Shown here in pieces: positions 1 to 64,000 of a stretch of 64,000 nt of DNA. The stretch is taken from the NCBI RefSeq assembly GCF_007859935.1, contig NZ_SJPO01000012.1, positions 124,001 to 188,000 on the forward strand, written 5' to 3'. Under the pieces are notes generated by a model that made no database searches, was not told where the DNA came from, and saw only the letters and a program-made list of their open reading frames with translations. How positions within the stretch are numbered: position 1 is the first letter of the stretch; every line of letters begins with the position of its first letter. The position numbers were made by a program, and so were the translations under genes. Source of the stretch: Posidoniimonas polymericola. Its GTDB lineage: Bacteria > Planctomycetota > Planctomycetia > Pirellulales > Lacipirellulaceae.

Positions 1-36
1 ACACCCCCACTCACTTCGCCGCAACGGGAGGCGCGC

Positions 37-441
37 ATGCGTTTCGGACTCTACCTGTACCACCAGAAGGTCATTACCGCCGAACAACTGATCGACGCCG
101 TCGAGGAGCAGCAGCGACGCACCCCCCCGGTTGGGGAACTGGCGATCGAGGCCGGCCTGGTCTCGGTTCACAACCTGTTCGAAATCGTGCGGGCCCAGTC
201 GGGCGTCCGCAGAGACCGCTTCGGCACGATCGCCATGGAGATGGGTCTGATGTCGCAGACCGAACTCGCTGAGGTCCTGATGCGGCAGGCCGACCTCCGC
301 CCGCCGCTCCGCGAAATCCTCGTCGATCGAGGGATCCTCACGCACGAGTGCGCCGACGCCCACTACGACCACTTCCAGCGTCACATGGAGGATACTGGGG
401 TCTTCCAGATGCCCCACTCAAAACAGACGGCTGGCGCCTAG
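37..441 (+). CDS. GspE/PilB N-terminal-domain-like small protein
   Basis: A 134-residue soluble protein of unknown exact role. It contains two helical repeats of the kind found at the N-terminus of type II secretion/type IV pilus ATPases (GspE_N/MshEN): a segment with LIDAVEEQQ...GELAIEAGLV (about residues 18-44) and a second with FGTIAMEMGLMSQTELAEVL (about 62-81). No Walker ATPase domain follows, so it is a stand-alone module that may bind a nucleotide or a partner protein; that role is inference from the fold family. GGGAGG lies 5-10 bases before the ATG and supports this start. Two gene-length units downstream is a pseudopilin-like DUF1559 gene, but no secretion gene is in sight. The domain assignment is by repeat pattern only. 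Confidence 0.6.
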   Translation: MRFGLYLYHQKVITAEQLIDAVEEQQRRTPPVGELAIEAGLVSVHNLFEIVRAQSGVRRDRFGTIAMEMGLMSQTELAEVLMRQADLRPPLREILVDRGILTHECADAHYDHFQRHMEDTGVFQMPHSKQTAGA

Positions 442-550
442 CACTGCCGAGCTGCCTGCTAAGCTTGCCCCCCTCGTTGCTGGCGTCTATCCTGAGCTGT
501 TCGGGCGACCGGCAATGGTCGGCGCCGCTTTGTTGGACAGGCAGTTAGCT

Positions 551-994
551 ATGGCTCAGGTTCTTCGCAATCGGACGCTGCGGGCGGCATTGGTCGCCCT
601 CTATGCGCTCGTGGCGGGCCTGGATCAGGGGCTGCACTACCTTGCCCCTGCTGGGTCGTGCCACCAGCATTGCGACGCGGAACCGTGTCACGACGGCTGC
701 TGCCAGGACTCCGCATTTGCCGGGTGGCGTCAGTCCCGCGGCCAAGTCCTGACGGCTTCGTCGCCGCGGCGGGCCGCCTCCCCGGCCTGGGAACGGGGCG
801 ACTCGCCCCCCGCATCGCACGATTGCGTCATCTGCCAGTCGCTGCGGCAGTTGGTCGGCCACGCCAGCGCCGGATCGCAGTCGCTCGACTCTTGCTCGGC
901 CTCCAGCCCAGCGCTGCTCGGCTGCCCTGCCCAGGCCGAACGTCTTTCGCTAGGAACCCCGGCGGCCCGCGGCCCGCCAGCAGTCGTCGTTTGA
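551..994 (+). CDS. Cys/His-rich small exported or membrane protein (DUF2946-like)
   Basis: A protein of about 147 residues with an N-terminal hydrophobic helix (ALVALYALVAGLDQGLHYLA) followed by a Cys/His-rich segment (CHQHC, CHDGCC) and a second motif, HDCVICQSL, near residue 100. The HDCVICQ-type motif recalls DUF2946 proteins, which are found beside metal-handling genes; the family link is tentative. An in-frame start at 515 would add 12 residues, but the ATG at 551 sits directly before the hydrophobic helix and is preferred. The C-terminal 40 residues are low complexity. It is followed by a His/Asp-rich DUF1559 gene on the same strand, so the two may form a metal-responsive pair. No other function is evident. 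Confidence 0.5.
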   Translation: MAQVLRNRTLRAALVALYALVAGLDQGLHYLAPAGSCHQHCDAEPCHDGCCQDSAFAGWRQSRGQVLTASSPRRAASPAWERGDSPPASHDCVICQSLRQLVGHASAGSQSLDSCSASSPALLGCPAQAERLSLGTPAARGPPAVVV

Positions 995-1166
995 CGGCCT
1001 GCCTGGGCAGTTAACGTGAATCATGGGAGTTGGCGCCCTGCCCTCCCCTTCTGCGTTGCTGCGAATTTTTGCCGCCGGCGAGATCCGCCGCGGCAATCGG
1101 CGACGAGTCGCTCGCCGCCGTTCCTAGCCCCTAGCCGACGCCTCCTGCGCGTCAGGACTATCGATC

Positions 1167-1955
1167 ATGAATAAACGTGGTTTTACGCTTGTTGAGTTGT
1201 TGGTGGTGATCGCCGTGATTGGCGCGTTGATCTCCCTGCTGCTGCCCGCTGTCCAGGCCGCCCGCGGAGCCGCGCGGCGGACCCAGTGCGCGAACAACCT
1301 CAAGCAGCTCGGCATCGCGATCCACCTCTACGCCAACGATCATCGAGGCCGCTTCCCCGAAGTGGCTCACTCTGACCACGACCACGATCATGGGCACGAC
1401 GACCATGACGAGGATGAGGAGGAGGAAGACGAGCCCGTCTCGTGGGTCTACTCACTCGCCCCCTACACCGAGAAGACCGACAGCATCCGCATCTGCCCCG
1501 ACGACCTCCGGCCCGAGACCCTGCTCGACCGGCAGAGCGTCTCGAGCTACGCGTTCAATGCCTACCTCGTGATCAAGACCGACCCCCGGCCGTCCTACGA
1601 CGTGTCGGTCCGCAACCTGTTCGACCTGCCCCAGAGCCACAACACGATGATGCTGTTCGAGGCGCCCCCGGCCGAGCACCACGAGCACGACGGCGAAGAA
1701 GAAGAGGAGCACTCCTTCTTCGACCACGTCGACTCGCACGAGTGGTTCGTCGAGGAGGAAGGCCACGAGGACCACGACCACGACGACGAGGCCTCGGTGT
1801 TCGAGCGGATCCGCCACGACATCGCGATCGAACGGCACCAGGGGCAGTGCGCCAACTACCTGTTTGCCGACGGGCACGTGCACGCGGTTCCTGCGTCGCA
1901 GATCTCGGAGTGGGCCGCCGAGGGGTTCAACTTCGCCGAGCCGGCGCAGCCCTAG
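1167..1955 (+). CDS. DUF1559 pseudopilin-type protein with His/Asp/Glu-rich inserts
   Basis: A 262-residue member of the planctomycete-expanded DUF1559 family. The prepilin-like leader [18 protein letters not shown] is at residues 2-19, followed by the conserved [17 protein letters not shown] and the C-terminal H-X9-DG-type element around [11 protein letters not shown]. Processing by a prepilin peptidase at G/FTLVE is expected for the family. Two acidic/histidine blocks are unusual: residues about 68-89 ([18 protein letters not shown]) and about 170-208 ([12 protein letters not shown], then a second HEDHDHDDE run). Such blocks bind zinc or other divalent cations in metal chaperones and transporters. 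With the Cys/His-rich neighbour this suggests an envelope metal-binding role, which is inference. Start ATG at 1167. Confidence 0.85.
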
Positions 1956-1976
1956 CCGAGTCCGCGACGCGGCCGG

Positions 1977-3308
1977 CTAGCCGACCCGGTCGATCGCTTC
2001 GGCGAGCAGTTCGGGCAGGTTCCGCAGGTCGCGCATGTCGTCGGCAACGCGGGGGTGCACAAACAGCCGCACCCGTTTGACGTAGTCGTCGAACTGCTCG
2101 CGGGCCAGGGTCCGCACGACCGGCGACACGTCGCCCAGCCGGCGGTAGGCGCGCTGCTTGGCGAAGTAGACGTCGATGTTGAACTCGACCTCCAGCCCAA
2201 CCGGCGGGGCGTCGAACAGCACCTCGTGCGGGGCGACCACGCGTGACATCGCGGTGCTCGCGACCGACGCGAACTGCTCGGCGACCGCCGAGAGCCACGG
2301 GAACGGCTTGCGGGCGAGCCTAGCGTACAGGTGCGGCTCCTCGAACAGGCTGTACTGGGCGAGCCGCTTGTAGAGCCGCCGGCTAGGGCCGAACAGCCCG
2401 TCGAGCAGTTCGGCGGCGGGTCCGTCGCCGGCGGCGGCGCACATCGCGTCGATCATCGGCAGCTCGGTCATCCGGAACAGCGAGTCCATGTCGAGCGATC
2501 CGCTCAGCAGGTAGAACGCCCGCTGCAGCATGGCGGTCGCCGCGCGGACGGCGTGGTGCCAGTAGACCTCGCTGAACATGACGTAGCGGGCGAAGACCAT
2601 CATCTCCGCGGCGGTCTTGCCCTTGTCGGTGATGGCCATGCCGTCGCCGGCCTCGTTCAGGCAGAGGCTCTGGATCAGGCGGCCGCGGTCGAAGTTCTGG
2701 CCGTAGGGGACGCCGGCGTGCAGGCTGTCGCGCATCAGGTAGTCGACCTTGTCGACGTCCAGCGGCCCGGAGAGCATCGACTTGAGGATCTTGCTCTTGC
2801 GGTCGGTTGGCTTGCCCGAGAGCAGCGTCACGACGTCCCGCGGGTTGACGCCCCAGTCGTCGCGCAGGCAATCGGCGACCTCGCCCTCGAGCAGGAAGCT
2901 GTTGGCGAACAGCTCGTGGTCCGGGGTCTGCGGCAGGCGGATGTCTTCGATCGGGTGGCAGAACGGCCAGTGCCCCAAGTCGTGCAGCAACGCCGAGACC
3001 AGGAACAGCTCGGCGTCCTGCACGCTTACCACGGCGGTGAAGCGGTCGTCGCAGGCCAGCCGGGTGAGGTAGTCGAGCGCCGAGCGGAACACGCCCAGCG
3101 AGTGCTCGTGGCGGGTGTGGTTGGCCGCCGGGTAGACGTGGGCCACCAGGCCGAGCTGGCTGATTCGCGAGAGCCGGCGGAACTCGGGCGTGTCAATCAA
3201 CTGCCGGACGCGGGGCGTGAGCGGCACGTCGGTGTGCGGCGGGATCCGCACCAGGCTGGCTCCGCCGCGGAGGCTCGCGAGTTCGGGGATGTCGAGCAGC
3301 TTAGACAC
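1977..3308 (-). CDS. HD-domain phosphohydrolase (dGTPase/SAMHD1-like)
   Basis: A 443-residue cytosolic metal-dependent phosphohydrolase. The HD signature is visible as NHTRHEHSLGVFRSALDYL (first His), then SALLHDLGHWPFCHPIED (the HD pair and following His) and a distal Asp in DKVDYLMRDS. This order and length match the YdhJ/dGTPase-like HD superfamily proteins, which hydrolyse (d)NTPs or related phosphoesters; the substrate cannot be read from sequence. The final third is a helical tail without a recognised domain. It lies 40 bp downstream of the zinc-ribbon membrane protein on the same strand and could be cotranscribed with it. Confidence 0.85.
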   Translation of the reverse strand: MSKLLDIPELASLRGGASLVRIPPHTDVPLTPRVRQLIDTPEFRRLSRISQLGLVAHVYPAANHTRHEHSLGVFRSALDYLTRLACDDRFTAVVSVQDAELFLVSALLHDLGHWPFCHPIEDIRLPQTPDHELFANSFLLEGEVADCLRDDWGVNPRDVVTLLSGKPTDRKSKILKSMLSGPLDVDKVDYLMRDSLHAGVPYGQNFDRGRLIQSLCLNEAGDGMAITDKGKTAAEMMVFARYVMFSEVYWHHAVRAATAMLQRAFYLLSGSLDMDSLFRMTELPMIDAMCAAAGDGPAAELLDGLFGPSRRLYKRLAQYSLFEEPHLYARLARKPFPWLSAVAEQFASVASTAMSRVVAPHEVLFDAPPVGLEVEFNIDVYFAKQRAYRRLGDVSPVVRTLAREQFDDYVKRVRLFVHPRVADDMRDLRNLPELLAEAIDRVG

Positions 3309-3348
3309 GGGGCCCGTGGTTTCAGAGGAAGCGTGTGCGGGCCGACGG

Positions 3349-4044
3349 CTACGCCCCGAGCCCGGGGAGGGCCGGCAGGTCCATCACCAGCCGGAGGACA
3401 ATCGTGACGACAAAGTAGAACGCCGCCAGCAGGGTCGCGCTGATCGGCTCTAGGTCGAACGCCACAAAGGCGGCCAGCCCGCCAATCCCCAGCGCAAACC
3501 CGGCCGCGAAGAACGTGTAGACCATGTCGAGATCTCGGATGGGCCAGTCGCCGCCGCCGAAGTAGTAGCCGACATAGCAGTAGACGCCCCACCCCAGAGC
3601 GAACGCCAGCCCGCAGCCGGCCGCCCGCAGCCAGGCCTCGCCACCGCTGTACGGCTGCAGCTCGCTGTCGCGGAGGATCGGGTAGCCGGCCCAGGCGAGC
3701 AGCGGGCCGAGCAGCACGGCCCCGCCCGCGAGCACCCACTCGTCCGGCGACTGACCGCGGAGCAGGAACGCGCCGAGCAGCATCAGCAGCACCACGCCGC
3801 CGACGGCCGACGCCATGATCGGGTTGAACTTGGCGTCCTTGTACTTGGCGGTCTTGAGGACCGAACGCCCCTTGGCGTCCTTGGGGCCGCTGGTCTCGTC
3901 CGGGGCGTGGATGACCACCTGGTCTTCCAGCTTCGGGATCTCCATGACCGTCTTGCACTGCGGGCACGGCCCCTTCTGACCAGAGAACTTGTCGCTGACC
4001 TTGAATCGCTTGTGGCAGCCCGGGCAGGTGACGTCTATCGGCAT
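3349..4044 (-). CDS. Zinc-ribbon multi-pass membrane protein
   Basis: A 231-residue protein with an N-terminal CXXC-X16-CXXC zinc ribbon (CPGCHKRFKVSDKFSGQKGP followed by CPQC; residues 8-30), a linker, and about five hydrophobic segments from residue 75 on (for example ASAVGGVVLLMLLGAFLL). Stand-alone ribbon-plus-membrane proteins of this kind are common in planctomycetes and mostly uncharacterised. No catalytic motif is visible. The ribbon would face the cytoplasm if the N-terminus stays inside. It is upstream of the HD gene (40 bp) and may be its operon partner. Confidence 0.65.
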   Translation of the reverse strand: MPIDVTCPGCHKRFKVSDKFSGQKGPCPQCKTVMEIPKLEDQVVIHAPDETSGPKDAKGRSVLKTAKYKDAKFNPIMASAVGGVVLLMLLGAFLLRGQSPDEWVLAGGAVLLGPLLAWAGYPILRDSELQPYSGGEAWLRAAGCGLAFALGWGVYCYVGYYFGGGDWPIRDLDMVYTFFAAGFALGIGGLAAFVAFDLEPISATLLAAFYFVVTIVLRLVMDLPALPGLGA

Positions 4045-4141
4045 GGGATCAGCAGCAACCGCCGTCGGAGCGGTTCATCGAGTAGGTGGCGGCGAGACAC
4101 GTTGACTCGCCGGCGAGGAAGGACACGCGCCGCGTCGGCGC

Positions 4142-4636
4142 CTAGTTATCATAGTCCTTCAGCTCGTCCTCGTGGATCAAATGGAACCCCTTCGACTCGA
4201 GGGTCTCGAGGGTGTGTTCGATGTTGTCCACCATCAGCGCGACCGCGGGCCGCCCGGTGGGACGCACGATCAGCGGGTAGACCTGCGAGATATTAATCTC
4301 CGCGGCCAGCAGCGCCGTGCAGACCTGCAGCATCGGCTGGGGCGAGTCGGGCAACTCGACCCCCACGAGGTCCGACTCGACAATCGCCAGACCGGCCCGT
4401 TCGAGGATCTCCCGCCCGATTTCGGGATCGCTGAGCAGGAAGCGGACCAGGGCGCACTCGGTCGAGTCGGAGATGGTCAACGCGACAATCCGCACGTTGC
4501 TCCCCTCGAACCGCCTGACAACCTCCATCAGCTGCCCCACGCGGTTCTCGAGGAAGACCGTGAACTGGCGGATAGTTGGGTAGTCCCGACCACGAGCGGT
4601 CATGAAGTCGGAACCGAGTCCTTCGCCCGTGCTCAT
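4142..4636 (-). CDS. Tandem ACT-domain protein
   Basis: A 164-residue soluble regulator-type protein with two ACT folds. The first covers about residues 20-90, starting IRQFTVFLENRVGQLMEVV, the typical ligand-site beginning with a Gly-rich turn. The second covers about 95-150 (LLAAEINISQVYPLIV). ACT pairs bind amino acids and control amino-acid metabolism enzymes; stand-alone pairs like this resemble the small-subunit/regulatory type rather than an enzyme. The target is unknown because no amino-acid biosynthesis gene is adjacent. The start at 4636 leaves a 20-residue N-terminal extension; an internal Met at residue 12 is a possible alternative. Confidence 0.75.
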   Translation of the reverse strand: MSTGEGLGSDFMTARGRDYPTIRQFTVFLENRVGQLMEVVRRFEGSNVRIVALTISDSTECALVRFLLSDPEIGREILERAGLAIVESDLVGVELPDSPQPMLQVCTALLAAEINISQVYPLIVRPTGRPAVALMVDNIEHTLETLESKGFHLIHEDELKDYDN

Positions 4637-4796
4637 AACGGTTGCCCTGTTGGATCCTAAGAAGCTAAAACGGGGTGACGCGGTGGGCCGGCCCGTTTCG
4701 CCATGCCCTGCAAAACGGCCGCAAGTGTAAGCAATGAAAGGCCTTGTTGCAACTCGGCCGCCGCCCCACGCCCCCTCCCCGACCCCACTTGGCTGG

Positions 4797-5183
4797 ATGT
4801 CCCGCGAGTTTCAATTCGACCTGACGGTCCGCTACTACGAGGTCGACGCCCAGGGCGTCGTGCACCACGCGAACTACCTCAAGTACCTCGAGATCGCCCG
4901 GATCGAGCAGTTCAGGTCGGCCGGATACGACTACGCCGAGTTCGAACGCAGCGGCCTGATGCTGGTGGTGAACAAGATCGCCTGCAAGTACCACCGCCCC
5001 GCCCGCTTTGGCGACACGCTCACCATCTGGCTGCGGACCGAGCGCGCCCGCGGCGCCCGCATCGATCACGTCTACGAGGTCAAGCGGGGCGGCGAGCTGC
5101 TGGCCGAGGCGACCAGCACCATCGCCTGCATCGACCGCGACGGCCGCGTGCAGCGGATCCCCGAGTACCTAGAAATCGAGTAG
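4797..5183 (+). CDS. Acyl-CoA thioesterase, YbgC/FadM (4-hydroxybenzoyl-CoA thioesterase) family
   Basis: A hotdog-fold thioesterase of 128 residues. The signature is VRYYEVDAQGVVHHANYLKY, with the catalytic Asp in the YEVDAQGVVHH loop, as in YbgC and 4-hydroxybenzoyl-CoA thioesterases. It would hydrolyse acyl-CoA or acyl-ACP thioesters in the cytoplasm. The open frame extends to 4734 but the preceding 21 residues are Pro-rich and not family-like, so the ATG at 4797 is chosen; it gives the usual family length. It is divergent from the ACT-domain gene. A large palindromic repeat lies just downstream. Confidence 0.85.
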   Translation: MSREFQFDLTVRYYEVDAQGVVHHANYLKYLEIARIEQFRSAGYDYAEFERSGLMLVVNKIACKYHRPARFGDTLTIWLRTERARGARIDHVYEVKRGGELLAEATSTIACIDRDGRVQRIPEYLEIE

Positions 5184-5250
5184 GCGCTGGCTAGAGGGCG
5201 CTGGCCGCTAGGTCCTGAGACTTGGCTCTGCTTCATATTCATAAACATAG

Positions 5251-5360
5251 CGAGGGTGCCCGGGGCGCTCCGCGCTAGCGGAAGCCCCGGACTGTTGAGC
5301 CTGCCTCACGAGTAGCTCTCGGGGGCTTCCCTGCGGGAGCGCCCCCGGCACCCGCTCTCG
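5251..5360. repeat. Imperfect intergenic palindrome
   Basis: Two GC-rich arms, about 5251-5290 and 5317-5360, are inverted copies of each other with mismatches. Both carry the core GGGTGCC-GGGG-GCTCC and GGAAGCCCC. The spacer holds CTGTTGAGCCTGCC. The element fills the gap between the thioesterase and PfpI genes. It looks like a mobile-palindrome (REP-like) element of the type common in this phylum. A transcription attenuator is possible, but there is no T-run. Confidence 0.6.
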
Positions 5361-5436
5361 AATTGCTGGTAAACTCTACCCCAACAATCCAGCGCGCTCC
5401 AACTAGCGCCCCACACCCTCTACCCACCCATCAAGC

Positions 5437-6024
5437 ATGCCCAAGAAAATCCTCGTTCTCGCCGGCGACTTTGTAGAAGATTACGAAGTGATGGTCCCGT
5501 TCCAGATGCTGCTGATGCTCGGCTACGAGGTCCACGCGGTCTGCCCGAACAAAAAGGCCGGCGAGGTAGTCGCGACCGCCATCCACGACTTCGAGGGCGA
5601 CCAGACCTACACCGAGAAGCGGGGGCACAACTTTGCCCTCAACGCCGACTTCGCCGCCGCCAAGGCAGACGACTACGCGGCGTTGGTGCTGCCCGGCGGC
5701 CGCGCGCCCGAGTACCTGCGGCTCGACCCGGCGGTGATCAAGCTGATCCAGGACTTCAACGCCGCCGGCAAGCCAATCGCCGCCACCTGCCACGCCGCCC
5801 AGCTGCTCGCCGCGGCCGACGTGGTCCGCGGCAAGAAGTGCCAGGCCTACCCCGCCTGCAAACCCGACGTGCTGTTGGCCGGCGGCGAGTGGGACGAGCC
5901 CTCCGCCGGGCTCGACAGCGCGTGCGTCGATCAGAACCTGGTGACGGCGCCGGCCTGGCCCGCCAACCCGGCGTGGATCCGGGCGTTGGCGGACACGCTG
6001 GGGGCGTCGATTTCGCTCGGCTGA
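5437..6024 (+). CDS. DJ-1/PfpI family protein (glutamine amidotransferase-like)
   Basis: A 195-residue class I amidotransferase-fold protein. The nucleophile elbow is [10 protein letters not shown] with the Cys at about residue 117, and the conserved acidic residue lies near the N-terminus in GDFVEDYEV. These are the DJ-1/PfpI signatures (stress chaperone, deglycase or protease activities reported in the family). The glyoxalase- or protease-type His after Cys (CH) is present. Length is normal for the family and the protein is cytosolic. The exact substrate cannot be assigned. It stands alone on the plus strand after the palindromic repeat. Confidence 0.85.
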
Positions 6025-6322
6025 ACGGGCGACGGTGGATAGCGATCATCAGCGGGGTCACCCCGGCGTGCGCGGGACGATGAAGCCGGCGCCGTTTGGC
6101 AGCTCTTGAATCTGACCGAGGTTATGACAAGCTCAGCTGGTTGGTCCCTTTTCTCTAGCGCAGCGGCCGATGCATCCTGAACGGCAAACGGTCTCTGCGA
6201 ATTGCGCCGCGAGCCTGCCCTGAGCTGCCTCGACGCCTCCGCACGCGATCACTACGGTTGACAATCCAAATTGCCGAGGCCGGCCAGAGACTCACTACGG
6301 CTTAGCCACCGTCCTGCTCGTC

Positions 6323-8722
6323 CTACTGCTCGAGGGTGATCGTGACCTTGTCAATTTTCCCTGTGAAGCGGCTTGAGTGCTCGTCGTAGTCGGACGAGAC
6401 AGGCGTCTCCCGGTCGACGCCCACGTTAGCGGTCTCGTCGGCAGACCAGATCGCGAATTGGGTCTTCTCGACCTTGCCCGATCCGACCTTCTTGCCATCG
6501 ATCAGGAGCGTAGCCGTGCCCCCCGCGCCGAGTTTCTGCTGGCCGTCCGACGACTGGCCGGCGTAATCGAACTCGAGCTTGATTGTGGCCTGCTTCTTCG
6601 GCAGGGCCTCGTCGGATTTAATGGTGTAAGAGTCGAGGCCCAGGAAGTTGTACGTGTAGACCGGCTTGCCCTGTTGCACGTACAGACTCCAGCCGCCGAA
6701 GCGGCCGCCCTGGCTCACGATCACGCCGGCCGCGTCGCCTTCGGTGTTGTCAATCTGGGCGACTATCTCGAACGACGTGTTCTTGGTGTCGATGAAATCA
6801 TTCTCCGGCAGGAAGCCGAGGCCCTCGTAGACGGTGAGCGACTTGCGGTCGCCCATCAGCGTCGGCCTGCCGGCCAGCTTCGCATTGACCCGGAGCTGGC
6901 GGCGGTCGTCGAGCGGCAACACCTTATATTTGACCGCCTCGGACAGGAACATCTCCTGGAGCTCCTTGAGCTTCTCAGGACGCTCGTCGGCGAGGTTGTT
7001 GGCCATGCTGAAGTCCTCGGTGACATGGTACAGCTCCCAGTCGTCGTTCTCGAACGTATTGCGCGGCGGCGCCCAAGGGTACATGTGCACCGTTCCAGCG
7101 AACCAGCCGTCGTAGTACAAGCCGCGGTTGCCCATGATCTCGAAGTACTGCACGAGGTGGCGGTCGGCGGCCTCGGCGTCGTCGAACGAGTAGGCCATGC
7201 TCACCCCCTCCATTGGCCGCTGGCCGACGCCGTTCACGGTCCGCGGCTGAGGGAGGCCGGCCGCTTCGAGGATGGTGGGCGCGATGTCGATCACGTGGTG
7301 CCACTGGTCGCGCAGCTCCCCCTTGGCCTTGATTCCGTTGGGCCAGTGGACGACCGTCCCCTGCCGTGTGCCGCCGTAGTTGGCCGGCACCTGCTTGGTC
7401 CACATAAACGGCGAGTCGAAGCAGACCGCCCATCCGGCCGCCATGTGTGGGTAGGTGCTGGGGCCGCCCCACTCGTCGTAGTGCTTGAGCATGTCGGGGA
7501 CCGTCTCCTCGACGCCGTTGAAGTAGGTCATCTCGTTGTACATGCCGATCATCCCCCCTTCGGCGCTGGTCCCGTTGTCGCCGGCCATAAACACGATCAG
7601 CGTGTTATCCAGCTCGCCCATCTTCTCAACCGCATCGATCAGCCGACCGATTTCGGCGTCGGTCATGTCGAGGAAAGCGGCGAACACTTCCGCCTGCCGC
7701 GAGAACAGCTTCCGCTCGTCGTCGGAGAGGTCGTCCCAGTCCTTGATGTCCTTCGGCTTGTCAGCTAGCTCCGCGTCCGCCGGGATCACGCCGAGACGCT
7801 TCTGGTTCTCGAAGATCCGCTTGCGGATGACATCCCACCCCTCGTCGAAGGCGCCCTTGTGCTTGTCTATGTACGACTGGGGAACATGGTGCGGCGCGTG
7901 CGTCGCGCCGGGGGCGAAGTAAACGAAGAACGGCTTGTCAGGCGTGAGTGACTGTTGCGAGCGCACCCAGTTGATCGCTTGGGTGGTCATGTCGTTCATG
8001 AAGTGGTAGTCCGGGTCCCCCTTCGCCGGGTCGTCGACCGGCGTGACGCCGTCGTAGATAGCGGGCGACCATTGATTGGTCTCGCCCCCGAGGAACCCGT
8101 AGAACTTGTCGAACCCGGAGAGCGTCGGCCAGCGGGTGAGCGGACCCGAGGGGCTGATCTCCCAGGCCGCTACCTCGTGGCACTTGCCGAAGTGGGCCGT
8201 GCTGTAGCCGTTCAGGCGAAGCGTCTCGGGGAGCTTAGCGCAGCTCTCCGGTAGCTTGCCGGTCTGCCCAGGAAACGAAGTGGCGATCTCGGTGATCGAC
8301 CCCATGTTGACGCTGTGGTGGTTACGGCCGGTCAGCAGCGCCTGCCGCGTCGGGGAGCAGAGCGCCGTAGAGTGAAACTGGTTGTACATCAGCCCGTTCT
8401 TCGCCAGGCGGTCGAACGAGGGCGTCTGGGTGACGCCGCCGAACGCGCTGGTCCCGCCGAATCCGAGGTCGTCGATCAAGATGATCATCACGTTTGGCGC
8501 GTCCTTGGGCGCCTTTACCTCGAACACCGGCGGCGCCTTGGCGTCGCGGGCGTCGAGCGTGTGGATCGGCGGCTGCCACGGCGCGGCGATAGGAAGGTCA
8601 CGTCGGTTGACGGGGACTTCGTAGTCGTTTTCCTGAGCTCCCGATGGAGTCGCGATGAGAGCAGCAACGATTGTCGCTAAGCATGTTCGAATTAGAGCAA
8701 GACGAGAAAGTGATGTAGTCAC
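6323..8722 (-). CDS. Secreted arylsulfatase
   Basis: A 799-residue sulfatase of the alkaline-phosphatase superfamily. The formylglycine motif CSPTRQALLTGR (Cys about residue 122) is complete, and the N-terminal metal site appears as IILIDDLGFGG. The GTG at 8722 is chosen: GGAG sits 7 bases upstream, and it opens directly into a signal peptide (SLSRLALIRTCLATIVAALI, then TPSGA cleavage). A longer ATG-started frame from 8782 adds 20 non-signal residues. After the catalytic core, residues about 640-799 form a beta-rich extra domain (a SQGGRFGGWSLYVQQGKP stretch) as in AtsA-type arylsulfatases. It needs activation by a formylglycine-generating enzyme or anSME, neither seen here. It probably releases sulfate from marine polysaccharides in the periplasm. 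Confidence 0.92.
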   Translation of the reverse strand: MTTSLSRLALIRTCLATIVAALIATPSGAQENDYEVPVNRRDLPIAAPWQPPIHTLDARDAKAPPVFEVKAPKDAPNVMIILIDDLGFGGTSAFGGVTQTPSFDRLAKNGLMYNQFHSTALCSPTRQALLTGRNHHSVNMGSITEIATSFPGQTGKLPESCAKLPETLRLNGYSTAHFGKCHEVAAWEISPSGPLTRWPTLSGFDKFYGFLGGETNQWSPAIYDGVTPVDDPAKGDPDYHFMNDMTTQAINWVRSQQSLTPDKPFFVYFAPGATHAPHHVPQSYIDKHKGAFDEGWDVIRKRIFENQKRLGVIPADAELADKPKDIKDWDDLSDDERKLFSRQAEVFAAFLDMTDAEIGRLIDAVEKMGELDNTLIVFMAGDNGTSAEGGMIGMYNEMTYFNGVEETVPDMLKHYDEWGGPSTYPHMAAGWAVCFDSPFMWTKQVPANYGGTRQGTVVHWPNGIKAKGELRDQWHHVIDIAPTILEAAGLPQPRTVNGVGQRPMEGVSMAYSFDDAEAADRHLVQYFEIMGNRGLYYDGWFAGTVHMYPWAPPRNTFENDDWELYHVTEDFSMANNLADERPEKLKELQEMFLSEAVKYKVLPLDDRRQLRVNAKLAGRPTLMGDRKSLTVYEGLGFLPENDFIDTKNTSFEIVAQIDNTEGDAAGVIVSQGGRFGGWSLYVQQGKPVYTYNFLGLDSYTIKSDEALPKKQATIKLEFDYAGQSSDGQQKLGAGGTATLLIDGKKVGSGKVEKTQFAIWSADETANVGVDRETPVSSDYDEHSSRFTGKIDKVTITLEQ

Positions 8723-9513
8723 GATAGAGCTCCGGCACTGTGATGTGGTCGTTCGGAAGAATATGGCCATTCGGCTTCCCATTACCGGGGGGCAATTTCT
8801 CGATAGGTCGCTTGGTTTGGCAGTTTATTGATGACTGCGCGGCGAATGAGCCCCTGATTTCCGGCTTCGCAGCACGAAACCGGCCTCCCGACGGTCGGCC
8901 TCGGCTCATTGGCGGCGCAGGGATCGATAGGACTGTGGCGAAGAACGCGACAAACGGCTGCGGTATTGCCCCCCCAGCAGCTGAAGTGTAGCTCCCACCG
9001 CATATTGGCGGAGTCATTTAACTGGCGGAATCACTCAAGTAGTCCGGTATGAACCTGCGCCTGCCAGGGTCTGCTGTCGTCGGAAATTCTAAGGCTGGGC
9101 CACCCGCTGCGTCAAAGCGTTCGGCACAACTGGGCGAGGTGTCCCCAACCTCAGCGACCTTGAGTCTCGTTCTTGGTGCACCGGCGCGACGCTGCTGCGC
9201 GGGCTGAGACTCGAAGAACACCGGGCGGAGCCAGTGGCGCCCGATCGAGGCCAGGAGCAGGAAGACGCAGAGAGCGCAGAGTGCTGGCGTGCCTAACTTC
9301 TCTCTGCAATCTCTGCTGCCTCCTGTTCCCAGCGTCAACGGCCGACCTGGCCCGCCGACAAACTCCCGATTTCTTTGTAGAGACGCTCCGCTCCGCGCGG
9401 TCCAATGAGAGTGGCGAGGGTTCCCTGCAGGGCCAGGCCGCGAGTTCGTTCTGGGTAGCTACCGGCGGAAGCCGGCAGTTTGCGGGGTCGGTGCGCGCGC
9501 TGGGGGCACTGAA

Positions 9514-9537
9514 AACCTCCGGCTTCCACCGGAGGTT
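9514..9537. repeat. Short hairpin AACCTCCGG / CCGGAGGTT
   Basis: A perfect 9-bp stem (9514-9522 and 9529-9537) with a 6-base loop. A related but inverted GGCGGAAGCCGG element lies about 45 bases upstream. It resembles a REP-type unit. No gene is adjacent on either side. Confidence 0.5.
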
Positions 9538-9786
9538 GCTGATGGGGTGGGTCTGCGGTGGCGGACAAAACCCCATGGCCTGCCTGCGACTACCAAGCCG
9601 CAAATCGTTACTTGGAAGGGGCTTGTAGCATTGGGCAGGCGGCGTGCGCGGGGGTTTTGTCCCCTCCGCTCGATATTTCGGACTTAACCGACTGCCGCTC
9701 TGGCAACGGACAAAACCACGTTCGTACAAGAAGGAGGGCCACGAACGACGCGACGCGGGCGGCGGTTTCGGCAGGGGTCAAAAAGT

Positions 9787-9825
9787 TATGGCCCGGCAAG
9801 ACGATCCTTGTCTTGCCGGGCCATA
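9787..9825. repeat. Perfect 16-bp hairpin with 7-base loop
   Basis: The arms TATGGCCCGGCAAGAC (9787-9802) and its exact inverse (9810-9825) enclose GATCCTT. There is no T-run on either side, so it is not a standard intrinsic terminator. It could still act as a bidirectional RNA stem behind the C26 gene that ends at 9942 on the minus strand. Confidence 0.7.
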
Positions 9826-9941
9826 GTCCACGCGGGAATCAGACTGCCCAGGCTTCCGTGCCTGTGGATGAAGCGGCCTGCCCCCCGTGGCGCCGGGCTG
9901 TCTGCGGGGACAACCCGGCCGCGTTCGAGAGCAACCGCAGG

Positions 9942-10685
9942 CTAGGCGACCAGTCGCATAGCCGAGGCGCCTTCCTTTGCGCCCATCAGGAACTCCTCGA
10001 AAATCCGTAGGTCAAGCGCCGAGGCGGTGTCGGCCTCGGGGTGGAACTGGGTGCCGATGGCAAACCAGTCCGGTGTGTTCGACTCGATCGCCTCGATGAC
10101 GCCGTCCGGGCAGCGGGCCGAGACGTGGAAGCACGGGGCCAGCTCGTCGATCGCCATGTGGTGGCGGCTGTTAACGCGGAGCTCGCCGTCGCCGTAGACC
10201 CGCTCCATCAGCGTGCCGGGGGTCAGTTCGAGCGTGTGGCGGTGGGCCGGGTCGATCGGGTCGCGGTGCGGGAGGGCGCCCGGCACGTCCTCGGGGATGT
10301 GCAGGAACAGGTTGCCGCCCTGCGACACGTTCAGCAGCTGCATGCCGACGCCGATGCCGAAGGCCGGCACCCGCATGTCCGCGACCACGCGGGCCAGCAT
10401 GCGGTCGAACGACTCGCGACGCGGGTCGAGCGGGCGGACCGAGGAGTGCAGCATCCAGCCGTCGCGACGCGGGTCGAGATCGGCTCCGCCGACGAGCATG
10501 ACGCCGTCGACCTGTTGCAAAATTTGACGCAAATCGGCCTCTTCCTCCAGCGGGGGAAGGATCATCGGGATGCCGCCGATCTCGAGGATGGCGTCGTAGT
10601 ACCCCGAGGCGAGGTACGAGAAGGCGGGCTTGTCGGCGGTTCCGCTACGGTAGTCGGCGTTAATCGCAATAACGGGCTTAGACAT
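9942..10685 (-). CDS. Peptidase C26 / gamma-glutamyl-GABA hydrolase-like protein, catalytic Cys missing
   Basis: A 247-residue protein of the PuuD-type class I glutamine amidotransferase family. Landmarks are LVGGADLDPRR, VNSRHHMAIDELAP and the His-Glu pair in GTQFHPEAD. At the nucleophile elbow the family reads GICRGMQLIN; here it reads GIGVGMQLLN, so the catalytic Cys is Gly112 and the following Arg is Val. The codons (ggc atc ggc gtc ggc atg) are unambiguous. It is therefore probably not a hydrolase and may bind a ligand or have another role. The ATG at 10685 gives the standard N-terminus SKPVIAINADYR and has GGGAG upstream; the frame extends to 10763 without family similarity. Confidence 0.85.
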   Translation of the reverse strand: MSKPVIAINADYRSGTADKPAFSYLASGYYDAILEIGGIPMILPPLEEEADLRQILQQVDGVMLVGGADLDPRRDGWMLHSSVRPLDPRRESFDRMLARVVADMRVPAFGIGVGMQLLNVSQGGNLFLHIPEDVPGALPHRDPIDPAHRHTLELTPGTLMERVYGDGELRVNSRHHMAIDELAPCFHVSARCPDGVIEAIESNTPDWFAIGTQFHPEADTASALDLRIFEEFLMGAKEGASAMRLVA

Positions 10686-11235
10686 GACTTGGAATCTCCC
10701 TTTCCACAACATCCACAACGGGATGTCGTCCCTGATAATGTAGGGGTCGTGCTGCAGCGGCAACGCAGAAAGAGACAGGCGCCCGGCGAGGGAGCCTTCC
10801 AGTCACTCAACAATTTGTTGCAAGGCGGGGCGACAAGTCCCGGCAGGACCTGGCGTCGACTCGAGGCGTGTGTGCCCGACAAGCGGACAACGTGTCTTCC
10901 CTAACACGCCAGCGTGACTCTGTACCCACAGGCGGTTCGCCGCTTTGCTAGCGAGCGGAACGCGTCTGATTGGATATCCCTATCGATGTTGAAGTAGCGG
11001 CAAGACTCCTTATGGTTACAACCGTGTCACGCGGCTGCGTTGGGGGGATGCAAGTCGCCCGTGAGCCTACAGGACCGAGAGGGGGGAACAACCGCGGGAC
11101 AGGATTTTGGGCCCACACCTGCGTGCTTGCACAAGATCGTGTGCGACGGTCGCGGGGCGTCCATGAACGTCTTGAACGTTTGTAACGGCCAATACCATTC
11201 CAAGTAGATTGCTTAACACGCACGTCGGTTTTCTG
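10686..11235. other. Intergenic region, no gene seen
   Basis: About 550 bp between two minus-strand genes. It presumably holds the promoter and leader of the C26-like gene. No tRNA, strong hairpin, repeat or convincing open frame is visible. Confidence 0.4.
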
Positions 11236-11943
11236 CTAGCCAGCGAACACAATGCGGTAGCCAACGGCAAAAATCGCCGTGTCGACCAGCAGGTGCCCCA
11301 GCCACGGCCCCAGCAGGCTTCGGCTGCGGTGGTAGAGCCAAGCCCAGAATCCGCCGCCCACCGCAACGCACAGGCTCAGCAGCACCGCCACGAGCGGGAC
11401 GTGCGAGAAGTAGGTTGCTAGCACCAGCACGTGGTGGAGCATGAACCCGACCGACGAAACCGCCACGGCCCAGCCTAGGGGGAGGTGATCTCGCAGGCGA
11501 CCAAACACGAACCACCGCCAGTAGTACTCCTCGAGCAGCGAGTGCACCGCCGCGTAGAACGTCCCCACCAGGGCGAACGCCAAGGGGCGGTCGATTCCCA
11601 GGCTGGCGACCTTTTCACGCACCTGAGTGGTGGCGTCCGCCATGAACTCGGCGCCCGCCAGGCCGCTGTAGCCAAACCAGGTGACCAGCAGCACCGCCAC
11701 ACCAAACAGCACGCCGACTAGCGCGTCGCCGCCGGAGCCCCAGGACCACCGCGGACGCCGCCGCAGCACGCCGAACACCCAGACCACCGGCAGCAGGAAC
11801 TGAACCGCCTTGCCGACCCCGTAAACCCCCTGCTGCACGGCCGGCGACGCCGAGGCGACCAGCTTGAAGTAGGCCAGCGTCACCACGGTTGGCAGCAGCA
11901 GGGCGACGACCAGCAGGACCTTCTCTTGCCTGGGACTCGGCAC
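11236..11943 (-). CDS. CPBP-family intramembrane glutamic endopeptidase
   Basis: A 235-residue multi-pass membrane protein of the CAAX protease/bacteriocin-processing (Abi) family. The EEXXXR signature appears as LLEEYYWRWFVF, and a downstream conserved His motif is seen in VGFMLHHVLVLATYF. Six to eight hydrophobic segments span the protein. Family members cleave prenylated or membrane-bound peptides inside the bilayer; the substrate here is unknown. It starts at a GTG (11943) and is divergent from the KAS III-like gene, so the 90-bp gap must contain both promoters. Confidence 0.85.
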   Translation of the reverse strand: MPSPRQEKVLLVVALLLPTVVTLAYFKLVASASPAVQQGVYGVGKAVQFLLPVVWVFGVLRRRPRWSWGSGGDALVGVLFGVAVLLVTWFGYSGLAGAEFMADATTQVREKVASLGIDRPLAFALVGTFYAAVHSLLEEYYWRWFVFGRLRDHLPLGWAVAVSSVGFMLHHVLVLATYFSHVPLVAVLLSLCVAVGGGFWAWLYHRSRSLLGPWLGHLLVDTAIFAVGYRIVFAG

Positions 11944-12034
11944 AGGGCGCTCGGGGTTGGGGTCGGTTTACCTGCAGAATGCCACAAGATACCTTGATTA
12001 CGAACGACCCGCCCCAAAGTTTGAACCGATTCCT

Positions 12035-13111
12035 ATGCAATATTCGCGTGTCTGCCTCGAAGGGCTCGGCTGCGTCCTGCCCGAAGAGCGGGTCACTACC
12101 GCCGAGATCGAGCAGCGGCTGGCCCCGCTGTACGAGCGGCTCCGCCTGCCGGAGGGCCGCCTAGAACTGATGTCGGGCATCCGCGAGCGTCGGTTCTTCC
12201 CGCCCGGGACCCGGCCGAGCGACATCAGCATCCAGTCCGCCAACCAGGCGATTGAGGCCTCGGGCATCGAGCGGCGGCACTTCGGCGCCCTAGTGCACGG
12301 CTCGGTCTGCCGTGACTTCCTCGAACCGGCCACCGCCTGCCGCGTCCACCATGAGCTGGGCCTGCCCAGCGATTGCATGGTGTACGACGTGTCGAACGCG
12401 TGCCTGGGCGTGCTGACCGCGGCGGTGCAGGTCGCGGCGATGATCGAGCTCGGGCAGATCCGCGCCGGCGTCGTTGTAGGCACCGAGAGCGGCCGCGCGC
12501 TGGTCGAGAACACCATCAGCCGCCTGAACGCCGACCAGACGCTCACCCGCGACAAGGTGAAGCTTTCGGTGGCGTCGCTGACCATCGGTTCGGCTTCGGC
12601 CGCCATGGTGCTGTGCGACGTGGAGCTCAGCCGCACCGAGAACCAGATCACCACAGCCGTCTGCCGCAGCGCGACCGCCGGGCACGAGCTGTGCCAGAGC
12701 GTCGGGCTTTCGGAAGTTATGCAGACCGACAGCGAGCTGCTGATGCGGCAGGGGGTCGACGTGGGCGCCGAGACCTTCGCCCAGCTCAAAGCCGAGAGCG
12801 GCTGGTCTGCCGACGACCTCGACAAGACCTTCTGCCACCAGGTCGGCTCGGCCCACCGCAAGATGATGCTCGAGCGGCTCGGCATCAACCCGGCGATCGA
12901 CTTCCCGACCTTCGAGTGGCTTGGCAACACCGGGTCGGCGGCGCTGCCGGCTGCCCTCTGTCTGGGTCGCGAACAGGGGTGGCTGGACCCCAATGACCGG
13001 GTTGCGTTGCTCGGTATTGGTTCGGGGATCAACTGCCTGATGATGGGGCTGCAGTGGCGAGAAAGCCCCGTGCTCAGCGCCAACGAACGCTCGGCGGCAG
13101 TCAACGCGTAG
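12035..13111 (+). CDS. 3-oxoacyl-ACP synthase III-like (KAS III/FabH fold)
   Basis: A 358-residue thiolase-fold condensing enzyme. The Cys-His-Asn triad of the FabH family is complete: Cys123 in SNACLGVLTAAV, His268 in KTFCHQVGSAH and Asn298 in WLGNTGSAALPAAL. FabH-type enzymes use acyl-CoA primers with malonyl-ACP to start fatty-acid synthesis; relatives such as OleA or secondary-metabolite starters share the triad. The protein is somewhat longer than E. coli FabH and its N-terminus is divergent, so a starter unit other than acetyl-CoA is possible. The ATG at 12035 is preferred over an upstream frame opening at 11957. It may supply primers to the lipid cluster at 23-33 kb (inference). Confidence 0.85.
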   Translation: MQYSRVCLEGLGCVLPEERVTTAEIEQRLAPLYERLRLPEGRLELMSGIRERRFFPPGTRPSDISIQSANQAIEASGIERRHFGALVHGSVCRDFLEPATACRVHHELGLPSDCMVYDVSNACLGVLTAAVQVAAMIELGQIRAGVVVGTESGRALVENTISRLNADQTLTRDKVKLSVASLTIGSASAAMVLCDVELSRTENQITTAVCRSATAGHELCQSVGLSEVMQTDSELLMRQGVDVGAETFAQLKAESGWSADDLDKTFCHQVGSAHRKMMLERLGINPAIDFPTFEWLGNTGSAALPAALCLGREQGWLDPNDRVALLGIGSGINCLMMGLQWRESPVLSANERSAAVNA

Positions 13112-13149
13112 CGAACAACAGACGTTGTTGCTACGACGGCTTGATCAGA

Positions 13150-14742
13150 TCAGCTGCCCGTCGAGTTGGCGATCACCAAGACAATCGCGATCAGGATGGC
13201 CACCGCCAGGCCGCCGAGCAGCCAGGCGACCCAATTTGTGCGGTTGTATGGGTTCTTGTAGCCCGGCGGGTGCAGCGGGTTGTATTCGCGACGGGCCTGG
13301 GCCTTGGCTAGCTCGGCGGCCTCGCGTTCCTTTTCTTCGAATTCTTCCTCGAAGATTGAACGCTTCTTCGCGGACGCCGAGGACGCCTTGCGGCTCGACG
13401 AGCCCGTGGCCGAAGAGTCGTCCGAAAGCACACCGGACGACGGCGCCGCCGGCTTCGGCTTGGGACGCGGGCCTTCGGCTTCTTCGTCCAACGGCGCGAG
13501 CTCGAGGTCTTCCTCGCTCACCGGGGCCGTGTCGGGGCCGTTGAGCTTGGTCGTGTCCCGCATGGGGGAGGAGAGCCCACCGCTGCTTTTCGGCGAGATC
13601 CCCGGGCCGCCGCTGGGGGGTTTGACGGAGAACCGGCTGAGGATGCCGCTGCCGACGCCGCTGTCGTCGCTGGACTCGTTCTTGCGGGCCCCGCCCGGCT
13701 TGCGGCCGCGTTCGCTGAGCCACGCGGTCATCGCCGCGGCGACCTCGCCTGCCGACTGGTAGCGTTCGTCGGCTTTCTTCATCATCATCCGGGCGCAGAT
13801 CTCGAGCAGCGAGAGCGGCGCGTCGGGACGGAACTTGATGATCGGCTCGGGGGTCTCGACCTGGTGCTTCAGCAGCCGCTCGCTGATGGTCCCGTCCGGG
13901 AATGGCGGGCGACCGGTCAGCAGGTAGTAGAGCGTGCAGCCGAGGCTGTAGATGTCGGCCCGCTCGTCGGCGGTGTGGCTGTTGAGGGCCTGCTCGGGCG
14001 CGAGGTAGTCGGCGGTCCCCAGCACGTTCTCTTCGTGCGCCAGCGTCAGCGAGGCCTCGTCGTCGTTGGCCATCTTGGCCAGCCCAAGGTCCAGCAGCTT
14101 GACGGTCTCGTGCTGGTCGACCAGGAGGTTTGCGGGCTTGATGTCGCGGTGCACCAGGCCCATTTCATGGGCGTGCTGCAGCCCATTGGCCGCCTGGACC
14201 AGGTAGTCGGCGGCCGTGATGAAATCCAGGGGCCCGTTCTCGGCGACAATCTGATGCAGGTCCTTGCCGTCCACATACTCCATAACGATGTAGTGGACGT
14301 TTTCCTCGCTGTCGATGTCGTAGGCGCGGACGATGTTGGGGTCGTCCAGTCGGGCGACGGCGCGGGCCTCGAGCTGGAATCGCTCGAGGTAAGATTTGTC
14401 TTTGACGCGGCTGCGGGGCAGAACCTTGATGGCCACCCGGCGTTTCATCATTACGTGTTCGGCAAGGTAGACGCTGCTCATGCCCCCCTTGCCGATCTGG
14501 CCCAGGAGCTTGTACTTGCCGAGACGAAACCCTTTGTGCTTGCCGGCTAGCAGCTTGTCCGACTGCCACTTGGTGAGCATGCCGGCCTCGATCAGGCGAT
14601 CGACGATCGCCTGATTATCTTCGGGCAGAGCGCCCCCGGACGCCTCAGCAAGCTCGTTGAGGAAATCGTCTAAACGATCCTCTTTGATGAGCCCGCTTTT
14701 GCGGATCAGCTCGACAAGTTTGTTGGCGGTCAATTCAGGCAT
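13150..14742 (-). CDS. Membrane-anchored Ser/Thr protein kinase
   Basis: A 530-residue Hanks-type kinase. Residues 1-65 form a small helical domain found before many planctomycete kinases. The catalytic domain, about 75-340, has the Gly-rich loop IGKGGMSSVYLAEH, the Lys in VAIKVLP, the catalytic loop VHRDIKPANLLV, the DLGLAKM magnesium loop and APEQALNSH. A charged Ser/Pro/Glu-rich linker (about 345-490) leads to one C-terminal transmembrane helix (WLLGGLAVAILIAIVLVIA), with almost nothing outside. It is therefore a cytosolic kinase tethered at its C-terminus without a sensor ectodomain. It may respond to partner proteins; targets are not evident. Confidence 0.92.
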   Translation of the reverse strand: MPELTANKLVELIRKSGLIKEDRLDDFLNELAEASGGALPEDNQAIVDRLIEAGMLTKWQSDKLLAGKHKGFRLGKYKLLGQIGKGGMSSVYLAEHVMMKRRVAIKVLPRSRVKDKSYLERFQLEARAVARLDDPNIVRAYDIDSEENVHYIVMEYVDGKDLHQIVAENGPLDFITAADYLVQAANGLQHAHEMGLVHRDIKPANLLVDQHETVKLLDLGLAKMANDDEASLTLAHEENVLGTADYLAPEQALNSHTADERADIYSLGCTLYYLLTGRPPFPDGTISERLLKHQVETPEPIIKFRPDAPLSLLEICARMMMKKADERYQSAGEVAAAMTAWLSERGRKPGGARKNESSDDSGVGSGILSRFSVKPPSGGPGISPKSSGGLSSPMRDTTKLNGPDTAPVSEEDLELAPLDEEAEGPRPKPKPAAPSSGVLSDDSSATGSSSRKASSASAKKRSIFEEEFEEKEREAAELAKAQARREYNPLHPPGYKNPYNRTNWVAWLLGGLAVAILIAIVLVIANSTGS

Positions 14743-15178
14743 GAGGGACGGGCCTGACTAGGCTCGGCGCTCGTTCTCGGTTCCGGTGCGTGAACTCACG
14801 TCCGCTTCTCTCGCTACGATAGGACTGGCGGTACAGCCCAACCGCTGTTCGCTTCCGATCGATGGATTTGTTGCGGTGTCGAATGTCTTCCTGACCTCTT
14901 CTTTCTTACTCCCCCACCTTGGGAGCCCACCTGAGAAAAGGCGCCTCCGTCGCGTCACTGCCGCCTCTAGGCAGGCCGCGCGGAAACCGTGGCTTCCGTA
15001 CCCGGAAAACCACTTACTAGCATGGTATCACTAGCTACCTAAGTCTGCCAGCTTCTGCCAGTTACGAAAACTCCGATTCGCTCCATTGCGGCTTGCCGAA
15101 TCCGCAAACTCGGCTCTGGCGGTGCAACCCGACAAGGTTACATGCAGTACCGCAGCCCAGCACTGCCGCTGGGGCGGG
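14743..15178. other. Intergenic region, no gene seen
   Basis: About 440 bp between two minus-strand genes. It presumably carries the kinase promoter. No convincing open frame, RNA or repeat was found. Confidence 0.4.
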
Positions 15179-15994
15179 TTAGCCGCGATTCTCCACCGCC
15201 GACCGGACAATTGACTCGTCGAAGTAATTCACCCGCATCCCGGCGTCCAGAACGAGGTGCTGGGCGTTGATGCCGGAAGACCGCGGACTGAGCAGAAAAG
15301 CCGCCGCGGCCGCGACCTCGCTCGTCTGGACTGCCTTGCCCCGCAGCGTGGCCTGCTCGGCGTAAAGGTAGGAGTCCACGTACCCCGGAATCCCGGCGGA
15401 GGCCGAGGTCTTGAGCAATCCCGGCGCGACCGCGTTGAATCGGACCCGCGAGAAATTGCTGAACGACTTGGCCAGGAACGCCAGCGAGGAGTCGAGGGCC
15501 GCCTTGATGGGGGCCATGTAGCCGTAGTTCTCGCTCGCCATTTCGGTCGTCGAGATCGAAACCGTCACGACCGACGCGTCCTCCGACAGGCAGTTCTGCA
15601 GGGCATTGCAGAGTGCAATCAGCGAAAAACACGAGATATCGAATGCCCGGAGCATGGCCCGGCGGGTCGTCTCGTGGAAGGGCCGCATGCCGTCCTCGTA
15701 GTCGGCGAACGCAATCGAGTGGACCAGCCCATCGATCTTGCCGTGCCGCTGAGCGATGTCGCCTGCCAGGCGGTCGATCTGTTCCTGGTGCTCAACATCA
15801 CAGACAAAGATGTCCTGATCACCGCCTAACAACTTGGCTAGCTGCTCGCGGCGGGCCTCGCTGCGGACCGAGTACAGCACCCGGCAGTCGGCGTCACTCA
15901 AGGTCTGAGCAACGTGCCAGGCGACGCTCTTCCGGTTGGCGACGCCGCACACCAGAATTGTCTTGCCGGCGAGTTGGAGGAAGTCTTGGGGCAT
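15179..15994 (-). CDS. fabI: Enoyl-ACP reductase (FabI type)
   Basis: A 271-residue member of the short-chain dehydrogenase superfamily with the FabI arrangement: the NADH site is [14 protein letters not shown] rather than the classical GXXXGXG, and the active site is Tyr-X6-Lys in NYGYMAPIK. It reduces the enoyl-ACP double bond, the last step of each elongation round. The ATG at 15994 ([15 protein letters not shown]) gives the normal N-terminus; an upstream Met at 16006 would add four residues. It stands apart from other fatty-acid genes by at least 2 kb. Substitution of the bulk fatty-acid pathway versus a specialised route cannot be told from sequence. Confidence 0.88.
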
Positions 15995-16176
15995 GTCATT
16001 CCGCAACTGATTCTGGGGGATGGATCGCTAACTTTATCGAATCACCGCCAAGGCAACACAAGGGTCAGCCGACCACGTGCCAGGCGCCCGCTCCCGCGGG
16101 AAACCCGCATTGACCGTGTCGAGACTGAGATCCTGGCCCACAGGCCGATCCCCTGCCAAACCTCTGTGAGCGGTCG

Positions 16177-18113
16177 ATGCCAATCCGGAAGATTTGCGCA
16201 GCAATGCTCGCCATTTTGCTGCTCACTGTATCGACTGCCAGGTCCGGCAGCCCAATGGGTCTCCCCAACCGTCGGGTTCAGATCTACGTACTTAGCGTCT
16301 TCAACCTCGGAGACGAGGACTTTGGGGCGTGTTCGCCAGTCTCGATCTGGTACGACAAGACCAACGATCAGCGGACCCGCATCGCGTTCGTCGAGGACGA
16401 GATCGACGGCTACGGCGAGATGTGGCGGCCGCGACCTGGCAGGCGGCGTTGGTGGCGGCGGACCTGTGCGGCCGGAACCTGGCGGGCGTGCGAATCTTTC
16501 AAGAGCGGAGCGGGCGCGTTGACGGGCCGAGCGCAGGGCGATAACTACGATTGGGGTGCTTGCCGCCCTGCGGGGCGACACCGTTAAACCGGACGTGGCG
16601 ATGACCGGCACTATCAACCCCGACGGGCGGTCGGCCCGGTCGGCGGGATCTACTACAAGATCGCCGGCGCCGCCCAGGCCGGCATGAAGACCGTGCTCAT
16701 CCCTTACGGCGCCCGCACCGAGTGGAATGCCGAGGTCGACAAGAACGTCGACCTGGTCCAGCACGGCTCCGACCTGGGCTTGGAAGTTCATTTGGTGGGC
16801 GACGTCTACTCGGCCTACAAGCTGGCTACCGGCGCCGCCCTCCCCCGCCCTCCCCCGCCCTCCCCCGCCCTGCGCCGGCGTCGGCGACCGCGTTGGAGAA
16901 CCACGTCTATCAGAGCATCCGCATCTGCACGGACGAGTGGCTCGTCCGGTATCAGGATCAGCTCGCCAAGTACAAGGAGGTCCCGTCGGAGTACCACAGC
17001 GACTACTCCGATGAGCTCATCGCGGACGCCGCCGAGGCGGCTGGGCGGATCCACGCGATGGTCGCCCAGGGGCAAGCGCCGTCCGCCTACAGCGCAGCCT
17101 ATCAAGCCGCGTTGGCCTCTGAGTTGTCACGGGCTTTGTGGGTAGACGACAAACGGGGGAGGGATCAGGCTCGGCTGTACGTCGCCCGGTTTGCCCAGAC
17201 CAATTCGAAGATCAAGAACGCGGTCCAGAAGCTGAAGAAATTCCGCCCCAAGAACCTCGGTCAGCTCGGCAAGTTGATCTACTCGTACTCTTCCCTCACG
17301 CAATCGATTTGCCAGCACGAGATCGGCCAACAAATGGTCAGCGGCGAACTTAAGATGCCCACGTACCTCGAAGACGCCGATGAAGATGAAAAAGAGTTGG
17401 AACGACTGCTCGAGGCAGTCGAGTTCCTGCAATCGTCTGCCTACGATTGCCAGATCCTGGACGACATGCTTGAGATGGGCGTCGGGATGGAAGGGAAACC
17501 CCTGCCGGAAGACATGCCCATCGAAGCGACCTCCGATTTCTTTCGGCGGGCGTCACAGGCCAACCTCAACCAGTTCGAGAAGTCGGTCATCGACAGCTCC
17601 GCGGATTCGCAGCACGTCACGTTCGAGCTGGCGCAACGGGCCATGCTCTGCAAGGATATCGACTACCTGCTGGTCTGGTGGGAGGCAAACAAAGCCCAGC
17701 GGCAGATGCTGTTGATGTTCGACGAGACCACCATTGAGTACGCCCGACTCGGCATAGCGATCTCCAGCTACTCGTACTCCTACCTCCTAATGGCCAAGTA
17801 CTACTCACTCGGCGTCATCTACGACGAGGATGAAGTGATAACCGGCGTGCGCCGCGAAGCCGCCCTCGACTACATGCTCGACTTCTCTGAAGACCAGGCC
17901 CGCCGCAATATCCAGTTCTTGACGAGCAACGGCGTGGACGCCTCGGACGTGATCTTCAGTCAGATGGGGGCGTCCCGACTTGCATCGGGCGACACGTGCG
18001 ACCGGCTCATGGCGCTCCAGTACCTCTGGGAGGGCAATATTGGCGCCCGCACACTCGCCTACTTGGGTGGGTTTGCCGATGTCGGGACCCCACCGAACAG
18101 CGCCGCCCCGTAA
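16177..18113 (+). pseudogene. Secreted Lon-like S16 peptidase gene broken by frameshifts
   Basis: One gene split over three frames. It opens with a signal peptide (ICAAMLAILLLTVSTARSGS). Lon-type protease motifs then appear in shifting frames: the catalytic-Ser motif DGPSAG at 16521-16538, MTGTINPDG at about 16599-16625, and the catalytic-Lys region VGPVGGIYYKIAGAAQAGMK at 16630-16689. A helical C-terminal domain of about 400 residues follows. Frameshifts fall near 16424-16430, 16539-16541, 16626-16630 and at the 10-bp repeat 16841-16870. There is no ATPase domain, so the intact form would be an exported S16 peptidase of the Lon-like type. The long downstream frame stays open with clean codon usage, so inactivation is recent or some indels are sequencing errors. 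Confidence 0.8.
16841..16870 (+). repeat. Three tandem copies of TCCCCCGCCC
   Basis: A perfect 10-bp unit is repeated three times inside the broken S16 peptidase gene. Upstream codons are in frame 1 and downstream codons in frame 3 of the window. Reducing the array to one copy joins the two frames into TGAALPRPAPASATALEN without a break, so slipped-strand expansion from one to three copies explains this frameshift. Confidence 0.9.
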
Positions 18114-18346
18114 AAAACACCTCCCAACCGACTTTTTACGTCACCATTTCATGGTTGGTGGTATTAGTCAGGTGGGTCGTGTGTCTGTGCCGATATCGAG
18201 CCCCCTGCTGCGCGGGCCATTTATTGCAGACACACCGCCATCGAGCACTAGATTTCGGTTATTATGTCTAGCTGCTCATTCCCGACCGGCTGAGTTGCCG
18301 CGTCGTTGGATTTAAGATGAGGTTAATCGCACAGGAGGATCACCCG

Positions 18347-19816
18347 ATGCCACATGAGTCCGTCAATCGCCGTGGCTTTCTAGCCACGACCGCAGCGGGC
18401 GCCGCGCTCGCCGCAGCGCCGGCGGTAGCCGCCAGCGGGGCGAACGCCAACAACCGTCTCCGTCTTGGTTTCATCGGCGTGGGTGGCCGCGCGCAGACCC
18501 ACATCAACTCGGCTCTCGCCCTGCAGAAGGAAGAGAACTTGGTTGAGATCGCAACCATCTGCGACGTCTTTAACCGCTACCGCGACACCACCGCGAAGCA
18601 CGTCGAGACCGAGTCGGGCAAGCGTCCCAAGACGACCGGCGACTACCAGGAGATCCTGGCCGACGATTCGATCGACGCGGTGGTGATCTCCACCCCCGAC
18701 CACTGGCACGCCAAGCAGACGATCGACGCCCTCAACGCGGGCAAGCACGTCTACTGCGAGAAGCCGATGACGCACTCCGTTGAGGAGGCGCTCGCCGTGC
18801 ATCAGGCCTGGAAGGATTCGGGACAGGTGATGCAGGTGGGCGTGCAGTCGACCTCGCTGCCGGTATGGGAGAAGATCAACGAGCGGATCTGCAGCGGCGA
18901 CCTCGGCAAGGTGATGCAGTACCAGACCGAGTTCTTCCGCAACTCCGACATGGGCCAGTGGCGTTACTACAACCTGGCCCAAGACATGACCCCCGACAAC
19001 ATCGACTGGGAGATGTTCCTGGGAACCAAGTACGGCCTCGCTCCGGAGATGCCGTTCGACCGCGCTAAGTTTGCCCAGTGGCGATGCTACTGGGACTTCG
19101 GCTCGGGCATGTTCACCGACCTGTTTGTCCACCGCACGACCTCGATGCTGAAGGCCACCGGCCTGCGGTTCCCGGGGCGGGTGACTGGCGCCGGCGGCAT
19201 CTACCTTGAGTACGACGGCCGCACCGTGCCGGACGTCGCGACCGTCGTGGCCGACTTCAATGAAGGCGTCCAAGGCCTCGTGACCGCCACGATGTGCTGC
19301 GGCGAGACCCCCATCAAGCAGCTCATCCGCGGCCACAGCGGCTCGGTGGTGCTCGGCGTGGGCGAGGAGTTCACCGGCTACGACTTTGTCGCCGAGCGTC
19401 CGCAGGTCCACCACGAACGCGACCTGAAGAGCGAACGGGTGGAGGTAGGCGGGGTCAACAACTCCTCGAAGGTCCACTTCAAGAACTTCACCACCTCGGC
19501 GATCGCAGGCGACCCGAGCGCGGTCAACTGCTCGCCCGAGCTGGGCGCCGCGGCGATGACCATCGTCAAGCTCGGCTCCCGCAGCTACCGCGAGGGCAAG
19601 GTGTTCCACTTCGACCAGGAGAGCATGACCTTCTCCGACGGCAACTCCTCGTGGGCCCAGAAGTGGGAAGAGCGTTCGGCCGATCGCGGCGAGTGCTCGC
19701 ATGTCGCTGGCTGGGCGGCCGAGCCGGCCGACCGGGGCAGCAAGCTGTTCCCGCGTCCCTATCAGAAGCTCGAGGGCCCGTGGATCGACGGCAAGGACCC
19801 CGCCGCCACGACCTAG
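18347..19816 (+). CDS. Tat-exported Gfo/Idh/MocA-family oxidoreductase
   Basis: A 489-residue NAD(P)-dependent oxidoreductase with an N-terminal twin-arginine signal (NRRGFLATTAAGAALAAAPA). The Rossmann motif is LGFIGVGGRAQTH, and the conserved active-site segment is VYCEKPMTHSVEEA. Planctomycetes carry dozens of Tat-exported Gfo/Idh/MocA proteins, thought to act on sugars or glycosides after export with bound cofactor; the substrate is unknown. The ATG at 18347 has AGGAGG seven bases upstream, and this fixes the start over the earlier in-frame ATG at 18317. A strong intrinsic terminator follows 20 bp after the stop, so the gene is probably a single transcription unit. Confidence 0.9.
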   Translation: MPHESVNRRGFLATTAAGAALAAAPAVAASGANANNRLRLGFIGVGGRAQTHINSALALQKEENLVEIATICDVFNRYRDTTAKHVETESGKRPKTTGDYQEILADDSIDAVVISTPDHWHAKQTIDALNAGKHVYCEKPMTHSVEEALAVHQAWKDSGQVMQVGVQSTSLPVWEKINERICSGDLGKVMQYQTEFFRNSDMGQWRYYNLAQDMTPDNIDWEMFLGTKYGLAPEMPFDRAKFAQWRCYWDFGSGMFTDLFVHRTTSMLKATGLRFPGRVTGAGGIYLEYDGRTVPDVATVVADFNEGVQGLVTATMCCGETPIKQLIRGHSGSVVLGVGEEFTGYDFVAERPQVHHERDLKSERVEVGGVNNSSKVHFKNFTTSAIAGDPSAVNCSPELGAAAMTIVKLGSRSYREGKVFHFDQESMTFSDGNSSWAQKWEERSADRGECSHVAGWAAEPADRGSKLFPRPYQKLEGPWIDGKDPAATT

Positions 19817-19835
19817 GCTGCGTTTGCTGCAATCC

Positions 19836-19871
19836 AAGCCCCGCCGCGGCCACCGCGGCGGGGCTTTTTTT
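19836..19871 (+). terminator. Intrinsic terminator after the Tat oxidoreductase
   Basis: A perfect GC-rich stem (AGCCCCGCCGCGG and its inverse, arms 19837-19849 and 19853-19865) with a CCA loop is followed by seven T residues (19865-19871). It lies 20 bp beyond the stop codon at 19816. Confidence 0.92.
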
Positions 19872-20075
19872 GTGGGCGGCGCCGATTGGGTAAGGCGGCG
19901 CGGCGCCCTAGGGCGCGCCCCGTGCAATATTCGTCGCTCCATCGGTAGCCCTCGGTCTTGCTAGCAGTTATTCTGTGGCGTTGAGCGGGCGGACGCTCTT
20001 CGCGCTGCTGATCTCTAGAATCACGGCCCCCGACGCTCGCAGGGCCGGTTCTCGTCTGTGTAGAAGGAGTCCAGA

Positions 20076-21434
20076 GTGGGTGTCGCAACACGGCTGAGCG
20101 TGATGATGTTCCTGCAGTTCTTCACCTGGGGGGCGTGGTTCGTCACGCTGTTCCTCTGCCTCGGCAATGCCGGGCTGGGTGATTTTGTCGCGAACGCCTA
20201 TCAGAGCGCGCCGATCGCGGCGATCGTCGCTCCGTTGTTCCTCGGATTGATCGCGGACCGGCTCTTCCCGTCTCAGATCGTGCAGGGGGTCTTGATGCTG
20301 GTGGGCGCCGGCTTGATGTACGCCGCGGCCCAGGCGGTGCAAGCCAGCAATGGGACTCTCGCGGTGTGGCTCTTCATCGCCTACATGCTGTGCTACATGC
20401 CGACATTAGGGCTCGGCAACTCCATCGCCTTCGCCAACATCGATGACCAGAACAAGTTCCCCGCCATTCGCGTGTGGGGAACGATCGGCTGGATTGTCGC
20501 CGGCCTGTTCGTGGGAGTGCAGCAATGGTCTGACAGCGTCAACATTCTTTGGCTAGCCGCCGGTGCTTCGGCAGTGTTTGGGTTGTACAGCTTCACCCTC
20601 CCCCACACGCCGCCCCCCGCGAAGGGTAAGCCGCTCGACATGGGCAGCATGCTTATGCTCGACGCCTTCGGCTTGATGAAGAGCGTCCCGTTTCTTGTTT
20701 TCATTGTCTGCTCCACGCTGATCTGCATTCCTTTAGCGTACTACTATCAGTACGCAAGTGGAGTCATCGCACAGGTTGGCTTCGAGCAAGCCGCGTCGAC
20801 GATGTCGCTCGGTCAAATGAGCGAAATCGTCTTTATGCTGCTAATCCCATTCTTCTTCCGCCGTCTGGGGGTGAAGTGGATGATCCTGGTCGGCATGGCG
20901 GCATGGGTCCTCCGGTACCTCTTGTTCGCTTTCGGCGCCCCCGAGCAGACCACCTGGATGATCCTGCTCGCCGTGCTGCTCCATGGCGTCTGCTACGACT
21001 TCTTCTTCGTCACCGGCTTCATGTACACCGATCAAAAGGCGCCGGCAAACGTTCGCGGCCAGGCGCAAAGCATGCTTGTCTTCTTCACCCAAGGTGTTGG
21101 CATGTTCATCGGTTATGCGGTCGCGGGCGAGTTGTTCAAGTCCACCATGACCACTCAAGAGGCTTACGGCGAAGCCTTGAAAGCCGTTCAGCCTAAGGAA
21201 ACCCTCGGCTATCTCGAGTCATTCGGCCGGATGTTTAGCACATCCGACCTGGCCGGAATTGACCAGCAGTTGCTCTCCGAAACCATGCTGCAGTGGAAGG
21301 AGTTTTGGCTCGTGCCCGCCGGCATGGCCGCGGTCATCTTTGTGATCTTCCTGGTCGCCTTCCACGAAAAGCCCGAGGTCGAGCGGGCCGCCGCGGAGCA
21401 GCTCGCCGAGCCGCCGGCCGAAACGCCCGCCTAG
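20076..21434 (+). CDS. MFS permease, nucleoside:H+ symporter (NupG/XapB) type
   Basis: A 452-residue inner-membrane transporter with twelve predicted helices. The N-terminal segment [20 protein letters not shown] and the loop [13 protein letters not shown] match the nucleoside:H+ symporter branch of the major facilitator superfamily. The GTG start at 20076 has AAGGAG 6 bases upstream. The C-terminal 25 residues are a charged Glu/Ala/Pro tail. It lies 75 bp upstream of a sulfatase on the same strand, with a palindromic repeat in the gap; cotranscription is possible but no functional link is evident. Substrate assignment to nucleosides is by family resemblance only. Confidence 0.82.
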
Positions 21435-21450
21435 CGGCGCCGCAGTGGGA

Positions 21451-21476
21451 GTTCCCACCCCTGGCGGGGTGGGCTG
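21451..21476. repeat. Dispersed 26-bp repeat, copy 1
   Basis: A 26-base sequence beginning GTTCCCACCCCTGGCGGGGT is identical to 39076-39101. It contains an internal CCCACCCCTGG...GGGGTGGG inverted symmetry. It sits between the MFS and sulfatase genes. Confidence 0.75.
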
Positions 21477-21510
21477 CGATAGACGGCGCCGTTTGATTGG
21501 AGGTCCTCTG

Positions 21511-22971
21511 ATGTTGCTGCGCGCTGCGTTGTTGTTAGGAGCGGCTCTTGCCTCGGTCGCGGCCGCCGATGACCGGCCGCCCAATGTTGTGGTGATCTTC
21601 ATCGACGACATGGGCTACGCCGACATCGGGCCGTTCGGCGCGGAATGCCCCACTCCCAACCTCGACCGCATGGCGGCCGAGGGCCGGTTGCTGACCGACT
21701 TCCACGCCGCCACGGCGGTCTGCAGCGCCTCGCGCGCCGCGCTGCTGACCGGCTGCTACCCGGATCGCGTGGGAGTGCAGGGCGCGTACGGTCCGCACTC
21801 GCGTGTTGGCTTGAACCCCGACGAGGTGACCATCGCCGAGCTCTGCCGCCAGCGGGGCTACGCCACCGCCTGCTTCGGCAAGTGGCACCTGGGCGATGCG
21901 CCCCAGTTCCTGCCGACCCGCCAGGGCTTCGACACGTGGTTTGGGCTCCCCTACTCGAACGACATGTGGCCGCTGCACCCCGACCTAGTGAAGCTGCCGC
22001 CGGACGCCGCCGAACGCAAGAGCCGCTACCCCAAGCTGCCCCTGTACCGCGACGAGCAGATCGTCGACCCGGAGGTCACTGCCGAGGACCAGGCCCAGCT
22101 CACCACACAGTACACCGAGCACGCGGTCGAATTCATTGACCAGCACGCCGACCAGCCGTTTTTCCTGTACCTGCCGCACTCGATGGTGCACGTGCCGATC
22201 TTTGTTTCCGACAAGTTCAAGGGCAAGAGCGGCGCCGGCCTGTTTGGCGACGTTGTGATGGAGGTCGATTGGTCGGTTGGACAGGTGCTCGACGCGCTCG
22301 AGGCCAACGGCATCGACGACAACACGCTTGTCGTCTTCACTTCGGACAACGGACCCTGGCTCTCGTACGGCGACCACGCCGGCAGCGCCGGCCCGTTCCG
22401 CGAGGGCAAGGGCACCATGTTCGAGGGCGGCTACCGCGAGCCGTTCATCGCCCGCTGGCCCGGCAAGATCCCCGCGGGCACAACCAGCGACGAGCTCGCC
22501 ACCACGATGGACCTGCTGCCAACCATCGCCGGCCTGATTGGCGCCGAGGTCCCCACCGACCGCAAGATCGACGGGCAGGACATCTGGCCGCTGCTCTCGG
22601 GCGACGCCGACGCCGGATTCACCCACTCGCCGTTCTACTGCTACTGGCTCGGCGAACTCCACGCCGTCCGCGACAACCGCTGGAAGCTCCACTTCCCCCA
22701 CAAGTACCGCACGCTCTCGGGCCGCCCCGGCGGGACCGGCGGCGTGCCGGTCGGCTACGATCAGGCGACTATCGGCCTCGCTCTGTTCGACCTCAAGTCC
22801 GACCCCGGCGAGACCACCAACGTCGCCGCCCAGCACCCCGACATTGTCGAGCGGCTGCAGGCCATGGCCGATGAGGCCCGGGCGGACCTCGGCGACCGGC
22901 TGACTGGCGCCAAGGGCGACGGCGCCCGCCCGGTGGGCCGCGTCGAACGCCAACGCCAAACCCAACGCTAA
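21511..22971 (+). CDS. Secreted sulfatase (arylsulfatase A-like)
   Basis: A 486-residue exported sulfatase. The signal peptide [18 protein letters not shown] is followed by the metal-binding [15 protein letters not shown] and the formylglycine motif [16 protein letters not shown] (Cys71). Further active-site elements include [10 protein letters not shown] and the FTSDNGPW metal segment. The ATG at 21511 has GGAGG 8-12 bases upstream. It is of the arylsulfatase A/N-acetylgalactosamine-6-sulfatase type and much shorter than the arylsulfatase at 6.3-8.7 kb, so the two belong to different subfamilies. It probably desulfates polysaccharides or glycosaminoglycan-like substrates in the periplasm. 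Confidence 0.92.
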
Positions 22972-22975
22972 ACGG

Positions 22976-23413
22976 CTACTGCGGCTCGGCCAGCGTGCAG
23001 GCGAACTCGAACCGGCACGCCAGCCTGCCCGCCGTAATGTTGGTGACCTTGGCCTTCATGAAGAACGCGTCGGCCAGCCGCTCAGTCAGCTCGACCGTGT
23101 ACTCGACCGTGTCGCCCGGCCGCACCATCTGGCGGAACTGCACGTTGTTCGCCCGGGTGGCGACCGGCACCTTGCCGTCGGTTTCGCTGCCGAGCATGCC
23201 CGACAGCATCACCGCGCCGGCCTGCATCGCGCCCTCGCATAGCAGCACGCCCGGCATGATCGGGAAGTCGGGGTAGTGCCCGGCGAACCAGAACTCGTCA
23301 CCGCTAAAGGTCTTGGTGCAGGTGATCGTGTTCTCGCCCCGCTCGGTGACCTCATCTATCAAGAGGAACGGCGGGCGGTGGGGGATGGCGTTGGTGATTT
23401 CTTCGGAGGACAT
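22976..23413 (-). CDS. 3-hydroxyacyl-ACP dehydratase (FabZ family)
   Basis: A 145-residue hotdog dehydratase. The catalytic His lies in FAGHYPDFPIMPGVLL and the catalytic Glu in LLCEGAMQAG, the FabZ signature. It removes water from 3-hydroxyacyl-ACP. The N-terminus ITNAIPHRPPFLLIDEV is also FabZ-like. It lies on the same strand as, and downstream of, the methyltransferase, the desaturases, the ACP and the ketosynthase, so it is probably the dehydratase of that pathway rather than the housekeeping FabZ, though it could serve both. It is convergent with the sulfatase, 4 bp apart. Confidence 0.88.
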   Translation of the reverse strand: MSSEEITNAIPHRPPFLLIDEVTERGENTITCTKTFSGDEFWFAGHYPDFPIMPGVLLCEGAMQAGAVMLSGMLGSETDGKVPVATRANNVQFRQMVRPGDTVEYTVELTERLADAFFMKAKVTNITAGRLACRFEFACTLAEPQ

Positions 23414-23474
23414 GAAAACCGCGGCAATTCGTGCAAGGTGGACCTGGGCGCCCCAGGGGTTCTATAATCTAGGT

Positions 23475-23690
23475 ATGAGCAACGTTATCAAGGTCGATCC
23501 GGAAATCCTAGGCGGCGCGCCCTGCTTCGCGGGCACGCGTGTGCCGGTCGTGTCCCTATTCGATTGGCTGCAGCGGGGGCACAGCATCTCGTACTTTCTA
23601 GAGCAGTTCCCTTCCGTGAGACGCGAGCAAGTTGTCGAACTCTTGGAAGAAGCAAAGGCTCAGACGATCCCACACACGACGGCCTCATGA
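23475..23690 (+). CDS. DUF433 antitoxin-like protein
   Basis: A 71-residue protein with the DUF433 pattern: DPEILGGAPCFAGTRVPV near the N-terminus and a helical HSISYFLEQFPSVRREQV segment. DUF433 proteins have a winged-helix fold and are frequent partners of DUF5615 PIN-like proteins in putative toxin-antitoxin modules. The stop overlaps the next start (ATGA), indicating translational coupling. The ATG at 23475 gives the usual N-terminus. The pair is inserted against the strand of the lipid cluster. Confidence 0.85.
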   Translation: MSNVIKVDPEILGGAPCFAGTRVPVVSLFDWLQRGHSISYFLEQFPSVRREQVVELLEEAKAQTIPHTTAS

Positions 23691-24007
23691 GGTTGTTGCT
23701 CGACGAGAATCTGCCGCACGAGTTCCGCAATGACATAGTGGGGCACCAATGCGAGACCGTCGCCTACAATGGGTGGAGCGGGAAGAGAAACGGCGACCTC
23801 CTCCGCACGGCCGCCGCCGCCGGGTTCGACGCGTTGGTCACGAACGATTCGAATATCCCCCATCAGCAAAACATCGCGGCGTTACCGCTGTCGATCGTAA
23901 ACCTGCTGGCGCCCACAAACAACCTCGAAGACCTGAGGCCGCTCGTGCCGGCGTTGCTAGAGTCGCTTCAAGCTCTTGAAGCTAACCAAGTGACCTACGT
24001 CAGGTAA
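23687..24007 (+). CDS. DUF5615 PIN-like protein (putative toxin)
   Basis: A 106-residue protein. MRLLLDENLPHEF carries the first acidic residues and DALVTNDSNIPHQQN the second acidic patch, as in the DUF5615 PIN-like family (Mut7-C/PIN RNase fold). It is coupled to the DUF433 gene by a 4-bp overlap. In this arrangement the family is regarded as a type II toxin-antitoxin module, but toxicity has rarely been shown. Ribonuclease activity is inferred from the fold only. Confidence 0.82.
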   Translation: MRLLLDENLPHEFRNDIVGHQCETVAYNGWSGKRNGDLLRTAAAAGFDALVTNDSNIPHQQNIAALPLSIVNLLAPTNNLEDLRPLVPALLESLQALEANQVTYVR

Positions 24008-24056
24008 CGAAGCTACTATCTGCCTGAACGTGTAACACTGGCGAGTGCGTCGTGGC

Positions 24057-24743
24057 CTACACAGCCCCCGTCTGTCGCTCCCAAACCAAACACTCCTTCT
24101 CATCCACGCGGCCCGACGCCCCCAGGCCGAAGGCCTTCGGGTGGATGTTCTCGACCTTAAACGTCAGCCCGGTCGCCAGGCCCCACTCGAACGGGGCGGC
24201 ATTGAGCTGCAGCGTGCGGTAGCCCCCCATCGCGATGTCGCCGTTGGCGGTGATTTGTCGTCGCCAGACGGGCGTCCCTAGGGCGTAGGTGGTCACGGTT
24301 CGGGCACGGTCGTTGGTGATCACCGCGTGCTTGAAACGGTCGAGCTGTCCACGGAACCGGTGCACGCAGTCGAGCGGCCAGTGCTGCAGCACGTCCTTGA
24401 TCACCAGCAGGTCGGCCGCGGGGAGCTCGTCGCGGTTCGCGTCCAGGCAAACAAACCGCCGCCGCTCGTTGCCAAACCGCGTGTTGAGGTCGTCCACCAG
24501 GTCGGGCACGACATCCACGCCGGTGTAGTCGACATTGTCCCAGCCGAGGTTTTGGGTCGCCGTCCAGTCGCCGCAGCCGACGTCCACCACGCTGCCGACC
24601 GACCTGCTCTCGGCAAACTCCGCCAGCCACGCGTGGTACTCGGCGGTCGCCTTCGGCACCGAACCCGGCCCGCTGCGGCTCTCGCTGCCCCAGGCGTGCG
24701 AGCTGTAGATCATCGAGAACGCCTGCTCCGCAGTCTGACCCAT
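24057..24743 (-). CDS. Class I SAM-dependent methyltransferase
   Basis: A 228-residue methyltransferase. Motif I is VVDVGCGDWTATQNL (residues about 52-66), motif II includes YTGVDVVPDLVDDL, and the motif IV/post-I region includes LLVIKDVLQHWPLD. No target-recognition domain is visible. The gene sits between the FabZ gene and a CrtI-like flavoprotein on the same strand (57 bp from the latter), so methylation of a lipid or polyene intermediate is a reasonable inference. Small cytosolic methyltransferases of other function cannot be excluded. Confidence 0.82.
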   Translation of the reverse strand: MGQTAEQAFSMIYSSHAWGSESRSGPGSVPKATAEYHAWLAEFAESRSVGSVVDVGCGDWTATQNLGWDNVDYTGVDVVPDLVDDLNTRFGNERRRFVCLDANRDELPAADLLVIKDVLQHWPLDCVHRFRGQLDRFKHAVITNDRARTVTTYALGTPVWRRQITANGDIAMGGYRTLQLNAAPFEWGLATGLTFKVENIHPKAFGLGASGRVDEKECLVWERQTGAV

Positions 24744-24800
24744 GCTTGTCCTGCACTGGGATGAATCTTGTTGCCCGCCCGCGGCTCGTCCTTGTGAGTC

Positions 24801-26303
<1,503 letters not shown>

Positions 26304-26413
26304 AGCGGGCGTGTTGCGTGGGCTCGTCGAGTGGGTCTGGTGTCCGGGATCCGTCTCGGAGAATCCAGTAGTTTAGCAGTTTACAGCGAGGGGCTCGATG
26401 GGCGCCGGCGGGG

Positions 26414-26460
26414 CGACTTTTGTCCCTTATTCGCGCATCCATTTATAGGGACAAAAGTCG
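26414..26460. repeat. Inverted repeat CGACTTTTGTCCC / GGGACAAAAGTCG
   Basis: Perfect 13-bp arms (26414-26426 and 26448-26460) flank a 21-base AT-rich spacer. A second, imperfect copy lies at 26539-26579. Both are in the gap between a CrtI-like gene and the RAYT repeat island. The symmetry resembles a palindromic mobile repeat or transposon-end remnant. Confidence 0.8.
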
Positions 26461-26538
26461 GGCTCTGCAGCGGCCCCTGAAGTGCGTCCCACGCTTGTAT
26501 AGCAGCGTCTTCGTCACATTGGGCGACTCGTCCGACGG

Positions 26539-26579
26539 CGACTTTTGTCCGTATTTGCACACTGCAGGGGACAATAGTC
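26539..26579. repeat. Degenerate second copy of the CGACTTTTGTCC inverted repeat
   Basis: CGACTTTTGTCC (26539-26550) faces GGACAATAGTC (26569-26579), which has one internal mismatch. The spacing is about 18 bases. It belongs to the same element family as 26414-26460. Confidence 0.65.
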
Positions 26580-26701
26580 CGGGTTGAGGAAAAGACTAGC
26601 GGCAGAACCCGCAGCCACCCCTTGTATACCGCCGTGGGTGGCTCTTTGCGATCTAAAACGGAGCGGAGAATCGAGAGAGTGGGGCCCGAATCGGAATCTT
26701 G

Positions 26702-27111
26702 CATGGGGCATTGCCCAGGGCTGTGATAGCGCCCCGTTGGGGCTTTGATCCGCTGGCGACGACAACCGGAACGCGGGGCCCATTCCTTGGCCTGAAGGGC
26801 CAATCTACTGCAGCCCAGGGCATCGCCCTGGGTTGCCGACCGGGTTCAACCAATAAAACCCTGAACGGACGCGCTAATCCCAACCGCAGAACTAGCGCGT
26901 CCCGTTGGGACTCTCTGGACCCTTGGCGTCCGCCATCCCAGGGAGTTGCCCTGGGCTATGATAGCGCGCCCCGTTGGGGCTGTTGTTCGCTGGCGACGCC
27001 AACCGGCGTGCAAGTCCGCAAGCCTTGGGCTGAAAGGCCAACCTACTACAGCCCAGGGCATCGCCCTGGGTTAGAGACCGGGTTTAACTATCGAAGCCCT
27101 GAAGGGGCGCG
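26702..27111. repeat. Tandem palindromic repeat array, left part (RAYT-associated BIME-like)
   Basis: A partial unit (26702-26810), a full unit (26811-27048) and the start of a third (27049 on) repeat with a period of about 238 bp. Each unit carries CAGCCCAGGGCATCGCCCTG, then CCGGGTTCAACC-type DNA, a GCGCGCTA/TAGCGCG stem, CCGTTGGGAC, a second CCCAGGG...CCCTGGG palindrome, GCGCGCCCCGTTGGGGC, and AACCGGCGTGCAAG. The nested palindromes are typical of REP/BIME elements mobilised by RAYT transposases. The array continues after the RAYT gene. Confidence 0.88.
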
Positions 27112-27564
27112 CTATTCCCACACGTAGCGTTCGTCGAACTCAATGCCGTACCGCTCCAACAACGTCCGGTACTCTTCCTGGAATGACGCCTGACGATGAT
27201 GTTCGCGCTGTCCCTCGATGTACCGCACCAAAGCCGGCAATTGGCTGGCGCCAACCGAGAAGGCGCCATATCCGTTCTGCCACGCGAACGCCTGGTAGGT
27301 TTCGCCCCTGGTCTTCACCCATTTCGACGAGTCTTGCTTGATACCTTGCACCAAGTCGGCCACCGAGACGGTGCGTCCCAGCCGGCACGCCAGATGAACG
27401 TGATCGTCAACGCCGCCCACCTTAATCGCCGGCGCCCCCATCGACCGGCAGGCCTTCGCCAGGTAGGCGTGCATCTCCGCTTCGATTCCCTGGTCGATCC
27501 AAGCGCGGCGATGCTTTGTCGAGAAGACGAGATGCACCAGAACGTTGGATAGCGACTGAGCCAT
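27112..27564 (-). CDS. REP-associated tyrosine transposase (RAYT, IS200-like TnpA_REP)
   Basis: A 150-residue Y1 HUH nuclease. The metal-binding HUH pair is His55-X-His57 in VDDHVHLAC, the RAYT hallmark FAWQNGYGAFSV is at residues about 92-103, and the likely catalytic Tyr is Tyr115 in VRYIEGQREHHRQ. RAYTs act on single-stranded REP palindromes. The gene is bounded on both sides by about 235-bp palindromic repeat units, and its last codons and stop (27112-27114) lie inside the repeat stem sequence GCGCGCTA. It therefore occupies the loop position of a repeat unit. All motifs are intact, so it is probably active or recently so. Confidence 0.92.
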   Translation of the reverse strand: MAQSLSNVLVHLVFSTKHRRAWIDQGIEAEMHAYLAKACRSMGAPAIKVGGVDDHVHLACRLGRTVSVADLVQGIKQDSSKWVKTRGETYQAFAWQNGYGAFSVGASQLPALVRYIEGQREHHRQASFQEEYRTLLERYGIEFDERYVWE

Positions 27565-27611
27565 GAATTGATCCCCAGGCGAGGCATGCGGCGAACCGTT
27601 TCATGGTAGTC

Positions 27612-27916
27612 AGCGTAGCGTGTGCCGTTGGGACTTTTTTCACACTTAGGCGACCGACCTCCCAGGGCGTTGCCCTGGGTTACCGACCGGGTTCAACCAA
27701 CAAAGCCCTGAAGGGGCGCGCTAATCCAAGGCATCTTAGCGCGTCCCGTTGGGACTTCTTGATTTCATGGCGTCCGCGTACCCAGGGCGTTGCCCTGGGC
27801 TGTGACAGCGCGCCCCGTTGGGGCTGTTGATCGCTGGCGAAGCGAACCGGCGTGCAAGACCGCAAGCCTTGGCCTGAAGGGCCAACCTAATACAGCCCAG
27901 GGCATCGCCCTGGGTT
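27612..27916. repeat. Tandem palindromic repeat array, right part
   Basis: The end of the RAYT-bearing unit (27612-27660), one full unit (27661-27892) and a terminal CAGCCCAGGGCATCGCCCTG palindrome (27893-27916). The sequence closely follows the left array, including the TAGCGCG...CCGTTGGGAC junction and the AACCGGCGTGCAAG box. The array ends just after the stop of the next gene (27924). Confidence 0.88.
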
Positions 27917-27923
27917 GTCTGGG

Positions 27924-28961
27924 TCACCTTATGTCTTGAACCTCCCCATCCGCACGATGCCCCATCCGCCGGAAGGCCTCGGCGTCGACGTCGTACGCCA
28001 CGAGCCGGGCGGAGCCGTCGCACCAGGAGAGGATGACGCCCGCGTCGTGGGCGCTGCCGAACAACTCACGCGGCAGCGTCTGCTGCAGCGAGGTGACGCC
28101 CGGCAGGGTGCGGAAGTCGGTGGAGTCGTGCCGCGGCATGTGGGTCGGGGTGACGCCGTCGTAGTAGGTGGAGCGGACGATGTCGTCCTGGAAGCCTGCG
28201 AGCATGCACCAGTCGTCGGCCAGCCAGAATTCGTCCCCCGCGTAGACCTCGACCGGCACCCACCGCTCCCCAAGGGCGATCGTCTTGGAGAGGCCGTCGG
28301 TGATCATGCGGGCGGGGACCGCGCGGCCGCAGTACGAGACCCCGCTGAACTCGCTCGCCGGCGGAGGGAAGTCGTCCCGCACCTCGTCGTACGCGCGGGG
28401 GCTGATCTGCAGGCAGCGGCCATCGAAACCCGTCTGGTCACCGGCGGAGATCGCGTAGTCGGAGCGGGCGGTGAGCGGCGGGTCGTAGCTGAGCACCCCG
28501 CCCTGGCCGTCGCCACAGATCGAGTCCTGCCTGATCCGCTTATCGTAGGGCCCGCCGTCGCGACGCGTCGGGCAGTTGGCGATCGAGATCGTTAGCGCGT
28601 CGCGGCGATTGAGCGCCGTGACGCGTTCGGCGCCGGCCAAGCCCTTGCCCATCGCCGAGATGGCGCCGTCCTCGACGTAGGGCGCGACAGCGAAGAACCA
28701 CCCGCCGGGCTGTTCGGCCCCGACGCCGCGGTCGGGGTCGCCGGTCCAGTTGCCCGCCCACCCGGAGGACGGGTACCGCGCGTGCGCCGACTCGAAGTTG
28801 GTAAGTGCGAGCGTCAGGTTCTTGAGGTTGCTCAGGCACTGGGTACGCCGGGCCGCCTCGCGGGCCGACTGCACCGCCGGCAGCAGCGGAGCGACCAGCA
28901 CGCCGATGATCGCAATCACTACGAGGAGTTCGACCAGGGTGAACGCGGAACGCCGTGCCAT
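27924..28961 (-). CDS. DUF1559 pseudopilin-type protein
   Basis: A 345-residue DUF1559 protein with the leader [19 protein letters not shown], where the residue before the FTLVE cleavage site is Ala instead of the usual Gly, a tolerated variant. The conserved [20 protein letters not shown] follows. The C-terminal H-X9-DG element appears around [19 protein letters not shown]. The ATG at 28961 is preferred over 28991 because it starts at the leader and overlaps the upstream stop (TAATG), so it is translationally coupled to the preceding membrane protein. Function is unknown; the family forms surface pseudopilins. It belongs to the island that splits the lipid cluster. Confidence 0.85.
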
Positions 28962-29707
28962 TACTCCTCCGGCGGCTTTGAGACGATCCACAACGCCACC
29001 CCATCGGTGGGTGGCGTGTCGGGCATGGAGTAACTCTTTACTCCATTAGCTAGGTTCTCTGAGTGAACAAATCGCCGGTTCAGCAGCACCAGCTGATCGC
29101 CCGGCTCACGCTCGACCGATGTGGCTTGCACCTCGGTGCCGAGGCTGAGCAGCCGCCCGTCCTTGTCGAGCGGCCACTGATCGGGTGTCGCGTGGATTTC
29201 GGCGCTGACGGTATGTTCGCCGCTCCGAGGTGCGGCCTTCATCGAAGAGCTGCTGCTTGCCGAGGGCTTGATACTGAGACCATAGGCCGCATCTCCGCTT
29301 GGCCTCTGCCAGGTTGAGAGCGTGATCAGCCACTCGCCTGGGGAAAGACCAGTAGCGAGGATCTGGTGGTCAAAGCCGTGGCTCGTGTCGGCGTTCGGAA
29401 AGATGGGTAGCGGGCTCACGCCGCTTTCCGGTAGCTCGTTCACCTGCACGGCGACGCCGTAATGACCGCCGGGCGGCAAGTAAATCCGCCACGTCCAGTC
29501 ACTATTGAACCGCCGCGGCCGCTGGATCGCCTGGATCTTGGTCGGGTCGTCGATGTTGAGCACGCCGGCTTCTTGACGCAACCGCCGAACCTCTTCCCTT
29601 AGTGGCGCCAGGCGGACGATTACTAAGCCCATGACCACGACGGTGGCGAACAACAAGAGGTTCAACAGCGAGAAGCGGAACCGCCATGGTGGGGGCGTGT
29701 GGGACAT
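28961..29707 (-). CDS. Single-pass membrane protein of unknown function
   Basis: A 248-residue protein with one N-terminal transmembrane helix ([20 protein letters not shown], residues about 11-30), a short coiled-coil-like stretch ([11 protein letters not shown]), and a predicted periplasmic beta-rich domain with no recognised signature. The FSLLNLLL-type start is frequent in planctomycete membrane proteins. The ATG at 29707 is chosen; the frame extends upstream to 29776 without a helix. Its stop overlaps the DUF1559 start, so the two proteins are probably made together and may form an envelope complex. Function is unknown. Confidence 0.7.
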
Positions 29708-29730
29708 GCGGCAATTGTAGCAGGCGCGGG

Positions 29731-29800
29731 GAAACGAGTCCTGTTGGGACTCTTTGCCGTTATGGCGACCGAACACCCTAGGCGTAGCCCTCGGTCGCGT
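29731..29800. repeat. Degenerate outlier of the RAYT repeat family
   Basis: CCTGTTGGGACTCTTTGCCG, then a GGCGACCGA stretch and ACCCTAGGCGTAGCCCTCGGT, parallels the CCGTTGGGACT...GGCGTCC...CCCAGGG order of the main array. It lies about 1.8 kb beyond the array, between the membrane-protein gene and the second CrtI-like gene. Confidence 0.55.
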
Positions 29801-29810
29801 ATTGGTAGGA

Positions 29811-31202
29811 TCAATCCCGCAAACAGTGCATGTTCGCCATGCCGATGCCGCTGACGATGCTGCCGATAATGCCGACGAAGCCCTGGTCGGTGCCGCAGAT
29901 GAAGAGGTTGTCGAGGTGCGTCGCGCCGTCGAGCTGCTTCTCTGGCGCGCCGTACACGGCGCCGTTGTCGTGCCCGGTGAAGCGGACGATGGTGGTCGGG
30001 CTGAACATGTCGGTGTCGACCACTCGGGCGCGGTAGTCGGGGACGAACCTCACGGCGGAGTCGACAATGCGGTCGTACCAGCGGTGCTTGGCGAGCTGGT
30101 ACTCCTCATCGGAGAGGTTGTTCCACCAGTCGAAGTTGGCGAGCACCGTGATCCGCATCACGCCCTCTCCTAGGGAACCAGCGAGCGACTTGTCGTACTC
30201 GAAGTTGTTCGGGCTGCAGATCACGCCGCTCCGCAGGTCGCACGGATCAGCGGGCGGGGTCCAGTCGAATTCGGCGTGGTCATTGAAGAACGTGATCGTG
30301 CGGTCGTAGCCGAGCTGCTTCGGGTCGACGTCCAGCGTGCTGATGGTCTCGCAGAAGCTGAGCTTGCCGGGCGCGCGGGAGTCGACCACCGGCGCGCCGT
30401 CGTCGCAGAGCCGCATGGTCTCGAACCAACCGGCGGACGACAGCACGCGGCGGGCCTGAATCTGTGTGCCGTCCTCGAGCTCGACGCCCGCCACGCGACC
30501 TCCGTCGGTGATGATTCGCTTCACCCCGGCGCGGAGCTTGAGCTCGCCCCCCATCGCCTTGTACTTCTTGACCAGGTTCTTGAGGATCAGCCGCACGCCG
30601 GCGTGCGGGCGGCCCAGGCCCTCGAGGAAGATGCTGCGGAACATGATGCAGAACTGGCCCCAGTCCATGTCGTGCTCGCGGGCCGAGCCGTAGAACATCA
30701 GCGGGCAGAACAGCATCTCGACCAGAAGCGGCTCGGTCAGGTAGCTCGACACCACCTGGCGGGCGGACTGCTGCTGGTGCTCCTCGGAGAGGTCGTCGTA
30801 GTCGACGATCGCCTCGACGAAGCGGCGCCAGTTGTCGGCCTGGGCGGGGAACTCGCGGGCGACCTCGGCGGCCAAGAGCTCCGGGTCGTTGTCGAACTTG
30901 AGCCGCGCGCCGGGGAACACCACCTGCGAGCCGATCTGTGGCGAGATCTGGAAGTCGTCCCACGAGAAGCGGAGCTGACGCAGCAGCCGGGCGAGCGGCC
31001 CCTTGCGGGCGCCCTTGGGCGTGATGTTGGTCAGCGCGTGCAGGCCGACGTCGTAGTCGCGGCCGCGGAGGCGGTAGAAGCTGTTGAGACCGCCGATGGT
31101 CCAGTGCTTCTCAACGATCAGCACCCGCTGCTCGTACATCGCCAGCCGGATGCCGGCCGCCAGCCCGCTCATCCCGGCGCCGATGATGAGGGTGTCGTAC
31201 AT
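29811..31202 (-). CDS. Phytoene desaturase/CrtI-like FAD oxidoreductase (2)
   Basis: A 463-residue flavoprotein starting MYDTLIIGAGMSGLAAGIRL, the Rossmann FAD motif, followed by IVEKHWTIGGLNSFY. The C-terminal FAD-binding part contains LFICGTDQGFVGIIGSIVSG. It has the CrtI/retinol-saturase architecture and is a distant paralogue of the 24.8-26.3 kb gene. The ACP and ketosynthase genes lie immediately upstream on the same strand (175 and 530 bp). A role on an ACP-linked acyl or polyene chain is inferred from context. No transmembrane helix is evident. Confidence 0.88.
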   Translation of the reverse strand: MYDTLIIGAGMSGLAAGIRLAMYEQRVLIVEKHWTIGGLNSFYRLRGRDYDVGLHALTNITPKGARKGPLARLLRQLRFSWDDFQISPQIGSQVVFPGARLKFDNDPELLAAEVAREFPAQADNWRRFVEAIVDYDDLSEEHQQQSARQVVSSYLTEPLLVEMLFCPLMFYGSAREHDMDWGQFCIMFRSIFLEGLGRPHAGVRLILKNLVKKYKAMGGELKLRAGVKRIITDGGRVAGVELEDGTQIQARRVLSSAGWFETMRLCDDGAPVVDSRAPGKLSFCETISTLDVDPKQLGYDRTITFFNDHAEFDWTPPADPCDLRSGVICSPNNFEYDKSLAGSLGEGVMRITVLANFDWWNNLSDEEYQLAKHRWYDRIVDSAVRFVPDYRARVVDTDMFSPTTIVRFTGHDNGAVYGAPEKQLDGATHLDNLFICGTDQGFVGIIGSIVSGIGMANMHCLRD

Positions 31203-31225
31203 GAGGTGAGGCAGGCGTTGAGAGT

Positions 31226-31341
31226 TCTTCCCTCCCTCTCAGGGAGGGTCGGGGGGAGGGTCGGGCGTTCAAGAGAGCGAAGCCCTCCTGTACTGCGAAC
31301 CTCTACCCTCCCCTAACCCCTCCCTGCGGGGGAGGGGGATA
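31226..31341. repeat. G/C-tract inverted repeat
   Basis: CCCTCCCTCTCAGGGAGGGT plus GGGGGGAGGGT at the left faces ACCCTCCCCTAACCCCTCCC and GGGGGAGGG at the right. Together they form a large imperfect palindrome of about 115 bp between the CrtI-like gene and the ACP gene. It resembles dispersed palindromic repeats rather than a terminator. Confidence 0.6.
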
Positions 31342-31377
31342 GCGCGGCCGGTGGCCGCGGAGACTAAACCGTCGCCG

Positions 31378-31629
31378 CTACAGGTTGACCATCATCGGTT
31401 CGAGGTAGGCGACCGTGCTGTCCATGCTGGCCAGGTTGACGTAGTCGTCCTCGGGGATCTGCACGCGGTGCCGCTTGCGGAGCTCCATGACGATATCGAG
31501 GAAGTCCATGGAGTCGAGCTCCATCTGCTCACGGAAGCTGACGTCGTCCTTCAGGCCGGACAGGTCCTCGTCCGGGGCGATGTCGGCGAGGATGTCGAGG
31601 ATCTCGTTGCGGATTTCTTCGCGGGTCAT
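31378..31629 (-). CDS. Acyl carrier protein
   Basis: An 83-residue acyl carrier protein. The phosphopantetheine-attachment Ser is in MELDSMDFLDIVMEL. The protein is acidic and helical as expected. It lies between the ketosynthase (100 bp upstream) and a CrtI-like gene. Its sequence (for example DDVSFREQMELDSMD) is more divergent than a housekeeping AcpP, and the FabG/FabD partners usual for AcpP are absent, so it is probably a dedicated carrier for this pathway. A phosphopantetheinyl transferase is not in the window. Confidence 0.9.
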   Translation of the reverse strand: MTREEIRNEILDILADIAPDEDLSGLKDDVSFREQMELDSMDFLDIVMELRKRHRVQIPEDDYVNLASMDSTVAYLEPMMVNL

Positions 31630-31640
31630 GAGTTGGGCTC

Positions 31641-31719
31641 TTGGCTGTTAGCTATTGGCCGTTGGCTTCGGCTACCGCGGCGTGACCCTGTGAGCCAACA
31701 GCCGATAGCTAACAGCCGA
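31641..31719. repeat. Large inverted repeat between ACP and ketosynthase genes
   Basis: Two 27-bp arms (31641-31667 and 31693-31719) match in inverted orientation with three mismatches. The core is GCTGTTAGCTAT. The spacer is 25 bp. It fills the whole gap between the two genes and would form a strong hairpin in the shared transcript. Confidence 0.85.
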
Positions 31720-31729
31720 CGGCTCCTGG

Positions 31730-32974
31730 TCACACTTTGTTGATAATCACGACGGAGTTGATTCCAAGCATGCCGAACGAGTTGTTCAGCACGCTGGTCA
31801 CCCCGCTGGTTTCGAAAGGCTCGTTGAGGACTAGCCCGGGGACGTCGCACTTGGGGTCGAGGTCCTCGACATTGATTGTCGGGTGCACGACGCCGTCAGT
31901 AAACGACGGGAGGTTGCCAGCCAGCTCGAGGGCGCCGGCGGCGCCCATCGCGTGGCCGATGAAGCTCTTGGTGTTGTTGATGCGGGTCGACTGGCACTCG
32001 CCGAACACGGCCCGCAGCGCGGTGCACTCCTGGATGTCGCCGCTCTCGGTGGCCGTGGCGTGCGTGCTGACGATGCCGATCTGGTCGGCGTTCATGCGGG
32101 CGCGGCCGAGGGCCATCTCGACGCAGCGGGCCTGCTGCTTGGGGTTGGGCAGCACGAAGTCGCTGGCGTCGGAGTTCATGGCGTAGCCGGCGATCTCGCC
32201 GTAGATCCGCGCGCCACGTTGGGCGGCGTCCTCGTACCGCTCGAGGGTGTACAGGCAGCCCCCCTCGGAGACCACGATGCCGTTGCGGCCCTTGTCGAAC
32301 GGCCGCGAGGCGCGGGTCGGGTCCTCGTTGGCGGCCAGCGCGCCCTGGCTGGCGAAGCCGGCGAAGATGCCGAACGTGTGGATGCTCTCGGACACGCCGC
32401 CGCAGATCGCGACGTCGCACTCGCCGAGCCGCAGCATCTGCGCGGCCTGGATCAGCCCGGCGTTGCCTGCCGCGCACGCCGCGCCAATAGTGTAGTGCGG
32501 GCCGGTGATGCCCATGTTGAGCGTGATCTCGCCCGCGGGGTTGTTGGCGACCGTCCGCGGGTTGTGGTGGTGCGACCAGACGCTGGTGTCGTAGTCGTAG
32601 GACTTGATCTCGTTGATCTCGTTCTCGGTCTCGACGTTGCCGTGCTCGGTCACCCCGATGTAGACGCCCACCCGTTCGGGGTCAACGTTCGGCCAGTCGA
32701 GGCCCGAGTCGTTCACGGCTTCGTTGGCGCAGTAGATGCCGATGCTGCCAGCGCGGGTGCCGCGGCGGACGTTGCGGCGGCTCTGGTGCTTGGTCTCGTC
32801 AAAATCGCAAACGCCGGCCAGCGTCTTGCCGACGTAGCGGATCTCGTAGTCGCGTACGCCGCTGCGGCCCTCGAGCAGCGCGGCGCGGTACTCGGCCAGC
32901 GAGTTGCCGTTGGGCGCGGTGAGGCCGATGCCGGTGATGACGATCCGATCGGTGGGCGATGCGGTGCTAATCAT
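31730..32974 (-). CDS. Beta-ketoacyl-ACP synthase (KAS I/II family)
   Basis: A 414-residue condensing enzyme with the Cys-His-His triad. The nucleophile is in TIGAACAAGNAGL (the family usually reads TACAT/SG), the first His in STHATATESGD (usually NAHGTST), and the second in NNTKSFIGHAMGAAGALEL. The motif deviations (Ala after His, AACAAG around Cys) set it apart from housekeeping FabF and suggest a specialised KS. It elongates acyl chains on an ACP. It starts the minus-strand series KS-ACP-CrtI. No chain-length-factor partner (decarboxylase-type KS lacking Cys) is adjacent, so it is not a typical aromatic type II PKS pair. Confidence 0.9.
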   Translation of the reverse strand: MISTASPTDRIVITGIGLTAPNGNSLAEYRAALLEGRSGVRDYEIRYVGKTLAGVCDFDETKHQSRRNVRRGTRAGSIGIYCANEAVNDSGLDWPNVDPERVGVYIGVTEHGNVETENEINEIKSYDYDTSVWSHHHNPRTVANNPAGEITLNMGITGPHYTIGAACAAGNAGLIQAAQMLRLGECDVAICGGVSESIHTFGIFAGFASQGALAANEDPTRASRPFDKGRNGIVVSEGGCLYTLERYEDAAQRGARIYGEIAGYAMNSDASDFVLPNPKQQARCVEMALGRARMNADQIGIVSTHATATESGDIQECTALRAVFGECQSTRINNTKSFIGHAMGAAGALELAGNLPSFTDGVVHPTINVEDLDPKCDVPGLVLNEPFETSGVTSVLNNSFGMLGINSVVIINKV

Positions 32975-33096
32975 GCAGGAAACAGGCCGCAGGGCCGGTT
33001 GTGGTCGGGTGTGAACAAGCGATTCAACGTATCCGCTCGCCCGCAGATTGACAAGCGGCTCGCCCGGACTGAATCCGGCCCCTGCCGCCGCATTAA

Positions 33097-34419
33097 TTAC
33101 CGCTTGGGGGGCTCGTACTGTTCCACGCCCAGGTGCCGCAGGTAGCAGCTCCGCTGCCGCTGGCGGCCGACCTCGTCGGTCAGGGTGTCCCAGCGGTCGG
33201 CCGCTTGCCGCAGGGCGTCGAGCGGCTCGGATTGGCCGTCGATCGCCTGCTGGACCGCGTCGTCGAGCGCGACCAGGTACCGCTCAACCTCGATCAGCCG
33301 TGGGGCGACCAGCCGGAGTTTGTTCTGCCAGGCGGCGTCCAGCGCGGCGGCAAACTCGCGGCCCAGCCCCGCGGCTCCCTGCCCCTGCCAGTCGTCCGGC
33401 AGCCGGGAAAGCGAACGCCGGACATTCGCGACGTGACGGCTCGCCTGGGCTAGCTGCCGGGCGTTGCTCTTGCCTGCCAGCCAGGCGGCCAGCTTGAACG
33501 CCGCTGCGCCGTTGCGGGACGCGGCCGTGACGCCGACCAGGCGGCCGTCGACCCCGACCAGGCTGACCCGCCGGGGCGCCCCGTTCACGGTGATCCACTC
33601 GTTCCGCACCGGGTGATAGAAGCGGGACGCCCCTGGCAGCGGCGATACCCGCACCCCTTTGGCGGTCCCTGCGACTGCCTCCGCGGGCCGGCTGGGGACT
33701 ACCAGTTGGGCCGGCGCCTGGTCGGCCGGCGGCGCAGCGACGAGCGCCTCGAGCGCGGCCACAAACGGCTCGCTGGTGATCTTTGGCGCCATGCTCTCGG
33801 GATCGAACAGCACCGACTCGCGTAGCTCGTGCACCGCCAGCGGCGCGGCCTGTGCGAGCAGCCGCCACGCGGGGCGGAGCGGGCCGGCCTGGGCGACCTC
33901 GGCCCAGCGGACCTCGCCTTCCCCCTGAGAGACCGCCAGCGGCGTCACGCAGCCGAGCGGCAGGGCCATCAGCCGACCTCCGTACGAGATCAGCTGCTCA
34001 CGCACCGCCGGGTAGAGGTCCTCGACCGCCAGGGCGTCGGAGCGGAGTGCGCTGTCGCGGACAGGACGCAGCGTGCCGGCATCGCACAGCCCGCCGAGCG
34101 CGAGCGGCGAAAAGACGATTAGGTCGGCCGTGGCGCCGCCGTCCTCAAGCGGGCGGACCTCGAACCGCCCGCCGCTCACCTCGCGCCACTCGCCGGCGAG
34201 CAGCTCGATCGCGGCGGCCAGCTGCGGGTCATCCCCAACACCGATCGTCAGCGTTACACTAGCGGCAGACGGCCGCGGATGGCCGGCGTCGGCGGGCTTC
34301 GGCTTGTCCGCCTGGGGCCGCGGACAGCCCGCCGCCAACACCAACACCAACAGCCCGCCCAGCGCGATGCGACGCGTCGCCCGCGGGCGGCTCCTCCTCT
34401 CGAAGGCCCCCTCATCCAT
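33097..34419 (-). CDS. Extracellular solute-binding-like lipoprotein
   Basis: A 440-residue exported lipoprotein. The signal ends in the lipobox LVLVLAAGC. The mature part resembles a periplasmic ABC-type solute-binding protein (IGVGDDPQLAAAIELLAGEW as opening beta-alpha motif, AALPLGCVTPLAVSQ mid-domain), but no permease or ATPase is adjacent, so the role is uncertain. The ATG at 34419 fits the n-region of the signal. Its start codon overlaps that of the divergent xylulokinase. Upstream frame extension to 34815 lies within the xylulokinase gene and is rejected. Confidence 0.65.
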   Translation of the reverse strand: MDEGAFERRSRPRATRRIALGGLLVLVLAAGCPRPQADKPKPADAGHPRPSAASVTLTIGVGDDPQLAAAIELLAGEWREVSGGRFEVRPLEDGGATADLIVFSPLALGGLCDAGTLRPVRDSALRSDALAVEDLYPAVREQLISYGGRLMALPLGCVTPLAVSQGEGEVRWAEVAQAGPLRPAWRLLAQAAPLAVHELRESVLFDPESMAPKITSEPFVAALEALVAAPPADQAPAQLVVPSRPAEAVAGTAKGVRVSPLPGASRFYHPVRNEWITVNGAPRRVSLVGVDGRLVGVTAASRNGAAAFKLAAWLAGKSNARQLAQASRHVANVRRSLSRLPDDWQGQGAAGLGREFAAALDAAWQNKLRLVAPRLIEVERYLVALDDAVQQAIDGQSEPLDALRQAADRWDTLTDEVGRQRQRSCYLRHLGVEQYEPPKR

Positions 34420-35950
34420 GAGCGCGTCGTCTAAGAACGTATTCCTCGGCGTCGACATCGGCACGTCCGGCACAAAAACGATTGCAATCGATGCCGCCGG
34501 CAACCTGCTGGCACAGGCGTCGGCGGCGTACCCCTGCCACCATCCCAAACCGCTGTGGAGCGAGCAAGACCCGGCCGACTGGCGCGCGGCGACCTTCAAG
34601 ACCATCCGCGCGGTGGTGAAGAAGGCCGAGCTCAAGCCGGCCGACGTCAAGGCGATCGGGCTGTCGGGGCAGATGCACGGCTCGGTGTTCCTCGACAAAT
34701 CGGACGACGTGATCCGCCCTGCCCTGCTGTGGAACGACCAACGCACCGCCGCCGAGTGTGACGAGATCGAAACCCGAGCCGGCGGCCGCAAGAAGCTGAT
34801 CAAGCTGGTCGCCAACCCGGCGCTGACCGGCTTCCAGGCGCCAAAGATACTGTGGCTGCGGAATCACGAGCCGAGGAATTTTGCGAAGCTGCAGAAGGTT
34901 CTGCTGCCCAAGGACTACGTGCGGCTCCACCTGACCGGCGAGAGGGCCACCGAGGTTTCCGACGCTAGCGGCACGCTGCTGCTGGATGTCGTGAACCGAC
35001 GGTGGTCGAAGCCGCTGTTGTCGAAGCTCGAGCTCGACGCCTCGCTGCTGCCGGCGTGCTACGAGTCGGAGGAGGTCACCGGCAAGCTGCTGCCGGCGGT
35101 CGCCAAGCAGCTCGGCCTGTCGACCGACTGCGTGGTGGTGGGCGGAGCGGGCGACTGTGCGGCGGGCGCAGTCGGCAACGGCGTTGTGCAGCGGGGCGTG
35201 GTAAACAGCTCGCTGGGGACCTCGGGCGTCGTCTTCTGCCACAGCGAGACCCCCGAGTACGACCCCGACGGTCGGCTGCACACGTTCTGCCACGCGGTCC
35301 GCGGCAAGTGGCACATGATGGGCGTCACGCTCTCGGCGGCCGGCTCGCTGCAGTGGTACGCCGACGCCCTCTGCAAAACGGCGGGCGGCAAGTCGGAATC
35401 GTTCGACAAGCTGGTCGCCGAAGCGGCCGAGACCGCTGTCGGCGCCGACGGGCTGTTCTTCCTCCCCTACCTGGCCGGCGAGCGCACCCCGCACGCCGAC
35501 CCGCTCGCCCGCGGGGCGTTTATTGGGCTGACCCAGGCGCACGGTCGGGGAGAGTTGACCCGGGCGGTGCTCGAGGGCGTGACGTATTCCCTCCGCGACT
35601 GCCTAGACATCATGACCGGGCTGGGGGTCACGGCGAAAGAGGTTCGCGCGACCGGCGGCGGCGCCCGGAGCGAGTTTTGGCGTCAGCTGCAGGCCGACGT
35701 ATTCGGCAAGCGGGTGGTCTCGATGCAGGCCGACGAGGGGCCGGCGTTCGGCGTCGCGCTGTTGGCGGCGGTGGGCGCGGGCGAGTACGCCAGCATCGCC
35801 GAGGCGTGTTCCGCTACAGTCCAGACCGCGACCGAGTCGAAGCCACAGGCCAAACCCCGCCGGTTCTACGACCGTGGGGTCGAGGTCTACCGCTCGCTTT
35901 ACCAATCGCTGAAGGACGACTACCGCCGGATTGCCGAGCTCACAAGCTAG
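34418..35950 (+). CDS. xylB: Xylulokinase (FGGY carbohydrate kinase)
   Basis: A 510-residue FGGY kinase. The phosphate-1 motif is GVDIGTSGTKTIAID near the N-terminus, the substrate segment GLSGQMHGSVFL matches xylulokinase, and the phosphate-2 motif is NSSLGTSGVVFC. The adenosine motif region is ATGGGARSEFWRQL. It phosphorylates D-xylulose to D-xylulose 5-phosphate. No xylose isomerase or regulator is adjacent. The ATG at 34418 leaves a normal short N-terminus. Its start codon overlaps the start of the divergent lipoprotein gene. Confidence 0.88.
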   Translation: MSASSKNVFLGVDIGTSGTKTIAIDAAGNLLAQASAAYPCHHPKPLWSEQDPADWRAATFKTIRAVVKKAELKPADVKAIGLSGQMHGSVFLDKSDDVIRPALLWNDQRTAAECDEIETRAGGRKKLIKLVANPALTGFQAPKILWLRNHEPRNFAKLQKVLLPKDYVRLHLTGERATEVSDASGTLLLDVVNRRWSKPLLSKLELDASLLPACYESEEVTGKLLPAVAKQLGLSTDCVVVGGAGDCAAGAVGNGVVQRGVVNSSLGTSGVVFCHSETPEYDPDGRLHTFCHAVRGKWHMMGVTLSAAGSLQWYADALCKTAGGKSESFDKLVAEAAETAVGADGLFFLPYLAGERTPHADPLARGAFIGLTQAHGRGELTRAVLEGVTYSLRDCLDIMTGLGVTAKEVRATGGGARSEFWRQLQADVFGKRVVSMQADEGPAFGVALLAAVGAGEYASIAEACSATVQTATESKPQAKPRRFYDRGVEVYRSLYQSLKDDYRRIAELTS

Positions 35951-35977
35951 GGCTGAGAACTCCGGCCCGCTTCGGCT

Positions 35978-36337
35978 TTAGTTGCCCGGCGTCGTGGGCG
36001 GCAGCTGGAAGTGCACGCCGCTGTCTTCCGGGTTGCCGAGCATCGACAGCACCGTCGACGGCCTGGAGGGCTTGGATTCGGCAGGCGCAAAGTAGTCCAT
36101 CAGGTCGCAGTGGAGCTGCATCCCCTGGACGTAGCGGAGGCGCGTCTGGTCGTTCTCGTGCAGGAGCGACTCGAGCTCCTGGAACTGCGGCTCGTCGATC
36201 AGCTCATCGACCAGCAGCGACACGAGCTCGTCAACACGGTCGAGCTTCTGCTCGAGCTCGTGGAGCTCAGCACTATGAAGCTCAGCGGCGCGGTCGGATT
36301 TCGGTGAGTCGGGGGTGGGACGGCTGGAATCGGGCAT
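35978..36337 (-). CDS. Small protein with FecR/LamG-type N-terminal anti-sigma-like module
   Basis: A 119-residue protein. The segment LVDELIDEPQFQELESLLHE followed by RLRYVQGMQLHCDLMDYF (residues about 40-80) matches the short helical region that opens many planctomycete FecR/LamG proteins next to ECF sigma factors. Here it is not followed by a transmembrane helix or a FecR/LamG domain, and no sigma factor is adjacent. It is either a truncated remnant or a free regulatory module. The start at 36337 is preferred over 36376. Confidence 0.5.
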   Translation of the reverse strand: MPDSSRPTPDSPKSDRAAELHSAELHELEQKLDRVDELVSLLVDELIDEPQFQELESLLHENDQTRLRYVQGMQLHCDLMDYFAPAESKPSRPSTVLSMLGNPEDSGVHFQLPPTTPGN

Positions 36338-36748
36338 GATTCGACCTGCAAGTATGGGAGGGCCTGCCTGCTTCACTACGCAATCTGACTACGCAACCAG
36401 GGCGCCGGCGGTTCTGAATCTCCGGTTCGGAGGCTCCTAAAACCGAAACGCGCACCGATCTAGTATCAGTTTCGACCATTCGCCACAAGAGAATTGGGGC
36501 GATTTGTCAAATCAGGCGAGTTCTGCGGGCAGCACGGGGTGTGCTGTTCGGGGCGGGGGAACTCCTGACCGGGCGGCGGCTGGCGTGGGGCGCCAGCAGC
36601 CTGGTTGGTCGGCACCCATGCGGGGCGACGCCGCCCGCGGCCAGACCGAAGATCCAGCAGGAGCGTCGCGATGCGGGTGGTGCAGACCGACCGGCGTCCG
36701 GTAGGTTGTTCCACGGAAATCGTACCTTGAGCCCCGGCCGAATCTAGC
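36338..36748. other. Intergenic region, no gene seen
   Basis: About 410 bp separating divergent genes, presumably holding both promoters. Short overlapping frames here have no ribosome site or similarity. No RNA structure was recognised. Confidence 0.4.
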
Positions 36749-38362
36749 GTGAAGTCCGATTATTCACAGGATCTTCCTAATCGCCTGAGCGCCGCGGCGC
36801 GGATCGTGGAGGTCCTGCTGGTCCTGACCGTTTTCTTTGTGATCGGCGGGACGCCGGTTCCCGGGGTCAACGAGCCGCACTATCTGGGCCGTTTCAAGCA
36901 CTTCTGGGATCCTGCCTGGTGCCAGGGCGACCTGTTCTTCGAGTCGCCCGACGCCCACCTGACCGTGGTGCTGCTGGCGGGCTGGCTAACTCATTTCCTC
37001 AGCCTGCCGGCGTTTGCCTGGCTCGGCAGGCTGGCCGCGTGGGGGGTGCTAGCATTCGCGTGGCAGCGGCTGAGCTGGCGGGTCGCGCCGCTGCGGTGGT
37101 GCTCGGTCCTGACCGCCGCCCTGTGGGTGACCGGCATCGAGCAGCTGCACCTGGCGGGCGAGTGGGTCGTCGGCGGGGTCGAGGCCAAGGCCTTCGCCTA
37201 CGCCTTCGTGCTGCTAGCGCTCAAGGCGTACCTCGACGATTGCTGGAGCCGTGTGTGGGTGCTGCTGGGCATCGCCAGCGCGCTGCACGCGCTGGTCGGC
37301 GGCTGGTCGGTGCTGGTGCTGCTCTGCCTGTGGGCCGCGTACCACCGCCGCGAGTCGCCGCTGCGGTCGATGCTGCCCGGCCTGATCGCCGGCGGGGCGA
37401 TCTCGCTGCTGGGGGTGCTGCCGCCGATCCTGATGAACCGCGGCGTCGACCCGGAGGTGGTCTCGCAGGCGAACGAGATCTACGTCTTCTTCCGCCTGCC
37501 GCACCACCTAGCGTTGCTCTCGATGCGGGACGACTGGCTCTCGAACCGGGCTCTGCGGCACACGTGGATGCTGGTGCTGCTCGCCTGCTGCGGGGCGCTG
37601 CTCGTGCTCCGCCGTCGCCGTCTTGCCCCGCCGCTGCGGGAAGACCCCATCCAGAACGACGACGCCCCGCTGCGGCTGGTGCGGTTTGCGTGGGGCGCCG
37701 CCACGCTGATGCTGATCGGCTTCGCGATCGAGGCCGGCCTCGCCGATCACCCCGCGGCGGCCGCCAAGCTGCTGAAGTACTACTGGTTCCGGCTCACCGA
37801 TGTGGCGGCCCCGCTGGCGGCCGCGCTGTGGCTGGGAGCGGCGCTCACCACCGCGGTCCGCGGGCAGAAACGCTGGTCGGCGGCCCTGCTGTTGGTGCTC
37901 TTGGCGGCGCCGGTCTGGCACTTCTCGACCGCGTTGTCCGCCCGCCTCGGCAAACCGGCGCCGCCGGCCGACCGCAGGGTCGCCGACTACGGCTCGTGGC
38001 TCGAGGCGTGCCGCTGGGTCGACGAAAACGCCCCGCCCGGCGCGCGGTTCCTGGTCCCGCTGCACTCGCACACCTTCAAATGGCGGACCGGGCACGCCGA
38101 GGTGGTCTCGTACAAGGACGTCCCGCAGGACGCCCCGCACCTTGTCCAGTGGCACGCGACGGTTAACGATATCTACTACCACACCAACGAAGCCGGCCAG
38201 CGGCGGTCCGTCCGCTCGCTCTCCCACCTCGGCGCCAGCCGGCTGCAAGAGCTCGGCCGGGAGTACGGCGCCGACTTCGCCCTCACCGTCAACTACCGCC
38301 CGGTCAGCCTGCCGGTCGCGCACCATAACGCCCACTACACCATCTACGACCTGCGAGACTAG
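36749..38362 (+). CDS. Polytopic membrane protein of unknown function
   Basis: A 537-residue integral membrane protein with about ten hydrophobic segments, such as IVEVLLVLTVFFVIGG near the N-terminus and WVLLGIASALHALVGGWSV in the middle. A conserved early NEPHYL is followed by a soluble C-terminal part (ENAPPGARFLVPLHSHTFKW). The layout recalls glycosyltransferase-type (GT-C) membrane proteins, but no catalytic motif is certain. The GTG start at 36749 is used. One base separates its stop from the HAD gene, so the two are almost surely cotranscribed and may act together on a phosphorylated or lipid-linked substrate (inference). Confidence 0.65.
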   Translation: MKSDYSQDLPNRLSAAARIVEVLLVLTVFFVIGGTPVPGVNEPHYLGRFKHFWDPAWCQGDLFFESPDAHLTVVLLAGWLTHFLSLPAFAWLGRLAAWGVLAFAWQRLSWRVAPLRWCSVLTAALWVTGIEQLHLAGEWVVGGVEAKAFAYAFVLLALKAYLDDCWSRVWVLLGIASALHALVGGWSVLVLLCLWAAYHRRESPLRSMLPGLIAGGAISLLGVLPPILMNRGVDPEVVSQANEIYVFFRLPHHLALLSMRDDWLSNRALRHTWMLVLLACCGALLVLRRRRLAPPLREDPIQNDDAPLRLVRFAWGAATLMLIGFAIEAGLADHPAAAAKLLKYYWFRLTDVAAPLAAALWLGAALTTAVRGQKRWSAALLLVLLAAPVWHFSTALSARLGKPAPPADRRVADYGSWLEACRWVDENAPPGARFLVPLHSHTFKWRTGHAEVVSYKDVPQDAPHLVQWHATVNDIYYHTNEAGQRRSVRSLSHLGASRLQELGREYGADFALTVNYRPVSLPVAHHNAHYTIYDLRD

Positions 38363-38363
38363 C

Positions 38364-39020
38364 GTGACCAAGCCCATCCGCGCCGTGGCCTTCGACATGG
38401 ACGGCACCATGGCCAACAGCGAAGACGTCTACGAGCACGTCGGGACCGAGACCCTCCGCCGCCGCGGGCACGAGTTCACCGACGAGCTGCGGCACCGGAT
38501 GATGGGCCAGCCGGCGGCTCAAGCGCTCGCCGTGATGATCGCACACCACGGCCTGTCCGACACCATCGAGGCGCTCGAGGTTGAGGGCGAAGAGCTGTTC
38601 TGGGAGATCGCCCACACGATCCTCAAGCCGATGCCGGCCGTGCGGGAGTTCCTTTCCGCGGTCGACGGCGCCGGCCTGCCGCGTTGCGTGGTGACCAGCG
38701 GCTCGCGTCGCTACGCGGACCGCATCCTGGGCGAGATCGGCCTCGACGGCTTCCAGTTCAAGATCACCGCCGACGACGTCACCAACGGCAAGCCTCACCC
38801 CGAGCCGTACCTGCTGGCGGCGGAGCGGTTCGGCGTCGCGCCGGACGAGATGCTCGTGCTCGAGGACAGCGGCAACGGCTGCAAGTCGGGCGTCGCGGCC
38901 GGAGCGGTGACGGTCGCCCTGCCGAACCACCACACCGCGGGTCACGACTTCTCGGGCGCGACCCTGGTGGCCGACACGCTGGCCGACCCCGCGATCCGTG
39001 GGCTGCTCAAGCTGAGCTAG
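38364..39020 (+). CDS. HAD-superfamily phosphatase/phosphoglucomutase-like
   Basis: A 218-residue HAD hydrolase of the beta-phosphoglucomutase/phosphatase class. Motif I is FDMDGTMANSE (nucleophile Asp and acid/base Asp), motif II is CVVTSGSRRYA, motif III Lys lies in NGKPHPEPYLLAAERF, and motif IV is VLEDSGNGCKSG. The cap is the helical C1 type. It is cytosolic. The GTG at 38364 begins one base after the stop of the upstream membrane protein. The substrate is probably a small sugar or nucleoside phosphate but cannot be fixed. Confidence 0.85.
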   Translation: MTKPIRAVAFDMDGTMANSEDVYEHVGTETLRRRGHEFTDELRHRMMGQPAAQALAVMIAHHGLSDTIEALEVEGEELFWEIAHTILKPMPAVREFLSAVDGAGLPRCVVTSGSRRYADRILGEIGLDGFQFKITADDVTNGKPHPEPYLLAAERFGVAPDEMLVLEDSGNGCKSGVAAGAVTVALPNHHTAGHDFSGATLVADTLADPAIRGLLKLS

Positions 39021-39037
39021 CAGGGGTAGCTGCGTCC

Positions 39038-39101
39038 AGCCCACCCAGCCAGGGGTGGGACTTCTCTGGTGCACGGTTCCCACCCCTGGCGGGGTGGGCT
39101 G
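39038..39101. repeat. Palindromic repeat carrying copy 2 of the 26-bp dispersed repeat
   Basis: The right arm (39076-39101) is identical to 21451-21476. The left arm (39038-39062) is its near-inverse, beginning CAGCCCACCCAGCCAGGGGT. Together they form a 64-bp hairpin element after the HAD gene. The copy at 21.4 kb shows only the one arm. Confidence 0.78.
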
Positions 39102-39238
39102 ATCTGGCTCGCGGCAGAGGGAACAGTACTTGGCGTTCGGAGAAATTCTCTAATCGCGCCAACCGGAACTGGCCGATCTACTCCCCAGGCGCCGCTGCGC
39201 CGCCGTTGAATCGCTTGCGCTACGGGAAGGAATCCACG

Positions 39239-39517
39239 ATGTCTAAGCTAGCTGCCCGCTTGTTTGCCTCTCTGCTGTTTGCGTGCGGGGCCGCCGTGCA
39301 GGTCGGCTGCAGCGCGTGCGGGTCTTGCCACGACTACTCGTCGCCGGTCGCGAACTGCAGCTGCCAGGGCTGCTCCGACTGTGGCGGCGGTAGCCGCGCC
39401 GGTTCGAGGTCGATGGGCTACTACGCCGAGAACGGCGCGAAGCCCGACGTGGATTCGCTCGATCAGGCGGTCGAGGTCGCGCGGCTGCCGGATCCCGACG
39501 CCCCGCTGCGGCGTTAG
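39239..39517 (+). CDS. Small Cys-rich exported protein
   Basis: A 92-residue protein starting with a signal-like segment (LAARLFASLLFACGAAVQVG) that runs into a Cys-rich region (CSACGSC and CSCQGCSDC). The first Cys after VQVG could be a lipoprotein site. The C-terminal 40 residues are acidic. GGGAAGGAA precedes the ATG at 39239. No family is recognised; a metal- or redox-related envelope role is possible but unsupported. Confidence 0.5.
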   Translation: MSKLAARLFASLLFACGAAVQVGCSACGSCHDYSSPVANCSCQGCSDCGGGSRAGSRSMGYYAENGAKPDVDSLDQAVEVARLPDPDAPLRR

Positions 39518-39535
39518 GGTCCGCTGACTAGCGGC

Positions 39536-40564
39536 CTACTGACCGTCGGTGGCCTTAGTTCCGTACCGGCGGTTGAACAGCGCGGGGTCGAACTCGTCCC
39601 GCGCGCCGTGCGGCTTCACCCGCTGCTCGACCGAGTCGACAAACCGGTCGCGTTCGTGCTGGGCCTTCACGAGACCGAACACCCCGCCGGACTGCTCCGC
39701 ACGGGCGGCGTCGGAGCCGGCTTGCTCTTCCGGCCGGCAGACCGAATTCACCCAGGCGACCAGATGCGCCTCGAGCGCCGCGTGCCGGCCGGTAAACGCC
39801 GGCGTCGTGCGGCCGGCGTGGGGCCGCTGGGCGGCATTAAGCAGCGTGCTCGCGGCCGGGTCGTGCCGGTCGATGTACTCGAGCACCGCCGTTAGGTTGG
39901 CGTGCGTGGTGCGGTGGTCGCCCTGACCGTGGAGCAGCGAGCGGTCGAGGATGAACTCCTCGGGGCCGGTGCCCTGGTGGCAGCCGCCCGCGGTGCAGTT
40001 GTTGACCAGGATCGGCTGGACGCGGCGGACGAACTGCTCCGCCACGCCGGGCGGGAGCGACTCGATCGCCGCGCTGGTCGTGGCCGGGGCCCTCGCCGGC
40101 GCAAGGACGGGCGCCTCGTAGCTGGCGGGACGCACCGCCGGGTCGGATTGCCGGGGGCGTGATGACTCGAACAGCCGCCGCTCGAGCACCGCGACACGGC
40201 GGTCGGTCGGATCAGCGACGCGGGCCTCAAGCAGCTCGCGTGACGCCTGCGGCATCAGCCGCTGCTCTAGGCACCACGAAGCCAGCCGCAGGTGGTCGTT
40301 GACGGTTGGCCGCTTGATGGCTGCTCGCTTCCACTGGTAGACCTCTTCGAGGGTCGCCGCCTCGTGGGCGATGGCGGACTCCTCGAGCCAGAGCTGCGAG
40401 CCAACATTGCTGAGCAGCACCCGGCCACCGGAGCGACTAACCCGGCCGGTCATGACGTTGCCGTTGTGCAGCAGCACGCAAGACACGCCGTCGGCCGCCG
40501 CCAGGCCGGCAAGGACCAGGCAGAGGGTGACGGTTAAGACGAAACTGCGGGTGTTAAAGACCAT
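39536..40564 (-). CDS. Secreted protein with CX4CH cytochrome-like motif
   Basis: A 342-residue exported protein with a signal peptide (VLTVTLCLVLAGLAAADG). Residues about 30-75 resemble a short beta domain (LLHNGNVMTGRVSRSGGRVL). A conserved region at about 180-260 reads RRVQPILVNNCTAGGCHQG, which parallels the planctomycete heme-domain entry VRPIL..NCxxCH but with four residues between the Cys pair. It may bind heme c in a CX4CH manner or another metal. No other cytochrome gene is adjacent. Function is unknown. Confidence 0.6.
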   Translation of the reverse strand: MVFNTRSFVLTVTLCLVLAGLAAADGVSCVLLHNGNVMTGRVSRSGGRVLLSNVGSQLWLEESAIAHEAATLEEVYQWKRAAIKRPTVNDHLRLASWCLEQRLMPQASRELLEARVADPTDRRVAVLERRLFESSRPRQSDPAVRPASYEAPVLAPARAPATTSAAIESLPPGVAEQFVRRVQPILVNNCTAGGCHQGTGPEEFILDRSLLHGQGDHRTTHANLTAVLEYIDRHDPAASTLLNAAQRPHAGRTTPAFTGRHAALEAHLVAWVNSVCRPEEQAGSDAARAEQSGGVFGLVKAQHERDRFVDSVEQRVKPHGARDEFDPALFNRRYGTKATDGQ

Positions 40565-40744
40565 GCCGGGGCGAGGTTAGGGCCCCTCGGCCAACCGGTC
40601 AACCCTAGCCTGTGCAGGCGCCGGCATTTATACTAGCAAGCCTGCGTGGTGGCCCGTCGCGGTGGCCCGTGGTGGCCCCTCGTCGAGCCTCGGCGGGGGC
40701 CCGGAGCGGGCGCTTGGAGGTAGTTGCGGGAGAGGAAGGCAGCG

Positions 40745-41014
40745 GTGGAACAGCGAGTCGTACACTTCCAGGGTCGCGTCCAGGGAGTCGGCTTCCGCTA
40801 CACCACCTGCCAGGAGGCCCGCGCGCTGAACGTGACCGGCTACGTCAAGAACCTGCCCGATGGGCGGGTTGAGCTGGTCGCCGAGGGCGAGCCGGCCGAG
40901 CTCGACCGGCTCCTCGCCGGGGTCCGCGAACAGCTCGGTGGCTTCATCCGTAGCGAGCAGACCGACACCCTCCCGGCGACCGGGCACTACAACGATTTCC
41001 GCGTCACGCACTAG
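40745..41014 (+). CDS. acyP: Acylphosphatase
   Basis: An 89-residue acylphosphatase. The phosphate-binding Arg is in [12 protein letters not shown] and the catalytic Asn in [14 protein letters not shown]. It hydrolyses acyl phosphates in the cytoplasm. The GTG at 40745 gives the normal length, and AGGAAGG lies just upstream; the open frame extends to 40724 without family similarity. The next gene (ABC-2 permease) begins 61 bp downstream. Confidence 0.9.
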
Positions 41015-41075
41015 CACGCTGTTCACGTCCCGCACCTGGTTCCCCTTTCCTCCTCCCCGAGCTAAGTCCAACACG

Positions 41076-42560
41076 ATGCCCGTGCTCCCGCTCGCTAATC
41101 TGCAGTTGTGGCTGACCCCGTTGTGGATGGTGTCGCTCGGCGTGACGATCGCTGTGCTGGTGCTGCTAGCGGTGTACGGCGTGCTGTGGCTCGTTTCGCG
41201 CCGGGTCGCGGAGCGGATGGCGGTGTCGTTCAGCGAGGGGATGCTGCTGCCAATCAGCTACGTGCTGGGGGCCTTCGTGGCGGTGTTTGTGCTGGGCGCC
41301 GCAACCGCGCCGACCAGCCTGGTGCTCGACTCGTTCAAGCGGCTGCCGTATGTCCGGCCGATCGAAACCACGGTCGAGATCCCCGCCAACGTCGAGGACC
41401 ACGAGGTGACGGCGGTCTCGTTCCAGGCCGAAGAACTCACCAGCTACCAGTTCACCAGCGACCAGGACGTGCGGATCGGCATCGAGCCGGGCCAGGCCTA
41501 CGGGCAGTCGATGGTGGTGCTCGGCGGCGAGGCAGACGGCTACGAGTGGTCGCCCGGCAGCAAGAACCTGCGGGGCTTCGTCGGCAAGGTCGACAAGCTG
41601 TACGTCACCAACGAGGGGGACGCCCCCGCCCAGCTCACGCTGCGGTTCGACACCGACGTCCGGGTGCCGGAAGTGCACCACGTGCGGACGGTCGTGATCT
41701 CGGTGCTGAGCGTCTTTGCCCTGTACTTCGCCCTGCAGTGGCTGCTGCCGGCGATCTCGAACATCTCGGTCGCGACGGCCAAGGAGGCGGTCGGGCAGCC
41801 GCTGTTCCTGTTGTTCCTCTTGATCGGCGGCGCCGCGCTGCTGATCTACATCGTGATCCCCTACAACACCTTCGGCGAAGACGTCAAGATGCTGAAGGAC
41901 TCGGGCCTGACCACCATCATGGTGCTGGCAATGATCTTCGCCATGTGGACCGCCAGCGCCACCGTGGCCGAGGAAATCGAGGGCAAGACCGCCCTCACGC
42001 TGCTCTCCAAGCCGATCAGCCGCCGGCAGTTCATCATCGGCAAGTACTTCGGCATCCTCTGGCCGGTGCTGGTGATGTTTGTCGTGCTGGGGCCGATCCT
42101 GATGGCGAGCGTGTCGTACAAGGTGGTGTACGACGCCCGCGAGACCTCCAACCCGCAGCCCAAGTGGGAGGAGTGCTACGACGAGATGATCCAGGTCCCC
42201 AGCGGCCTGACCCTGGCATTCATGGAGACCGCCATCCTGTCGGCCATCAGCGTGGCGATCTCGACCCGCCTGCCGATGATGCCGAACCTGATCATCTGCG
42301 GCTCGATCTACGTGCTGGGCCACCTGGGGCCGCTCATCGTGCAGTCGTCGATCGGGCAGATCGAGTTCGTGGCGTTCTTCGGGCGGCTGATATCGGTGGT
42401 GATCCCGAACCTCGACAACCTCAACATCCAGGCCGCCATTGCGGCCGGCGTGCCGGTGCCGTCGGTCTACCTCTGGATGGCGGCCGGCTACACGTTGCTG
42501 TACTGCACCGCGGCGATGCTGCTAGCGCTGATCCTGTTCGAGGACCGCGACGTCGCTTAA
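41076..42560 (+). CDS. ABC-2-type transporter permease
   Basis: A 494-residue membrane protein with about eight transmembrane segments. It starts with a helix pair, followed by a large extracytoplasmic beta-rich domain (about residues 85-205), then five to six helices. The segment EEIEGKTALTLLSKPISRRQ before a long helix is typical of ABC-2 permeases. No ATPase gene is within the window on this strand, so the partner must lie elsewhere. Its 3' end overlaps the convergent PEP-CTERM-like gene by four bases. Confidence 0.8.
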   Translation: MPVLPLANLQLWLTPLWMVSLGVTIAVLVLLAVYGVLWLVSRRVAERMAVSFSEGMLLPISYVLGAFVAVFVLGAATAPTSLVLDSFKRLPYVRPIETTVEIPANVEDHEVTAVSFQAEELTSYQFTSDQDVRIGIEPGQAYGQSMVVLGGEADGYEWSPGSKNLRGFVGKVDKLYVTNEGDAPAQLTLRFDTDVRVPEVHHVRTVVISVLSVFALYFALQWLLPAISNISVATAKEAVGQPLFLLFLLIGGAALLIYIVIPYNTFGEDVKMLKDSGLTTIMVLAMIFAMWTASATVAEEIEGKTALTLLSKPISRRQFIIGKYFGILWPVLVMFVVLGPILMASVSYKVVYDARETSNPQPKWEECYDEMIQVPSGLTLAFMETAILSAISVAISTRLPMMPNLIICGSIYVLGHLGPLIVQSSIGQIEFVAFFGRLISVVIPNLDNLNIQAAIAAGVPVPSVYLWMAAGYTLLYCTAAMLLALILFEDRDVA

Positions 42561-43219
42561 GCGGTTGGGCGCCAGCTTCTCCGCTTGCAGAAATCGGTGC
42601 GCCGGGTCGCGCCCGCGGCACTAAAAAAAACCGCTAAACAACCGCTCACGGCTGAACCGGGCTCGGGCACAACCAGCGTGGCCGTCGCCGAAGCCCTCTC
42701 GTACCAGCCATCCGAGTCGTTCCACATTGTGAACGTCGCAGTGTTGCCGCTAAATACAACGGAGTACCGAGTCCGAAATGGCTCGACAATTACCGTAGGC
42801 ATGATATGGGACTCGGAAGTAAGTCCAATTAGCCCATCGATCGTTTGGAGATAAACACCGCGCCAACCACCGCTTGCGATTTCCGGCGGGGGCTCAAAGC
42901 GGCGTCCGAACTCGACAGGATCGAGCTCAACCGTTTTCTCCTGGATGCTCAGAGGCTCAACCACCACGCGTGTCGTGTGGAGATTCACTTGGGTGAATGT
43001 TAGGTCGAGCGTATCGAGACTACCGGTCTGGGTTTGGTGGTCCAGAATTACGGAGAAGCCGCCTGCGAACTCACCGGTTACGCGATCGGTCCGGTCGACG
43101 AACTGCCGGTCGTGGAAGTGGTAGTCGGACGATTCAAATCGGTAAGTACGTAGCTCTGAGCCGGCAGCGTACGCTGTTGACATGGCAAGCGCCGCCACAA
43201 TGAGTGGAGTGCAATGCAT
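42557..43219 (-). CDS. PEP-CTERM-like exported protein
   Basis: A 220-residue secreted protein with a signal peptide (PLIVAALAMSTAYAAG) and a C-terminal VPEP motif followed by a short hydrophobic helix and an Arg-rich end (VPEPGSAVSGCLAVFFSAA, then TRR). This is the PEP-CTERM sorting arrangement recognised by exosortase in exopolysaccharide-producing bacteria. The tail after the Arg cluster is unusually long (about 15 residues). The central part is a beta-rich domain of unknown function. No exosortase is in the window. Confidence 0.75.
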   Translation of the reverse strand: MHCTPLIVAALAMSTAYAAGSELRTYRFESSDYHFHDRQFVDRTDRVTGEFAGGFSVILDHQTQTGSLDTLDLTFTQVNLHTTRVVVEPLSIQEKTVELDPVEFGRRFEPPPEIASGGWRGVYLQTIDGLIGLTSESHIMPTVIVEPFRTRYSVVFSGNTATFTMWNDSDGWYERASATATLVVPEPGSAVSGCLAVFFSAAGATRRTDFCKRRSWRPTA

Positions 43220-43260
43220 TGCTGGCTCCTCGATTGTTACGGCGCGGCGAGTGGCAGACC

Positions 43261-44340
43261 TTAGGCCGCCCGGCGAGCAGGCTCCTCCACCGGCATCGCC
43301 GGCGAGGCGAACATCCCGTGGCGGCCTTCGGCCGACCCGTCCCAGCGGTGTTCTTCGACCTTGAGCAGGATCTGCTCGGCCACACCAACCGCGTCGCGGC
43401 CGTCGGCGCCGGTCACCCGCGGGGCGCTGCCCGTGATGATCGCGTGGGCGAAGTCATTCAGCTCTTCCTCCAGCGCGTTGACCGGCGGGACTTCCTCGGT
43501 GGTTTTCACCAGGAGCTCCTCGAACAGGTTGTCGCGGAGGTGAGCCTGTTGGTCGGCGCTCAGCGCGTCGACGTGGAAGCCGCGGCGGAGCACATCCTCA
43601 CGCGGCTCGACGACGGTCGTCTGCCGGGTGTTAAAGTCGACCCCGACGTAGCCGCGGCTGGTGTACGCCTGAAGGGTGCGTTCCAGCTGGAAGCTGACCC
43701 GCGAGGCGTTGAGCTGCGCGACGCAGCCGTTCTCGAAGTTGAGTTGCGCGGTGACCATGTCCTCGTGGTCGCCCAGCACCGACAGGCCCATCGCCTCGAC
43801 GGCGACCACCGGCGAGCGGACGAGGCTCAGCACCAGGTCGATGTCGTGGATCATCAGGTCGAGCACCGCGCCGATGTCGGTCGAGCGGAACGTGTAGCCA
43901 CTGGTGCGGTTGCACCGCAGCAGCCGCGGGTCACGCAGCCTGGGAGCGGCGACCGACAGCGCCGGATTAAAGCGTTCGACGTGGCCGACCTGCAGCACGG
44001 CGCCCGAGGCGTCGGCGGCGGCGACCAGCTCGTTGGCCTCGCCAAGGGTCGGCGTCAGGGGCTTCTCGCACAGCACGTGCACGCCGGCGTCGAGCAGCTC
44101 CTTGACGATGCCAAAGTGGAGTACGGTCGGCGTGGCGACCACGGCGGCGTCGATCTTGCCGATCAGCGTTCGGTAGTCGGCGACCGCCTCGGCGCCGGTC
44201 TCGGCGGCGATGGCGTTGCGGTTCTGCTCGCTGGGGTCAGCAACCGCGACCAGGTCGAGCGACTCGATTCCGGCCGACAGCTTGGCGTGGAAACCACCCA
44301 GGCGCCCGGCGCCAACGACTGCGATTCTTGGACGTATCAT
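43261..44340 (-). CDS. Gfo/Idh/MocA oxidoreductase in lpx operon (GnnA candidate)
   Basis: A 359-residue cytosolic oxidoreductase. The NAD motif is VVGAGRLGGFHAKL and the active-site Lys is in HVLCEKPLTPT. It begins inside the lpxA stop (ATGA overlap), so it is translationally coupled to lpxA. In Acidithiobacillus and Leptospira, GnnA, a Gfo/Idh/MocA enzyme encoded near lpxA, oxidises UDP-GlcNAc at C3 so that GnnB can aminate it, giving amide-linked lipid A. The same context makes GnnA function plausible here, but no GnnB aminotransferase gene is adjacent. Without it the enzyme could act on another nucleotide sugar. Confidence 0.85.
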   Translation of the reverse strand: MIRPRIAVVGAGRLGGFHAKLSAGIESLDLVAVADPSEQNRNAIAAETGAEAVADYRTLIGKIDAAVVATPTVLHFGIVKELLDAGVHVLCEKPLTPTLGEANELVAAADASGAVLQVGHVERFNPALSVAAPRLRDPRLLRCNRTSGYTFRSTDIGAVLDLMIHDIDLVLSLVRSPVVAVEAMGLSVLGDHEDMVTAQLNFENGCVAQLNASRVSFQLERTLQAYTSRGYVGVDFNTRQTTVVEPREDVLRRGFHVDALSADQQAHLRDNLFEELLVKTTEEVPPVNALEEELNDFAHAIITGSAPRVTGADGRDAVGVAEQILLKVEEHRWDGSAEGRHGMFASPAMPVEEPARRAA

Positions 44341-45143
44341 GCGGCCCTCTTTGCTTCCCGGCCGCGTCCGTGGCGGCCTTCTTGTTGCCCCTCGACAAAC
44401 GACAGCAGCTTCTTCACGCCCGGGGTGATGCGGTCGGCTCCGCGGAGCACCTCGCGGGCGGCCTCCAGGCCGACCTTCGAGCGGTAGAGCAGGCGGTGGG
44501 CCTCGGCGAGCGAGTCGATCTCGGCCGGGTCGAAGTTGTTCCGACGCAGCGCCACGATGTTGATGCAACGCGGGCGGGCGGGCGTGCCCTCGCACAGCAT
44601 GAACGGCGGGACGTCGTGCAGCACGCGGCTTAGTCCGCCGATGAAGCTGTAGCTGCCGATGGTCGTGTAGTGGTGCACCGCCACGCCGCCCGAGAGCGAC
44701 GCGAAGTCGTTCACGTGGACGTGGCCGCCGAGCAGCGTGCCGTTGGCGATGATGATACGGCTGCCGAGCTTGCAGTCGTGGGCGACGTGCGAGTTGGCCA
44801 TCAGGAAGTTCTCATCGCCGAGCGAGGTGATGCCGTCTTCCTTCTCGGTGGCGCGGTTGACGGTCACGCCCTCGCGGAACATGTTGCCGTGGCCGATCAC
44901 GACCTTCGTGGCCGAGCCGGTGTAGCTGATGTCCTGGGGCTCGCCGCCAATCACGACGTTCGGGTAGAAGGTGTTGTCGCGGCCGACGTCGACGTGGCCC
45001 ATCAGGGTCACGTTGTTCAGGAGTCGAGTGCCGCGTTCGATCCGCACATTGGCGCCCACCGTGCAGAACGGGCCGATCTCGACCTCTTCGTCTAGTTCCG
45101 CACGCGGGTCCACCCAGGCGTTCGCTGCGATGCTGGTGGCCAT
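44337..45143 (-). CDS. lpxA: UDP-N-acetylglucosamine acyltransferase
   Basis: A 268-residue left-handed parallel beta-helix acyltransferase with hexapeptide repeats (for example IGPFCTVGANVRI). The catalytic His motif is ANSHVAHDCKLG and the C-terminal helical part follows residue 190. It transfers an acyl chain from acyl-ACP to UDP-GlcNAc, the first step of lipid A synthesis. The start at 45143 (MATSIAANAWVDPRAEL) is chosen over 45170. It lies 54 bp downstream of lpxC and overlaps the oxidoreductase start. Confidence 0.92.
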   Translation of the reverse strand: MATSIAANAWVDPRAELDEEVEIGPFCTVGANVRIERGTRLLNNVTLMGHVDVGRDNTFYPNVVIGGEPQDISYTGSATKVVIGHGNMFREGVTVNRATEKEDGITSLGDENFLMANSHVAHDCKLGSRIIIANGTLLGGHVHVNDFASLSGGVAVHHYTTIGSYSFIGGLSRVLHDVPPFMLCEGTPARPRCINIVALRRNNFDPAEIDSLAEAHRLLYRSKVGLEAAREVLRGADRITPGVKKLLSFVEGQQEGRHGRGREAKRAA

Positions 45144-45196
45144 GGGAAGTCTCCTCAGATAGGCGGGCAATCCTTTGCCCGCTCGTGAATGATTCG

Positions 45197-46069
45197 TTAC
45201 GCCGACTTCCGCTGCTGGGACTGCTGCTCATCCATGAGCAGCTTCGCCACCAGCTCCCCGTTCAATTGGTGACCGCTGCGGTAGGCCACGACGTGCCCCA
45301 CAATCGGTCGCCCGGCCAGGGCGAGGTCGCCCACGACGTCCAGCACCTTGTGCCGGACGCACTCGTCATCAAAACGCAACTGGTTGCCGATCGGGCCGTC
45401 GGGACCGAAGATCAGCAGCTCCTCGGGGGAAACGTGCGAACCCAGCCCGCGGGCGATCAACGCGTCGGCCTCGTGCTTGAGCACGAAGGTCCGGGCGGGC
45501 GCCAGCTCGGCGATGAACGCGCGGGCGTCGACGTCGGTCACCAGCCACTGCGAACCGATTGGGCTGTCGGGCCCGTAGTCCAGGCGGTACTCGATCGACA
45601 TGCGGTCGCCCATCGGGGGGCGGACCTCGATCCACTTGTCGGCGTCGCCGCAGCGGAGGGGCCTTTCGACCACCAGCGGACGGACCAGCCCTGCCTGGGC
45701 GGTGAGCCCGGCCTGGGCGATCGCCTCGACAAAGGCGGCGGCCGAGCCGTCTAGGCCCGGCATCTCAGCGGCCGTGACGCCGATCTCGCAGTTATCGACC
45801 TCAAGCCCGGCGAGCGCCGCGAGGACGTGCTCGACCATGTCGACCGTGGCGCCGTTCGCGGCGAGCACGGTGCGGCGTTGGGCGTCGTTGCGACTGGCCG
45901 ACGTGGCCGGTATGCGGGGGGCGCCGGGAAGATCGTCCCGGACAAAGAAGCGGCCCGCGCCAACCGGGGCGGGTCGGAACTCCACCCGCACCTCCTGGCC
46001 GGACCAGTACCCGATCCCTGTCACACCGACGGGTCGGGCAAGCGTGTGCTGTGTGCGCGACTGTGGCAT
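45197..46069 (-). CDS. lpxC: UDP-3-O-acyl-N-acetylglucosamine deacetylase
   Basis: A 290-residue zinc deacetylase. Zinc ligands are visible as His in VEHVLAALAGLEVDNCE and in the HKVLDVVGDLALAG segment (His and Asp), with the catalytic His in YRSGHQLN. It commits UDP-acyl-GlcNAc to lipid A. Unlike several planctomycete LpxC proteins it is not fused to FabZ. The start at 46069 is preferred over 46117 since it begins at the TLARPVGVTGIGYWSG core. It is followed by lpxA and preceded by the ompH gene on the same strand. Confidence 0.92.
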   Translation of the reverse strand: MPQSRTQHTLARPVGVTGIGYWSGQEVRVEFRPAPVGAGRFFVRDDLPGAPRIPATSASRNDAQRRTVLAANGATVDMVEHVLAALAGLEVDNCEIGVTAAEMPGLDGSAAAFVEAIAQAGLTAQAGLVRPLVVERPLRCGDADKWIEVRPPMGDRMSIEYRLDYGPDSPIGSQWLVTDVDARAFIAELAPARTFVLKHEADALIARGLGSHVSPEELLIFGPDGPIGNQLRFDDECVRHKVLDVVGDLALAGRPIVGHVVAYRSGHQLNGELVAKLLMDEQQSQQRKSA

Positions 46070-46189
46070 CGCGGTAAACTCCCTGACTGGCTGCGTCCGA
46101 GGCGGACTAAGAATCAAGCGGGGGGCGGCAGAACGCCGGCAACGGCGCGCGGCGGCCCCAGCAGGGACCGCCGCGGCGGCTGCGTCAAC

Positions 46190-46813
46190 TCAGCGAGTGG
46201 CGCCCGCACCCGAGGTGCGCTCGGCCACGTTTTCCTTGCCAGGGTAGCTGGCCTTGACCATCGCGATGATGTCCGGCGTGATGTCAATCGAGTCCTGGTA
46301 CTGGACCGTCTTGTTGATGCCGGCCAGGATCTGCTGACGGATCGCCGGGTCCGGCTCCTCGCCGTTGAAGCGGAAGACAACGCCGATGCCGTAGTGCTTG
46401 GCGTACCGCTTGATCTCGTTCTGGACCTGGCCGTAGGCCTCGTAGTAGGCCTTGGCTTCCTTCTCCAGAAAGCCCTTCTGCAGCTTGTTCTTCTTCAGCT
46501 CGAACTGGGCCTTGCCGGTCGCGAGCTGCTCATCGGCCTGCTTGAACTCGGCCGAGCCGGGCTTGAACGTGGCCCGAGACTGCTCGACGCTCATCAGCTG
46601 CTGGGCGTCTTGCTTAAGCTGGTTTTCGATCTGCTGGACCTCGCCCTGCATGCTCTCCAGCTTGTCGCGGAACTGCGGGTGGTTCTTGAACACATAGTTG
46701 ATGTCCACCACCGCAAACTTGTACTTCGGGGCGTTGGCGCCGGCCTGGTTCTGGGCGAAGGCGGGGGCGGCAATCAGAAGAGCCGCAATCGCGGCGACGG
46801 GAAGCATCTTCAC
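46190..46813 (-). CDS. OmpH/Skp-family periplasmic chaperone
   Basis: A 207-residue exported protein with a signal peptide (LPVAAIAALLIAAPAFAQ). The mature region FAVVDINYVFKNHPQF is followed by a long charged coiled coil (about residues 50-130), as in Skp/OmpH, which holds unfolded outer-membrane proteins in the periplasm. It is longer than E. coli Skp and has a C-terminal extension of about 50 residues. It is the first gene of an envelope series followed by lpxC and lpxA (120-bp gap). Confidence 0.85.
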   Translation of the reverse strand: MKMLPVAAIAALLIAAPAFAQNQAGANAPKYKFAVVDINYVFKNHPQFRDKLESMQGEVQQIENQLKQDAQQLMSVEQSRATFKPGSAEFKQADEQLATGKAQFELKKNKLQKGFLEKEAKAYYEAYGQVQNEIKRYAKHYGIGVVFRFNGEEPDPAIRQQILAGINKTVQYQDSIDITPDIIAMVKASYPGKENVAERTSGAGATR

Positions 46814-47120
46814 GTCAGCACTCCTTGCTGAGTAGGGTCATCCTTGACCGGTTCGACGATACACGACAGAGGACGCGGGTTTGGAACCGCGGGCGAGCCC
46901 CCTGTCCTTGAAGGCGGGCGGTATTCTGCCGACATGCCAGGAGCGAGTAAAGGGCAATTGCAACCGAATACGAGAAAGTTCCCCGGGCGCCAGCAGCGGC
47001 CGTGAGCCCCGCCAGGTCGGGGGGACCGCCAACCCGCCTTGCCGGCCGGGGGCAGCCCCGCTATCTTCCCCGCCCCTGCCACGAGGCCATCTACCAGCCG
47101 CCCTCACGGAGGATCACCGG
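46814..47120. other. Intergenic region, no gene seen
   Basis: About 300 bp between divergent genes; it must contain promoters for the ompH-lpx operon and the receiver gene. No RNA, repeat or strong palindrome was found. Confidence 0.4.
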
Positions 47121-47492
47121 TTGAGCACTCCCTGCCGCATCCTGATCGTCGACGAGTCCCCCGAGTCACGCGAGGTGCTGCGCGCCCTGCTCGAGAGGGG
47201 CGGCTCCGAGACCCTCGAGGCCGACCGCCCGGACCAGGCGCTGCGGCTCAGCTCCGCGTCCCAGCCGGACCTGATCGTGTGCGATGTGGACAGCGACCGC
47301 ACCACCGACCACCAGGCGTCCCGGCTGCTGGTGGCCGCCGCGGTCCGCATGGACGCCCCAATCGTTTTTCTCGGCGCCCTAAAGCAGCAATCCGCATGGA
47401 CTTCCGGCGGAGAGTTCGTGGCCAAACCCTACCACTACGGCCCGCTGATTCGTAGAATCGAATCGCTGTTGGCGAATCGCCGCGCGGCCTAG
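47121..47492 (+). CDS. Receiver-domain protein, partly degenerate
   Basis: A 123-residue stand-alone response-regulator receiver. The acidic pair is in ILIVDESPESREVL, the phosphoacceptor is Asp55 in LIVCDVDSD, and the conserved Lys is Lys102 in FVAKPYHYG. The switch Ser/Thr at the end of beta-4 is replaced by Gly85 (IVFLGALKQQ), so phosphorylation-dependent switching may be altered. The TTG start at 47121 is supported by GGAGGA 7 bases upstream. It lies 78 bp before the FHA-histidine kinase and may be its partner. Confidence 0.75.
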   Translation: MSTPCRILIVDESPESREVLRALLERGGSETLEADRPDQALRLSSASQPDLIVCDVDSDRTTDHQASRLLVAAAVRMDAPIVFLGALKQQSAWTSGGEFVAKPYHYGPLIRRIESLLANRRAA

Positions 47493-47570
47493 CCCGCGCC
47501 CGGCGGTCCGCCCCCTCGCTTCCACCGGGCGTCCCACGGGCCGCCCTAGTGCCGCCCTGGGGCTGAACGC

Positions 47571-49442
47571 GTGCCGTCGCTGTTTGTTATCCAAGGACGA
47601 GACCAAGGCACCCGGTTCGAGCTGCGCGAGAGCCCGACCTCGATCGGCCGCGACAGCGACAACACCATGCAGCTGCACGACACCGAGGTGTCGCGCAAGC
47701 ACGCCGAGGTCACCCTCGACGGCAGCCGCGTGCTGCTGCGGGACCTCAACAGCTCGAACGGCAGCTACGTCAACGGCAAGGCGGTCCGCCAGGCCCTGCT
47801 CCGCAGCGGCGACCAGCTGCAGCTCGGCCGTTCGCTGCTGCTGTTCACCGGGCCCAAGGAAGAGTCGATCGACTCCGGCGACAGCCGCGTCGACATCGTG
47901 GCCTCGGTGCTCGACGGCGACGAGTCGCGGATCCTGCACTCGATCAGCCACGCCGAGGGGAGCGAGCTGCTCGCCACCCCCGCCGACCAGACCCAGAGCC
48001 CGTGGCTGGCCCGCGCCCGCAGCAACCTCCAGATCATGTACCGCACGTCGCTGGCGGTGAGCCACACGCTGGACATCGACCAGCTGCTCTCCCGCATCAT
48101 GGACATGATCTTCGAGTGGGTCGAGGCCGACCGCGGGTGCATCATGCTGAAGAACCAGCAGACCGGCAAGCTGGAGCCGCGGGTCCGACGCCACCGCCGC
48201 GGCATCCAGACCGAAGAGCGGATCAGCATCAGCAAGACCATCCTCGACTACGTCGTGAACAACGGCGAGGGCGTGCTGACCAGCAACGCCCGCGACGACA
48301 ACCGCTGGGACCCGGCCCAGAGCATCGTGAAGATGGGCGTCCGCGAGGCGATCTGCGTCCCGATGCAGGGCCGCTACGACATCGTCGGCGTGATCTACAT
48401 CGACACCTCGCTCACGCCGCAGCGGATCGCCCAGCAGAAGTCGGCCAACCAGTTCGGCCAGGAGCACCTCAAGCTGATGGTCGCCATCGCCCACCAGGCG
48501 GCGCTCGCGGTCGAGGACACCTCGTACTACCAGGCGATGGTGCAGGCCGAGCGGCTGGCGGCGGTCGGACAGACCATCGCCACGCTCTCGCACCACATCA
48601 AGAACATCCTGCAGGGCGTCCGCGGCGGCAGCTACCTGATAGAGCTCGGTATGACCGACCACGAGAAGGCGATGAGCGAGGGCGAAGAAGGCCTCGAGAT
48701 CGACGCCGAAGCCGCCGCCAAGGCCGTCTCGACGATGCGCAAGGGCTGGAAGATTGTCGACAAGAACCAGGAGCGGATCTCCGGCCTGGTGATGGACATG
48801 CTCACCTTCAGCAAGGAGCGTGTGCCCGAGCCGGTCCCCAGCGACCTCAACGAGGTGACCGCCGACGTGGTCGAGCTGGTGCAGGCCCGCGCCAAGGACC
48901 TCAGCGTCGAGCTGCAGTGGCGCCCCGGCGGCGACATCCCGACCATCGAGTTCGACCCCGACGCCATCCACCGCGCGGTGCTGAACGTCGTGACCAACGC
49001 GATCGACGCCTGCGAGGGGCGCGACCCCGCCCGCGTGACCGTCGGCACGCAGCTCGACACCGAGGCCCGCCGGGCGGTCGTGCTTGTCGAGGACACGGGC
49101 GTCGGCATCGCGCCGGAGGACGTCGAGTCGGTGTTCACGGTGTTTGTCTCGAAGAAGGGCAGCCGCGGCACCGGCCTAGGCCTGTCGGTGACTCAGAAGA
49201 TTTTCCACGAGCACGGCGGCGCCGTCAGCCTGACGAGCGAGCCCGGCAAGGGCACCACGTTCCGCCTCGAGCTGCCGCTCGAGTCGAAGATCCGCAAGAG
49301 CGACGAGGCCGAGCGGGCCGAGGAAGAAGAGATGTCCGGCCCCGACGACATCGCGTCGACACTGGTCAACATCGTGGACGACAGCGTCACCGACGACGGC
49401 GTCTCCGACAGCAGCGTCGTGGACGACAGCAGCCACGTTTAG
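47571..49442 (+). CDS. FHA-GAF sensor histidine kinase
   Basis: A 623-residue soluble kinase. The FHA domain is at about residues 1-95 (SIGRDSDNTMQLHDTEVSRK and the LNSSNGSYVNG motif), the GAF domain at about 150-320, and the HisKA H-box at His341 in ATLSHHIKNILQG. The ATPase domain has the N-box VVTNAIDACEG, G1 VEDTGVGIAPED and G2 GTGLGLSVTQKI. An acidic Asp/Ser-rich tail follows residue 575. The FHA domain implies phospho-Thr input from a Ser/Thr kinase. There is no transmembrane helix. The receiver 78 bp upstream is a likely partner. Confidence 0.92.
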   Translation: MPSLFVIQGRDQGTRFELRESPTSIGRDSDNTMQLHDTEVSRKHAEVTLDGSRVLLRDLNSSNGSYVNGKAVRQALLRSGDQLQLGRSLLLFTGPKEESIDSGDSRVDIVASVLDGDESRILHSISHAEGSELLATPADQTQSPWLARARSNLQIMYRTSLAVSHTLDIDQLLSRIMDMIFEWVEADRGCIMLKNQQTGKLEPRVRRHRRGIQTEERISISKTILDYVVNNGEGVLTSNARDDNRWDPAQSIVKMGVREAICVPMQGRYDIVGVIYIDTSLTPQRIAQQKSANQFGQEHLKLMVAIAHQAALAVEDTSYYQAMVQAERLAAVGQTIATLSHHIKNILQGVRGGSYLIELGMTDHEKAMSEGEEGLEIDAEAAAKAVSTMRKGWKIVDKNQERISGLVMDMLTFSKERVPEPVPSDLNEVTADVVELVQARAKDLSVELQWRPGGDIPTIEFDPDAIHRAVLNVVTNAIDACEGRDPARVTVGTQLDTEARRAVVLVEDTGVGIAPEDVESVFTVFVSKKGSRGTGLGLSVTQKIFHEHGGAVSLTSEPGKGTTFRLELPLESKIRKSDEAERAEEEEMSGPDDIASTLVNIVDDSVTDDGVSDSSVVDDSSHV

Positions 49443-49494
49443 GTGGCCTGCTAGCCGCCGCCCCGCGAACGCTGTCCCATTAAACGGCGTCCGA

Positions 49495-49842
49495 CTAAAC
49501 AGCGCCCTGGCCGCCCTGGCCATCGCTGATCTGGATCACCCGGTCGATCGGCAGCACAAAGATCTTGCCGTCGCCGATGTGGCCCTCGGTGCTAGTGCGG
49601 GCAAACTCTTCCAGGCACGCGATCGTCCGCTCGACGTAGTCGTCGTTGACGGCGATCTCGAGCTCCAGCTTGCGGAGCAGCTGGGTCTGGTACTCGTGGC
49701 CGCGGAAGGTCTCGAGGTGACCGCGTTGCCGCGCGTAGCCCATGGCGTCGCACGCGGTCATGCGGGTAACGCCGATGTGGGCGAGCGCCTCGCGGACCGC
49801 GTTCAAACGCGTCGGCTGGATCACGGTAACAATGAGCTTCAT
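49495..49842 (-). CDS. PII-family nitrogen regulator
   Basis: A 115-residue PII protein. The T-loop contains the uridylylation-type Tyr51 in FRGHEYQTQLLRK, and the Walker-like B loop appears as TSTEGHIGDGKIFVLP. PII proteins bind ATP/ADP and 2-oxoglutarate and control nitrogen metabolism. The T-loop is not the canonical GAEYMVDF but retains Tyr51. No amtB or glnA gene is adjacent. A hairpin lies in the leader directly before the start codon. Confidence 0.9.
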   Translation of the reverse strand: MKLIVTVIQPTRLNAVREALAHIGVTRMTACDAMGYARQRGHLETFRGHEYQTQLLRKLELEIAVNDDYVERTIACLEEFARTSTEGHIGDGKIFVLPIDRVIQISDGQGGQGAV

Positions 49843-49845
49843 GGC

Positions 49846-49872
49846 CGCCTGACCTGAATGGAACGTCAGGCG
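49846..49872 (-). promoter_or_regulatory. Leader hairpin before the PII gene
   Basis: The transcript reads CGCCTGAC, an 11-base loop, GTCAGGCG, then GCC and the start codon. The 8-bp perfect stem ends three bases before the ATG and covers the ribosome site, so it could limit translation. Confidence 0.45.
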
Positions 49873-49949
49873 ACCAGGATACCCCGAACGGCCAGCAGTC
49901 GCAATTCAGCGGTGTTCTGGCCGTTGCCGGCAGACTTACGCGGCGACCG

Positions 49950-52700
49950 CTAAGGCGAGGTCAGCATCACGGCGTCCAGGGTCTTCTCGATACGCGCCCG
50001 CGACTCCAGCAGGTGGGCGCTCGTGTAGCTGTCGAGCTTGTCGGAATCGGCGACGTTGGCCATCTTGTCCTCCAGCGACTTGAGCTCCGCGTAGGCCAGC
50101 GTCTGGCAGTCCTGCGGGGCGCTCGTGGACCCCAGGGCCAGGCGGGCCAGGCGTTCGAGGTAGACCCGCTGCAGGTTGCGGCGCAGGCTGCTCACTGCCG
50201 GCGTGCGGACCGTGTACTCGCGGTCGCCCGGGTCGGCGTCGAGCTCCGCAAAGATAGCGGCCGTGAGCCGGTCGAGCAGTTCGGCGGTGGTCAGCGCGTC
50301 CTGGTCGGACGGGGTCTTGAGCTCGCTGTCGTGCACGCGGGTGAGGGTCAGCGGCGACAGCAGCCGATCGAGGATCCGCTCCTGCCACAGCAGGATCACC
50401 TCGTGGGCCGGGTAGTCGGGCCGGTCGACGACGTCCTGCCCCCAATGGCTCCAGCGGGAGGGCGCCAGCTGGTTGTACATCTTCGGCGGGATATCAAACG
50501 GCTTGTCGCTGAACACCTGCTCTTCGATCAGGTCGAGCGCCTCGCGTTGCTGCTTGGCGTCGACCACCTCGAACGGGGAGGGGGCGTTCTCGTCGCCGAC
50601 GTGGCTGCGGCTGACATACACGCCGCCGACGTACCGCGAGGCCATGAACATCGCCTGGCCGTGGGTCGACAGCAGCACGCCAAACGCCCGCCGGGCCTTC
50701 TCGTAGCCGTCGCCCTCGTCGGTCACGCTCTCGACGATCTCCGGCATTGCGTCGGCCACGATGGCGGCCTGCCCCTTTGCCCACCCGACCAGGTCGTTCG
50801 ACATGTCGAAGCGGATGCTGTGCGGGTCCGGGTCGATGCCGCGGGTGTCCTCGTCGGTCAGGTAGGCCAGGCCCGGCTCGCCAGAGCGGGCGGCGATCTT
50901 CTTCAGCTCGGGCAGCTCGGCCTCGGTCGAGCCCTTGAGCGGCTTGTAGCCGTACTCGATCGCCCAGTAGTCGTACGGGCCGATAGTGGTCGAGTAGTAG
51001 TCGCCCTGCTCGGTTCCCGGCGGCGCCAGGTTCACGGGGGAGTAGTCCATCACCGACGCGGTCAGGCCGGTCTTGCTGGTCTTGGAGACGTCGTTCAGCT
51101 CGGCGGGCGAGTACAGCGCGCTGGCCTTAAAGTTGTGCCGCAGACCGAGCGTGTGGCCCACCTCGTGCATCGTGACCTCCTTGAGGCCCTGCATGATCAG
51201 CTTCTCGAGGTCCTCCGGGCTCCGCTTGCGGACCGCCCCGACCGAGGCGCCCAGCGCGAACTGCTGCGACATGCCGTGCAGCAGGTTACAGCTGCAGCGT
51301 TCGCCGTGGCGGTGACGCAGGGCGATCGGCGTCGAGCTCTGCTGCTGGCGGTAGCTCTCTAGGTCGATCGGGCCGCCGGTCATCGCGGCGATGCCCTCGG
51401 GGGTGAAGGTCTCGTAGCGGACCTTCCAGGTCTGCAGGAAGTCGGCGTCGAAGATAATGTCGGCGTCGAGGATCTCGCCTGTCAGCGGGTTCACGCGGGA
51501 CGGGCCCATGGCGAAGCCGGCGCTCGACGTAATCCACCGGAACGTGTTGTAGTTGATGTCGCCCGGCTCCCAGGTCGCGTCGTCCGGCTGCTGGCGGACG
51601 TCGATCGCATCGTAGAACCCGGCTTTCTCGAACGCCTTGTTCCACTCGGCGATGCCGTCGCGGATCGGCTTGCGGTACTTGTAGGGGATGGTCTTCTCGA
51701 GCCAGAAGACGATCGGCTCCTTGGGGGGCGACTTCTCGGCGTCCGGGTCGGCCTTCTGCAGGTTCCAGCGGTTGATGTACCGCACGAAGCGGTCTTCGTT
51801 CTCGGCCTTCGAGTAGTCTTTGCGGACCGTCAGAAAGTACCCGATGCGGTCGTCGGCCAGGCGCGGCTTGTAGTTCGACTCCGGCAGGCGGCTGATCGAG
51901 TAGTGCACGCCGACCGTGACGCCACGCGAGTCGGGCACGGTGTCAAAGTCGTCGCGGCCGGCCGACGCGTAAGTGGCGGCGACCTGGACCTCGAGGTTCT
52001 TCGGATGGGCCTCGACATTGGCCCAGGTCGAACGCGACTTGCTGAACGTGAAGCCCGGCAGCACCATCGAGATCTGCGGCAGGTCGCTCAGGAAAACCTG
52101 CCCGAGGTCGACCACGTAAGAGCCGCCGGACCCGCGGGTAATGATCGGCAGGCTGTACAGCACGCTGTCGGTGAACGCCATCGCGACCGCCTTCTCGCTC
52201 GGGCTGCCCGAGTCGGCGCGGAAGCGGACATTGCGGCGCACCACGTGGATCCGCTCGCCCACCTTGCGGAACTGCCACACCCAGTCGTCGCCGAATCCCC
52301 AGCTGTAACCGCCAAGGATCGGCCGCTGGCCGATGCCCTTGGCGATGGTGATCAGGACGATGTAGTCCTTGTCGAGGTCCGCTGGTTTGAGCTCGGCGAG
52401 CAGTTTGTCGTCGCCCTGGTGGAGCTTGATCAGCCCGTCGTCGATCGTCTTGAGGTCCTTGGTGACCTTCGACAACGGCGGGTACTTAGAGTCGGCGCCG
52501 TCGGACTTCTTGTCGGAGTCCTTCTCGCTGCTGGAAGAATCGTCACTCGATGCAGAAACTTTTCCGTCGTCGGCCGGCTTGGCCGCTTCCGATTGAGCGT
52601 CCTGCTCGGGTTCTGCCGCTCTAGCCGTCAGCGCCGTCAGCAGGCACCCAATGGCGAAGAAGCTCGTCAGCAGCCGATATCCCCAAGGCTTGCTTGCCAT
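49950..52700 (-). CDS. Secreted zinc-dependent metalloprotease (DUF5117/DUF4953 type)
   Basis: A 916-residue exported protease. The signal peptide (LLTSFFAIGCLLTALTARAA) is followed by a Ser/Asp/Lys-rich linker (about residues 35-75), a beta-rich DUF5117-like region (about 100-300), and the zinc motif HEVGHTLGLRH (His512, Glu513, His516, His522; metzincin-type). These match the large planctomycete/Bacteroidetes zinc metalloproteases of the DUF5117-DUF4953 class. It probably degrades proteins in the periplasm or outside the cell. The start at 52700 gives a normal signal peptide. Confidence 0.9.
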   Translation of the reverse strand: MASKPWGYRLLTSFFAIGCLLTALTARAAEPEQDAQSEAAKPADDGKVSASSDDSSSSEKDSDKKSDGADSKYPPLSKVTKDLKTIDDGLIKLHQGDDKLLAELKPADLDKDYIVLITIAKGIGQRPILGGYSWGFGDDWVWQFRKVGERIHVVRRNVRFRADSGSPSEKAVAMAFTDSVLYSLPIITRGSGGSYVVDLGQVFLSDLPQISMVLPGFTFSKSRSTWANVEAHPKNLEVQVAATYASAGRDDFDTVPDSRGVTVGVHYSISRLPESNYKPRLADDRIGYFLTVRKDYSKAENEDRFVRYINRWNLQKADPDAEKSPPKEPIVFWLEKTIPYKYRKPIRDGIAEWNKAFEKAGFYDAIDVRQQPDDATWEPGDINYNTFRWITSSAGFAMGPSRVNPLTGEILDADIIFDADFLQTWKVRYETFTPEGIAAMTGGPIDLESYRQQQSSTPIALRHRHGERCSCNLLHGMSQQFALGASVGAVRKRSPEDLEKLIMQGLKEVTMHEVGHTLGLRHNFKASALYSPAELNDVSKTSKTGLTASVMDYSPVNLAPPGTEQGDYYSTTIGPYDYWAIEYGYKPLKGSTEAELPELKKIAARSGEPGLAYLTDEDTRGIDPDPHSIRFDMSNDLVGWAKGQAAIVADAMPEIVESVTDEGDGYEKARRAFGVLLSTHGQAMFMASRYVGGVYVSRSHVGDENAPSPFEVVDAKQQREALDLIEEQVFSDKPFDIPPKMYNQLAPSRWSHWGQDVVDRPDYPAHEVILLWQERILDRLLSPLTLTRVHDSELKTPSDQDALTTAELLDRLTAAIFAELDADPGDREYTVRTPAVSSLRRNLQRVYLERLARLALGSTSAPQDCQTLAYAELKSLEDKMANVADSDKLDSYTSAHLLESRARIEKTLDAVMLTSP

Positions 52701-52929
52701 GGTAAATTCCTTGCAGGTAGAGAGTTAAGTCGCGTGGTGCGGCTTCATATACGGGAGCGGGGGAGGGGACGCGGCCATGGCGCCCAAGCGGATTGGTCCG
52801 TAAATATACCCCATTCTTCCCGTTTTGTTCTGCCGGCTGGCAAAATGCCTAGCGTGAGCTAGGGGCCGGCGAGGCCTTTACCACCGCGGGCCGACCCAGC
52901 CTTCGCCATCCACTAATTGAGCGGCGCGA

Positions 52930-54012
52930 ATGCGCGACACTTGGGCGCACCCCGACAGCCACGACAACCAGCAAGCCGCCGACGTGCTGCGCCGCTATTC
53001 TTACGCCGAATCGCCCCTGATGTTCGCACCGCAGCCCCTGCTGCGGGCGGTGGGCTCCCTCGGCGGGCTGAGTGGAGCAAGGTTCTGGAGAGTCACCCTC
53101 GGGGGCCAGCCGCGGCTGCTCCGGAAGTGGCCTGCCCACGTTTCGGCAGCGTGGCTGAGCGAGCTTCACGCCCTGCTACGGCACGTTAACGCCGTCGGGA
53201 TCCAGGAGGCGCCGGCGCCCCTGGCAGACGCGAGCGGAAGCACCGTTGTCGCCCACGCCGGACACAGTTGGGAGCTGAACGACTGGTTGCCAGGATCTCC
53301 AATCGAAGAGGTCCTGCCCAACGCGACTGCCCAAGCCGCCCGGCCCGGCATCGCCGCTGGCGCCGCCGCCCTAGCCCGATTCCACGAGGCGTGCGTCGCG
53401 TACCCTAATCGCCCGGGGTCCCTCGGGTCGCCGAACGCGGTCCGAAAACGCCAGCAGGCCCTGCAAGAACTAGCGGCCGGCCCTCCTACCGCACCGCCGC
53501 CTGACGGCGAACACCTCGTGACTCAGCACGATTCCGCGGCAATACTTGCCCGCCTGCAATCGCTGGGCCCTCGGATGCTGAGGCAGGTTGCCGCTGTCAG
53601 CGACCAGCCGACCCGGCTGCAGATGATCCACGGCGACGCGCGAAGGGAGCACCTCCTGCTGAGTAACGGCCGCGTAACAGGCCTGATCGACTTTGGAGCG
53701 GTCACCTACGACACGCCGCTGGTCGACCTCGCCCGGTGGCTGGGAGAAACCTGCTCGGAATGCCCCGCCGCGTGGGCCGACGGGCTGGCGGCGTACCACG
53801 CGCTGCGTCCGCTCACCGACCTCGAACGGCGCCTGACGCCGTTGCTGGCGGTTTCGGGTACCCTCATCGCCGCCAGCAATTGGCTGCGTTGGTCCGCAGA
53901 ACCGTCGATGAATTTAGGTAGTCGAGCGGCCCCCCAGGCCCGCATCCAGCAGCTCGCCAGGCGGCTGGAGTTGATTGCCAGCGGGCGGCACGCGGCTCAG
54001 ATTGTCGACTAA
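52930..54012 (+). CDS. Aminoglycoside phosphotransferase-fold kinase
   Basis: A 360-residue APH/choline-kinase-fold protein. The Brenner motif is MIHGDARREHLLL (catalytic Asp) and the metal-binding Asp is in GLIDFGAVTYDTPLVDLARW. Substrates of stand-alone members vary (sugars, homoserine, choline-like molecules) and cannot be set here. Resistance to aminoglycosides is unlikely. It is cytosolic. The start at 52930 follows a GGCGCGAA leader without a strong ribosome site. It lies divergent to the metalloprotease. Confidence 0.8.
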   Translation: MRDTWAHPDSHDNQQAADVLRRYSYAESPLMFAPQPLLRAVGSLGGLSGARFWRVTLGGQPRLLRKWPAHVSAAWLSELHALLRHVNAVGIQEAPAPLADASGSTVVAHAGHSWELNDWLPGSPIEEVLPNATAQAARPGIAAGAAALARFHEACVAYPNRPGSLGSPNAVRKRQQALQELAAGPPTAPPPDGEHLVTQHDSAAILARLQSLGPRMLRQVAAVSDQPTRLQMIHGDARREHLLLSNGRVTGLIDFGAVTYDTPLVDLARWLGETCSECPAAWADGLAAYHALRPLTDLERRLTPLLAVSGTLIAASNWLRWSAEPSMNLGSRAAPQARIQQLARRLELIASGRHAAQIVD

Positions 54013-54195
54013 ATCGTGAATGTAAGCCGGCTTACGCTGCGGGCCCCGGCTCCTCGGGCCCCGAGCCAATTCGGTCGATGGGACGTACAGAACCGTGTTT
54101 GTTCGGGCGCGCCCGTGCGATAAAATGCCCGGCCAGGACCCCGCCGAAGGAATCGAGCGGGGCCGGCCCACCGGAAGTACTCAAGGAACCGCCAC

Positions 54196-56217
54196 GTGGC
54201 TCGCACTGCGTCCTCAATCCGCTTTCTCATCGTGATCGCTCTGGCGAGCGTCTTCGCGCACGCGGCCACCCCGCTCCCGGCCAGCGGCCAGGGGTTCCTC
54301 GACCAATTCCAGAACAACAGCTTTGGGGGCTCCGCAGGCTTCGGCGCCAACGCCGACGAGCCGGTGTCGGTGAGCTCGCAGTTCACGCCAGCCACCGCCG
54401 ACCGCCCCGCCGTGCTCATGGTGACTGCCAAGATCGGCCCGGGCTGGCACGTCTACTCGCAGGAGCAGGGCAAGCTGCCAAGCGGGCTCGGCCCGCAGAA
54501 GACGACGCTCAAGCTGGCGGAGTCGCCTGAGTATCGATTGCTCGGCGGCTTCCGCGAGTTCCCCCTGCCCCACGAGCGGCTCGACACGGTCGTGTTCGAG
54601 GGCCTCATGCTCAAAGAACACGAGAACAAGGTGACGTGGTACGCCCCGATAGCGTTCGCCGACGGCGTCGACCCGGCCTCGGCAACGGTCAACGCGAAGC
54701 TCGACCTGCAGGCGTGCCACGACCAGCAGGGCTGCGTGCCGCAGAGCTTCGAGATCACCGCGCAGCTAGGCGACGGCGTGCCGATTGGCGAACTCGACAC
54801 GACTGCTCCGTCCGCCATTGCAGCAACGCCCGACCCGTCATCGCCGTCGCCGACGCCGCCTTCTAAGAGCGTGACCCCGGCCGAGCTCGCCGCGGCGGGG
54901 GCCGCCGCGGAGCCGTACAAACTGAGTGAGGTGCGGTTCCCAGAACAACCCGGCTCCGATTCGTTGCTCCGCAACCTGGTGCTGGCGTTTGGTGGCGGGC
55001 TGATCCTGAACCTAATGCCGTGCGTGCTGCCGGTGATCGGTCTGAAGGTGATGAGCTTTGTGCAGCAGGCCGGCTTCAGCCGCGCCAAGGCGTTCGAACT
55101 TAACCTGTGGTACTCGCTCGGAATTATTTCGGTGTTCTGGATCCTCGGGCTGCTCGCAATCTTTGCCGGCCTGTCGTGGGGCAAGCAATTCAGCAGCGTC
55201 GGATTCAACCTGGTGATGGCGTCGATCGTGTTCGCGATGGCGCTAAGCCTGCTGGGAGTGTGGGAGATCCACGTGCCGAGCGTCGTGGGCCGGGGCTCTA
55301 CCCACCAGGCGGTCGCCGGCGAGGGCCGCTCCGCCGCGTACTTCAAGGGCGTGCTAACCACCATGCTGGCGACCCCTTGCACCGGGCCCGGGATGGCGGT
55401 AGCGCTCGGCTGGGCGGTCCGCCAGTCGGGGCCCACGATCATGCTGGTGTTCACCGTGCTGGGCCTCGGCATGGCGTTCCCGTACCTGCTGATCGGCGCC
55501 TTCCCGAAGCTGGTCAACTTCCTGCCGCGGCCGGGCGAGTGGATGGTGACCTTCAAGCAGCTGATGGGGTTCGTGCTGCTGAGCACCGTGATCTTCCTGC
55601 TGTCGCTGGTCCCGAGCAACTATCTTTTGCCGTCGCTCTGCCTGCTGACCTCAATCGGGCTGGCGTGCTGGGTCTACTCGAAGATGCAAATCGGCGCCCC
55701 GATCGGCGAGCACACGCAGACCATCGCGCTGAGCGGCGCCATTGTGGCGGCCGGCGCCGTGTTCGCCTTCGCCTGGCTGGCGCCCGTGCTGTCCGACGAG
55801 AGCGAGGAGTGGCAGGCGTTCTCGCTCGCCAAGCTGAACCAGGTCGCTGTGGAGGAAGGCAAGACCGTGCTTGTCGACTTCGGCGCCGACTGGTGCGCCA
55901 ACTGCCAGGTGCTTGAGAAGACTGTGCTGCACACGCCGCCGGTCGAGCAGGCGATCAAGACGAACCGGATCGTGACGATGTTTGCCGACAACACCAAGTA
56001 CCCGCCCGAGATCGAGCAGACCCTCAAGGCGCTCCGCAGCAACGGCGTGCCGGTGATTGCCATCTTCCCGGGCGGTGCTCCGTACGAGCCGATTGTCTTC
56101 CGCGGCATTTACACTCAGGGCGACCTGACCGCGGCCATCGAAGAGGCCAAGACCCGTAAGCCAACCTCCGTGGCGAGTTCCACGCCCGACCGGCCGATCG
56201 CAACCGCGGCCCACTGA
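54196..56217 (+). CDS. DsbD-like thiol:disulfide transport protein
   Basis: A 673-residue three-part protein. An N-terminal exported DsbD-alpha-like domain (about residues 50-190) follows a signal peptide (FLIVIALASVFAHA). An eight-helix core carries the membrane Cys pair in LNLMPCVLPVIGLK and ATPCTGPGMAVALGW. A C-terminal thioredoxin domain has the CXXC pair Cys567/Cys570 in ADWCANCQVLEK. It passes reducing power from the cytoplasm to the periplasm. All redox Cys residues are present. The GTG at 54196 is the start. Confidence 0.92.
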   Translation: MARTASSIRFLIVIALASVFAHAATPLPASGQGFLDQFQNNSFGGSAGFGANADEPVSVSSQFTPATADRPAVLMVTAKIGPGWHVYSQEQGKLPSGLGPQKTTLKLAESPEYRLLGGFREFPLPHERLDTVVFEGLMLKEHENKVTWYAPIAFADGVDPASATVNAKLDLQACHDQQGCVPQSFEITAQLGDGVPIGELDTTAPSAIAATPDPSSPSPTPPSKSVTPAELAAAGAAAEPYKLSEVRFPEQPGSDSLLRNLVLAFGGGLILNLMPCVLPVIGLKVMSFVQQAGFSRAKAFELNLWYSLGIISVFWILGLLAIFAGLSWGKQFSSVGFNLVMASIVFAMALSLLGVWEIHVPSVVGRGSTHQAVAGEGRSAAYFKGVLTTMLATPCTGPGMAVALGWAVRQSGPTIMLVFTVLGLGMAFPYLLIGAFPKLVNFLPRPGEWMVTFKQLMGFVLLSTVIFLLSLVPSNYLLPSLCLLTSIGLACWVYSKMQIGAPIGEHTQTIALSGAIVAAGAVFAFAWLAPVLSDESEEWQAFSLAKLNQVAVEEGKTVLVDFGADWCANCQVLEKTVLHTPPVEQAIKTNRIVTMFADNTKYPPEIEQTLKALRSNGVPVIAIFPGGAPYEPIVFRGIYTQGDLTAAIEEAKTRKPTSVASSTPDRPIATAAH

Positions 56218-56339
56218 GCGAGTCGACCCCGGACGAAGGTCGCGTTCTCGGGGTCGGTGATGATCGAGATCGCGAGGCACAGGCGGCGGCTGCACGGACG
56301 GAGCTCCAGCGTCAGGCCCCCAGGCACGGCAACCGATCG

Positions 56340-57377
56340 CTAGGACGTAATTCGCCCGATCGCCCAGCTCTCTAGCCCCTGGTCGGCCAGCTGACTCCGA
56401 ACGCTGTCGGCGTAGTAGTCGCTGACGATCAGCGCCAGGCCGACGCCCATGTTGAACACGCGGGCCATCTCGTCGGCGTCGACCGAGCCGAGCCGCTGCA
56501 GCCAGGAGAAAACGGGCGGGACCGCCCAGGTGTCCGGTTCGATCTCGAGTTTTGCGCCGGCCGGCAGCACCCGCTCGATGTTCTCTTGCAGCCCGCCGCC
56601 GGTGATGTGGGCGATGCCGTGCACTACCTGCTTCTTGCGGTAGTGGCTCAGCACGCTGCGGACCGGCCGCACGTACAGGCGGGTCGGCTTCAGCAGCTCT
56701 TCGCCAACCGTGCAGCCAAGCTCGTCGACGTGGTCGTCGACCTTTAGGCCGGCGATGTCGAACGCGATCTTCCGCACCAGGCTGAAGCCGTTGGAGTGGA
56801 GGCCGCTCGACGCGACGCCCAGCACAACGTCGCCCGGCGCGATCGCCTTGCCGTCAATTAGTTTGGCGCGGTCGACCACGCCGACGCAGAAACCTGCCAG
56901 GTCGTAGTCGCCGCGGGCGTAGAGGTCGGGCATGATGGCGGTCTCGCCGCCGATCAGGCTGCAGTCGGTCTCTTCGCAGCCACGGCTGATCCCCTCGACC
57001 ACGTCGGCCAGCCGCTCGGGGTCGTCGTGGCTCATGGCGATGTAGTCGAGGAAGAACAGCGGCTCGGCGCCGGTGCAGAGGGCGTCGTTAACGCACATCG
57101 CGACCAGGTCGATGCCGACCGTGTTGTGCACCCCGGCCAGCTGGGCCGCCTTGAGCTTGGTGCCGACGCCGTCCGTGCAGGCGACCAGGACTGGGTCCTG
57201 ATAGTTGCGGGCGAAAAGCTTGCCAGCAAAATCGAGCTGAAATAGTCCCGCAAAGCCACCGTCCGCGGGCAGCACCCGCGGGCTGCGGGTGCGGTTCATC
57301 AGCGCCGGCAGGCGGGCCATCGACTGCTGGTAGAGTTCCAGGTCGACGCCAGAATCTTTGTAAGTTGCTTTCTGCAT
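56340..57377 (-). CDS. purM: Phosphoribosylformylglycinamidine cyclo-ligase
   Basis: A 345-residue AIR synthetase. Signature segments include [33 protein letters not shown] and [16 protein letters not shown]. It converts FGAM to AIR in purine synthesis using ATP. Length and motifs are typical, and the start at 57377 gives the usual [13 protein letters not shown]-type N-terminus. No other pur gene is adjacent. Confidence 0.95.
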
Positions 57378-57681
57378 TCGCCTTAGCGTCCGTTTCGCGG
57401 TCAGGAAACGGGATTCTAGAGGGCCCCCCCGCCCGCTGTCAAAGGGCCGCCAAGCAGCTGCCGATCCTGCTGCCTGTTTCGATAACGACCACCCGCCTGC
57501 GTAATCTGCAGAAGTCTTACCGGCTAGGCCGATTCTTACTTGGGAAGAAGTCGGCTACTATTTGGCGGGTGCTGGAGGTCTCCCTTGGCTTTTGACGAAG
57601 GTCAGAACACACCTCCCTCTTCAGGCTGGCGGCTGTGGGGAGTTTGTTGTTAGCAGGCTTCGTACCCTCGACGAGAACACC
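57378..57681. other. Intergenic region, no gene seen
   Basis: About 300 bp between divergent purM and the debranching-enzyme gene; promoters for both are expected here. No RNA or repeat recognised. Confidence 0.4.
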
Positions 57682-59799
57682 ATGACGCGTACGTCCCAGA
57701 CCCCGACCTCCCGCAAGCCTTCCGCCGACCCGTTGATGCCCCAGCCCAAGCCCATCCTGCAGTTCAACTACCCGCTCCCCTACGGCGCCGTCGTGCGCGA
57801 CGGCGGCGTCCAGTTCGCCATCTACAGCAAGTCCGCCACGTCGATGCGGGTGCTGCTGTACAACCGGGTCACCGACTCCGAGCCGAGCCGCAGCATCGAG
57901 TTCGACCCGCAGACCGACCGCTGGGGCGACATCTGGAGCATCTTTGTGCCCGAGCTGCCGATCGGGTCGCTCTACCACTTCCAGGCCGACGGGCCGTTCG
58001 CGCCCGAGCAGGGTCACCGGTTCGACGGCCACGCGCGGCTGATCGACCCGTACGCGCGGGCGCTGGCCGGCAAGTTCCAGCCCGGCCAGGACGGCATCGT
58101 CCGTCCGCCAAAGTGCGTCGTGGTCGACGACCACTTCGACTGGCAGGGCGACCGGCACCTCAAGCGCCCGCTCAGCGAAACCATCATCTACGAGATGCAC
58201 GTCCGGGGCTTCACCAAGAGCTCGACCAGTGACGTCGACCACCCGGGGACCTACCTCGGCGTGATCGAGAAGATCCCGTACCTGAAGTCGCTCGGCGTGA
58301 CGGCGGTCGAGCTGATGCCGGTCCACGAGTTCCCGACCGAAGAGAGCAACGGCAGCAAGAGCGAGCGGCCGAACTACTGGGGCTACGACCCGATGGCGTT
58401 CTTCGCCCCCCACCGCGGCTACGCCTACGGCAACAAGCCGGGCGCCCAGGTGCGGCAGTTCAAGGAGATGGTCCGCGAGCTCCACGCGGCGGGCATCGAG
58501 GTGATCCTGGACGTCGTGTTCAACCACACGTCCGAGGGGAACGAGCACGGCCCGACCTTCACCTTCAAGGGCCTGGAGAACAGCGTCTACTACATGCTGA
58601 ACCAGGACGGGAGCTACAAAAACTACTCCGGCTGCGGCAACACGGTCAACAGCAACCACCCGATCGCGCGGGAGATGATTTTCCACTGCCTGCGGCACTG
58701 GGTCTACAACTACCACATCGACGGCTTCCGCTTCGACCTGGCGAGCATCCTGCACCGCAACCGGCACGGCGACCTGGTGCCCAACCCGCCGCTGGTGGAG
58801 TACATCGCCGAGGACCCAATGCTGGCCGACACCAAGATCATCGCCGAGGCGTGGGACGCAGCCGGCGCGTACCAGGTCGGATCGTTCGCGAACCACCGCT
58901 GGGCGGAGTGGAACGGCGCGTACCGCGACAACATCCGCCGCTACTGGCGGGGCGACAACGGCATGACCGGCGCCATGGCGACCCGCCTGTCCGGCTCCAG
59001 CGACCTCTACCAGCCGAGCGGCAAGAACCCGTACCACAGCATCAACTTCGTCACCTCGCACGACGGCTACACGCTCAACGACCTCGTCAGCTACGAGCGT
59101 AAGCACAACATGGCCAACGGCGAGGAAAACCGCGACGGCGACAACAACAACTACAGCTCCAACTACGGCATCGAGGGACCGACCCGCCGGGTCGCGATCC
59201 AGGAGCTGCGGGTCCGCCAGGTGAAGAACATGCTCGCCACGCTGCTCCTCAGCCAGGGCACCCCGATGATCGTCTCGGGCGACGAGGTGCTCCGCACGCA
59301 GCGCGGCAACAACAACGCCTACTGCCAAGACAACGCCACGAGCTGGTTCGACTGGCGGCTGGTCTCACGCAACACCGAGATGCTCCGCTTCGTCGAGGCC
59401 CTCACCGCGTTCCGCGTCCACCAGCCGACGCTCCGCCGCGAGGCGTTCCTGACCGGCACCGCCGAACGCCCCAACGACCTGCCGGACGTCAGCTGGTACG
59501 GCACCGACGGCGAGGTGATCGACTGGCAGAGCGCCTACCACAGCATGACCTGCCTGCTCGGCACCAGCTGGCTGCGGGACCGCAACGCCCGCTGCGTGAT
59601 GATCCTGATGCACGCGGGCGGCAGCCCCCAGAACTTCATGGCCCCGCCGGCGGCCGAGAAGTTCAAGTGGCGGCTGTTCATCGACACCGCCAAGCCGTCG
59701 CCGAAGGACATCTACCCGGGCGCTACGGGTCCGGTGCTGATCAACGGCGAGCCGATCGAGCTCGACCACCACTCGCTGCGGTGCTACGTAGCGGTGTAG
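57682..59799 (+). CDS. glgX: Glycogen debranching enzyme (GlgX, GH13)
   Basis: A 705-residue GH13 enzyme with an N-terminal CBM48-like domain (about residues 30-140, GAVVRDGGVQFAIYSKSATS) and a TIM barrel. The GH13 regions are visible: DVVFNHTSEGN (region I), GFRFDLASIL (region II; nucleophile Asp352), IIAEAWDA (region III; acid/base Glu389) and FVTSHDGYTLND (region IV). It hydrolyses alpha-1,6 branches in glycogen. The ATG at 57682 is preferred over the frame opening at 57562. No other glg gene is in the window. Confidence 0.92.
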   Translation: MTRTSQTPTSRKPSADPLMPQPKPILQFNYPLPYGAVVRDGGVQFAIYSKSATSMRVLLYNRVTDSEPSRSIEFDPQTDRWGDIWSIFVPELPIGSLYHFQADGPFAPEQGHRFDGHARLIDPYARALAGKFQPGQDGIVRPPKCVVVDDHFDWQGDRHLKRPLSETIIYEMHVRGFTKSSTSDVDHPGTYLGVIEKIPYLKSLGVTAVELMPVHEFPTEESNGSKSERPNYWGYDPMAFFAPHRGYAYGNKPGAQVRQFKEMVRELHAAGIEVILDVVFNHTSEGNEHGPTFTFKGLENSVYYMLNQDGSYKNYSGCGNTVNSNHPIAREMIFHCLRHWVYNYHIDGFRFDLASILHRNRHGDLVPNPPLVEYIAEDPMLADTKIIAEAWDAAGAYQVGSFANHRWAEWNGAYRDNIRRYWRGDNGMTGAMATRLSGSSDLYQPSGKNPYHSINFVTSHDGYTLNDLVSYERKHNMANGEENRDGDNNNYSSNYGIEGPTRRVAIQELRVRQVKNMLATLLLSQGTPMIVSGDEVLRTQRGNNNAYCQDNATSWFDWRLVSRNTEMLRFVEALTAFRVHQPTLRREAFLTGTAERPNDLPDVSWYGTDGEVIDWQSAYHSMTCLLGTSWLRDRNARCVMILMHAGGSPQNFMAPPAAEKFKWRLFIDTAKPSPKDIYPGATGPVLINGEPIELDHHSLRCYVAV

Positions 59800-59949
59800 C
59801 CAGGCGGCGGCAGGCCAAACGCGTCGCGGAGGCGTGTCCCCGAGGGACTGGCCGGCGGCCGGTGACGGTGTTAATTTGCCATGGTTGGGCGGGACGCGTT
59901 CGTCGCGGGCCGCCCCATCCACGCCAGGCCAGCAACACCAGGGACCGCA

Positions 59950-61200
59950 GTGCCGCAGACCTCAGAGAAAATTGCCGTTATCGGGATCGGGGACGACGGG
60001 ATCGGCGCCGCCTCGCCCACCGTGCGTCAGCGGATCCTCGACGCGCAGCTCGTGCTCGGCTCCGACCGGGCACTGAAGCTCCTGCCGGAGGAGTGTCAGG
60101 CCGAGCGGCGCGTGCTCTCGGCCGACCTCGAGGACGTCGCGGCGCAGCTCGAGTCGGTCGGCTCCCGCCGGGCGGTGGTGCTGATCTTCGGCGACCCGAT
60201 GTTCTACGGCCTGGCGCGGTACGTCACGGAGAAGATCGGCAAGGACCGATTCGACGTCGTGCCGCACGTCAGCAGCATGCAGTTGGCGTTCGCCCGGGTG
60301 ATGGAGAGCTGGGACGAGGCCTACCTGACCAACCTGGCTAATCACCCCCTCGAAGCGATCCTCGAGCGGATCCGCACCGCCCAGAAGGTCGGACTGTTCA
60401 CCTCGCCCGCCCAACCGCCCAACAGGGTCGCCGAGGCGCTGCTGGCCAAGGGCATCGACTACTTCCACGCCTACGTCTGCGAGAACCTGGGCGCCCGCGA
60501 CGAGCGGGTCACACGGGGCACGCTCGACGAGATCGCCGCCCAGACGTTCGCCTCGCTCAACGTGATGATCCTGGTCCGCCAGCCCAACGCGCCGGACCGC
60601 CCCCGCGACGCCATCGGCCGGCGGCTGTTCGGCAACCCCGACGAGGCGTTCCTGCACTCCAAACCGAAGCAAGGCCTGACCACCTCCGCCGAGGTCCGCG
60701 CGTTGGCGCTCGCCCAGATGGACATCGCCGCGGGCAGCATCGTCTGGGACATCGGCGCCGGCAGCGGCTCGGTCAGCATCGAGGCGGCCCAGATCGCCCG
60801 CGACGGCGCCGCCTACGCCGTCGAAATGGACCCGGAGGACCACGGCCTGATCAAGCAGAACGCCGAGCGGTTTGACGTCGGCAACCTGATCGCTGTGCTC
60901 GGCAAGGCGCCCGACGCCTTTAACGACCTCCCCGATCCCGACGCGGTGTTCATCGCCGGCGGCGGACGCGAGGTGGCCCGCATCTGCACGGCGGCCTTCG
61001 AGCGGCTGCGGCCGGGCGGCCGCCTGGTGGTGAACCTGATCGCCATCAACAACCTGGCCGAGCTGTACGAGCAGATGGGCGCGGCCAGCCACAACTGCCG
61101 CGTGATGATGGTCAATATCTCCGAGGGCGCCGACCAGCTGGGGCGGCTGTCGTTCGAATCGCTGAAACCAAGCTTCCTGCTCAGTGTCGTGAAGCCGTAG
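59950..61200 (+). CDS. Precorrin-6Y C5,15-methyltransferase (CbiE/CbiT fusion, CobL-like)
   Basis: A 416-residue two-domain cobalamin enzyme. The N-terminal CbiE-like methylase starts EKIAVIGIGDDGIG (about residues 7-20) and has the IFGDPMFYGLAR loop. The C-terminal CbiT-like SAM methyltransferase has the motif VWDIGAGSGSVSIEAAQIA (about residue 265). Together they methylate C5 and C15 and decarboxylate precorrin-6. Other cob/cbi genes are not in the window. The GTG at 59950 is preferred because it directly precedes the conserved core; an ATG at 59881 would add 23 residues. Confidence 0.9.
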   Translation: MPQTSEKIAVIGIGDDGIGAASPTVRQRILDAQLVLGSDRALKLLPEECQAERRVLSADLEDVAAQLESVGSRRAVVLIFGDPMFYGLARYVTEKIGKDRFDVVPHVSSMQLAFARVMESWDEAYLTNLANHPLEAILERIRTAQKVGLFTSPAQPPNRVAEALLAKGIDYFHAYVCENLGARDERVTRGTLDEIAAQTFASLNVMILVRQPNAPDRPRDAIGRRLFGNPDEAFLHSKPKQGLTTSAEVRALALAQMDIAAGSIVWDIGAGSGSVSIEAAQIARDGAAYAVEMDPEDHGLIKQNAERFDVGNLIAVLGKAPDAFNDLPDPDAVFIAGGGREVARICTAAFERLRPGGRLVVNLIAINNLAELYEQMGAASHNCRVMMVNISEGADQLGRLSFESLKPSFLLSVVKP

Positions 61201-61317
61201 GGGCGCCCTGCGGACGGCCTGATCCGAACCATCAGGACCCGCCAGGGGTCCCCTCTTGAGGGGCGGTCAGCAGGACTTTCCAAGGTTGTGAGGATTCCCT
61301 ACAATCAGTGTTCCTCA

Positions 61318-61406
61318 GGAGAGGTGGCTGAGTGGTCGAAAGCACCGGTTTGCTAAATCGGCGTACGGGTCAAACTGTACCGCAGGTTCGAATCCTGTCC
61401 TCTCCG
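61318..61406 (+). tRNA. tRNA-Ser(GCU)
   Basis: The acceptor arms GGAGAGG and CCTCTCC pair perfectly. A D-arm (GCTGAGTGGTCGAAAGC), the anticodon loop TTGCTAA with anticodon GCT, a long variable arm (typical of class II tRNAs) and the T-arm GCAGGTTCGAATCCTGT follow. The discriminator is G and no CCA is encoded. Confidence 0.95.
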
Positions 61407-61433
61407 CTCTGGAGTGATCCAGCAGAATCGATC

Positions 61434-61466
61434 AAGGCGTGCGGCCAACGGCCGCACGCCTTTTTT
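61434..61466 (+). terminator. Intrinsic terminator after tRNA-Ser
   Basis: A perfect stem AAGGCGTGCGGCC / GGCCGCACGCCTT (61434-61446 and 61450-61462) with an AAC loop runs into six T residues. It lies 28 bp past the tRNA. Confidence 0.93.
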
Positions 61467-61589
61467 GTGCACTGAGTTCCTCCCGCAGTGCGTCGCCGTC
61501 GGTTGCGGCGTTCCCAAAGGCGCCGCGTCGAGACCCCAAAAGCGCCGCGCCAAGCCGAAAGCGTCGCGGGTCGAATGGGTCGATTCCAC

Positions 61590-61625
61590 AAAAAAAGCCG
61601 CGACCAAACTAGTGGTCGCGGCTTT
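61590..61625 (-). terminator. Intrinsic terminator after tRNA-Ile
   Basis: Stem arms AAAGCCGCGACCA (61594-61606) and its inverse (61613-61625) enclose a six-base loop. On the minus strand the stem is followed by a run of T residues (complement of A at 61590-61596). It follows the minus-strand tRNA-Ile by 9 bp. Confidence 0.92.
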
Positions 61626-61633
61626 CTGCGTAG

Positions 61634-61707
61634 TGGGCGTGCCAAGACTCGAACTTGGGACCTCAGCCTTATCAGGGCTGCGCTCTAACCAACTGAGCTA
61701 CACGCCC
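61634..61707 (-). tRNA. tRNA-Ile(GAU)
   Basis: On the minus strand the sequence begins GGGCGTGTAGCTCAGTTGG, has anticodon loop CTGATAA (anticodon GAT at 61671-61673), and ends with the T-arm CCAAGTTCGAGTCTTGG and acceptor CACGCCC. The discriminator is A and CCA is not encoded. The gene is solitary, not in an rRNA operon. Confidence 0.95.
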
Positions 61708-61915
61708 CCGGTCGGGGCGTCGCCCGAACGAGACTCGCTATTTTAGGGCCTGCTGGCAGGCTGTCAAACGCAAATGTGGCGTGCGGGCTAGCATTTTTCT
61801 AGCCGGAATCGGCCTGTACGCGGTCGGGCAATGTCGGAATAATCCGCCCCCGCTGACTCCCGCTCCGGCCCCCGGCCGGCGCGTCTCCCTACACCGAAAG
61901 ACCAGGGACGCACGG

Positions 61916-63799
61916 ATGCCCCACGCCCCCCTCCGTATCGGCGCCACCGCCGCCTTGCTGCTTGCCGCCTCGTCGCCGCTGACTGCTGCGCCGCCCACGC
62001 CCGAGCTGGCGCTGTCGATCAGCCCGCTGCACACCGTGGACTACGATCAGCCGACCAAGGACGAGATCAAGGCCTGCAAGGTCGAGCCGGAAAAGGTTGG
62101 TTCCGCCAGCTCGTGGGTGGTCCGCACGGCAGACGGCAAGCTGCTCCGCAGGTTCTCCGACACCAACGGTGACAACCAGCCCGACGCCTGGTGCTACTTC
62201 AAGGACGGCCTGGAGGTCTACCGCGACGTCGACACCAACTTCGACCGCAAGGCGGACCAGCACCGCTGGTTCAACACCGGCGGCATGAAGTGGGGCGTCG
62301 ACAAGAACCAGGACCAGGCCATCGACTACTGGAAGCGGATCTCGCCCCAAGAGATTGGCGAGGAGCTGGTCGAGGCGATCAAGACCAAGGACCAGGCCGC
62401 GTTCGAGCGGCTGCTGCTCAGCGAAGCGGAACTGCGTTCGCTCGAGGTCTCGCCGACGCTCCGGGCGCAGTTTGCGCGCCGCGTGCAAGAGGCCGCCAAG
62501 TCGTTTGGCGAGCTGGCAACGCGTCAGCAGACGCTCTCGGCGAGCAGCCGCTATATCGATTTCGGAGCGGCCCGGCCCGGCGCCATCCCCGTGCCCCCCG
62601 GCGAGGACGGCCCCGAGGCGATTGTCTACGAGGGGGCCTCGGCGCTGGTCGAAACCAACGGCAAGAGCGAGCAGCTGCAGCTCGGCGTGCTGATCCAGGC
62701 CGGCGAAGCCTGGCGGCTGGTCGACGCCCCGCAGATCGGCGGCGAAAACGTCGAGCTGTCGGGCGTGTTCGCCCTCAGCCGCTACTCCTCGACCAACCCG
62801 TCTGCCGCGGCGCCGCCGTCGGACAAGGTACAGGAGCTGATGGAAGGACTCGAGAAGCTCGACGCCCGCCGCGCGGGCCTGCCGCCACAGGAAGCGGCCA
62901 AGCTGATCGATCAGCGTGAAGAGCTGCTGCTGCAGCTTGTCCAGGCGACCGACGACCCGCAGCTCCGCGAGCAGTGGTTCACCCAGCTGGCCGACATGTA
63001 CAGCTCGGCCGCAATGGAGGGAGCCTACCCCAAGGGCGTGGAACGCCTGGATCAGCTCGGGAAGCTGCTAGTCAAAGAGAAGGCCAGCAGCGAGGTCACG
63101 GCGCACATCGCGTACCTGCGGATCTGGACGGACTGGATCCTGCAGAGCCAGAACCCGAAGCTCGACTTCGCAAGAGTTCAGGACAACTGGGTCAAGCAGC
63201 TGCAGTCGTTTGCTAAGCAGAACCGCGGGACCGCCGACGCCGCCGAGGCGTGCCTGCAGCTCGGCATGACGCTTGAGTTCGCCGGCGAGACCGACGAGTC
63301 GCTCGAATGGTACGAGACCCTTGCCAAAGAATACGCCGGCACGCCGCGTGGCGAAAAGGGCCGCGGCGCGGTGCGTCGCCTCAACTCGGTTGGCAAGCAG
63401 ATCTCGCTCAGCGGGCCGACGCTCGACGGCCGCTCAATCGACCTCAAGCAGCTCCGCGGCAAGCACGTGCTGATCCAGTACTGGGCCACCTGGTACCCGT
63501 CCAACAAGACCGAGATGGCCGTGATCAACCAGGCCCTTTCGAAGTACGCCAAGTCCGGCTTCACGGTGCTCGGCGTCAACCTCGACAGCTCGCCCGCCGA
63601 CGCCAAGGCCTACCTGGCAGAGAACCGTTACCCCTGGCCCAATATCTACGACCAGGACGGGCTCGAGGGGCGGCTCGCTACCGAGATGGGCGTGATGACG
63701 CCCCCGCTGATGATCCTTGTCAATGACAAGGGCGAGGTGGTTAACCGGAACGTCCACGTGTCGGAGCTCGACGCCGAGCTCAAACGCGTGCTCCGGTAG
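61916..63799 (+). CDS. Large exported thioredoxin-fold protein lacking CXXC
   Basis: A 627-residue protein with a signal peptide (IGATAALLLAASSPLTAA). The central region (about residues 40-340) includes an EF-like FSDTNGDNQPDAWCYF and VDTNFDRKADQHRW that resemble calcium-binding thrombospondin-3 or EF-hand loops. A helical TPR-like part (about 370-490) leads to a C-terminal TlpA/AhpC-type thioredoxin fold (about 500-620). At the active site the family reads WATWCGPC; here it reads WATWYPSN (Tyr527 to Asn530), so both Cys are missing. It is thus probably not a redox enzyme; it may bind a partner. The start at 61916 is chosen over 61781. Confidence 0.8.
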   Translation: MPHAPLRIGATAALLLAASSPLTAAPPTPELALSISPLHTVDYDQPTKDEIKACKVEPEKVGSASSWVVRTADGKLLRRFSDTNGDNQPDAWCYFKDGLEVYRDVDTNFDRKADQHRWFNTGGMKWGVDKNQDQAIDYWKRISPQEIGEELVEAIKTKDQAAFERLLLSEAELRSLEVSPTLRAQFARRVQEAAKSFGELATRQQTLSASSRYIDFGAARPGAIPVPPGEDGPEAIVYEGASALVETNGKSEQLQLGVLIQAGEAWRLVDAPQIGGENVELSGVFALSRYSSTNPSAAAPPSDKVQELMEGLEKLDARRAGLPPQEAAKLIDQREELLLQLVQATDDPQLREQWFTQLADMYSSAAMEGAYPKGVERLDQLGKLLVKEKASSEVTAHIAYLRIWTDWILQSQNPKLDFARVQDNWVKQLQSFAKQNRGTADAAEACLQLGMTLEFAGETDESLEWYETLAKEYAGTPRGEKGRGAVRRLNSVGKQISLSGPTLDGRSIDLKQLRGKHVLIQYWATWYPSNKTEMAVINQALSKYAKSGFTVLGVNLDSSPADAKAYLAENRYPWPNIYDQDGLEGRLATEMGVMTPPLMILVNDKGEVVNRNVHVSELDAELKRVLR

Positions 63800-63814
63800 C
63801 AGGTCGGGCGGCGG

Positions 63815-63994
63815 TTAGAACGAACCCCGGCGGAGCTTGCGGCCGGCAAACCCAAGCGTTACGCGACGCTGGTTGCGGCGGCGGGGACGGTTGGCCCGAT
63901 TGCGAGAATAGTCTTTCCGGCGGGGCTGGTCTTCGTAGCCGAGTCCCTCGCGGCTCTGTTCGTAAGCGAATTCAATATTTGCGTAGGTCAACAT
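63815..63994 (-). CDS. Small Arg-rich protein
   Basis: A complete 59-residue open frame from ATG at 63994 to TAA at 63815, at the right edge. It begins MLTYANIEFAYEQSREGLGY and ends in a strongly basic tail (KDYSRNRANRPRRRNQRR, then a final GRKLRRGSF). The basic tail suggests nucleic-acid or ribosome binding. It follows the thioredoxin-fold gene by 15 bp in convergent orientation. The upstream promoter is outside the window. It is too short to be sure. Confidence 0.5.
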   Translation of the reverse strand: MLTYANIEFAYEQSREGLGYEDQPRRKDYSRNRANRPRRRNQRRVTLGFAGRKLRRGSF

Positions 63995-64000
63995 CGCGGT

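Follow-up and report, generated by a model that had tools for sequence, protein, structure and literature searches.

A class 1 (subclass 1.2-like) Y1 transposase gene between mirrored hairpin arms in Posidoniimonas polymericola, a likely REPtron-like system with gene-less units in related genomes

In Posidoniimonas polymericola a transposase gene lies between mirrored arms that each carry three hairpins in the order H1-H2-H3. Dyads built from the same arms, but without a gene, are dispersed both in this genome and in those of relatives. We consider it likely that a Y1 transposase of class 1 (subclass 1.2-like) operates a REPtron-like system here, with the gene-less units as its non-autonomous members. 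Judged from sequence, the system is REPtron-like and has REPIN-like dimers, yet its enzyme is of class 1 and lacks the motif of RAYTs.

The array is found at 26702-27916 of the stretch of DNA analyzed (64,000 nucleotides, here called the window), on contig 12 of the 6.26 Mb host genome (G000), and is made up of three palindromic units in tandem with a period of 237-238 bp. From the outside inwards each arm has H1, H2 (CCCAGGGCnnnGCCCTGGG), about 25-30 nt, H3 (AGCCCTGAAGGGGCGCGCTA or a variant) and the loop, after which H3', H2' and H1' follow in mirrored order. The loop of the middle unit houses the transposase gene, and the other two units have a loop of 13-16 nt instead. The initial annotation had described repeats on both sides of an intact HUH tyrosine transposase, and both parts of this were confirmed. 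The flanking repeats are homologous, as one pair (D2, 26893-27072 and 27737-27916) agrees at 88% over 180 nt and a 105-nt repeat (D1) is present in four copies at spacings of 238, 609 and 235, the other three copies being 61-82% like the reference. The transposase frame (27112-27564, minus strand, 150 aa) is intact and matches Pfam Y1_Tnp with E 4.9e-25. It occupies the position of the loop, just as had been proposed: the gene-bearing loop, which also contains a 51 nt leader, measures 501 nt, as compared to 16 nt (26877-26892) and 13 nt (27724-27736) in the gene-less units. The TAG stop codon (27112-27114) is indeed inside the stem, within the left stem half beside the gene, GCGCGCTA at 27107-27114. 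This left half was described correctly, but the right half, given as TAGCGCG, reads TAGCGTG(TGCC) at 27616-27622, and that stem is therefore decayed. The features are as follows.

26706-26744, no strand, left edge of the array, a truncated unit with a degenerate H2' and H1' (sequence; D4/D5 families)
26787-26981, no strand, gene-less unit 1 (hairpin order; fold z -4.26)
26787-26803, 26814-26832 and 26857-26876, H1, H2 and H3 in the left arm of gene-less unit 1; loop 26877-26892
26893-26912, 26937-26955 and 26962-26981, H3', H2' and H1' in the right arm of gene-less unit 1
27025-27041, plus strand, H1 hairpin in the left arm of the gene-bearing unit (sequence)
27052-27070, plus strand, H2 hairpin in the left arm of the gene-bearing unit, with outer foot ACAG
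27095-27114, plus strand, H3 of the gene-bearing unit (AGCCCTGAAGGGGCGCGCTA), which contains the stop codon of the gene
27112-27564, minus strand, Y1 HUH transposase gene, 150 aa, subclass 1.2-like (Pfam Y1_Tnp, NCBIfam transpos_IS200)
27565-27615, minus strand, leader in the loop, from the start codon to the right H3' half (sequence)
27616-27635, plus strand, H3' of the gene-bearing unit, decayed (TAGCGTGTGCCGTTGGGACT)
27661-27679, plus strand, apparent fused H2'/H2, whose outer foot is not AG (flank comparison)
27661-27825, no strand, gene-less unit 3 (hairpin order; fold z -6.38)
27661-27679 (fused) and 27704-27723, H2 and H3 of gene-less unit 3; loop 27724-27736
27737-27756, 27781-27799 and 27806-27825, H3', H2' and H1' in the right arm of gene-less unit 3
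27869-27914, no strand, right edge of the array, a truncated unit with H1 and H2

The left side of the hairpin at 27661-27679 reads like the right arm belonging to the gene-bearing unit, and its right side like the left arm of the unit that follows. Apparently two neighbouring hairpins have been fused here, and the segment H1'-spacer-H1 (~115 nt) therefore seems to be missing on that side. With a decayed H3' and a fused H2'/H2, the gene-bearing unit is not intact as a palindrome. The idea that the units fold as single strands was borne out for the two gene-less stretches, which fold better than shuffles (26702-26958, z -4.26; 27657-27916, z -6.38), but not for the whole gene-bearing unit, where the fold was no better than shuffles (z -0.56). 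Next to the array, at 26412-26580, there are inverted motifs (GACTTTTGTCCC / GGGACAAAAGTCG) that are unrelated to the units; similar motifs are also seen in the corresponding spacer of G001 (L078) and in L053. The region 24801-32974 carries two genes for FAD-dependent oxidoreductases, an acyl-carrier-like protein and a ketosynthase-like gene; the first oxidoreductase was named from Pfam and the other three by eye from their translations.

The protein was also recognized by the NCBIfam model for IS200/IS605 transposases (transpos_IS200, NF033573) with 66.7 bits at a cutoff of 55, and at E 0.01 the scan gave no NCBIfam model besides IS200. Its motifs DHVH, WQ and YIEGQREHH and its length of 150 aa are those of subclass 1.2 TnpAY1, for which Table 1 of Quentin et al. 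(PMC6006769) gives Y---Q--HH, DH[VI]H, WQ and ~148 aa. The same motifs are kept in the intact relatives, with Y---Q--HH in 115/121, [DN]HxH in 119/121 and WQ in 121/121, and the class 2 motif Y---NP was seen neither in the window protein nor in any of these 121. These counts, and the gene tree below, exclude the 6 of 130 sampled loci that lack an intact frame of 140 aa or more (stops in five of them), which were kept in the flank counts. Subclass 1.2 is also characterized by a C-terminal domain of its own, ~30 residues long; the C-terminal end that is conserved in 77 aligned sequences (...FDERYVW...) might correspond to it. The structure model built from the 77 sequences has a mean pLDDT of 89.7, and the folds closest to this predicted model are IS608, ISDra2 and other IS200-type TnpA (Z 12.8-13.6), with the REP transposase TnpAREP (4er8) less close (Z 9.9). 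The initial annotation had named the gene a RAYT. In the strict sense of class 2 TnpAREP, which carries Y---NP, this label had to be dropped, since the motif is YIEGQREHH and the protein is of class 1 and subclass 1.2-like. The class 2 foot GT[AG]G was likewise rejected: the window has ACAG on one side and a non-AG foot on the other, and in the family the foot is NNAG, which is GTAG in some loci. In the accessible text of PMC6006769 (2018), subclass 1.2 is placed near the IS200 transposases, as a group that has neither IS properties nor REPs (REP "no"), and is assigned to Cyanobacteria and Bacteroidetes.

One full-length family gene, one fragment at 51% and one match at 30% make up the family in the host genome. 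The fragment (L056, G000:C9:268152-268475), near the end of contig 9, is a broken second family gene with the C-terminal 108 residues at 51% identity, and it is flanked by CCTAGGGC hairpins. Two further Y1 genes, on contigs 6 (L010) and 4 (L012), are class 2-like with YVERNP and YVERNA. As these exist in the same genome, one of them could conceivably have moved the repeats in place of the subclass 1.2-like enzyme; a pattern search of 1.5 kb on each side of L010, L011, L012 and L014 gave no H2 hairpin, and we regard this explanation as highly improbable.

That the unit has further copies in the genome was confirmed. The H2 pattern CCCAGGGCnnnGCCCTGGG has 18 exact copies in the host genome, 5 of them within the array, and 0 for the reversed control; it was matched in 15/40 family genomes, the host included, with 0 for the reversed control in all 40. 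A second hairpin type, CCTAGGGC, has 13 copies in the host genome (control 0) and is present in 13/40 genomes. When up to 2 mismatches were allowed, the CCCAGGGC hairpin was found 51 times in the host genome against 5 in the control, with the 13 CCTAGGGC copies counted in. Outside the window, 21 gene-less dyads (from G000, G004, G006, G022 and G024) have an H2-H2 gap of 35-106 nt with a median of 94, and the hairpin order is kept, the inner part being absent or shortened in 3/21; the dyads of G006, G022 and G024 were picked where two hits sat close together. Two hairpins mirrored about a short spacer and dispersed in the genome are one mark of a REPIN, next to mobilisation by a cognate transposase, and the gene-less dyads have this form. 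The exact H3-loop-H3' pattern occurs in 6/20 genomes; in the host genome, where H3 has other letters, the count is 0.

The number of CCCAGGGC hairpins is associated with the type of gene present. Among 36 family genomes (G000-G035), with the gene list set by hand, at least 5 CCCAGGGC copies were found in 6/7 genomes with a sampled CCCAGGGC(3)-flanked gene vs. 2/29 others (Fisher p 9e-5), and at least one copy in 7/7 genomes with a CCCAGGGC-flanked gene vs. 6/29 others (p 2e-4). For CCTAGGGC the raw association (7/7 vs. 5/29 genomes) is partly circular, because some of the copies are the gene's own flanks, and with these removed by hand it is weak (4/7 vs. 5/29, p 0.05). The CCCAGGGC hairpin is also found in genomes without such a sampled gene, namely G022 (20), G004 (5), G008 (3), G018 (3), G034 (2) and G027 (1).

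The placement of the gene in the loop could be generalized in part. In 5/9 loci that were read fully (the window, G019, G003, G016 and G034) the gene is between H3 and H3', but in 4/9 (G024, G006, G012 and G031) its neighbour is a complete unit without a gene. The spacer between the two oxidoreductase genes was compared in 16 loci, and the gene is present in five of them (the window, G003, G016, G019 and G024), which by group codes span four genera. In the same spacer G004 has a complete gene-less unit, G021 a single hairpin, and G008 the left half H1-H2-H3 only, its contig ending 0.3 kb beyond; 8/16 are without H2. We considered G001, from the same genus, as an empty site and rejected it, as in its spacer there is different coding sequence and neither of the two H2 patterns (0 copies), which shows absence rather than excision. 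Both loss of the gene from the loop and gain of the gene fit this comparison. Taken together, and as far as sequence tells, the forms with and without the gene look like alternative states of a single element.

Signs of past movement were seen in several genomes. In G016 three gene-less units (L212, L216 and L219; two on the same contig at a distance of 14 kb and the third on another) align over ~300 bp with sharp ends and unrelated flanks. These units end with TGGTTCTTCAGGA and its complement, and one is without the inner right part. In a single verrucomicrobial MAG two loci, L130 and L137, have proteins that are 96.5% identical and a common stretch of 714 bp at 94.7%:

L130:1365-2078, repeated gene-bearing unit
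L137:1345-2056, repeated gene-bearing unit

The homology starts at TTCATACCAG before H2 and stops at CTGGTATGA after H2', i.e. its limits are about ten letters outside H2 on both sides, and the outer flanks are unrelated except for one 26-nt match. It looks as if the unit that carries the gene had its ends directly outside H2; a mixed bin is also possible. The H1 hairpins outside the common stretch differ and appear to be exchanged between the two sites. In another MAG, labelled Proteobacteria (JALHNO010000025.1), the genes L162 and L166 are in tandem ~2.9 kb apart with 100% identical proteins, inside a longer hairpin array. From these alignments we infer that transposition of units has taken place, as past dispersal. 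Within planctomycetes, 28 same-genome gene pairs from 13 genomes are 34-59% identical, so recent movement of the gene is exceptional there. The earlier suggestion that the gene travels as a variant of the repeat fits the dispersed gene-less copies and L130/L137, but the planctomycete pairs less well.

An ordinary IS200/IS605 element, with terminal hairpins, that moves with its gene and leaves decayed copies as gene-less units would agree with the NCBIfam IS200 score above cutoff, with IS608 and ISDra2 transposases as the nearest solved folds, and with the near-identical gene copies within a MAG (L130/L137 at 96.5%, the L162/L166 tandem at 100%). These last are exceptions: the several near-identical mobile copies expected of such an element are absent from the host genome, which has 18 H2 copies against one full-length gene, a fragment and a 30% match. 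The low identity of the planctomycete pairs, the mirrored arms and the presence of the gene in the same spacer in 5 genomes from 4 genera (group codes) all argue against this explanation as well, and we find it unlikely, if slightly less so in view of the near-identical gene copies within one MAG.

The flanks of relatives were compared in a sample of 130 loci, of which 50 are from related planctomycetes (30 picked by tool and 20 next-best chosen by hand) and the remainder are the 80 best-ranked among 184 loci of species genomes; since lower-ranked rows were left out, the sample leans to close relatives. Dropping two short-flank loci gave a set of 128, in which three duplicates remain. These duplicates, L163, L186 (Adhaeretor mobilis, G017) and L193 (Bythopirellula polymerisocia, G023), the latter two genomes both Lacipirellulaceae, Pirellulales according to NCBI, were removed from the hairpin position table and from the foot, H3, motif and tree counts. 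Both flanks carry a hairpin of 7 bp or more with one and the same stem in 61/128 loci, as compared to 0/640 in shuffles; swapped flanks also match (126/1272) because stem types are common to several loci. In the 122 loci of the hairpin position table, from which five without full 200-nt flanks were excluded, short-loop hairpins cluster far above shuffles, upstream at about -60 to -135 and downstream in the two ranges 0 to +15 and +45 to +120.

An AG foot on the outer side together with alike stems in both flanks was found in 46/127 loci against 0-2 for other dinucleotides, but this was noticed on the same loci before testing and is not an independent test. The GC count of 47 reflects the same hairpins shifted one base inward. 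The first two letters of the foot agree between the flanks in 35/46 loci, where permutation within stem types gave a mean of 22.1 and a maximum of 31 in 10,000; the sample has 14 upstream stem types and 8 upstream feet. By group, the AG-footed pair occurs in 22/50 of the first set, in Planctomycetota 8/15, Verrucomicrobiota 13/36, Lentisphaerota 1/2, Pseudomonadota 1/2 and Acidobacteriota 1/1, and it was found in 0/15 Bacteroidota and in none of the other 6 loci. In the 8-row clade around the window only 2/8 have the footed pair, and the strict hairpin tests in general miss over half of the loci (46/127, 50/126, 61/128). The AG foot was found on the outer side only. Hairpins gathered in intergenic DNA as host regulatory elements, such as terminators or mRNA stabilisers, and unlinked to the gene would account for the strong folding of the gene-less units. 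This one-sided foot, the sharp ends of the dispersed units and a CCCAGGGC copy number that goes with the presence of the cognate gene speak against such a role, to which we give very little credence.

With up to 4 mismatches, the H3 motif AGCCCTGAAAGGGCG upstream and its reverse complement downstream were found in 50/126 loci (a set with one further short-flank locus dropped), where the controls gave 3 for the wrong orientation, 0 reversed and 0 shuffled; the motif had been selected after reading the same flanks. In Bacteroidota 8/15 have the mirrored H3 pair, and the order H1-H2-H3 is visible in several of the 14 Bacteroidota flanks read, so the published "no REP" seems not to hold for this phylum. 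From the 46/127 footed pairs and the 50/126 mirrored H3 we take it that this entry for subclass 1.2 needs correcting. H3 and H2 are mirrored around the same gene family in several phyla, and the arrangement therefore looks old, which speaks against the earlier proposal that the repeat had captured the gene.

To relate the flanks to the enzyme we used a quick gene tree of 121 proteins with many weak branches. Labelling 44 rows by stem and by foot, on the upstream and on the downstream side, gave four labels that require 18-22 changes on this tree vs. shuffled means of 29-30, and for each label 0/200 shuffles were as low as observed. An example is G017, whose three genes have GTAG-CCTAGGGC, CTAG-CCCAGGCC and ATAG-CCCAGCGA, the same on both sides save one base. 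Where both flanks carry a footed H2 the stem is alike, the NNAG foot is mostly alike, and both track the gene tree. This bears on the possibility that the transposase inserted into a pre-existing palindromic repeat, the nesting being a target preference. Such insertion would explain the gene beside a complete unit in 4/9 loci and the different H1 hairpins outside the common stretch of L130 and L137, and ISPpu9 is reported in the accessible text of PMC8450116 to insert into REPs. Nevertheless, both flanks switch type together along the gene tree and the order H3-gene-H3' recurs in several phyla, and we judge insertion to be rather improbable.

The REPtron-like reading suggests a mechanism by analogy. 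According to the accessible text of PMC8266576, the cleavage site is selected in IS608, ISDra2 and, by proposal, REPtrons by four nucleotides located 5' of the palindrome; cleavage in one REPtron suffered most from mutations in the last two letters of this foot, and CT was the usual site. A foot in which AG is constant and the two preceding letters vary with lineage looks like such a guide. The TnpA may recognize the NNAG foot and the H2 hairpin in single-stranded DNA, like IS608 TnpA and TnpAREP, with the constant AG selecting a CT cleavage site beside NNAG-H2. The catalytic tyrosine would then cut and join, and thereby move units, in most cases gene-less dyads acted on in trans. The dyad itself could be the non-autonomous form that remains after loss of the gene from the loop. 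With H3' decayed and H2' fused, the copy in the window is probably immobile as a unit, although it may still supply the enzyme, and the tandem array possibly arose by recombination among many alike hairpins.

Several known systems share some of these properties. REPtrons, i.e. RAYTs with REPINs, have in common with this system mirrored hairpins, a foot 5' of the hairpin, dispersed cognate dimers and mostly single, divergent gene copies; they differ in being class 2 with Y---NP, whereas here the enzyme is class 1, there are three hairpins per arm, and the foot is NNAG with NN lineage-specific and GTAG as one state. IS200/IS605 elements (IS608, ISDra2) are alike in fold, in HUH and a single tyrosine, and in hairpin ends, and unlike in that here the arms are mirrored, most genomes seen have no recent gene copies and gene-less units outnumber genes in the host genome. 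Rhodopirellula baltica is also a planctomycete. Di Nocera et al. (2013, PMC3733652), in the accessible text, ascribe to it a wealth of tyrosine transposase genes and of flanking repeats. The same text covers the TIRtrons/TIRYTs, which are alike in that long inverted repeats, in part members of families found elsewhere, enclose a Y1 gene; 20/26 TIRYTs are assigned to subclass 2.1 in the accessible text of PMC6006769, unlike the subclass 1.2-like enzyme here. That text also describes TnpAY1 class 3, which resembles our system in its occurrence in Planctomycetes, Y----Q, atypical footed flanking structures and genomic copies, but has the foot CnGA, HuH NHVH and W[TA] in place of NNAG, DHVH and WQ. 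From subclass 1.2 as described there, without REP, our system differs in its REP-like flanks, its dispersed gene-less units and its occurrence mostly in Planctomycetota and Verrucomicrobiota. In the accessible parts of the open-licence literature, PMC6006769 and PMC3733652 link tyrosine transposases, REPs and these phyla; the four repeat strings have no mention in open-licence literature, which does not imply absence from print in general.

More broadly, and with slightly less than even confidence, we suggest that subclass 1.2 TnpA is a further REP-type lineage within class 1 across Planctomycetota, Verrucomicrobiota, Bacteroidota and others, in which foot and stem change together at both ends with the enzyme and both gene-bearing units and gene-less dyads move. 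Since neither IS properties nor REPs had been described for subclass 1.2, a REP-like partner would give it a role that a simple ssDNA cleavage assay can test. In this system transposase and palindrome would have evolved together outside class 2, and it may account for a palindromic repeat type in planctomycete and verrucomicrobial genomes. If this is true, the series of stems and feet would be a natural set for reading the recognition code, and the gene-less dyads would make up a class of non-autonomous repeats in Planctomycetota, Verrucomicrobiota, Bacteroidota and others.
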